Shown here: one piece after another, positions 1 through 35,892 of the stretch
How positions within the stretch are numbered: the first letter of the stretch is position 1
How the letters are laid out: the number at the start of each line of letters is the position of its first letter
Origin: Dysgonamonadaceae bacterium
GTDB lineage: Bacteria; Bacteroidota; Bacteroidia; Bacteroidales; Azobacteroidaceae
Assembly: GCA_031267385.1 (NCBI GenBank)
Contig: JAIRZF010000082.1
Span: 1-35,892 of the forward strand
Direction: 5' to 3'
Length of the DNA: 35,892 nt
Notes under the pieces: generated by a model
Seen by the model: the letters and a program-made list of their open reading frames with translations, nothing else
What the model was told of the DNA's origin: nothing
Database searches by the model: none
Made by a program: the position numbers and the translations under genes

Positions 1-41
1 TAAATGTTTCCGGCATTGTATTTTATTATTGCAAGTTCCAT
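1..41 (-). CDS. hisH: HisH, imidazole glycerol phosphate synthase glutaminase subunit (5' end only)
   Basis: Only the first 13 codons lie in the window; the gene continues past position 1. The ATG is at 41-39 and the translation begins MELAIIKYNAGNI. This matches the usual start of HisH, where a beta strand is followed by a (K/D)Y(G/N)AGN turn. HisH supplies ammonia from glutamine to HisF in histidine biosynthesis. The start codon lies 5 nt from the repeat element that separates it from the rny stop, and both genes read in the same direction. The identification rests on 13 residues, so it is probable rather than certain. Sequence to the left of the window would settle it. Confidence 0.7.
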   Translation of the reverse strand, partial: MELAIIKYNAGNI

Positions 42-45
42 TTTG

Positions 46-121
46 TACGTTTTACGTTTTACGTTTTACGTTTTACGTTTGGCTTACGCACGCTTACAAC
101 GTAAAACGTATAACGTAAAAC
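46..121. repeat. Heptamer-arm hairpin element, copy 1 (between rny and hisH)
   Basis: The left arm (46-80) is a run of ACGTTTT heptamers. The core (81-97) reads GGCTTACGCACGCTTAC. The right arm (98-121) is the complementary AACGTAA/AACGTAT heptamer series. The arms can pair over about 24 bp with one mismatch, leaving the core as loop. The element starts directly after the rny stop codon (122-124) and ends 5 nt before the hisH start. Copies at 7164-7276 (inverted) and 21556-21628 share the 12-nt core GGCTTACGCACG. Confidence 0.9.
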
Positions 122-1654
122 TTATTTCGCGAATGCGACCGAACGGGTTTCGCGTATCACGGTGATCTTCACTTGTCCGGGATAAGTCATTTCATCCTGG
201 ATTTTCTTCGCTATTTCATTCGACAGGTTTTCTGTCTGTACATCATCAATTTTGTCAGCGCCGACGATGACGCGTAACTCACGACCGGCCTGGATCGCAT
301 ACGTTTTTACGACTCCCGGATAAGACATTGCCAACTGCTCGAGGTCATTCAGACGTTTGATGTAAGCTTCGACAATTTCACGGCGCGCTCCCGGACGAGC
401 GCCGGAAATGGCATCACAAACCTGGACTATCGGGGCAAGCAGGCTGGTCATTTCGACTTCATCGTGGTGCGCTCCGACTGCATTGCAGATGTCCGGTTTT
501 TCTTTGTATTTTTCCGCCAGTTTCATACCGAGAATAGCGTGTGGCAATTCCGGCTCGTCGTCCGGCACTTTACCTATATCATGTAATAATCCGGCTCTTT
601 TTGCTTTTTTAGGGTTCAAGCCTAATTCCGAAGCCATAACAGCACAAAGATTGGCTGTTTCACGTGAGTGCTGCAACAAATTCTGTCCATAAGAAGAGCG
701 ATATTTCATGCGCCCGATCATGCGGATCAACTCAGGATGCAGACCGTGTATTCCCAGATCGATCGTTGTACGTTTACCGGTCTCGATGATCTCTTCTTCA
801 ACCTGTTTACGTACTTTATTCACAACTTCTTCAATACGTGCAGGGTGTATACGTCCGTCCTGCACCAATTGATGCAACGCCAGACGGGCGACTTCACGGC
901 GCACAGGGTCAAAACCGGAAAGAATAATTGCTTCAGGAGTATCATCAACAATGATCTCAATGCCGGTTGCAGCTTCCAGGGCACGGATATTACGTCCTTC
1001 CCGACCGATAATACGTCCTTTGATCTCATCGGAATCAATATGAAAGACCGTAATCGCATTTTCGATTGCAGTTTCCGTAGCTACACGTTGAATTGACTGA
1101 ACCACAATCTTTTTAGCTTCTTTATTGGCGGTCATCTTCGCTTCTTCCACGATCTCATTGATGTATGCGGACGCCTGGGATTTGGCTTCTTCTTTCAATG
1201 ATTCGGCCATACGTTCTTTGGCTTCTTCCGCCGATAATCCGGAAAGGGCTTCCAATCGTTCGATTTCAAGTTTATGTATTTTACCCAGTTCCTGTTTTTT
1301 CTTCTCTACAACTTCCATTTGGGCCTCCAGATTTTCACGAACTGCTTCCGTTTCATTCTTTCTTTTCTGAAGTTCTTCCTGCTTCTGGTTTAAGACCAAC
1401 TCCCGTTGCTTCAGTCTTGCTTCTTGTGATTGTATTTTTGAATTTCTGACGCTCACCTGTTTTTCAAGGTCAGCTTTCAATCCAAGAAATTTTTCTTTCA
1501 CTTCCAGGAGCTTATTTTTCTTTATTGTTTCAGCTTCTTTTTCAGCTTCTTCTATGATTTTCCGGCTTTTTGATTTAGCCACCGTATTGACTGCAATCCA
1601 GGCAACGACAGCTCCTATAATCAATCCCACCACCCCGATTATTATTGTTTCCAT
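122..1654 (-). CDS. rny: Ribonuclease Y
   Basis: RNase Y is a membrane-anchored endoribonuclease that starts decay of many mRNAs. The 510-residue product has the full family layout. An N-terminal membrane helix covers about residues 3-23, and a long charged coiled coil runs to about residue 195. A KH domain follows, with the [11 protein letters not shown] segment near 215-226. The HD domain contains the metal-binding signature LLHDIGK and a downstream HH(D/E)E element (AHHDEVE). Length is normal for the family. The ATG at 1654-1652 precedes the hydrophobic segment directly, so the start is secure. It lies downstream of zapA in the same direction, with a 139-nt gap that may hold a structured RNA. 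Its stop codon abuts repeat copy 1. Confidence 0.97.
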
Positions 1655-1689
1655 ACAAAATTATTCATTAATATATCATTTAAAATAAA

Positions 1690-1776
1690 AAAACACTACC
1701 CAAAAAGCGGAATCAACAGCGTCATTTTGTCGTCATTCTGACGAAAAGTTTCACTTTGAAACAACTTACAGTAGTG
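1690..1776 (-). ncRNA. Possible structured RNA or terminator element between zapA and rny
   Basis: Read on the minus strand, CACTAC (1776-1771) can pair with GTAGTG (1699-1694). Between them lie two 6-bp hairpins with 3-nt loops: GTTTCA-AAG-TGAAAC (1762-1748) and TCGTCA-GAA-TGACGA (1744-1730). The closing strand is followed by a run of seven T. This arrangement suggests a closed multi-hairpin RNA ending in a U-tract. I could not match it to a named family and saw no clear TAnnTTTG promoter directly upstream. It may simply be the 3' end of the zapA message or a leader of rny. Confidence 0.4.
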
Positions 1777-1793
1777 CGAAACAAGTCGGAACT

Positions 1794-2108
1794 TTATTGT
1801 CCGTTCTCTCCGATAAATTCCATCAAATCGAAATTCAGACCTTCCAGTTTTTCAAATACAGGCTCAATATCTTCATTTTTTTCTATTTTAACAGAACGCA
1901 GAGAAAAATGAAGAGATACCATAGCCAATAAATCATTCAACTCCACGCCTTTAGTATAAACCGACCGGTATTGGAGTATCTTATCATTTATTTGTCGTAC
2001 CGCTATTCGATAAAGTTGTTCTTCACTTCTTTTACAACGAAGTTTATAAACTTTACCTCCGATATTAACTTGTATTCCTAATTCATCGTTCATTGCATTG
2101 ACTTTCAT
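1794..2108 (-). CDS. zapA: Cell division protein ZapA
   Basis: ZapA binds FtsZ and promotes bundling of the division ring. The 104-residue product has the family pattern: an N-terminal beta-rich part with INIGG-like (here VNIGGKVYKLRC) sequence, then a helical part rich in charged residues. The ATG at 2108-2106 overlaps the stop codon of the upstream coiled-coil gene in an ATGA arrangement, which favours translational coupling and this start. An ATG five codons downstream (2093-2091), giving MNDELGI, fits the domain start better and is a real alternative. Family size is about 95-110 residues, so either start works. Confidence 0.9.
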   Translation of the reverse strand: MKVNAMNDELGIQVNIGGKVYKLRCKRSEEQLYRIAVRQINDKILQYRSVYTKGVELNDLLAMVSLHFSLRSVKIEKNEDIEPVFEKLEGLNFDLMEFIGENGQ

Positions 2109-2398
2109 TCATTGAGTAAAGCGATGCATTTTTCGACTTCCCGCACTAACTTCGACAATCTCTGCTTAGCTCCTTTAAAATCGTCCTGCCGGACGGTTAT
2201 AATTCTTGCCATTTTCAGATTGTCGTATTTGACTTTTAAAGACTTTATTTCTTCAGACGCCAGATGCAATTGTCCGTCTTTTCCGGCAATCTGTCGCTCA
2301 AGTTCGCCATTTTCCCGTTTAAGTGTCTCATACATAAACATTAATTGCCGAACTCGCGCTTCAAATTCCGTCAACGTTTTCTTCTGAGCATCAGTCAT
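2105..2398 (-). CDS. Small coiled-coil protein upstream of zapA
   Basis: The product has 97 residues and no cysteines. It is mostly a predicted coiled coil: heptad-like leucine, isoleucine and charged residues run from about residue 8 to 60, followed by a basic segment and a second short helix. It has no signal peptide or membrane segment. It overlaps zapA by 4 nt (ATGA) and has its own promoter 20 nt upstream. By position and structure it could be a ZapB-like partner of the division ring, but I cannot show homology to ZapB. The ATG at 2398-2396 is the only reasonable start. Confidence 0.85.
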   Translation of the reverse strand: MTDAQKKTLTEFEARVRQLMFMYETLKRENGELERQIAGKDGQLHLASEEIKSLKVKYDNLKMARIITVRQDDFKGAKQRLSKLVREVEKCIALLNE

Positions 2399-2416
2399 AA
2401 CAAGCCAAATTGCTCA

Positions 2417-2447
2417 CAAAAATAAGAAATTGTTGATAGGAAACAAA
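2417..2447 (-). promoter_or_regulatory. Bacteroidetes-type promoter of the coiled-coil/zapA unit
   Basis: On the minus strand, TTTG (2447-2444) is followed by 19 nt and TATTTTTG (2424-2417). This fits the TTTG / TAnnTTTG consensus for the primary sigma factor of this phylum. Transcription would start near 2411, leaving a 5' leader of only about a dozen nt before the ATG at 2398. Confidence 0.7.
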
Positions 2448-2512
2448 ATAAACATGCTATTTTTTTGATTTTGCCCAATACTTTCGCTAACTTATTTCAT
2501 ATTATCCGGAAG

Positions 2513-3829
2513 TCATATCCTTCCTATAGAATAGTAATCAAATCCGTAATCGGCAAGATCCGATTTCTCATATATATTTCGTCCGTCAAGGACTACAGGC
2601 GATTTCATCAATTTTTTGATCGTATTCCATGCCGGCAGACGGAACTCTTTCCATTCCGTGACCACGATGAGTGCATCAGCATCATCTACGGCATCATAGA
2701 TATCTTTTGCGACTTCAATTCCGGTTCCCAACCTGCGCACAGCTTCCGGCATTGCAACAGGGTCATAAGCTACCACACTCCCTCCTGCCGATAATATCTT
2801 ATCGATCAACACCAAAGATGTGGCTTCACGCATATCGTCTGTTTCCGGTTTGAAAGCCAAGCCCCAAAGGGCTATGCGTTTTCCCTGCAACCGACCGTTA
2901 AAATGTTTTTCTAACTTATTAAACAACACTTCTTTCTGGGCGTCGTTCACTTCTTCAACGGCCTTGAGTACACGCATGGTATACCCTTTTGTTTCTGCAG
3001 TCCTGATCAGCGATTTAATATCTTTCGGGAAACAACTGCCTCCATATCCACATCCGGGATAAAGGAATTTACTGCCGATACGGGCATCCGAACCAATGCC
3101 TTTACGAACCATATTCACATCAGCGCCAACGATCTCGCAAAGATTTGCAACATCATTGATGAAACTGATCCGTGTAGCCAGCATTGCATTTGCAGCATAT
3201 TTAGTCATTTCTGCAGATGGAATATCCATGAACAGCACACGGAAATTATTCAGCAAAAACGGACGGTAAAGACGGGTCATCAACTTTTGCGCTTTTTCGG
3301 AATCAATTCCTACGACAACCCGATCGGGACTCATAAAATCTTTGATTGCGGCGCCTTCTTTTAAAAATTCCGGATTGGAAGCGACATCAAACGGGATTTC
3401 AACTCCTCTTTTATCCAGTTCCGACTGAATGATTTCTTTGACAAGAACGGCGGTACCTACCGGCACAGTACTTTTATTGACAACAAGAGTGTAATTGTTG
3501 ATCGACCGGCCAATCGTCCCGGCGACCTCCAAAACATACCTCAGATCCGTACTTCCATCTTCGCCGGGAGGCGTCCCTACGGCACAGAAAACGATTTCCA
3601 CACCATCCAGAACCGACTTCAGGTCGGTCGTGAAATTTAATCTCCCGGCTTTATGGTTACGTAAAACCATCTCCTCCAAACCGGGTTCGTAAATCGGGAT
3701 AATTCCCTGCTTCAGATTCTCTATTTTTTGGTTATCTATATCGACACAGATCACATCGGTTCCCATTTCGGCAAAGCAGGTTCCGCTTACTAAACCGACA
3801 TAACCCGTTCCTACTATCGCTATTTTCAT
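2513..3829 (-). CDS. ugd: UDP-glucose 6-dehydrogenase
   Basis: Ugd oxidises UDP-glucose to UDP-glucuronate with two NAD+, in the cytoplasm, feeding capsule, exopolysaccharide or LPS sugar synthesis. The 438-residue product starts with a Rossmann GxGYVG motif (residues 7-12). It carries the conserved NPEFLKEGAA segment (152-161) and the catalytic cysteine in GCGYGGSCFPKD (Cys266). The C-terminal part has the second nucleotide-binding-like domain with GLAFKPETDDMREA. Length is normal. The ATG at 3829-3827 directly precedes the nucleotide-binding fold. It stands alone, with no sugar-transferase neighbours, so the pathway it serves cannot be read from context. Its leader contains the stem-loop at 3856-3917. 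Confidence 0.95.
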   Translation of the reverse strand: MKIAIVGTGYVGLVSGTCFAEMGTDVICVDIDNQKIENLKQGIIPIYEPGLEEMVLRNHKAGRLNFTTDLKSVLDGVEIVFCAVGTPPGEDGSTDLRYVLEVAGTIGRSINNYTLVVNKSTVPVGTAVLVKEIIQSELDKRGVEIPFDVASNPEFLKEGAAIKDFMSPDRVVVGIDSEKAQKLMTRLYRPFLLNNFRVLFMDIPSAEMTKYAANAMLATRISFINDVANLCEIVGADVNMVRKGIGSDARIGSKFLYPGCGYGGSCFPKDIKSLIRTAETKGYTMRVLKAVEEVNDAQKEVLFNKLEKHFNGRLQGKRIALWGLAFKPETDDMREATSLVLIDKILSAGGSVVAYDPVAMPEAVRRLGTGIEVAKDIYDAVDDADALIVVTEWKEFRLPAWNTIKKLMKSPVVLDGRNIYEKSDLADYGFDYYSIGRI

Positions 3830-3855
3830 ACGTCATTATTTTTTATTTTATAGGT

Positions 3856-3917
3856 CGTATGGAACCCGTGCTAATGTCATCGGTATGGATGTTATTTTAT
3901 CATACGGGTTTCATACG
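3856..3917. other. Long stem-loop in the ugd leader / RND gene tail
   Basis: Positions 3856-3870 (CGTATGGAACCCGTG) are almost the reverse complement of 3901-3917 (CATACGGGTTTCATACG), with one mismatch and one bulged base. The loop is about 30 nt. It lies between the stop of the second RND permease and the start of ugd, both on the minus strand. It lacks an adjacent U-tract in the minus direction, so a classical terminator is not well supported. A leader regulatory hairpin or an RNA-processing site are alternatives. Confidence 0.6.
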
Positions 3918-3936
3918 TACATAATTTGTTTTTTAT
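3909..3936 (-). repeat. 28-bp leader repeat, copy A
   Basis: These 28 bp are identical to 20377-20404, the sequence surrounding the start codon of the beta-CASP nuclease gene. On the minus strand the shared part ends in AAATTATGTACGTATGAAA. Here the final ATG opens only a four-codon frame (ATG AAA CCC GTA TGA). It overlaps the stop codon of the RND gene (3935-3933) and one arm of the adjacent stem-loop. Confidence 0.8.
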
Positions 3937-6900
3937 GGAACAAATTTACGAATTTTATGTTCATTTTTTGCTACTCCCATAAATAATGGCAGAAAACAAA
4001 ACGATCCAATCAGGGAAGTCACCATCCCTCCTATTGTTCCGGCAGCCAGAGGGAACCAGAATGCTTCTTTATATTCACCGATCATGAACGGGATAAAACC
4101 CAATATAGTAGACACTACTGTCAAGAAAATAGGGCTGATCTTGGCATTCCAGGCTTTAATATATGCTTTCAAGGGATTAATTTTCCTTTTCCTGAGAATG
4201 TTATTATATTCATTCATCACATAGATATTGACATTGACGGCGATACCACAAAGCAGGACGAATGAGGCAAATCCTCCCTGGTCAAAGTTCAACTTAAACA
4301 GATAAAATGTCAGGAAAATACCGATGAATGCTATGGGAATCACAAAAATAACGGACAATGGTTGTTTCAATGAATTAAATAAGACGCTGCAAGTAAAATA
4401 AATAATCACAAAAATCAACAGTATCAACCAATATTGTTTGGAATTATCTCTTCCCCAGCTCCAACCTCTCGCCTGATCTTCAATGGTATAACCCATCGGC
4501 AATGTAGTCCTAAATTTATCGATACAACGTGTCAGGAATTTCTTCCCCTGTTCATTGGATCCAATGTATTCATATTGTAAGCCTAACAAATATTGCTGGT
4601 CTTTTTTCACAATATCCTGGGGAGCCTGAGATTTCTGAACAGTTGCCAGTTCTTTTAATTTATATTCTTTCTCTTTTCCGATTCGTCCGGGCACATGTTC
4701 AAGACTCCACACATCATATTCTTCCGATTGCCGTGAATTCAGGACAATACGTTCCAGTCCGTATTCTCCCGGGATCTGTCCTGCATTTATTTTTTGTCCG
4801 AACATTGGTTTTAATGAAGCAAATAATTGAATGGGCAGCATATTTTCCTGTGCCAGTCGCTCCGGATCCAAATCAAACATAAACTCCTGGTAATCATCTT
4901 TATACCAACTGTATTCCGAACTAATCAACACTTCTTTTATCCGTCGGTTCTCCAGTAATTCTTCTTTGAATTTTTCGGCTAATTCATACAATTCATCATA
5001 ATTAAATCCCTGTATCACAACATATGACGAACCTGCCATTTCACTGACATTATTATTAAAACCATCGCCAAGTCCATATACTCCCCAACTACCTCCACCC
5101 AATTCAATAGCCTTACTGATCAGCTTGGATTTTAACAAATACGGAAATCCGGTACGTTCACTTTCTTTGGTAAAATCAATGTTGATGCTGGCCCTCCGGG
5201 CGCTCTGTACGCTGGTTTGAAACTGCTTCACCTCGTTGAATTGACTGATATAGACTTCCATCTTCTGTATCAGATTGTTCATCTGCGACACAGTCGATCC
5301 GTTAGGTAATGTTGCTGTGACATAGACAGAGGTTTGTTCCCTGTTCTTAAAATAACTTCCCTGGAACACTTTCTGTACAAACAGCCTCAAAGTTCCTCCC
5401 AGATATTTATCTGTATGGGATTTGATTTTTTCCTTATAAATATTCGATCCCAAGGTTTTATTATAAATCTCGCCCCACTGTGATCCATCGTTCACTTTTT
5501 CGGGCAATAAAAACACAGGCAGACCAAAAACCAGAATAATCAGAATACAAACCGGAACTCTCCAACGCCAGGTAAAACGACAAAAAACAGCGTAAAAACG
5601 ATTGAAATATACATTCATACGTTTCGGTCTTACAACAGGTAAGCAACGTTGAACGGCAAATGGCAGCTTACTCAGCAACCGGTTCCTGATGCGCCTTTTA
5701 TTCTTTGCTTTTTGCCCTTTGCCGATCTTCAGTTTCTCTAATAACGCAGGAACCAAAAATAACGCAACAAACAGTGATACGGAGAGATTTATAATAATAA
5801 CCCAGGCAAAATCCAACAGATTCAACCTGATTTTTTCATCCATAAAGAAAATAATCACCAAAGATGCAATTGTCGTAATCGTTGCCGTGAGAATCGCAAA
5901 ATAGGCATTTTTGTTATTTCTCCGGATAATCTGATCCGACATTACGATTGTATTATCAATGACCAGGGTCAACGAAATAGTGATCCCCGCCAGGGAATAA
6001 AGCTGCATTTCGAGTCCCAGGAAATAATAAAAAATGACTGCAATGGAAATATTGATGAACAGAGAAATCGAAATCAGTAGTAAATACTTCAGATTACGAT
6101 AGATCATCATCACAAACAACAGCAGGATTATCAATGTGAGACTTGTGCGGAAATAAATTTTATCCAGTTCATCTTTAATATATTCTGTTGCATCGTATCC
6201 GAGGTGCATTTCATAGCCTGCAGGAAAAATAAGTTCAATGGCCTCCAGTTCTTTTTTTATCAATTGACTCAATTCCAGCTGATTGGCATTTTCATCCGCT
6301 TTTATCGACATGTAGATGGAATTCAGTCCGTTGATACGATAATAACTCTGGGCGTCTTGTTCCAGATAACCGACAGTCACAACTTTATCCAGAGATATTA
6401 ATTTCCCGTTGACATTCTTGACCTGAATGTTTGCGGGATCAAATCCATGTTTAGTTTCAAGTTCGGGGGCAAGAGCGACCCGTATCCATTGAGTCTCTCC
6501 GTCCGAAGTCTCAATGGAAGCTGTCCCCAAAAATTCCCGGCTAAGATAATTGGTTATAGCGCTTTGAATATTCTGCACATTCAGACCGAGGGTTTCCAAG
6601 ATTTTGTAATCGTATTCAACTTTCCATTCCATCGGCATGGCGCCACTGACGATGATCTGATTAACTCCGGGTATTTGTGCCAGTTTCGGTTTGATATTAC
6701 TTTCCGTAAACTGCTGGATCACAATCGGATTCGCAGGCGCATTAACCGTATAACTCAAAAAGGGACGGTTAGCATCGTTATCCGAACGATTCAGGGAGAT
6801 GACGGGATAACTTGTTCCCTCCGGCAAGAACGGCCAGGTTTGCCGGATAATTGTCGATGCTTCAAAACGTACCGCATCCAGATCTGCATGTTTATCAAAA

Positions 6901-7163
6901 CTGACATTGATCCTTCCCCATCCATTTCCCGAAGTCGAAGCAATGTTCTGAATCCCCTTTATCCGGTTCAACATGGATTCGAGTTTCGAGGTAGCTTCCA
7001 TTTCCACTACTCTGGAAGCATTTCCCGGCATGGAAAAACTGACATTGATCTGAGGTAACGCCTGCGAAGGAGATAACTTCACAGGTAATCTCGGAATCAA
7101 TGCCAGACCAACCAGTGTGAGGCAGGCAAATGCTAGAATAATAGAGAATGAAGATACTTTCAT
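3933..7163 (-). CDS. RND-family efflux permease (second of two in the locus)
   Basis: This is a 1076-residue inner-membrane transporter of the AcrB/HAE superfamily, which drives drug, lipid or metal export using the proton gradient. It has the duplicated family layout: a first membrane helix (about residues 5-24), a large periplasmic loop, a helix bundle, a second periplasmic loop and a final bundle. The TM4 motif reads VIDNTIV with Asp403, the likely proton-relay aspartate, followed by Asn instead of the Asp-Asp pair of AcrB. The TM10 segment GIAVNVNIY has Asn where AcrB has the essential Lys. The ATG at 7163-7161 abuts the repeat element at 7164-7276 without spacer. It is last in an operon with a fusion protein, another RND permease and an outer-membrane factor, suggesting a two-permease pump. 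Substrate is unknown. Confidence 0.93.
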   Translation of the reverse strand: MKVSSFSIILAFACLTLVGLALIPRLPVKLSPSQALPQINVSFSMPGNASRVVEMEATSKLESMLNRIKGIQNIASTSGNGWGRINVSFDKHADLDAVRFEASTIIRQTWPFLPEGTSYPVISLNRSDNDANRPFLSYTVNAPANPIVIQQFTESNIKPKLAQIPGVNQIIVSGAMPMEWKVEYDYKILETLGLNVQNIQSAITNYLSREFLGTASIETSDGETQWIRVALAPELETKHGFDPANIQVKNVNGKLISLDKVVTVGYLEQDAQSYYRINGLNSIYMSIKADENANQLELSQLIKKELEAIELIFPAGYEMHLGYDATEYIKDELDKIYFRTSLTLIILLLFVMMIYRNLKYLLLISISLFINISIAVIFYYFLGLEMQLYSLAGITISLTLVIDNTIVMSDQIIRRNNKNAYFAILTATITTIASLVIIFFMDEKIRLNLLDFAWVIIINLSVSLFVALFLVPALLEKLKIGKGQKAKNKRRIRNRLLSKLPFAVQRCLPVVRPKRMNVYFNRFYAVFCRFTWRWRVPVCILIILVFGLPVFLLPEKVNDGSQWGEIYNKTLGSNIYKEKIKSHTDKYLGGTLRLFVQKVFQGSYFKNREQTSVYVTATLPNGSTVSQMNNLIQKMEVYISQFNEVKQFQTSVQSARRASINIDFTKESERTGFPYLLKSKLISKAIELGGGSWGVYGLGDGFNNNVSEMAGSSYVVIQGFNYDELYELAEKFKEELLENRRIKEVLISSEYSWYKDDYQEFMFDLDPERLAQENMLPIQLFASLKPMFGQKINAGQIPGEYGLERIVLNSRQSEEYDVWSLEHVPGRIGKEKEYKLKELATVQKSQAPQDIVKKDQQYLLGLQYEYIGSNEQGKKFLTRCIDKFRTTLPMGYTIEDQARGWSWGRDNSKQYWLILLIFVIIYFTCSVLFNSLKQPLSVIFVIPIAFIGIFLTFYLFKLNFDQGGFASFVLLCGIAVNVNIYVMNEYNNILRKRKINPLKAYIKAWNAKISPIFLTVVSTILGFIPFMIGEYKEAFWFPLAAGTIGGMVTSLIGSFCFLPLFMGVAKNEHKIRKFVP
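3941..3948 (-). promoter_or_regulatory. Possible -7 element for ugd inside the RND gene tail
   Basis: TAAATTTG on the minus strand (3948-3941) matches TAnnTTTG and lies in the last codons of the second RND gene. It would give ugd a leader of about 105 nt containing the 28-bp repeat and stem-loop. I see no matching -33 TTTG at the right distance, so this is tentative. Confidence 0.35.
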
Positions 7164-7276
7164 GTTTTACGTTTTACGTTATACGTTATACGTTATACGC
7201 TGTACGTTGTACGTTATACGTTGTACGTTCTTGTCGTGCGTAAGCCAAACGTAAAACGTATAACGTATAACGTGTA
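7164..7276. repeat. Heptamer-arm hairpin element, copy 2 (between the outer-membrane factor and the second RND gene)
   Basis: This is the longest copy, in inverted orientation relative to copies 1 and 3. Positions 7164-7229 carry heptamers of the types ACGTTTT, ACGTTAT and ACGTTGT, plus one ACGCTGT. The core (7230-7246) is the reverse complement of GGCTTACGCACGACAAG. The other arm (7247-7276) is a series of AACGTAA/AACGTAT units. The element begins at the base next to the RND start codon and ends about 10 nt before the outer-membrane factor stop codon, so it fills an in-operon gap. Confidence 0.9.
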
Positions 7277-7286
7277 CTACGTACAA

Positions 7287-8822
7287 CTATTTAATATTCA
7301 TTTCCATGTCAAATACAACAGAAAGAGACTCATTTTTTTCAAAATCAAATAAAGTCAATTTCCTGATCTTGTAGTAACTCTTCCAATAATTTTTCAGTGA
7401 TGATATATAATTTTTCTGAGCTTCTTTTTGCCGGTTTAATGATAACGTCAGACTGTTAATATCTGCTTTTCCGATAATAAAACGTTCTTTGGTATTATTA
7501 TAAGCCATATTTGCCAGATTCAACGCTTCCTCTGCACTGCTGATCATATCCTGTTGGACATTGAAATCATTCACTGTCATGATCACATCCTGCTCCAGAC
7601 CAAGTTCTTTTTGACGAACCGATAATTTAGTGACATTCAGGTTGTTTTTAGCCATATTAGCTTTGCCTTTCCGCACTCCCCAATCAAGCAAAGGTATTTT
7701 TAATCCGACAGATATGACATCCTGTTGCAATGGATTTTGATATACTCCGGAAAAATTATCTGCTACCTGATTGAATCCGACACTGGCAGTAAAACTGGCC
7801 TCAAAGTTCGCACTCTTCTTTGTCCGGTCGACCTCTTGCTCGGCCTCCAGTACAGACTGTTTATATCCGATAAAGTCCGGATTATTCTGTTGAGCGTACA
7901 TCAGCGCCTTATCTGCATTTACATCCAATTCTTTGGGACGACCGGGCAGTTCCAGCCTGACTTTTGTAGATTTATCCATACTCAAAAAGGAGACAAAGCT
8001 AAACATGGCGCGCTTAAGATCTATTTCTGCATTCTTAAGGCTGTTTTGGGCATTTACGGCATCCAGTCTCAATGTCAACAAATCGGCCTGGGAAATTGCT
8101 GCAATTTTATGGCGTTCCTGCCCGATCCGGTACAGTGTATCACTTGAAGCAACGTTATCCATCGCCATATCATACTCTGCCTGAGCCATTGCCAGATCGA
8201 AAAAGTATCCGGTAGAGGATTCCGATATTTCTTCCCGGTCATATAAATATTGTTGCTTGGCTTTTTCATATTTGAGAGGTTCGATCCTTTTTTCCCACTT
8301 AAAACTGTTAAAACCGAACAGATCCTGCTGATAGCCTATACGTATGGGTACAGAAGTATATTGACCATATACGTTGTCCCCAAAATTCCGGATGTATCCC
8401 AATTCCGAATCAATAAAAAAGGTTCCTCCCGTCAAATCAAAGTTCTGACGGATAGACAGATTTCCGGATGAATACATGGATTGTTGTTCACGATAAATAT
8501 CCAGGTTGGTTTCCGAATCGTAACGTCTTGTGATGTCCCTGTAATATTGAATCGGGGTCATTATAAGATTTAACGACGGCAGACGGGCGGCTTTGTAAGA
8601 ACGGAAGCCCCAATAGCTCGACTGGTAGAGATTTTTTGCCGTGAAAGCCTGTAAAGAACTGTCGCTGGCAATCTCAATGGTGCGCCCGAGCGACAGGGAG
8701 ATCTGAGACTTTAGCGTATGAGGAAAAATAAGGATACTAAAGACTGTAAAAACACAGCAGAAGAGGGACTTAATAAAAGCCTTTTCTAAACCGGAAATTG
8801 TATGATACGAATTTAAAGACAT
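7287..8822 (-). CDS. TolC-family outer-membrane efflux factor
   Basis: This 511-residue protein should form the trimeric outer-membrane channel of the tripartite pump encoded around it. A hydrophobic signal sequence covers about residues 18-38, with probable cleavage after the LKSQ region. The mature part has two repeats of the outer-membrane efflux domain, visible as long helices with amphipathic LDAVNAQNSLKNAE-type and LSLNRQKEAQKNY-type segments near the end of each half. It lies 40 nt downstream of the first RND gene and is followed by repeat copy 2. An internal methionine-free N-terminus makes the given ATG the natural start. The family is TolC/OprM-like; a closer subfamily is not determinable. 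Confidence 0.92.
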   Translation of the reverse strand: MSLNSYHTISGLEKAFIKSLFCCVFTVFSILIFPHTLKSQISLSLGRTIEIASDSSLQAFTAKNLYQSSYWGFRSYKAARLPSLNLIMTPIQYYRDITRRYDSETNLDIYREQQSMYSSGNLSIRQNFDLTGGTFFIDSELGYIRNFGDNVYGQYTSVPIRIGYQQDLFGFNSFKWEKRIEPLKYEKAKQQYLYDREEISESSTGYFFDLAMAQAEYDMAMDNVASSDTLYRIGQERHKIAAISQADLLTLRLDAVNAQNSLKNAEIDLKRAMFSFVSFLSMDKSTKVRLELPGRPKELDVNADKALMYAQQNNPDFIGYKQSVLEAEQEVDRTKKSANFEASFTASVGFNQVADNFSGVYQNPLQQDVISVGLKIPLLDWGVRKGKANMAKNNLNVTKLSVRQKELGLEQDVIMTVNDFNVQQDMISSAEEALNLANMAYNNTKERFIIGKADINSLTLSLNRQKEAQKNYISSLKNYWKSYYKIRKLTLFDFEKNESLSVVFDMEMNIK

Positions 8823-8862
8823 GATTCTCTGTTTTGACTACGTCGATTTTATAATTCAATTC

Positions 8863-11800
8863 TCAACTCTTTTTTCTATAGATCCACCAATAAACAAGAG
8901 GAACTACAAATAAACTGACCGGTGTTCCGATAACCATTCCTCCGATAGTAGCGATGGCCAAAGGTTTCTCCAATTCGGAACCCATGTCGCCACTGAACAG
9001 AAGCGGCGCCATACAGACAATAGAAGTCAGACTGGTCATCAGAATTGCTTTAAGCCTGCGTCTCCCGGCTTCATGGATAGCTTCCATCAACTCCCAGCCT
9101 TCTTTCCTCAGTTGATTCATAATATCTACTTTCAGAATACTATCGTTGATAATAATACCACAGGTAACCACTATACCGATGGCGGACATTAAATTCAGGC
9201 TATGTCCCAGAACTATCAGCAGGCCGAGCGCTGCAGCCACATCAATCGGTATTTCCAGCAAAACGATCAAGGGTTGTACAAAACTCTCAAATTGTGCTGC
9301 TAAAATAAAGTACATCAGCATAATAGAGATAATCAAAATGATTATCAGCTCATTGATCATTTTTTTATTGGAGAAGAAAGTCCCGGAAAAATCCACTTCC
9401 CAGTTATTATTTGTTCCCACCTCATTTTTAGCCACTTGAATGATCTTTTCTACCTGATCCGTATTGTAAAAATCCAAAGGAATAAATTCTCCTTTTTTCC
9501 CCGCTACAATCGTTTTTATATCTTCGGCCGGGACTGTTGTCACAAACGTACTGAGCGGCAACAGGTTTCTATTTCCGGTTTCATCCGCAGATGTATAAAT
9601 CAGAATATTATCAATGACCTCTCTTACATTTTGATCTTCATTTCCCAATACAATCGGTAAATATTGTTGATACGACCGCAGAACAGAAAATTCATTCTGT
9701 TTGAAACCTGTTTTCAATGCCCGATATACCTCATCGTATGACACTTTATATAACAATAATTTTTCCCGGTCAATCCTGATATTCAACTGTTTCTGAAAAG
9801 AAACCCCAGCCGGAATTTCGCCGGTTTTTTGCTGCAGTTTTCTTTCCAACTCCCGGACTTCCCGCGCTTCGGGGGGATCCATCCGGTTCCGGGTATAGTA
9901 CTCGACCGTCAGATCCGGAGATCCGGTTGTGAAAATCTTTTCAAAAATAGTTCCGACGGGAGAAAATGAAATGATTGCATCCGGATAATGATCTTTGAAA
10001 TAAGAAGTCACCGTTTCTCTCATGGCAGGAAGATCTTCTTTTCCAGGCACGCGGAGATATATTTCACATTCGGAAGAAGTTTGTTCTCGTTCCCGGTTCA
10101 AAAGATACTGCTGTTGGGCTATCAGAGCCGAATGTTCAAGAGTTTTTCCTTCGAGTGAAGACAAAAAACCAACCGTACGATCCGCATTTTCGTGTACGTG
10201 CACGTTTTCGTTCCACTCAATTTTCACAAGCATTTCATTCTGGCTTATATCCGGCATTTTTTCCACCGGAATGATAGTAAATAACCCGTAACAAAGCGGG
10301 AAAACGGCAATCATGACAACTATGGTCAGGATTTTGTGCGAAAAAATCCAGTCGATACCCACATCGTAAGCCTTTTCTACCAGTGAAGGTTTGGAATGTG
10401 TGTCCTCTGTTTCATTTTTTTCATTCTTTTTTGTTTTTTTCCGGGAAAATACAATTTTATAAAGTACCGGCAAAAGCATGATACCCGTCACATATGAAAC
10501 CAATAATCCTACCGTTACGGAAAAAGCCTGATCAAAGAAAATAGCCCCGGCAATACCACTGAGAAAGACTAACGGAACAAAGACCGATATTGTCGTAAAA
10601 ACCGAACTCAACATAGGAACAATAACCTCATTAGTTCCTTTTACACAGGCATCATCGACAGATAAGCCCTTCACCCTGTATTGCCCGATATTGTCGGTCA
10701 CAATAATGGAGTTATCGATCATCATTCCCAAAGCGAGTACTAATCCGGTGAGGGATACCACATTCAGTGAAATATGGAACAGATAGAAGAACAACAGACT
10801 GATAATCAACGAAATGAACATACTCAAACCGATAATAACCGGAGATTTGACATCCCGCATAAAAATTGCGGAAACCAGGCATACAAAAATAAATGCCAGA
10901 ACCAGGTTTTGTTGAAGATTTCCAATGGTGTAGTCCAGTAATTCGGTCTGGTTTTGCGATACATCGAATTGAATATCAGGATATTTTTTCTTGAATGAGT
11001 CGACCACTTTCTCAAGGGCTTCCTGCATCCTCGACATATTTTCATCCGACTGTTTTATTACAGCCAGGGTCACTGCACGTTTTCCGTTATATAAAGCCAC
11101 GCCTTTTTCTTTCACCGGGGCAATCTCAACGGAAGCCAGGTCTTTAAGTTGAAATATCTGCCCATTTTCCCGGATAAAAATATTCCGGATATCTTCTACC
11201 GTCCTCAGGACTGCAGAAAATTTAATGTTGTATTCATAGTACCCGTCTCTTACGATCATGCTTCCCGGCTCAATATTATTATTGGCCAGCACCGACTCTA
11301 TATCCGACAATGTTATCCCGGTTATTGCCAGCATTTCATTATCCGGTGAAATATAGACCTCCTTACTCATTGTTCCGGTCATATCGACCATAGCCACTTC
11401 GGGAAGCTGTTCTATTTGCCTTTTGATGACTGTCTCGGCAAATTCGCACATATCCAGGAAACTACTTTGATCCTCACGATCTTCTTTGAGCGTCACATTC
11501 AGATTTAACACCGGAATATCAGTCGCACTGGCTTTTATTACACGAGGACGTTCCACATTCCTCGGAATGTAATTCATTGCCGCATCAATCTTTTCATTGA
11601 CTTCAATAAATGCGAGATCGGTATCGGCTCCATATTCAAAACTCAGGCGTATAATTCCGCTTCCGTCCCGGGTCTCCGTCCGAATATCACGCATTTTACC
11701 AATTTGCAACAATTGTTGCCGGATCGGAGTGACTACGGTATTTTCCAACTCTCTGGCCGACATATCTTTTCCCGACACCTGTACGGTAATTTCAGGGATA

Positions 11801-11922
11801 GCAATATCGGGCAACAAGGATACCGGCACATTCAGGTAGGTAACGATACCAAGGATAAAGAAGGCCGTAAAGGCCATGAATACAGCAATTGGTCTATTTA
11901 TCAGGAATCTAATCATCGTCAA
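8863..11922 (-). CDS. RND-family efflux permease (first of two in the locus)
   Basis: This 1019-residue inner-membrane transporter belongs to the AcrB/HAE superfamily. The start MIRFLINRPIAVFM is typical of the family; the ATG at 11922 adds two residues before it. The TM4 motif GMMIDNSIIVTDN carries Asp403 followed by Asn404, as in the second permease. The TM10 segment GIIINDSILKVD has Asn-Asp where AcrB has Lys-Asn. A PVSLLPD stretch follows the first helix, as usual. The gene is 27 nt downstream of the fusion-protein gene and 40 nt upstream of the outer-membrane factor, a standard order. Two non-identical permeases served by one fusion protein recall MdtBC, but whether they form a mixed trimer here is inference. 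Confidence 0.95.
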   Translation of the reverse strand: MTMIRFLINRPIAVFMAFTAFFILGIVTYLNVPVSLLPDIAIPEITVQVSGKDMSARELENTVVTPIRQQLLQIGKMRDIRTETRDGSGIIRLSFEYGADTDLAFIEVNEKIDAAMNYIPRNVERPRVIKASATDIPVLNLNVTLKEDREDQSSFLDMCEFAETVIKRQIEQLPEVAMVDMTGTMSKEVYISPDNEMLAITGITLSDIESVLANNNIEPGSMIVRDGYYEYNIKFSAVLRTVEDIRNIFIRENGQIFQLKDLASVEIAPVKEKGVALYNGKRAVTLAVIKQSDENMSRMQEALEKVVDSFKKKYPDIQFDVSQNQTELLDYTIGNLQQNLVLAFIFVCLVSAIFMRDVKSPVIIGLSMFISLIISLLFFYLFHISLNVVSLTGLVLALGMMIDNSIIVTDNIGQYRVKGLSVDDACVKGTNEVIVPMLSSVFTTISVFVPLVFLSGIAGAIFFDQAFSVTVGLLVSYVTGIMLLPVLYKIVFSRKKTKKNEKNETEDTHSKPSLVEKAYDVGIDWIFSHKILTIVVMIAVFPLCYGLFTIIPVEKMPDISQNEMLVKIEWNENVHVHENADRTVGFLSSLEGKTLEHSALIAQQQYLLNREREQTSSECEIYLRVPGKEDLPAMRETVTSYFKDHYPDAIISFSPVGTIFEKIFTTGSPDLTVEYYTRNRMDPPEAREVRELERKLQQKTGEIPAGVSFQKQLNIRIDREKLLLYKVSYDEVYRALKTGFKQNEFSVLRSYQQYLPIVLGNEDQNVREVIDNILIYTSADETGNRNLLPLSTFVTTVPAEDIKTIVAGKKGEFIPLDFYNTDQVEKIIQVAKNEVGTNNNWEVDFSGTFFSNKKMINELIIILIISIMLMYFILAAQFESFVQPLIVLLEIPIDVAAALGLLIVLGHSLNLMSAIGIVVTCGIIINDSILKVDIMNQLRKEGWELMEAIHEAGRRRLKAILMTSLTSIVCMAPLLFSGDMGSELEKPLAIATIGGMVIGTPVSLFVVPLVYWWIYRKKS

Positions 11923-11949
11923 AAAATGAACAGTGAAAATAATGAGGAA

Positions 11950-13020
11950 CTACTTAATTATTACAGGTGTTTCGTGAGCTAAATTAATATTTCCTTCATA
12001 TATTACACTGTCACCTTCTGCAAGTCCTTCGGTAACAACGTAACCGGTGGAATTTTCAAGTCCGGTCTGTACATAGACCCACATTGCCATTCCATCGCGA
12101 TAGGTAAACACCACTTTTTTATTGGTACGAAGCACCAGCGCTTCTTTAGGTATGACCAATTGTTTTCCCAGAGAGCGTTGAAGTTTTATCTTGATATTCA
12201 TTCCTTCGAATAACCTGCTTCCCGGATTGGAGATTACGGCCTTAATGCGAACCATACCGTTTTTATCTATAACCGGATTAATCTCGGTGACCCGCCCTTC
12301 TGCAGCGTAATTGCTGATGGAGAATGAGGAAACCTGTACTTTGTCTCCGATCCGGATCACAGGCAATTCGCTTTCCAGTATCATGAAATCAGCTTCCGGA
12401 CGACTGTTGTCAACAACGGTACAAAACGGCTCGGAGGCATTGGGGATATTATGTGTTTTAGTGAACAGGTTGGCGATCACACCATCGAAAGGAGCGTATA
12501 AGACCGAATTTTTCAGGTTGTATTCGGCCAGACCATATTGTATTTCACTTTGATCGTAATTACTTTTTACTTTGGCTAACTTCAACACTTCTTTAGGAAC
12601 TTTTGCAGTATCGCCTACAGCATATCCCTGGCCAATCAGCACGTCCTGTAATTCCAGGCGGGCACGTTCAAGATTGTCATTTGCCTGTGCCATTGTATTT
12701 TGCAACTTAAATTGATCCAACATCGCAATTTTTTGCCCTTTGCTTACTTTATCTCCATTTTTGACATAAATAGCGGCAACATTTTCCTGCGTCTGGAACT
12801 TCAGGTCTGCTTTATTTTGAGAAGAGACCGTACCATTGGCTATCAATTCGTGATGAAAATCGGTGTATTCCAACCGCATGACGGATACTTCATTTTCTTC
12901 TTCCGGCAGCACCGTAGAAACTCCATCTTCATCAGTTATAGCTTTTTCCGTTTTTCCACAGGAAATAAACAGGATCAGCCCAATCAGGCAAAATAAAGGA
13001 AAAGTGAGTCGTGTTCTCAT
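11950..13020 (-). CDS. Periplasmic membrane-fusion lipoprotein of the RND pump (AcrA/HlyD family)
   Basis: The 356-residue product links the inner-membrane RND permease to the outer-membrane factor. It has a lipoprotein signal with the lipobox ending at Cys21 (LFISC). It then shows a lipoyl/barrel-sandwich half (AAIYVKNGDKVSKGQKIAMLD), a short helical hairpin, the returning lipoyl half (LYAPFDGVIANL) and beta-barrel segments. It is the first gene of the efflux operon, 69 nt downstream of the propeller gene in the same direction. I found no consensus promoter in that gap, so read-through from upstream is possible. The ATG at 13020-13018 is supported by the signal peptide directly following. 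Confidence 0.94.
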   Translation of the reverse strand: MRTRLTFPLFCLIGLILFISCGKTEKAITDEDGVSTVLPEEENEVSVMRLEYTDFHHELIANGTVSSQNKADLKFQTQENVAAIYVKNGDKVSKGQKIAMLDQFKLQNTMAQANDNLERARLELQDVLIGQGYAVGDTAKVPKEVLKLAKVKSNYDQSEIQYGLAEYNLKNSVLYAPFDGVIANLFTKTHNIPNASEPFCTVVDNSRPEADFMILESELPVIRIGDKVQVSSFSISNYAAEGRVTEINPVIDKNGMVRIKAVISNPGSRLFEGMNIKIKLQRSLGKQLVIPKEALVLRTNKKVVFTYRDGMAMWVYVQTGLENSTGYVVTEGLAEGDSVIYEGNINLAHETPVIIK

Positions 13021-13089
13021 ATTAACGTATTAAATCATTACGCAAAGAAATATATATTTTTTGACATTTGCTAAATTCAGGTGCAAATA

Positions 13090-14286
13090 TTACCTTTTCA
13101 ATTTAGCGTACAGGATATAATTATTGTCGTTATCTGTTATTGAGTTCTTTAGTTTTGTCAATTTCGTTTTTTGCTCTGCAGTCAGTTTTTTATTTTCTTT
13201 AAGAACTTTCTCCAACACATCCGACAAGTTTCCCGGATCCACATTTCTTACAAAATAATCTCCACTGAAAGCATAATTAGGCCAATCAATTTCCACATTA
13301 CCCAAAAAATCATTTTCTAATTTTAGAAATGAGCCTTTCAATGTCTTTTTATCTATAATATAGTATCTTCTGTTTTGAGTAACAGTTATTTGCTCAGACT
13401 GTTTTTTAGGTTCTGAAAAATCGCCCATGTAATAATTAGTCAACTCCGTGTAACTGTGTATCGGTTGTTTTGAATCGTTAAACTTCATTGTAAATACCGG
13501 AATCAGCTTATTTGAAGCGCTTTCATATCTATAAAGAGAATCCGTTCTCGGATCAAATGTAAATACATTGAAACCATAAGCGCTGCCAACTTTAAAAGCG
13601 CTTACTTCATTACTAAAATCCGGTGGAACAGCCAGATGTCCCGGAGCTACGGAATGAATTAATTTCCCTTGTGTAGTTTGAGTCCATACCACGGCAGGCG
13701 CTCCCGTAAATGGAAGAATCGACACGATTACGGTTCCCGCTTTGGTATCGACTTTGAATTTTCCTTTAGGCGACCCGGTGTATAAAGGAATCGGATCTAA
13801 CGCATTACCTTTCAAATCATAAACGAGGATCCTCTTTGTTTGCCATGGAAGCAGATAAATACGGTTATTCTTTTCATCCAACTGCGCATCATAAATATTC
13901 TGATACTCATTAGGCCCTTGTCCGAACGCCCCAATATTGTTCAAAAATTTTCCTGTTTTCTTATCAAACAATTTAAATGGTATTTCCCGGCTTCCTATCA
14001 CAAGGATATGGTTATCTCCTATTATTGCTCCTGTTTCTTTTACTAAAGCCGCATCTGCGTCATCTAATTTAACAATTTGAAGTTCTTCCGTCAAAGCGCT
14101 TAACGGGACGGAAATCGTATTATTCAGAAGAGACCGGTCGCAAACAACCAGGTCATTGCCTCCAATTTTCACCCGTTTTGCCACTTCTTTACAATTTACT
14201 AACGGATTACCGGATTGAGCGCATATGGAAAAAATGCCTGCCATCCAAAGACAAATAATAACTAATGATTTCATTCTTGTTTTCAT
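13090..14286 (-). CDS. Secreted 6-bladed beta-propeller protein (propeller C)
   Basis: The 398-residue product has a signal peptide (about residues 1-24, ending SICAQ). Repeated beta-strand motifs include the characteristic FLNNIGAFGQGPNEY turn and a following LVYDLKGNAL strand, as in the 6-bladed propellers common in Bacteroidota. It is clearly paralogous to the 14685-15770 product: both share the GQGP.EYQ motif and a C-terminal segment NDxxGN(V/L)E, and both end in a lysine-rich helix plus a final strand. The -7 box at 14326-14333 suggests its own promoter. It sits in the ECF sigma/anti-sigma cluster, so it may be a surface or periplasmic component of that signalling unit. Molecular function is not known. 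Confidence 0.85.
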   Translation of the reverse strand: MKTRMKSLVIICLWMAGIFSICAQSGNPLVNCKEVAKRVKIGGNDLVVCDRSLLNNTISVPLSALTEELQIVKLDDADAALVKETGAIIGDNHILVIGSREIPFKLFDKKTGKFLNNIGAFGQGPNEYQNIYDAQLDEKNNRIYLLPWQTKRILVYDLKGNALDPIPLYTGSPKGKFKVDTKAGTVIVSILPFTGAPAVVWTQTTQGKLIHSVAPGHLAVPPDFSNEVSAFKVGSAYGFNVFTFDPRTDSLYRYESASNKLIPVFTMKFNDSKQPIHSYTELTNYYMGDFSEPKKQSEQITVTQNRRYYIIDKKTLKGSFLKLENDFLGNVEIDWPNYAFSGDYFVRNVDPGNLSDVLEKVLKENKKLTAEQKTKLTKLKNSITDNDNNYILYAKLKR

Positions 14287-14322
14287 GATAATTTTGTTTT
14301 TAATTTACAAATAATATACCGA

Positions 14323-14592
14323 TCACAAAAGTAGGATATATTGAAATAAAAAAACACATTCTGCAAATACATATCCTGCAGACCGGGCTTTCATCCGGCA
14401 ATACAGGGCTTTCTGCTTCCCCTGTAATTGTTCCGGATGAGGTATTTTACCCAGGATCACATGGGCGGTATCCATGCGGGAATCCATATAACGGCCTGCC
14501 TCCGCCAGCAAATCATCTATCGTTTTTTTTCTGCAGGAAGTAAAACAAAACAAAAAACAGAACATGATCCATACAGAAAACTTATAATTCAT
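14323..14592 (-). pseudogene. Truncated lipoprotein, remnant of a TPR-type protein
   Basis: From the ATG at 14592 the frame encodes 89 residues. It has a lipoprotein signal (hydrophobic stretch, lipobox FTSC), then a helical segment (DDLLAEAGRYMDSRMDTAHVILGKI, followed by PHPEQLQGKQKALYC). This resembles the N-terminus of long Bacteroidota lipoproteins with tetratricopeptide repeats, in which an ALY motif is followed by many more helices. Here the similarity stops at ALYC and an unrelated hydrophobic tail ends after about 25 residues. An upstream ATG at 14646 adds 18 residues that do not look like a signal peptide. I read it as a deletion or frameshift remnant; a genuine short lipoprotein is possible. 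Confidence 0.5.
14326..14333 (-). promoter_or_regulatory. Possible -7 promoter element for propeller C
   Basis: TACTTTTG on the minus strand matches TAnnTTTG. Transcription would begin near 14320, about 35 nt before the propeller C start at 14286. No clear -33 TTTG is present at 19-21 nt. The box lies inside the last codons of the truncated upstream frame, consistent with that frame being non-functional. Confidence 0.45.
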
Positions 14593-14684
14593 TTGTTCAG
14601 GGTATAATACTATGCAAAGAAACGGTTTTTTAAGCATAAAACCCAATATTCGGAATGAATCCTGCTTCTTTTTATATAGTTATC

Positions 14685-15770
14685 TTATTTTAATTTTCCG
14701 ATAAACACGACATTATTAGCATCTTTATCAATAGAAGAAAGCAGTTTTTTCAATTTTGCCTTATCCTGAGCCGTGCAATTGCTTTCTTTCATTCTTTTTT
14801 CAATTAAATCAACCAATTCTCCCGGTTCCAGGTTATGAATAAAGAAACCGCCTCTGAATGTCATGACATTTACAGGCGCTTCCAGATTGCCATAATAATC
14901 GTTTACAATTTTAATTTTTGAAGAAACATTCGTTTTCTTATCTACACTCACAACCGCTTTTCCAAAGGCCTGAGCAATATATCTATTGTTGAACTCAAGA
15001 TATTGCGCAAACACCTTTTCCGAAGGATTGGTTTTCAGTGTAAAAACCGGAGATATCTTATTTTCTTTCACACTATAATGATACAATACATCTTTATTTG
15101 TTGTATATTGAAAATCAAATTCGCGGGTATTCCTGCTATTGAAAATTTCTTCATCAAAACTCTGACCCAGAAGTTCTTCGGGAGGAGCTAATTCCTTGAT
15201 AAGTTTTCCATTCGTATCAAATTGAAATGCGATTGCTTTATCTCCTTTGAATGCCATATGCACAACGGAGAGTGTTCCGTCGTCAGATAAATGCAGTCTC
15301 GGTTTCTGCAAGTTTTGCGGTGCAACAATCTCTTTCACAAACTTTCCGGACGTGTTATACACAAGAATCTTTTTCCCTGAAAATGGAGCCAGATAAATCA
15401 AATTTCTTTTATCATCGATTATATCGTCATAAAGTACTTGATATTCCCCCGGACCCTGGCCTTTAGATCCGACATTACATAAAAATTTCCCGGTACGGTC
15501 AAACAGTTTGAATGTACCATCGCCTTGACCGTGTTGCCGGATTCCGATATACTTGTTCGTCACCGTAGTGAACCAAAGTTTAAACAAGGCTTTACCCGAA
15601 TTTTCAAGTTGAACAAATGTACAATCATCAATCAGGCTACTCAATGGTATCGTTTCTGATTTTGTGACTTTACTTAACTCACAGCTAACCGTTTTAGCTG
15701 AAGATTGAGCATTCAAATGCAAGCTTAAAAGAAACAATGCTGATACAGCAAAAAATAATTTTGTCTTCAT
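14685..15770 (-). CDS. Secreted 6-bladed beta-propeller protein (propeller B)
   Basis: The 361-residue product has a signal peptide of about 21 residues ending LNAQ and then propeller strands. Motifs include the FLCNVGSKGQGPGEYQ turn, the KILVYNTSGKFV strand and the C-terminal NDYYGNLE segment, matching propeller C in order. The shared pattern indicates tandem duplication followed by divergence. A 35-nt gap to propeller A suggests co-transcription from the sigma-factor operon. Such proteins are exported and probably bind ligands or partner proteins, but no catalytic residues are recognisable. The ATG at 15770 is directly followed by the signal peptide. Confidence 0.85.
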   Translation of the reverse strand: MKTKLFFAVSALFLLSLHLNAQSSAKTVSCELSKVTKSETIPLSSLIDDCTFVQLENSGKALFKLWFTTVTNKYIGIRQHGQGDGTFKLFDRTGKFLCNVGSKGQGPGEYQVLYDDIIDDKRNLIYLAPFSGKKILVYNTSGKFVKEIVAPQNLQKPRLHLSDDGTLSVVHMAFKGDKAIAFQFDTNGKLIKELAPPEELLGQSFDEEIFNSRNTREFDFQYTTNKDVLYHYSVKENKISPVFTLKTNPSEKVFAQYLEFNNRYIAQAFGKAVVSVDKKTNVSSKIKIVNDYYGNLEAPVNVMTFRGGFFIHNLEPGELVDLIEKRMKESNCTAQDKAKLKKLLSSIDKDANNVVFIGKLK

Positions 15771-15805
15771 AAATACATCATTTTATTTTTCGTGAAAATT
15801 TATCG

Positions 15806-17047
15806 TCAGTTTTTTATTTCAAATTTCACTAAACGCAAGGGGACTTCTCCTCCTCCCTCCTTAACCATTCCAACAGCATAAATACATCCATTAAAGAATG
15901 TAAATTTTCCGGGAATAAAAGACAGGGAGTAATGATCACTTTGAAAAGAGGAAGTTGCAACACTTTTTCCTTGCTGATCTAAGGTATGTACCCGAAATTG
16001 ATTATCTTTTTCCCGACTAAATTCAAACAGTAGTAAATTATCATCACTATCGACAATAAAAGAGGAAAAACAGGGCATCGTTTCTTGATACATTCCGCTC
16101 TCTATCCGGCTATTCGCTCTGGAAACATATTCTTTTATCATTTTTTCTTTTTCCTCCGGTTTTAACTTATCATCATCCATTTCCTTTTCCATCTGTTGTT
16201 TTGCCCGTTCGATATTACTCTTTAATTCCTCCACGGAAACAGACAGCGGCTCTACATCCGATTTAAACTTCCTTAAAAGAGTTCCTGTAGGCGAATATTG
16301 AGCTATTTCTCCGGATTCAGAAAACGCAACGATCAGTTCACCTTTTTTATTACGCTCTATCATCGGATCGTAATATTTTTTGGAATAAAATAAAAATGGC
16401 TCTTTCATAAGATATGAATTCGATCCGATAATAACCCGTTTTATTTGATAAACATCCATTCTCTGCCAGATCATTTTCTTTGATCCTGTATCCAGATTTC
16501 TTATTTCAATGAATTGTTTACTGCCTTTTGTTGTAACTACAAAACCTTTGATTGCGACATACGAATCTTTCAGAGGAACAATACGATTCGGGATATAGTC
16601 CAGTTTTACCAATTTCACAAAGTCGCCATTAAGAGTAAATAATTGTATTCTTCCCTGAAGATCGTAAGTTATAACGTATTTATTATCCAATACTCCGGAA
16701 ATAGCAGGATCATATAAAAAATCTTTATTTTTCCCTCCTTTTTGTCCGAATCGTTTTTGAAAATTGCCGTCTTTATCAAATTTTGCAATGGTGTATGTCG
16801 TCAAATCCGACATAAATACCGATCCGTCAGGAGCGACAGCAATATTCTTCACCTTTCCAATCTGTTTCTGCCCACTCATTTTGGTATAATCAAAAAATAT
16901 CTGTTCCCAATTATTTTTTTGACCATATTCTTCTACTTCCGTCAACCGGACTATCCCATTCCGATAAACATCCAACAGTTTTTGAGCCTGCAAATTCAGA
17001 GTCAGGAGAAATAAATATGTCAAACAAATATATTTACGTTTTTTCAT
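15806..17047 (-). CDS. Secreted NHL-like beta-propeller protein (propeller A)
   Basis: The 413-residue product has a signal peptide of about 21 residues ending LQAQ. It then has NHL-like repeats such as IAVAPDGSVFMSDLTTYTIAKFD and FQKRFGQKGG, typical of propeller blades. A highly charged helical insert (about residues 265-312, rich in Glu and Lys) interrupts the propeller and looks like a coiled coil. It differs clearly from propellers B and C. The gene begins 15 nt after the anti-sigma stop codon, so it is almost certainly in the same operon. It could sense an envelope signal and pass it to the anti-sigma factor, but that is inference. Confidence 0.85.
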   Translation of the reverse strand: MKKRKYICLTYLFLLTLNLQAQKLLDVYRNGIVRLTEVEEYGQKNNWEQIFFDYTKMSGQKQIGKVKNIAVAPDGSVFMSDLTTYTIAKFDKDGNFQKRFGQKGGKNKDFLYDPAISGVLDNKYVITYDLQGRIQLFTLNGDFVKLVKLDYIPNRIVPLKDSYVAIKGFVVTTKGSKQFIEIRNLDTGSKKMIWQRMDVYQIKRVIIGSNSYLMKEPFLFYSKKYYDPMIERNKKGELIVAFSESGEIAQYSPTGTLLRKFKSDVEPLSVSVEELKSNIERAKQQMEKEMDDDKLKPEEKEKMIKEYVSRANSRIESGMYQETMPCFSSFIVDSDDNLLLFEFSREKDNQFRVHTLDQQGKSVATSSFQSDHYSLSFIPGKFTFFNGCIYAVGMVKEGGGEVPLRLVKFEIKN

Positions 17048-17062
17048 TCCAATTTACATCCC

Positions 17063-17509
17063 TCAATTTGATTTTTTAAAATTCATATCCAATTCCATTT
17101 TCCCTTTCAGAAATTGTTGATTCGGATCCAGATCTTCTACGGGAAACTCATTCGGAGGAGTAATCGGAGATGTTGTATTGGCTACTGTAACATTTTCCGG
17201 TTTTTCAGTCTGCCGGTAGAACACGGAGAACAAAACAATCACTCCAACAGTGACGCAGGCTACAGCCAGTTTCATAAAGATTGAAACTTTCTTTTCCGGG
17301 CGAATAAATACCGGAATTTCTTTCTCTTGAAGCACATTATCCCTGGATTCAAAAATGCGATTCAATAAATCAATATCTCTTTTCACCCGGTCGTACAATA
17401 GCCGGCAATCAGCACATTCTGACAAGTGAGCGCTTACCGATTGCTGTTCTTCGACCGACATTTCACCATCAATATAGAGCTGAATTTCCTCTCTATTCAA
17501 ACATTTCAT
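17063..17509 (-). CDS. Membrane anti-sigma factor with zinc-finger domain
   Basis: The 148-residue product has a ZAS zinc-binding anti-sigma domain at the N-terminus, with His28, Cys32 and Cys35 in the HxxxCxxC pattern (HLSECADC). One membrane helix (about residues 78-98) follows, then a short 50-residue periplasmic tail. This is the layout of anti-sigma factors that hold an ECF sigma factor at the membrane until a signal releases it. Its ATG at 17509 lies inside the 3' end of the sigma gene, giving a 17-nt overlap and probable translational coupling. The periplasmic part is very short, so the sensing function may lie in a partner such as the propeller proteins. Confidence 0.9.
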   Translation of the reverse strand: MKCLNREEIQLYIDGEMSVEEQQSVSAHLSECADCRLLYDRVKRDIDLLNRIFESRDNVLQEKEIPVFIRPEKKVSIFMKLAVACVTVGVIVLFSVFYRQTEKPENVTVANTTSPITPPNEFPVEDLDPNQQFLKGKMELDMNFKKSN

Positions 17510-18026
17510 GATAGTCCAATTTTAATTTTTTCTTTAGCTTCTCAATTACCCTGACCAAAGTTTTTCCGACTGAAGCCGGATTTATTTTCATTATTTCTGC
17601 AATTTCATTGTACGACAAGCCATTATGATAAAGTGTCAGAAGCAAACGATCTTTTTCTTCCATTGATTCGATAACTGAAAAAACGATTTCCTGTCTTTCT
17701 GATGAAAAAAAATCCGGCTCATAACGAGTTTCGAAGTCCACATTCATCCGGTTATCAACGTATTGCCGATGCAAATCTCTCAACTTATTTTGTGAAACTG
17801 ATAAGTTAAGTAACACTTTATATAACCATGCACGGGGATTTTCAAATTGAATTTCTTTCTTCGTTTCCTTATAAAACCGAGAAAAAACTTCCTGCACCAA
17901 ATCTTCCGCTTCTATCTGTGCCGACTGTAGCATCAGAGCAAAACTGTACAATTCCCGATAATATTTTATATAAACTTCCTCGAAATTCACAAAAATTGAG
18001 TTGTTTTTATAATAAGACTGTTTCAA
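17493..18026 (-). CDS. ECF-type RNA polymerase sigma factor
   Basis: The 177-residue product has sigma region 2 (YIKYYRELYSFALMLQSAQIEAEDLVQEVFSRF, written here as positions about 19-51 with the DLVQEVF core) and region 4 (LSYNEIAEIMKINPASVGK helix-turn-helix, about 132-150). Regions 1 and 3 are absent, as in ECF factors. The frame has no ATG near its N-terminus. TTG at 18026-18024 gives 177 residues; GTG at 17990-17988 gives 165 residues starting just before NFEEVY, which fits the domain start equally well. An in-frame stop at 18050-18048 excludes a longer protein. It heads an operon with its anti-sigma factor and propeller genes, and likely directs their transcription. Confidence 0.9.
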   Translation of the reverse strand: MKQSYYKNNSIFVNFEEVYIKYYRELYSFALMLQSAQIEAEDLVQEVFSRFYKETKKEIQFENPRAWLYKVLLNLSVSQNKLRDLHRQYVDNRMNVDFETRYEPDFFSSERQEIVFSVIESMEEKDRLLLTLYHNGLSYNEIAEIMKINPASVGKTLVRVIEKLKKKLKLDYHEMFE

Positions 18027-18081
18027 GTCCTTTTTGTGACAAGTAATTTACAATTTATGAAAAAAAAAACCGGAATAGTTT

Positions 18082-18561
18082 CTACGAAAGCATCTTCGTC
18101 CAAAAATACATATCGGGTTCACAAGGTTTGAAATCACAGTTTTTATAGAGTTTTTGAGCAGGATGATTATCAGATCGTACTTCGAGGGTTATTTTACAAC
18201 AATTACGCCGGTTGGCAAGGTCGACAATTCCGTCCATTAAACTTTGTCCTAATCCTTTTCCCCGATAATCGTCGTGTATTACAAAATCATGGATATACAA
18301 ATACGGTTTTACTTTGAAGGTGGAAAAGAGTTCGAATATAGTGGAAAAACCAACGATATTTTCCTGATAATAAAGGAGTAACACAAAAGCTTTCGGATTG
18401 ACTTTCAATTCGTCCAGTAACAGCGCCTGCCGGTCACCATCCAAAGGAGTTGCATCGCCCATGGGATCTTCGATGTAGTGATTCAATAATTCTGTAAACT
18501 TACAGGTTTGTTCCCGATTATCAAAATCACATAATTCAACGCGGATATTCTCTTTTTCCAT
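18082..18561 (-). CDS. GNAT-family N-acetyltransferase
   Basis: The 159-residue product transfers an acetyl group from acetyl-CoA to an amine on an unidentified substrate. The acetyl-CoA pyrophosphate-binding motif is RGKGLG (residues 100-105), preceded by the beta4 strand YIHDFVIHDDY. The later KLYKNCDFKP segment matches the beta6-beta7 region of the family. It has no signal peptide and is cytoplasmic. Start at ATG 18561-18559. It lies 61 nt beyond a strong terminator, so it needs its own promoter, which I could not identify. A T-rich weak hairpin follows its stop codon. Confidence 0.92.
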   Translation of the reverse strand: MEKENIRVELCDFDNREQTCKFTELLNHYIEDPMGDATPLDGDRQALLLDELKVNPKAFVLLLYYQENIVGFSTIFELFSTFKVKPYLYIHDFVIHDDYRGKGLGQSLMDGIVDLANRRNCCKITLEVRSDNHPAQKLYKNCDFKPCEPDMYFWTKMLS

Positions 18562-18621
18562 ACGACTATTTTTTTTTGTTTTATACAGATCTGACTACGC
18601 AGCACATAAATTTGTATAAAC

Positions 18622-18654
18622 AAAAAAACGCCCCGAACGAAACGGAGCGTTTTT
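18622..18654 (-). terminator. Intrinsic terminator of the non-coding RNA
   Basis: On the minus strand, AAAAACGCTCCG (18654-18643) pairs with CGGGGCGTTTTT across a 7-nt loop. The stem is 12 bp including one G-U pair, and a run of seven T follows. The G-U pair becomes a C-A mismatch on the plus strand, so the hairpin is oriented for minus-strand transcription. Confidence 0.85.
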
Positions 18655-18868
18655 ATAATAAAGCCGCACCGTAGATATGACAAAACTCCGTATGACAGGA
18701 TTTGAGTGCTTTACCGTGTTTGTAATCCGCCGTGCTAAGCATACCCCTTCAAAAGAGCGCGGCCCGCCATTCCCGGTAAGAGCTTGTCTCGGAATAATGT
18801 TTAATTTGATGAGTTTCCCAATCGACAAAATGCGGCTAATTTTATTTTATTTTACCTCTCTTGGTATA
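18622..18868 (-). ncRNA. Structured non-coding RNA candidate with own promoter and terminator
   Basis: This 417-nt gap (18562-18978) contains no convincing gene, but it does hold a bounded transcript on the minus strand. It starts just after the promoter at 18872-18903 and ends at the terminator at 18622-18654. Three helices nest inside one another: AGCCGCA 18837-18831 with TGCGGCT 18668-18662; GCTCTTACCG 18783-18774 with CGGTAAAGC 18716-18708 (one bulge); GCCGCGCT 18763-18756 with AGCACGGC 18736-18729 (one mismatch). The rod shape with a large internal loop recalls 6S RNA. I saw no signature of RNase P RNA, tmRNA, SRP RNA or common riboswitches. The class is unassigned. Confidence 0.65.
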
Positions 18869-18871
18869 CCG

Positions 18872-18903
18872 CAAATGTACATCAAATCTTCGAACAAACC
18901 AAA
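18872..18903 (-). promoter_or_regulatory. Bacteroidetes-type promoter for the non-coding RNA
   Basis: On the minus strand TTTG (18903-18900) is followed by 20 nt and TACATTTG (18879-18872). Both boxes and the spacing fit the phylum consensus. Transcription would begin around 18868, at the GGTATACC sequence. Confidence 0.75.
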
Positions 18904-18978
18904 TTTTTAACATAAAAAATCGAACTATCTTTCAATTTCAGAAATAAGCCTCTATATTTCAGTCAGATATGCTTTAAA

Positions 18979-20382
18979 TTAAGTTAATCCGAATTCCTGA
19001 TGTAATTCCGGAACAATGACATCTTTAAATCCTTTTTTCATCAGGCGGGTTTTAAATTCGATCTGGACGTCAGGTTCTCCATGCACAATAAACACTTGTT
19101 TGACTTCACTGATATCCTGGCATGCCAGATATTGGCTCAAATCATTATAGTCGGCATGGGCGCTCATGGAATCAATAGTTCTAATTTCAGCTTTCACGGC
19201 ATGACGAGTACCAAAAATACCAACTTCTTCCGGACGTTTTTTCAATCTGGCGCCCAAAGAATTCGGCTCACAATATCCGATCAACAAAATAGTATTCCGC
19301 CAATTTTCAATACTATTGGCGATATGGTGCTTAACCCGTCCGGCTTCAGCCATTCCTGAAGCTGAAATGATTACACACGGATTATGGGTCGTATTCAACG
19401 CCTGGGAATCCCGCTTATCGGTTATATATTTTAATCCTTTGAAATCGAACGGATCATCATCACGCTTCATGAGTTTTTGAACGGATTTATTGAAACATTC
19501 CGGATGATTCTTCACTATTTCCGTAATCTTGGTAGACAGCGGACTATCCACATAATATTCCAGCGGAGGCAATTTTCCATCTAATTCCAATTCATTTAAA
19601 GCATAAAGCAACTCCTGGGTACGTCCGACACTGAAAGCGGGAATAATTAATTTCCCTTTTTTATTAAGACAGGTTTCAATAATATTTTCCAGCAATTTCG
19701 TGGCATAAGTTTCAATCGGTTCATGTATTTTATTACCGTAAGTTGATTCTATAATGATATAATCGGCCTGAGGAAAAACCTGAGGAGAACGCAGAATCGG
19801 ATCCCGGTACCGGCCAACATCACCGCTAAAAGCAATGTTTGTTTTTTCACCTTCTTCTGTTATCGTCACGAACACCGTAGAACTCCCGATGATATGTCCG
19901 CCGTCAAAGAATTGCAACTCTATATCATCCGCTATTTTACTGGGAACATTATAATCCATTGCTTTGAAACGATCAAAAGTAGCCCGGGCATCGTCTTCCG
20001 TATAAAGAGGTTCCAGCAAATCCCGACCTTCTTCAACACGTTTCTTATTCAGAAGGTGGATATCCTGTTTCTGTATATGGGCGGAGTCCAGCAACAAAGC
20101 CTTTGTTACATCGATCGTTGCCGGCGTAGCATAAATCGTTCCTTTGAATCCGTCTTTTACCAGGCGAGGCAACAGACCGCTATGATCTACATGGGCATGA
20201 GAAAGGAATACATAATCAATTTCATGAGGGAAAAATCCCCAATCCTTATTCCGGTAAATGGTATCTTTTCCCAAACCCTGAAACATTCCGCAATCAAGCA
20301 ATATTTTTTTTCCGTTATTTAATGTCAAAAGGTGCTTACTTCCTGTAACAGTCTGAACTGCCCCGTGAAAAGCTATTTTCAT
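18979..20382 (-). CDS. Beta-CASP metallo-beta-lactamase-fold ribonuclease (RNA-processing exonuclease family)
   Basis: The 467-residue cytoplasmic protein begins with an MBL domain carrying the zinc motif SHAHVDHSG (His62, His64, Asp66, His67). Further metal ligands are visible in DGGHIIGS and in the FSGDVG strand. A beta-CASP insert follows, with SVGRTQELL and SASGMAEAGR. The C-terminal RMMBL part contains DSMSAHADY and VHGE. This layout is that of CPSF73-like bacterial nucleases that process RNA. Its start ATG (20382) sits in the 28-bp leader repeat, and a mini-ORF ends on it. A -7 box lies at 20482-20489. The gene next on the same strand is the RNA candidate. Substrate is unknown. Confidence 0.93.
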   Translation of the reverse strand: MKIAFHGAVQTVTGSKHLLTLNNGKKILLDCGMFQGLGKDTIYRNKDWGFFPHEIDYVFLSHAHVDHSGLLPRLVKDGFKGTIYATPATIDVTKALLLDSAHIQKQDIHLLNKKRVEEGRDLLEPLYTEDDARATFDRFKAMDYNVPSKIADDIELQFFDGGHIIGSSTVFVTITEEGEKTNIAFSGDVGRYRDPILRSPQVFPQADYIIIESTYGNKIHEPIETYATKLLENIIETCLNKKGKLIIPAFSVGRTQELLYALNELELDGKLPPLEYYVDSPLSTKITEIVKNHPECFNKSVQKLMKRDDDPFDFKGLKYITDKRDSQALNTTHNPCVIISASGMAEAGRVKHHIANSIENWRNTILLIGYCEPNSLGARLKKRPEEVGIFGTRHAVKAEIRTIDSMSAHADYNDLSQYLACQDISEVKQVFIVHGEPDVQIEFKTRLMKKGFKDVIVPELHQEFGLT

Positions 20383-20404
20383 ACGTACATAATTTGTTTT
20401 TTAT
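20377..20404 (-). repeat. 28-bp leader repeat, copy B, around the nuclease start codon
   Basis: Identical over 28 bp to 3909-3936. On the minus strand it contains ATG TAC GTA TGA (20390-20379), a three-codon frame whose TGA overlaps the true ATG of the nuclease gene (20382-20380). A near-identical arrangement, ATG TAC ATA TGA, occurs at 26043-26054 before the ThuA-domain gene. Confidence 0.8.
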
Positions 20405-20481
20405 TTCTATTTTTTTTGCTAAAATATGGAATTTATTAAAGTTGCTTATTATCAGCTTTCTCCCATAATCAATTATTTTCG

Positions 20482-20489
20482 CAAAGATA
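20482..20489 (-). promoter_or_regulatory. -7 element for the beta-CASP nuclease gene
   Basis: TATCTTTG followed by C on the minus strand (20489-20482) is a strong TAnnTTTG match. Transcription from about 20475 would give a leader of about 95 nt ending in the 28-bp repeat. A TTTG box at -33 is not evident. Confidence 0.5.
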
Positions 20490-20532
20490 GCCAATTATTT
20501 TATTTCACGAGAGATTTTACAATTTAATGAAA

Positions 20533-21555
20533 TCAATTGAAATAGTTTGAATTTCTCCGGCTCACAATTACGTAAATAATCACCGGAGCGCCCAGAAGCG
20601 GAGTTACGGCGTTCAATGGCAATAGTCCACGATCGAAAGGTAAGATCGTCATCAAATTGCATAACAGAGCCACTGCAGATCCTGTCAGGAGGGTAGCCGG
20701 TAACAAAAAAGTCTGATTTGAAGTGCCGAGAGCCAAACGTGCAACATGAGGAACTGCCAGTCCAATGAAACTGATAGGGCCACAAAATGCGGTAACGATC
20801 GCCGTCAGTAATCCGGTACAAAGAAATATCAGAATACGGGTACGATTGATATTGACTCCTAAGTTGGCTGCATAACGCGCACCCAGGAGAAGGAGGTTCA
20901 AGGGTTTTATGAGAAGAATTGACAAAACAAGTCCCAGGACAACCACAGCGCTAAAAACCGGTAACTGATTCAATGAAACTCCGGAAAAACTGCCCATACC
21001 CCACATCACAAAAGACCGGAGACTTTCGGCTGGAGCAATTGAATTAAGAATTGAAATAGCCGACGATGTCAGATACCCGATCATCATTCCTATTATAAGA
21101 ACGAGAACATTGCTTTTCACCCGGGTCGAGAAGTAAACGATTACGGACAGGATCATCAAAGCGCCTCCAAATGCAGCAATAATAACAGACATGCTGCCTC
21201 CCGGCGCCCACCAGGCATAACCGTCCAGACTGCCGCCAAAATAGAGCATCACCAATGCGACTCCCAAATTAGCGCCGTCGCTGATTCCCAGAATAGACGG
21301 TCCTGCCAACGGATTTTGGAACAAAGTTTGTAACATCAGTCCGCAAACAGCCAAAGCAGCCCCTGCCAACAAAGCTGTTACAGCCTGTGGCAACCGGGAT
21401 TGAAGAATGATGTTCATCCAGGCTGTCCGCTCAATTTCTTTCCCCGACAAAACATCAATAACCTGAGCAATTGGTATATTTACAGAGCCATAGACCAGAT
21501 TTGCGAAGAAAAAAAGAACGATAAGAGCGACAAGAGATATGCAAACTGTTTTCAC
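20533..21555 (-). CDS. FecCD/BtuC-family ABC transporter permease
   Basis: The 340-residue integral membrane protein belongs to the permease family that imports iron-siderophore, haem or cobalamin. It has about ten hydrophobic segments. The conserved LMLQTLFQNPLAGPSILG-type segment lies at about residues 72-90, and GPISFIGLAVPH lies near the C-terminal third. The start codon is GTG at 21555-21553; the hydrophobic N-terminus follows directly and no ATG is close. No ATP-binding or substrate-binding gene is next to it: the downstream neighbour is a nuclease and the upstream one a beta-galactosidase. Repeat copy 3 abuts the start. The cognate partners must be elsewhere, or the gene is an orphan. 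Confidence 0.9.
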   Translation of the reverse strand: MKTVCISLVALIVLFFFANLVYGSVNIPIAQVIDVLSGKEIERTAWMNIILQSRLPQAVTALLAGAALAVCGLMLQTLFQNPLAGPSILGISDGANLGVALVMLYFGGSLDGYAWWAPGGSMSVIIAAFGGALMILSVIVYFSTRVKSNVLVLIIGMMIGYLTSSAISILNSIAPAESLRSFVMWGMGSFSGVSLNQLPVFSAVVVLGLVLSILLIKPLNLLLLGARYAANLGVNINRTRILIFLCTGLLTAIVTAFCGPISFIGLAVPHVARLALGTSNQTFLLPATLLTGSAVALLCNLMTILPFDRGLLPLNAVTPLLGAPVIIYVIVSRRNSNYFN

Positions 21556-21628
21556 TTTTTACGTTTCACTTTTTACGTTTGGCTTACGCACGACAAGAAC
21601 GTATAACGTATAACGTATAACGTAAAAC
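21556..21628. repeat. Heptamer-arm hairpin element, copy 3 (between lacZ-type gene and FecCD gene)
   Basis: The left arm (21556-21580) has TTTTTACGTTT and TTTCACT units. The core (21581-21597) reads GGCTTACGCACGACAAG, the same as copy 2. The right arm (21598-21628) is AACGTAT repeated three times and then AACGTAAAAC. The element fills the gap between the beta-galactosidase stop (21634-21632) and the GTG start at 21555. Its arms pair less perfectly than in copy 1. Confidence 0.9.
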
Positions 21629-21631
21629 ATA

Positions 21632-24600
21632 TTACTTTATTGGTCTAATTAAATACGAATAACTGAATTTATCATCAGTCAGACGGTACTGTGGTAAAGG
21701 GCGCGCACCCCAGCTGTTATCGCCGCCGACTCCCATCTGTTTCCAATCGACATTGATTGCCAAAGTATTACGCTTGTCCACATCAATAGGATGTTGCTGC
21801 TTTTTTGTAAATCCGGGATCCATATCTTCATCAAAATTATAACGGGCATTAAAACAGATCGGGCCATCAATTCCTTCAAAACGGATCCCGGCTTTATCTC
21901 CTGAGAAAGTAACCCAACGGACATCCGTACGGTAACCATTCTCCTGAGGACGGATATAATCGAACTTAAGCTCGTCCGCTTTACAGAAATAGTGTCCTAT
22001 GAACGAAGAACGGGAACGGTCACTGTAATTTTCCCACGGGCCACGACCATAATATTCCACATTTTCGAATGTTTCGGGGATTTCCATTTTCATACCAAAA
22101 CGAGGCAGATCCGGCATTTTCTTTCCTGTAAGATCCATATTTCCGGTCACTTTCACACTTCCGTCATTGTAAATAAAATAACTGATCTGATAGGGAACGT
22201 CCACATATTTCAGGCGATATTGAACCACAATTTCCTGACCTTCGCCGGTTTGATCTTTTATATCAAGATTCAGCAATTCCCTGTCATTACCGGCACTACG
22301 CCACACATTTGATGATTTTTGCATTCCAAAACCAAAATCATTATCCAGGGGAGCTCTCCAGAAATTGGGGACGGGAGCCGCAGTCAGCAATCGTTGGTTG
22401 TCCACGGAATAATTATATAACAATCCATCTTTCAGACTGATCCGGCCTTTTACATCTCCGGAGGAAAAGTTCAGGTCATTTTCTGTTTTGTTGAGTATCA
22501 ATGTTCCCGGTGACATTTTTGATGAAACGAAATAGTTGTCTGAGGGGAACGCAATCTGTTCATTCGCGACTATATGTCCGGTTGGAATGAGATTTTTTCC
22601 TTCTTTTGCGAGAACGGATACTTCAAGGAAATATTCTTCGCCCTCATTGGTTTTTCTTTCAGGCAGTTGCAAAGTTATTTCCTTTTCAGTCATAGGTTTA
22701 CCCGAAATCAAGAATTTCCCTTCAGTCACCAATTCTCCATTTTTGAACAATTCCCATTTATAATCATATTCATTCAGATCGGTAAATAGATTGTAATTGA
22801 TCAATTTAATCTTTCCATTTTCTATATCTACCGGACGAATCCACACCGGTTGATACACTTTTTTAACTTCGTGCATGGCCGGATGGATCGTGCGGTCGGC
22901 ATTAATCAAACCATTGGCACAGAAATTTTCCTGATGCGCCCAACGGTGACCACCCCAGTCTCCACCATAAATCCAATAGTTACGACCGTGTTCATCCGCG
23001 ACTTTTAAGCCCTGATCTACCCAATCCCAAATAAAACCGCCTTGCAACGCCGGATATTTCATGATAGTATCCCAATATTCCTGAAAGTCACCGGTGCTAT
23101 TTCCCATGGAATGAGCATATTCGCACAGAATCAGAGGACGTGTAATGTCTTCTCTTTTAGCATAATGAGCCAACCACACAGCCGGAGTGTACATCGGCGT
23201 AATCATGTCCGTAAAAGAACGCTCTCCCGCACGGTCGCATTGAACAGGACGTTTGGCCTTATCATGTTCTTTTAACCAATCATAAGTAGCTTCATAATTA
23301 GGCCCGAAATCACTTTCATTACCCAGAGACCAGTTGATCACACAAGCATGATTTTTATCGCGTTCAAACATGCGGGCGGTGCGATCCAGATGTTGACCTT
23401 TCCAGTCCGCAATGAATGAAGGGTGACGGGTTCTGTCGAATCCATCCAGATCATGAGCTTCAAGATTAACCTCATCAACTACATATATACCATATTTATC
23501 GCACAACTTATATATTTCCGGATTCTGAGGATAGTGACAGGTACGGATGGCATTAAAATTAAACTGTTTCAACAGCCGGAGGTCTTTTAATTTTGTGATC
23601 TCGTCGACATAATGTCCGTATGATTCGTGGTGCTCATGCATATTCACTCCCCTGATAATGATCGGCATACCATTGATCAGGAATTGTTTATTTTTAATTT
23701 CCATTTTCCGGAAACCGGTTTTACAACCGGCTAACTCGACAAGCCGGCCACCAGGATCTTTCAATTCGACACAAAAAGTATACAGATCCGGATGTTCCGC
23801 ACTCCATTTTTTAGGATTATTCAAAGATTGCCTGAACGATACTTTTTGCATCCCTTTTCCGGAAATACCGCTCACATTCAGAACTTTTGAAATAAGAGTC
23901 CGGTTATTTCCGTCTAACAGAGACAGATTCAAAACGTATTGCCCGGATGTTTGAGAATCAAAATTACGCACAGTCACATCCACATCCAGAATACCATTTT
24001 TATAGGCAGCGTCGAGATCTCCCTGCACAAAAAAATCTTCGATAGAAACTTTAGGGCGTGCTATAAGCATCACATCACGCTCTATACCGGATAAACGCCA
24101 GAAGTCCTGATCTTCAAGGTAAGACGCATCACTCCATTTAAATACCTGCATCGCCAATAGATTTTTCCCTTTTTTGAGGAGAGGAGTAATATTGAACTCA
24201 ACCGGAGTTTTGGCTGCTTTTGAATACCCTACCCTTTGACCGTTGACATACAGGGTTGCCGCTCCTGAAATTGATCCGAAATACAAGATAATTTCTTCTC
24301 CTTCAAACGATTCCGGCGCCTCGAACCACGTGCGGTAAGTCCCGATCGGAAGATCATTATTGTCCTGATAAGGGGGATTTTTCGGAAAAATATACGTAAT
24401 ATTTGTATAAACAGGAATACCAAATCCCTGAGTTTCCCAGCTTCCGGGCACCTGGATTGATTTCCAATAAGAATCATCCAGATTTTCCTTATAAAAATCG
24501 ACGATACGCGTAGCTACATTTTCCGCAAAACTGAATTTCCAGGTCCCATTCAATGATTTAATGTAAGGAGAAGTCATTTTATTGTCTTCGACCAACTGGT

Positions 24601-24739
24601 TTATATCCGCATAAGGCACAAAATCAGCCCTCGGAGGTTCTTTTCCTTCATCAACTATTTTCGGATTTTCCCAAAAAGTCGTCTGAGCCATCAAACCGAA
24701 ATATGGCAACAGGCATAGGAGTAAAAGTGATCGTTTCAT
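21632..24739 (-). CDS. Secreted beta-galactosidase, glycoside hydrolase family 2 (LacZ type)
   Basis: The 1035-residue product is a GH2 enzyme releasing terminal beta-galactose or a related sugar. A signal peptide of about 19 residues ends GLMAQ, so it works in the periplasm or at the surface. Domains in order are the sugar-binding jelly roll (about 55-225), an immunoglobulin-like domain, the TIM barrel, and C-terminal beta-galactosidase small-chain domains. The acid/base is Glu475 in NWSLGNES and the nucleophile is Glu540 in ILCEYAHSMGNS. NWSLGNE and the ICHYPQ-like RTCHYPQ segment are family-typical. It is divergent from the uxuA cluster with a 134-nt shared upstream region. Beta-glucuronidase or other GH2 activity cannot be excluded, but the length and layout favour LacZ. 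Confidence 0.94.
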   Translation of the reverse strand: MKRSLLLLCLLPYFGLMAQTTFWENPKIVDEGKEPPRADFVPYADINQLVEDNKMTSPYIKSLNGTWKFSFAENVATRIVDFYKENLDDSYWKSIQVPGSWETQGFGIPVYTNITYIFPKNPPYQDNNDLPIGTYRTWFEAPESFEGEEIILYFGSISGAATLYVNGQRVGYSKAAKTPVEFNITPLLKKGKNLLAMQVFKWSDASYLEDQDFWRLSGIERDVMLIARPKVSIEDFFVQGDLDAAYKNGILDVDVTVRNFDSQTSGQYVLNLSLLDGNNRTLISKVLNVSGISGKGMQKVSFRQSLNNPKKWSAEHPDLYTFCVELKDPGGRLVELAGCKTGFRKMEIKNKQFLINGMPIIIRGVNMHEHHESYGHYVDEITKLKDLRLLKQFNFNAIRTCHYPQNPEIYKLCDKYGIYVVDEVNLEAHDLDGFDRTRHPSFIADWKGQHLDRTARMFERDKNHACVINWSLGNESDFGPNYEATYDWLKEHDKAKRPVQCDRAGERSFTDMITPMYTPAVWLAHYAKREDITRPLILCEYAHSMGNSTGDFQEYWDTIMKYPALQGGFIWDWVDQGLKVADEHGRNYWIYGGDWGGHRWAHQENFCANGLINADRTIHPAMHEVKKVYQPVWIRPVDIENGKIKLINYNLFTDLNEYDYKWELFKNGELVTEGKFLISGKPMTEKEITLQLPERKTNEGEEYFLEVSVLAKEGKNLIPTGHIVANEQIAFPSDNYFVSSKMSPGTLILNKTENDLNFSSGDVKGRISLKDGLLYNYSVDNQRLLTAAPVPNFWRAPLDNDFGFGMQKSSNVWRSAGNDRELLNLDIKDQTGEGQEIVVQYRLKYVDVPYQISYFIYNDGSVKVTGNMDLTGKKMPDLPRFGMKMEIPETFENVEYYGRGPWENYSDRSRSSFIGHYFCKADELKFDYIRPQENGYRTDVRWVTFSGDKAGIRFEGIDGPICFNARYNFDEDMDPGFTKKQQHPIDVDKRNTLAINVDWKQMGVGGDNSWGARPLPQYRLTDDKFSYSYLIRPIK

Positions 24740-24873
24740 ACATGAATAATTTTATTACGGGTGCAATGATACAAAAAAAAGTTTAGTTAAAAAAATTCGT
24801 TTTAATGATAATTATATTTATCTTTACAGCCGTGTACGTCCACAGTCACAATATAACTCTTAAAACTCACTAT
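24740..24873. promoter_or_regulatory. Divergent promoter region between beta-galactosidase and uxuA
   Basis: For uxuA, TTCG (24796-24799), 19 nt, then TATCTTTA (24819-24826) each miss the consensus by one base. For the beta-galactosidase, TATCATTG on the minus strand (24767-24760) also misses by one base. Both are plausible but weak. I saw no clear operator palindrome. Confidence 0.4.
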
Positions 24874-26031
24874 ATGAAGAAAACATGGCGTTGGTTCGGG
24901 AAGAATGATAAAATCTCCCTGTCCGGTTTACGTCAAGTTGGTGTTGAGGGAATTGTAACAGCGCTTCACCACATTCCCAATGGAGAGATCTGGCCTGCAG
25001 AAGAAATTCTTGATCTGAAACAGTATATCAAGGATGCCGGTCTGGAATGGTCGGTAGTCGAGAGTTTGCCGGTATCCGAGAGTATCAAGTATGCCGGTCC
25101 TGACAGGGATCAACTGATCGAAAACTACAAAATAAGCCTGGCGAATCTTGGAAAATCCGGAATTACTACTGTTTGTTATAATTTTATGCCTGTCATAGAC
25201 TGGATCAGAACTGACCTGAAACGTAAACAGGATGATGGCGCTTACACACTCTACTTTGATTACATCCGTTTTGCTTATTTTGATGTATTTATTTTAGGTA
25301 GAAAAGGAGCGGAAAATGACTATTCTCCTGAAGTGATGCAACAAGTCCGGGAACTGGACAAAACCATCACCCGGGAAGAGAAGGAAGAATTGATATACAC
25401 CATCATTGTCAAAACACAGGGATTTATCAACGGCAATATCCGTGAAGGAGAACAAGCTCCGGTAGCAGTATTCAACCGTTTATTGGAAAATTATAAAGGC
25501 ATTGATAAGCAAGGCTTACGTGAAAACCTGAAATATTTCCTGGAACGTATCATCCCCGTTGCTGAAGAACACGACATCAATATGTGTATTCACCCGGACG
25601 ATCCCCCTTTCGCCGTTCTGGGATTACCCCGGATCGTCACAGATGAAGCTGATATAGAATGGCTGTTAAATGCCGTAGATAATTTCCATAACGGGCTTAC
25701 TTTCTGCGCGGGATCTTTGAGCGCCGGAATACACAATGATGTACCCGGACTCGCGGAAAAATTTGTCTCGCGTACTCATTTTGTACACCTGAGAAGTACC
25801 GAGGTATTTTCTAACGGTGATTTTATGGAAGCATCCCATTTAGCAGGGAGAGGACATCTGATGGAACTTATACGTATTTTTGAAAAAGAAAGCAGAGAAA
25901 TTCCGATGCGGGTAGACCACGGTCCGCTAATGCTTACCGACATTGACCGGGAATATAATCCCGGTTATTCATTTTTGGGAAGGATGAAGGCCTTGGCAGA
26001 GGTATCGGGAATGATACATTCTGTTAAATAA
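24874..26031 (+). CDS. uxuA: Mannonate dehydratase
   Basis: UxuA removes water from D-mannonate to give 2-keto-3-deoxygluconate in the cytoplasm, a step of glucuronate breakdown. The 385-residue product starts MKKTWRWFG, the usual N-terminus, followed by GVEGIVTALHHIP. Metal-binding and catalytic-region segments MCIHPDDPP, FCAGSLS and RVDHGP are present. The start at 24874 is preferred over an in-frame ATG 69 nt upstream, because the extra residues have no family counterpart and would overlap the promoter region. The other hexuronate genes (uxaC, uxaB, kdgK, kdgA) are not in the window. The gene heads a plus-strand cluster with a 19-nt gap to the ThuA gene. Confidence 0.95.
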   Translation: MKKTWRWFGKNDKISLSGLRQVGVEGIVTALHHIPNGEIWPAEEILDLKQYIKDAGLEWSVVESLPVSESIKYAGPDRDQLIENYKISLANLGKSGITTVCYNFMPVIDWIRTDLKRKQDDGAYTLYFDYIRFAYFDVFILGRKGAENDYSPEVMQQVRELDKTITREEKEELIYTIIVKTQGFINGNIREGEQAPVAVFNRLLENYKGIDKQGLRENLKYFLERIIPVAEEHDINMCIHPDDPPFAVLGLPRIVTDEADIEWLLNAVDNFHNGLTFCAGSLSAGIHNDVPGLAEKFVSRTHFVHLRSTEVFSNGDFMEASHLAGRGHLMELIRIFEKESREIPMRVDHGPLMLTDIDREYNPGYSFLGRMKALAEVSGMIHSVK

Positions 26032-26050
26032 AAAGACAAATTATGTACAT

Positions 26051-26821
26051 ATGAAAGAACGACTTTTAATTCTGACAGCACTGTTTCTCTTCGCCGGAAA
26101 TGTCTGTTTTGCACAGAAATATGACAATAAGGCGGCTAACTTGAAAGGAAAAAAAATACTTCTTTTCACAAAAAACGGGAAAGGTTATATTCATGACAAT
26201 ATCCCGGCAAGTATTGAAATGTTCTTTAAGTTGAGTAGTACGGAACATTTTCAACTCGATACGACTACCAATTCTTCTATTTTTGCATCTGAAGAATTGC
26301 AAAAATACCATGTCGTTGTATTTTCCAATACCAATAATGAAGTGTTTGATACTCCGGAAGAACGTGACGGATTCGTAAAATACATTCGCTCCGGAAAAGG
26401 TTTTGTAGGCATACACTCTGCCTGTGGGACAGAGCGGGAATGGGATTGGTTTAAACAAATGCTGGGTTGTACTTTCGATTTTCACCCTCCAATGCAGGAG
26501 TTCCCCGTGAAAGTGGTGGACGCTTCTCATCCATCTACTAAAAATCAGCCGTTAGTAAGAACTGTAAAAGATGAATTATACTTTATGAAAGAAATCAATC
26601 CGACCGTCAGAATTTTGATGGTTTCGGATTTTTCTTCTCCTGATTACAAATCGTCCAAACCAATGCCCCATACCTATGGTAAGGTGTTCCCGTGCGTGTG
26701 GTGTAATGATTTCGACGGAGGGAGACAATGGTACACCGCTCTGGGACATGCTCCGTCCGATTATTCCGATCCGGACTACGTGGATCATATTCTCGGCGGA
26801 CTGAAATGGGTAGTTAGATGA
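26051..26821 (+). CDS. Secreted ThuA-domain protein
   Basis: The 256-residue product has a signal peptide (about residues 1-21, ending VCFAQ) and a ThuA-like domain of the class I glutamine amidotransferase fold. Recognisable segments are KKILLFTKNGKGYIHDNIPA and GKGFVGIHSACGTE followed by W-D-W-F. The C-terminus contains WYTALGH. ThuA was named for trehalose utilisation in rhizobia, where it works with the Gfo/Idh/MocA-type oxidoreductase ThuB that makes a 3-keto sugar. Here too an oxidoreductase gene follows. The start ATG overlaps the stop of a three-codon mini-ORF (26043-26054). Its biochemical reaction is not established. Confidence 0.88.
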   Translation: MKERLLILTALFLFAGNVCFAQKYDNKAANLKGKKILLFTKNGKGYIHDNIPASIEMFFKLSSTEHFQLDTTTNSSIFASEELQKYHVVVFSNTNNEVFDTPEERDGFVKYIRSGKGFVGIHSACGTEREWDWFKQMLGCTFDFHPPMQEFPVKVVDASHPSTKNQPLVRTVKDELYFMKEINPTVRILMVSDFSSPDYKSSKPMPHTYGKVFPCVWCNDFDGGRQWYTALGHAPSDYSDPDYVDHILGGLKWVVR

Positions 26822-26864
26822 GTTTTAAGTTTTAAGTTATGAGTTTTAAGTTTTAAGTTTTAAG
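26822..26864 (+). repeat. Degenerate heptamer array between thuA-like and oxidoreductase genes
   Basis: Directly after the ThuA stop codon come six heptamers: AGTTTTA, AGTTATG, then AGTTTTA three times and a partial unit. The period (7) and the GTTTTA content match the hairpin-arm heptamers elsewhere in the window, with A in place of C. There is no core and no complementary arm. The array ends 8 nt before the next start codon. Confidence 0.75.
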
Positions 26865-26872
26865 CACATATT

Positions 26873-28255
26873 ATGGAAAACAGAACGAAGAATGGAAGAA
26901 GAGACTTCCTTCGCAAATCATTAACTGCAGGTATCGGAATTGTTGTTGCTCCAACAATTCTGCCGGCTTCTGTGTTCGGAGTCAATGCTCCGTCCAACAG
27001 GATCAATATCGGGGCTATCGGTTGCGGGCGTATTTCACGCGACCATGATATGCCTGGAGTATGGAAATACGATTATGCACGTATTGTCGGCGTATCAGAC
27101 GTGGACGCACACAGGCTGGCTGAAGCTAAGATTTTGGTCGAAAATACATATACAAAAAAATCGGGCGCAAACTATAACGGTGTAAAAACTTACGAAAATT
27201 ATCGGGATCTTTTAGCCGACAAAGACATTGACGCCGTTCTAATCAGCACACCCGACCACTGGCACGCCGCACAAGCTATTGAAGCAGTCAGAGCCGGAAA
27301 AGATGTGTATCTTCAAAAACCGACGTCTCTCACCATTGCAGAAGGAAGGGCAATGAGTAACGAAGTGAACAGATCCGGACGTATCTTGCAGATTGGCAGC
27401 CAGCAACGTTCAATGGAACAATTCCGTTTTGCCTGCGAACTGGTCAGAAGTGGCCGTATAGGCAAATTGCAAAGCATCGAAGTGCGTTTACCGGGTGATC
27501 CTGCCGGAGGCAATCCGCAGGAAATGCCTGTCCCGACCGGGTTGAACTACGATGCATGGTTAGGTCAAACTCCATATATACCTTATACGGTGGAACGTGT
27601 CCATCCTCAAAAAGGGTACGGACGTCCGGGATGGTTACGCTGCGAACAATTCGGAGCCGGAATGATCACGGGATGGGGTTCTCATCACTTCGACATCGCA
27701 CACTGGGCGATGGATACAGAACATAGTGGCCCGGTAGAGATCTCGGGAACAGCAGTATTCCCTACATCCGGTCTATGGGATGTACACGGGGATTATTCGA
27801 CAGAAATGCTTTATTCCAATGGCGTGTACGTACATGGAGTGACGGAAAGCAAAGAAAAACCGAACGGGGTTCTATTTACAGGTAGTGACGGATGGATTTT
27901 TGTATGCCGTGGAAGTTATTCGGCATCAGCAAATGATCCTGCAACAAATAAAGCGTCTAAAGCTCTGGTGGCATCCGATCCCAAGATACTCGCCCCATTA
28001 ACGGATCATGATGTGCATTTGTATCAGAGTACAGATCACCATGGAAACTGGTTGGAAAGTATTCGTACCGGAAAACCGAATATCACCCCCGCCGAAGTAG
28101 CGCACCGTTCCTGCTCCGCCTGTTTGTTGCAACACATAGCCATGAAATTGAAGCGGAAATTATATTGGGATCCTGTATTGGAACGTTTCAAAAACGACGA
28201 TGAAGCAAACACAATGCTTGCTCGTCCACAACGTCCACCTTACAATTTCTATTGA
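26873..28255 (+). CDS. Tat-exported Gfo/Idh/MocA-family oxidoreductase
   Basis: The 460-residue product carries a twin-arginine signal (RRDFLRK at residues 9-15, then a hydrophobic stretch to about 35), so it is folded with its cofactor before export. The nucleotide-binding motif is GAIGCGRIS (47-55), and the strand-turn LISTPDHWHAAQA is typical. The family Lys-Pro signature occurs as QKP (148-150), with Gln replacing the common Glu; Lys149, the usual catalytic lysine, is kept. The C-terminal substrate domain has GWGSHHFDIAHWAMD. Members oxidise or isomerise sugars at C3 or C2. Neighbours point to glycoside processing. The exact substrate is unknown. Confidence 0.92.
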   Translation: MENRTKNGRRDFLRKSLTAGIGIVVAPTILPASVFGVNAPSNRINIGAIGCGRISRDHDMPGVWKYDYARIVGVSDVDAHRLAEAKILVENTYTKKSGANYNGVKTYENYRDLLADKDIDAVLISTPDHWHAAQAIEAVRAGKDVYLQKPTSLTIAEGRAMSNEVNRSGRILQIGSQQRSMEQFRFACELVRSGRIGKLQSIEVRLPGDPAGGNPQEMPVPTGLNYDAWLGQTPYIPYTVERVHPQKGYGRPGWLRCEQFGAGMITGWGSHHFDIAHWAMDTEHSGPVEISGTAVFPTSGLWDVHGDYSTEMLYSNGVYVHGVTESKEKPNGVLFTGSDGWIFVCRGSYSASANDPATNKASKALVASDPKILAPLTDHDVHLYQSTDHHGNWLESIRTGKPNITPAEVAHRSCSACLLQHIAMKLKRKLYWDPVLERFKNDDEANTMLARPQRPPYNFY

Positions 28256-28257
28256 TC

Positions 28258-29694
<1,437 letters not shown>

Positions 29695-29706
29695 ACTAAA
29701 TATTAA

Positions 29707-29802
29707 ATGCCTATGAATAAAACAACTATTGGGAAAAGCAAACGAACCTGTTTGCAACAAATCAAAGAGAGAAACAATTTATTTTTTTTATTTAAAATCT
29801 AA
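29707..29802 (+). CDS. Possible 31-residue leader ORF before susC
   Basis: ATG 29707 opens a 31-codon frame (MPMNKTTIGKSKRTCLQQ, then a hydrophobic FFLFKI end) that stops 7 nt before the susC start. A hairpin, GCAAAC-GAACCT-GTTTGC (29738-29755), lies inside it. It could be a leader peptide or chance. I have no homology evidence, and the A/T-rich leader easily gives such a frame. Confidence 0.2.
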   Translation: MPMNKTTIGKSKRTCLQQIKERNNLFFLFKI

Positions 29803-29809
29803 ATGTATA

Positions 29810-32800
29810 ATGAAAAAAAACACATTATTACTGATTTTATTCCTGTTTGGATTGTCGGGATGGACCGGCATTTATGCTGAAACAGACGTTCAACAACAGC
29901 AAAGCCGTATACTGACGGGAGTTGTTACAGATGAATTGGGAGAACCACTGATTGGAGTTTCCGTTACAGTGTCAGGTACCGGCATCGGAGCTACCACTAA
30001 CATTGAAGGAGAATTTTCATTGAATTTCCCGGCAAATGCAACAAAAATTGAGATTGCATATTTGGGATACGAAAAAATCGTTCGCAACATTGCTTCCGGT
30101 GAAAACAACCTGAGAATTACCATGAAAGAAAATGCACAACTACTGGATGAAGTTGTTGTAGTAGGTTATGGTAGCGCCCGTAAAAGGGATTTGACCGGAG
30201 CTGTGTCTCATGTTAAAACCGAAAAACTGGAGAAAGAAGCTCCCGGTTCTGTTCAGGATCTCCTGAGAGCTAACATCCCCGGATTAAGCGTTAGTTATAA
30301 CACTTCTGCCAAGGGAGGAGGAGATGTGGAAATTCGTGGAACAACCTCTTTGAAGGCCAGTAACAGTCCGCTGATTGTACTGGATGGAGTGATTTTCAAA
30401 GGGGAACTTTCGGAAATCATCACTACAGATATCGCTCAGATCGACATTTTGAAAGATGCATCTTCAGCTGCTGTTTATGGGTCAAAATCTGCCGCAGGAG
30501 TTCTTTTGATCACAACTAAAAAAGGAAAAAAAGGGAAACCTGTGGTTCGTTTTGACGTAGACCTTGGTTTTGTCACGATGGGAGGTAAAGCCATGGAAGT
30601 ATACGGTACTGAAGGCTATCTGAACTGGAGAACCGATGTAATGAAAAGTACCAATGCAACACACAAACCCGGAGAATTCGAACAGCCAACAGCAGAAAAC
30701 CTCGCTAAGTATGGTATCACCATGGAAGAATGGATGAGTTACAGGCCAGGATCAGGCGACCCGACAAGAGTATGGTTGAGCCGTCTGGCTTTGACTACTA
30801 CTGAAATTGACAACTATTTCGCAGGCAGGACTTTTGACTGGAAGGATTATTCTTTCCAAACCGGTCTCCGCCAAAGCTATGGCGCCAATGTTTCCGGAAG
30901 TGCAGACAACATAAATTATTACTTTTCTTTGGGTTACATGAACAATGAAGGACTTGTTGTCGGTGACGAATATCAAACATACCGTTCCAATATTAAATTA
31001 GACATGGACATTACCAAATGGTTAAATATCGGTTTGAATATTAACTTTCAGGAAAGACGTCAGGATGGACAAACTGTTGCATGGAGCGATCAGATGAATG
31101 GGAACTCGCCTTATTCACTTCCGACGGATACATTAGGCAATCTGGTTCGATATCCGATGGGAACCAACTCTGGAAGTTCAACCAACAGTGCATTCGATAT
31201 CAGTTATCGTAACCAGCGTAACGGATGGACAACAATCAATAATATTTTAACGGCTAAAGTTAAATTTCCATTCAACATTACTTACGAGATGAATTTTGCC
31301 CCTCGCTTAGTTTATCATTATTGGCAAAAACACGAATCATCTCAACACCCGGACTGGAAATCATCTAACAATGGTTTAGCCGAACGTCAATCAACACGGA
31401 CATATAATTGGCAGATAGACAATATTATTCGTTGGAACTACACATTCAATAACGTGCATCATACGGAATTAACTTTACTGCAAAATGCAGAAGAAAACAA
31501 ATATTGGGAAGAAACCATGACCGGACGAAATTTCAGTCCGACCGATGCGCTTGGATACAGCTACATGGATATTGCCGATATGACAAAAAGCAGTATTTCT
31601 TCAAAAGATGAACACCAGACTTCCGACGCTTTAATGGCTCGCGCTTATTACGCATTTAAGGACAGATATATGCTAACAGCATCTATTCGTCGGGATGGCT
31701 ATTCCGGATTCGGCATAAAAAATCCTCGTGCAACATTCCCATCAATCGCTCTGGGATGGGTGTTTACCGAAGAAGATTTCATGAGTAAAGCACAAGCCAT
31801 GAATTATGGGAAAATACGTTTGTCTTACGGACAAAACGGTAACAGTTCCATCGGCACTTATCAGGCGCTTTCCGACATGACAAAAGGAGCCGGCCGGTTT
31901 GTTTATATTGATTCTAAAGGAACTCTTTATGAAACTTCCCAACTCTATGTTTCCCGGATGGCAAATGCCGATTTGAAATGGGAAACTACAACATCTTTCA
32001 ACGTCGGTTGGGACTATGGATTCCTGAATCAACGCATCAACGGTAGTATTGACGCTTATTACTCAAAAACAACTGATGTATTGGTTGACCGGACATTACC
32101 GGACTTCCTGGGATTCAGCAACGTCGCTGCAAATTTAGGACAGATCGACAATAAAGGTCTCGAATTCATAATAAACACACAGAATATCAAACGTGACAAC
32201 TTCGAATGGTACATCACCGCGTCTTTCAATACAAGTGCAAACAAAATCGTACACTTGTATCGTGATTATGCAGACGTAACTGATGAAAACGGCAATATTA
32301 TCGGGCAAAAAGAAACTGACGACACCGCTAACGCATGGTTCATCGGACGAAGCATCTACGAAAGGGCAAACTGGGGTTACCGTATGATCGGTGTTTGGCA
32401 GGAAGATGAAGCCGAAGAAGCAAAAAAATACAGTCAAGTGCCTGGTGACCCGAAAATCTGGGACGTGAATGAAGATGGCAAATACACTAATGATGATAAA
32501 GTTTTCAACGGACAATCCACTCCTAAATTCAGTTGGACACTCCGCAACGAATTTGTTTTATTCAAAGATTTAACAATTTCTACGAATATCTATTCTATGT
32601 GGGGACAAAAATTTGCATACGACCGTCCTTTGAACAGAAACGGATTTCTGGATAGAAATTCATCCTACATTCAACCCTACTGGACGCCGGAAAATCCGAC
32701 CAACGGATATGCCCGCTTGCAATCAAATGATGCAAGTACCGGTGTTAAGAAAATGGTGAACCGCTCTTTTATCCGTTTAGACAATATTGCCGTATCATAT

Positions 32801-33001
32801 AATGTTCCGAAAAAATTCATTCAAACCCTGAATATTCAAAAATTGAATGTTTATGCTTCCGTAAGAAATGTCGCGGTATGGGCTCCCGATTGGGTTTACT
32901 GGGATCCGGAACCACAAGGACGCTTCAATCCAACTGGAGATAGCCCTTCTACATCGCCTACACCAAGAACATGGACTATCGGTTTTAACGTTACTCTATA
33001 A
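29810..33001 (+). CDS. SusC/RagA-family TonB-linked outer-membrane transporter
   Basis: The 1063-residue product imports oligosaccharides or other large substrates across the outer membrane with energy from TonB. The start at 29810 (MKKNTLLL) gives a clean signal peptide of about 22 residues. An in-frame codon 81 nt upstream adds sequence that does not fit. A carboxypeptidase-regulatory-like domain (about 34-115, LTGVVTDELGEPLIGVSV) precedes the plug domain, which starts after DEVVVVGYG. The beta barrel ends in the typical aromatic strand RTWTIGFNVTL. There is no N-terminal STN domain, so it is not itself an anti-sigma signalling transporter. SusD follows after 30 nt. Confidence 0.96.
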   Translation: MKKNTLLLILFLFGLSGWTGIYAETDVQQQQSRILTGVVTDELGEPLIGVSVTVSGTGIGATTNIEGEFSLNFPANATKIEIAYLGYEKIVRNIASGENNLRITMKENAQLLDEVVVVGYGSARKRDLTGAVSHVKTEKLEKEAPGSVQDLLRANIPGLSVSYNTSAKGGGDVEIRGTTSLKASNSPLIVLDGVIFKGELSEIITTDIAQIDILKDASSAAVYGSKSAAGVLLITTKKGKKGKPVVRFDVDLGFVTMGGKAMEVYGTEGYLNWRTDVMKSTNATHKPGEFEQPTAENLAKYGITMEEWMSYRPGSGDPTRVWLSRLALTTTEIDNYFAGRTFDWKDYSFQTGLRQSYGANVSGSADNINYYFSLGYMNNEGLVVGDEYQTYRSNIKLDMDITKWLNIGLNINFQERRQDGQTVAWSDQMNGNSPYSLPTDTLGNLVRYPMGTNSGSSTNSAFDISYRNQRNGWTTINNILTAKVKFPFNITYEMNFAPRLVYHYWQKHESSQHPDWKSSNNGLAERQSTRTYNWQIDNIIRWNYTFNNVHHTELTLLQNAEENKYWEETMTGRNFSPTDALGYSYMDIADMTKSSISSKDEHQTSDALMARAYYAFKDRYMLTASIRRDGYSGFGIKNPRATFPSIALGWVFTEEDFMSKAQAMNYGKIRLSYGQNGNSSIGTYQALSDMTKGAGRFVYIDSKGTLYETSQLYVSRMANADLKWETTTSFNVGWDYGFLNQRINGSIDAYYSKTTDVLVDRTLPDFLGFSNVAANLGQIDNKGLEFIINTQNIKRDNFEWYITASFNTSANKIVHLYRDYADVTDENGNIIGQKETDDTANAWFIGRSIYERANWGYRMIGVWQEDEAEEAKKYSQVPGDPKIWDVNEDGKYTNDDKVFNGQSTPKFSWTLRNEFVLFKDLTISTNIYSMWGQKFAYDRPLNRNGFLDRNSSYIQPYWTPENPTNGYARLQSNDASTGVKKMVNRSFIRLDNIAVSYNVPKKFIQTLNIQKLNVYASVRNVAVWAPDWVYWDPEPQGRFNPTGDSPSTSPTPRTWTIGFNVTL

Positions 33002-33031
33002 ACATGTTTAACTTGTAAAAAAAATAAAACT

Positions 33032-34888
33032 ATGCGTAAATATTTATATATATTGGCTTGTAGCCTGTCTTTTCTGGGAATCACAAGTTGTGAAGAAAGT
33101 TGGCTGGAACCGGATCCGCGATCATTCTTTACTCCGGACAATGCATTTACAACTCCGGAAGGATTGCAGGCAACTTTAACCAGTTGCGAACGTAACCTCC
33201 GGTATATCTGGACCGGTGACGCGAGTCCTATCATTACCGAATTGATTTTCTCTGAAATTTGTGTGGAAGGTACTACCGACAAAGCATCGCCTGCACAAAA
33301 CCTGAACCTGCAAATTACTCCTTCTTCAAACCTGAACAGTGCCGACTATAACAAGATAGGATGGTATTGGTACGAAGGTTATAAAGGTATAAAATATGCA
33401 AATACGGTGATTTCCAATGCTCCGGGTATTCCGGGACTTGATCCGGTAATCCGGGATAATATGATTGCCCAGGCTCTTTTCCACCGGGCTTTCCGCTATT
33501 ATTTCCTGACGCTTCAATTTGGTGATATTATTTACTTCAGTCAGGAAGTAAAATCTCCTAAAGTGGATTTCTATTCTACGAAGTACGATGTTATCTTAAA
33601 ACAATGTGTGCAAGATATGGAATGGGCTGTAGAACACGCCCCGGAAAAACCTGATTTGGGTCGTATTTCAAAAGGAGCCTGCCAACAATTGCTGGCGAAA
33701 TTTTATCTGGCAACGGGAGATTTCGACAAAGCCATTTCTACTTGTTCTCAACTCATTGACGGAGGCGCTTACAAATTGATGACAAGTCGCTATGGAGTGG
33801 ACAAGAATAACGCCGATAAAAACATTACGTGGGACTTACACCGGCCACTAAACAAGGGGACTTGGGAAAATACAGAACAAATTCTGGTTGCCATCAACCG
33901 TGAAGATTATGAAAATAGTCGTGAAGAAACCAGTTCTATGCGCCAAACAGTCCCATTTTTTGTTTGTACCAACCAGAATCGCATTTATACTCCCAGCGGA
34001 CAAATTGGGATGGTCGATAATGCTACTGCCAAAATTGACCTCCGTAAAATGTATGGACGCGGTATCGGCAGGGCGCGTGGAACATGGTACTCTACAAATA
34101 TGATCTGGGATGATGCAAATGACTTGCGCCACGTGCCGGGAAACTGGATGAACATGTCCGACCTGGTATACAACAATGGCGCTCTGGAAGGAAAAGATCC
34201 ATACTATGGAAAGCCCCTTCAATTGTATGATGATAACGGTAAAATGTTGACGACTGATACTATTCGTAACTGGTTTAGCTGGCCACACTACAAAGTGTAC
34301 ATTGAAGACCCGAAAAAGGAAACCAATGCCCAGTATAATGGCGGCGCCGGAGACATATATATCTACCGTTTAGCGGAAACTTATCTGATGCGTGCCGAAG
34401 CTTATTTTTGGAAAGGAGATTTACAAAAGGCTGCTGATGACATAAACAAAGTAAGAAACAGAGCCGGAGCAGGTTCATATTCCGCAGGCCAAATCAATAT
34501 GAATACTATTCTTGACGAAAGAGCCAGGGAATTGTTTTGGGAAGAATTACGTCACGCAGAATTAGTCCGTATTTCCCGTTTGTTTGCAACGACCGGTAAA
34601 GCGGCTGAAAACGGAAAAACTTATACTATGAACAGTTTCTCTGAAAACAACTACTGGTATGACAGGATCATGTCTAAGACTGATTTTTATAATACAGGTG
34701 TAAAAACCGTTTATGGAAACATTTATACCATGAGTCCATATCATATACTTTGGCCTGTTCCTCAGAAATCTATTGATTCAAATACCCTGGGACGACTCAA
34801 TCAAAATTACGGATATGCAGGTTATGAATTGAACGAACCTCCATTTGATAATATTGAAGATGCGATTAAATCAGAACTAGGGAACTAA
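33032..34888 (+). CDS. SusD/RagB-family surface glycan-binding lipoprotein
   Basis: The 618-residue lipoprotein forms the lid of the SusC transporter and captures substrate at the cell surface. The lipobox ends at Cys20 (LGITSC), followed by acidic residues as in surface-exposed lipoproteins of the phylum. SusD-like helices carry tetratricopeptide-like features (NMIAQALFHRAFRYYFL, then LAKFYLATGDFDKAIS). The C-terminal RagB part has RLAETYLMRAEAYFWKGD, followed by AADDINKVRNRAG and the ERARELFWEELRHAEL helix. Start ATG is 30 nt after the susC stop, so the two are co-transcribed. A strong terminator follows. Confidence 0.96.
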   Translation: MRKYLYILACSLSFLGITSCEESWLEPDPRSFFTPDNAFTTPEGLQATLTSCERNLRYIWTGDASPIITELIFSEICVEGTTDKASPAQNLNLQITPSSNLNSADYNKIGWYWYEGYKGIKYANTVISNAPGIPGLDPVIRDNMIAQALFHRAFRYYFLTLQFGDIIYFSQEVKSPKVDFYSTKYDVILKQCVQDMEWAVEHAPEKPDLGRISKGACQQLLAKFYLATGDFDKAISTCSQLIDGGAYKLMTSRYGVDKNNADKNITWDLHRPLNKGTWENTEQILVAINREDYENSREETSSMRQTVPFFVCTNQNRIYTPSGQIGMVDNATAKIDLRKMYGRGIGRARGTWYSTNMIWDDANDLRHVPGNWMNMSDLVYNNGALEGKDPYYGKPLQLYDDNGKMLTTDTIRNWFSWPHYKVYIEDPKKETNAQYNGGAGDIYIYRLAETYLMRAEAYFWKGDLQKAADDINKVRNRAGAGSYSAGQINMNTILDERARELFWEELRHAELVRISRLFATTGKAAENGKTYTMNSFSENNYWYDRIMSKTDFYNTGVKTVYGNIYTMSPYHILWPVPQKSIDSNTLGRLNQNYGYAGYELNEPPFDNIEDAIKSELGN

Positions 34889-34925
34889 ATATTTGTTGGG
34901 AATCCAATAAAATGTAAAAAGAGAG

Positions 34926-34961
34926 GCGGGAATAAAGGGAAACTTTTATTTCCGCTTTTTT
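34926..34961 (+). terminator. Intrinsic terminator after susD
   Basis: GCGGGAATAAA (34926-34936) pairs with TTTATTTCCGC (34945-34955) across an 8-nt loop, with one G-U pair. Six T follow. It ends the susCD transcript. Confidence 0.85.
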
Positions 34962-35006
34962 ATAAATGAAATTAAATATCTAAATATTAGGCAGTTGTAG
35001 AAACTG

Positions 35007-35048
35007 AAGCTAAAGCTGCAAACTCTAAAGCTAAAGCTGCAAACTCTA
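35007..35048 (+). repeat. Tandem 21-bp repeat in the susD to ATPase gap
   Basis: Two exact copies of AAGCTAAAGCTGCAAACTCT plus A lie in tandem, followed by a partial third start. A 54-codon open stretch (34991-35152) covers it but has no usable start codon, so I do not call a gene. The rest of the gap (34962-35166) holds only this and a promoter box. Confidence 0.85.
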
Positions 35049-35141
35049 AAGCCACGGCTGATTACAATGAACACGAAAGAAGGTACACGGTGCACGGTGA
35101 AATTCAACTTCCGATGATACAGACAAGATTAAAAAAAATCG

Positions 35142-35149
35142 TATCTTTG
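35142..35149 (+). promoter_or_regulatory. -7 promoter element for the AAA-ATPase gene
   Basis: TATCTTTG matches TAnnTTTG exactly, 17 nt before the start codon at 35167. A TTTG box at -33 is not clear. The transcript leader would be very short, about 10 nt. Confidence 0.5.
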
Positions 35150-35166
35150 TGAAAAATGCATTTTTC

Positions 35167-35892
35167 ATGAAAAATTTACCGATAGGAATACAGTCGTTTG
35201 AAAAATTGCGGGAAAGCGACAACCTTTATGTGGACAAAACAAAAGAAATCCACGAAATAATTACAGCCGGAAGCGTCTATTTCCTTTCCCGTCCGCGCCG
35301 CTTCGGAAAATCCTTGCTGATAAGTACGATGGAAGCAATTTTCAAGGGAAAGAAAGAACTGTTTGAAGGACTTTACATCTACGATAAGTGGGACTGGTCG
35401 CAACAGTTTCCGGTTATCCGGATAGACTGGACGCTGATAGACCATTCTACACCGGAAAAAATGGAAAACAGCCTGACTTCTTACTTAAAAGAGATTGCTC
35501 AATATCAGCAGATTGCTTTGGCTTCTCAATCCGCTCCGGACTGTTTTAGGGAGCTAATTCGAGCCTTGCACAACCAAACCGGACAAAAAGTGGTCGTCCT
35601 GATTGACGAATACGACAAGCCGGTCACCAGTCACCTGTTCGATTCCCTGCTGGATGTTATCCGGACAGCCGTGCACGATTTCTATCAGGTAATGAAAGGC
35701 TCGGACGAGCATTTGCGCTTTATTTTCCTGACCGGAGTTTCCAAGTTTTCCGGCCTGTCTATTTTTTCGGCGCTGAACAATCTAAACGATATTACCCTGC
35801 ATAAACGCTACGCCTCAATATGCGGATATACGCAGGAAGAACTGGAAAGCAACTTTTCCGGATATATCGACAGCGCGGCCGAAAGTCTGGAG
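35167..35892 (+). CDS. AAA-ATPase-like / PD-(D/E)XK-nuclease-like protein (3' end outside window)
   Basis: The first 242 residues are present and the frame is open to the window edge. The start MKNLPIGIQSFEKLRESDNLYVDKT is written here in part; it is the signature opening of the AAA-ATPase_like family. A Walker A-like RPRRFGKS (42-49) and Walker B VVVLIDEYDKP (142-152) follow, then the FLTGVSKFS sensor-like segment. Full-length members have about 500-580 residues with a C-terminal PD-(D/E)XK nuclease-like domain. They occur in many copies in Bacteroidota genomes, sometimes as mobile or expanded families. Function is unknown. The ATG overlaps the stop of a four-codon upstream frame (35156-35170). 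Confidence 0.88.
   Translation, partial: MKNLPIGIQSFEKLRESDNLYVDKTKEIHEIITAGSVYFLSRPRRFGKSLLISTMEAIFKGKKELFEGLYIYDKWDWSQQFPVIRIDWTLIDHSTPEKMENSLTSYLKEIAQYQQIALASQSAPDCFRELIRALHNQTGQKVVVLIDEYDKPVTSHLFDSLLDVIRTAVHDFYQVMKGSDEHLRFIFLTGVSKFSGLSIFSALNNLNDITLHKRYASICGYTQEELESNFSGYIDSAAESLE

Follow-up and report, generated by a model that had tools for sequence, protein, structure and literature searches.

Palindromic arrays of 7-bp units around a shared core at gene junctions of a Dysgonamonadaceae bacterium and its relatives

Three gaps between co-directional genes in a 35,892-nt stretch of DNA from a Dysgonamonadaceae bacterium (the window) are filled by short fold-back elements, and they raise the question of what these elements are, how they came to lie there and whether they serve the flanking genes. 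A sequence-only reading had placed them at 46-121, 7164-7276 and 21556-21628, and all three were present, each with heptamer arms and an exact copy of the core GGCTTACGCACG (Table 1). The co-directional junctions of that reading were upheld, but the gene pairs required correction. The RNase Y gene, whose stop codon (122-124, - strand) flanked element 1, was followed by a gene whose product began MELAIIKYNAGNI, an N-terminus that fits the earlier hisH assignment. Element 2 was bordered by the stop side of an OEP/TolC-type gene (7287) and the start of an RND pump permease (7163), and element 3 separated a LacZ-type GH2 beta-galactosidase gene from a FecCD permease gene. The description of the arms was also amended for element 3, in which one arm consisted of ACGTATA units and the 5' arm was a degraded 14-bp TTTCACTTTTTACG repeat. 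RNA folding on the gene strand gave z values of -5.9, -2.8 and -1.9 for elements 1, 2 and 3, respectively. A fourth array began at the ThuA-family stop codon, ended 13 nt short of the following start codon, and formed no strong hairpin (z 0.3).

Table 1. Coordinates of the elements, their cores and a core-less array in the window.
Feature	Position	Strand	Description
Element 1	46..121	-	heptamer arm, core, complementary heptamer arm; junction of RNase Y gene and next gene (hisH)
Core of element 1	81..92	+	exact GGCTTACGCACG
Element 2	7164..7276	-	core within asymmetric heptamer arms; fills the OEP to RND permease gap
Core of element 2	7235..7246	-	exact GGCTTACGCACG
Element 3	about 21553..21635	-	junction of LacZ-type GH2 gene (stop side at 21632) with FecCD permease gene
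Core of element 3	21581..21592	+	exact GGCTTACGCACG
Fourth array	26822..26859	+	core-less direct GTTTTAA units; ThuA-family to GFO/IDH gap

The assembly was interrupted at element 1, and positions 1-119 of the window repeated, in reverse, the first bases of contig C107. Contig C107 carried a further element (L180, 1366-1436) ahead of a hisF-like gene starting MLAKRI. No Rfam match at gathering score fell on the elements of the window; the sole match lay elsewhere and was a 6S-Bacteroidales RNA (RF01693, 18656-18837, - strand, 174.6 bits). An (AC)23 dinucleotide run was located at 29555-29601, close to where a gene ends (3' side).

A single 12-mer in the window could have been a chance match, but chance was ruled out in the source genome (G000, a 3.76-Mb draft in 332 contigs), which contained 48 exact copies of GGCTTACGCACG and no copy of the reversed-pattern control. 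All 48 cores adjoined heptamer arrays, and the earlier description of the elements as too regular for chance was confirmed. The elements are a family of small fold-back DNA repeats, with dozens of copies, in a gut-type bacterium and its relatives. Period 7 was the commonest among tandem arrays in 0.82 Mb of the source genome, with 92 arrays versus at most 31 for any other period. Most units were GTTATAC or GTTTTAC, and GTTWTAA formed a minority. The junction between the left array and the core was mostly constant, usually ACGTTT followed directly by GGCTTACGCACG, and the right linker was variable (ACAA, CCTTC and others). In several elements the right arm was short or absent, and one arm could reach about 15 units. 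Arm lengths were uncorrelated (rho -0.22), and matched arm lengths, a mark of hairpin selection, were thus absent. The unit types nearest the core agreed between the arms in 53 of 55 elements (Fisher p 1e-5).

Composite forms were also observed, in which inverted array-and-core halves bracketed other sequence (L148, 4672-4880; L178, 2537-2716) or array-and-core copies stood in tandem (L151). The loop of the composite element in L148 contained another palindromic repeat at 4727-4850 (CCGTAGGCT..AGCCTACGG, TTAATAAAGTACTGTCCCTGCGGGACAAGTAC), and a similar sequence, TTAATAAAGTGTCG, adjoined an array in genome G041. A 1.4-kb gene between inward-facing cores at L176 was considered as a sign of a larger parent transposon, but its product appeared ATPase-like from sequence and was not evidently a transposase.

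The position of the elements relative to genes was counted in the same 0.82 Mb, for which contigs were mostly picked because they held a core, so that density was inflated and position was not; several contigs of the relatives were picked likewise. Genes were called with a home-made codon-based scorer with uncertain start codons, and starts were reset to the first ATG after the array before distances were counted. None of 63 elements lay inside coding sequence, though 88% of the sample was coding. Among the 46 elements in co-directional gaps, 33 started within 10 nt of the stop codon, 39 ended within 20 nt of the start codon, and 28 did both. The leftover spacer had a median of 33 nt, versus about 306 nt expected under length-proportional insertion, and where at least 30 nt were left over, 10 of 13 elements still abutted one edge (3.5 expected). 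What is targeted seems to be the gap as such and not the intergenic base. The preference for stop-to-start gaps, first suggested for the window, was found again genome-wide and in the relatives. In convergent gaps, four of five elements lay against the stop codons on both sides, at most about 20 nt away. In divergent gaps the elements mostly sat away from the start codons. The core ran in one direction relative to transcription in 24 cases and in the other in 14.

Three relatives of the same genus were compared, of which G001 and G003 contained the core and G002 did not. The comparison of orthologous gaps, proposed with the first description, yielded both occupied and empty versions, and the units differed between orthologues. 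No element was found in G002 at any orthologous junction compared; the spacers there were 2-45 nt long, the shortest (2-5 nt) at sites 13, 16 and 36. In G003, a 3-nt gap (TAA-TTT-ATG) was present at site 10 and an 11-nt gap at site 20, and small array-like remnants were seen at sites 28 and 35. Sites 9 and 19 were common to G000 and G003, and sites 20, 27, 28, 40 and 49 and window element 2 to G000 and G001. The gap of element 2 held a diverged orthologue in G001 and no array in G002. When sites were sampled irrespective of cores in the relatives, an array hairpin was present in G001 at three of six, a small sample. Period-7 arrays also prevailed in G002, with 12 versus at most one for any other period.

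In a survey of 295 genomes of the order for TTGGCTTACGCAYG, only single matches, all of the CATG form, occurred outside G000. A scan of genome contigs with the 14-mer GGCTTACGCACGAC gave mostly chance matches, and only L105, from Dysgonamonadaceae bacterium Rs511_bin31, was a true element, the same as that in G001 at L240. Copies of the core or arrays were not found in the viral contigs, plasmids and phages searched. A core-bearing contig of G041 (C363) had AAGATTT arms; it may be foreign to that bin, because the other four contigs sampled from G041 had no arrays. In G001, the core was also located inside apparent intrinsic terminator hairpins, at about 6241-6252 of L236 and about 261-272 of L238 (- strand). 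These terminator-like structures read GAAGGGCTT...AAGCCCTTC, with Ts coming next on the opposite strand, and stood after two similar gene ends.

At the shared sites, the core was reversed between orthologues at sites 20, 27, 28 and 40 and kept its direction at sites 9, 19 and 49 and at window element 2, and thus flipped in about half. Because the core occurs in both directions to transcription and is flipped between orthologues, an RNA reading of the loop in one set direction is unlikely. At site 35, the loop was replaced by a different sequence in G001. At site 28, one arm in G000 retained the GTTCTAA units of G001, while the core and the other arm belonged to the type found throughout G000; half of the palindrome looks as though it had been overwritten. 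At site 25, the gap in G003 was occupied by a hairpin from a different array family (GGGAGTTAWA units, z -11.6). Besides the AAGATTT arms in C363, the core was accompanied by GAGTTAA and AATTGAA arms in G001, and arrays of AATTGAY, TTAGTGG, AATTAAC and similar units also occupied stop-to-start gaps in G002 and G003. Across the relatives, location varies less than sequence. Since the gap-filling AATTGAY, TTAGTGG and GGAGTTAWA arrays of the relatives lack ACGT, a protein reading ACGT at 7-bp spacing, one of the roles first offered, is unlikely as a general explanation. Unit number varied between copies both genome-wide and in the relatives, as the window had indicated, and the arrays were not fixed but varied in length, with the hairpin usually retained at shared sites; neither outcome named beforehand as refuting was seen.

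A second dispersed leader family was observed in the window at 3830-3932 (- strand), with the arrangement TATGAAACSMGYATG...GGGTTCCATACGACC...AATGACGTATG and an inverted repeat ending just before a start codon. Its motif GTTCCATAYGAYC occurred 14 times in 400 kb of G002, six times in 822 kb of G000, twice in G001 and once in G003, and was found neither in the other genomes of the family nor in an 807-kb control. Every copy had an ATG 11-27 nt downstream. One copy of this leader family (L274, 180-268) was located directly upstream of a Y1 transposase ORF of G000.

RNA folding confirmed the predicted hairpin genome-wide and in the relatives. The elements of G000 folded better than shuffles, with a median z of -4.3 and 68% below -2 (47 elements), whereas nested-pair depth was a poor discriminator (44 versus 27 in ordinary junctions). 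Orthologues with different units mostly kept long stems (z -6.3, -6.0 and -5.2 at sites 27, 28 and 19, respectively). An intercistronic RNA-hairpin role is plausible: a stem in the polycistronic mRNA would set the relative expression of the two genes, with its structure constrained and its sequence free. Such a stem might shield the upstream 3' end, hinder decay or translational readthrough, or guide RNase cleavage. Folding above shuffles, the survival of stems through unit changes, flips and even the exchange for a different array family at site 25, and the preference for tight co-directional junctions are all consistent with selection for such hairpins. However, some elements lacked the right arm or were core-less direct arrays and formed no hairpin, the orthologue of element 2 in G001 had a weak stem (z -1.4), elements were found in convergent and divergent gaps too, and the G002 junctions work with 2-45 nt spacers and no array. 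Moreover, although kept stems and matched arms fit hairpin selection, foldback repair or arm-to-arm conversion could fit equally, and selected hairpins are a rather unlikely, if sizeable, alternative as the reason for the family. The narrower proposal that ribosomes take the A-rich 3' arm ahead of the start codon as their entry signal drew on the 39 of 46 elements that end within 20 nt of a start and on a 3' arm that was A-rich in whichever orientation. The elements are not simply translation leaders, because some of them occupy stop-to-stop gaps or lie within divergent ones, and the relatives begin the same genes after spacers of 2-5 nt with no element. The leader role first suggested from the window was therefore not supported as a general one, and it is the least probable account of the elements.

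The elements are explained, with somewhat better than even confidence, as lineage-specific interspersed palindromic array repeats that have gene junctions as their niche, above all the tight stop-to-start gaps of operons, and that are maintained by slippage and recombination. In each element an array of 7-bp units runs into a core loop (GGCTTACGCACG with its variable linker), beyond which an inverted array usually follows. The arrays would expand by 7-nt slippage. Recombination or template switching between loci would copy the core and homogenise the units, as is suggested by the units common to every array of a genome; arm-to-arm exchange would flip the loop, foldback repair would keep the arms complementary, and recombination between arrays would also overwrite half-elements. 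The resulting hairpin in the intercistronic mRNA would be tolerated and may affect mRNA processing, which is only a candidate reason for the existence of the element. Slippage of a plain microsatellite in place, at AT-rich junction spacers, would account for the dominance of period 7 in G000 and G002 and for the remnants at sites 28 and 35 in G003, and core-less arrays may fit it. For core-bearing elements it is contradicted, as one 12-nt core at 48 loci with inverted matching arms cannot arise independently, and slippage alone is very unlikely for the family. A non-autonomous transposable element of the MITE or REPIN type, with a transposase in trans and a preference for gene junctions, would agree with the high copy number, the clean short gaps in the relatives, the mostly constant array-core junction and the inverted pairs that bound other sequence in L148 and L178. 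Such a mobile miniature element had been suggested at the outset, and the many copies and the empty 2-5 nt gaps in the relatives spoke for it, but no transposase or target duplication came with them. Matches to Y1 transposases, the family searched, were few (two each in G000 and G003, none in G001 and G002), and no core or array was near any of them. The ends of the elements were not fixed but varied with unit number, and no duplication was visible against the empty sites, which were themselves 2-11 nt long and diverged. Mobility of this kind is improbable, and slippage with recombination was favoured because there was no Y1 association, no copy on the mobile carriers searched and no visible target duplication. 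The copying mechanism within this preferred reading is deduced from sequence, and the searches for Y1 found no enzyme for it. Two observations count against it: the length-independent targeting of edges exceeds what a merely tolerated niche predicts, and the long stems kept with changed units could equally mean hairpin selection. It is also conceivable, though very unlikely, that an active process in this lineage lays heptad-periodic palindromic arrays specifically at coding boundaries, for example RNA-templated or primed at stop/start junctions, with the unit chosen per species and the position kept. If this were true, operon junctions would be written and rewritten independently of sequence.

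The elements were compared with known systems. A CRISPR array was ruled out, as the units were contiguous without spacers, and no intrinsic terminator (a G+C-rich stem followed by a T run) was found around elements 2 and 3. BOX elements of Streptococcus pneumoniae are similarly modular intergenic repeats with a variable number of internal modules, and their sequence and module sizes are not known to be related to those of the elements. Among published repeats, the nearest counterpart is the set of TAACTGA heptamers that occurs in Beggiatoaceae, Cyanobacteria and some Bacteroidetes. It has many intergenic copies, the majority within several nucleotides upstream of a start codon, with no functional class of genes; it consists of a single unit without a shared core, and in the best-studied genome its arrays are direct, with 2-6 copies each and one inverted pair (MacGregor 2015, PMC4679880). 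Both are 7-nt tandem units just upstream of starts. However, the present elements have GTTWTAC/GTTWTAA units, inverted arms and a shared core, abut both ends of the gap, and differ in unit sequence between close relatives. REP, BIME and REPIN sequences are GTAG- and CGTC-tagged palindromes (PMC3733652, PMC3116915), and they share with the elements an intergenic location, many copies and mRNA hairpins. In contrast to them, the arms of the elements are tandem 7-mers of variable number that end in heptamer units with no GTAG or CGTC foot apparent by inspection, and no RAYT was flanked by elements. BrickBuilt of Porphyromonas gingivalis, a minisatellite MITE with 23-nt units and a leader and tail with inverted ends, lies 49-591 nt from genes (PMC4596501). 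It resembles the elements in its Bacteroidales host, intergenic location, tandem units and inverted ends, whereas the elements lie 0-20 nt from genes and both of their arms are built of 7-nt units. The descriptions of TAACTGA repeats, REP/REPIN and BrickBuilt do not include an invertible core that is shared between copies, flanked by inverted arms of 7-mers and placed at the boundaries of coding sequence, and a text search of the literature for the element sequences gave no relevant paper.

Records of heptamer arrays in cyanobacteria, sulfur bacteria and Bacteroidetes go back years but have come with no mechanism. The single genus compared here offers occupied and empty junctions, loop flips, single-arm swaps and the replacement of a whole array by another family. 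Position can thereby be separated from sequence, and whether hairpins at junctions are parasites, tolerated filler or regulators of operon expression becomes testable.
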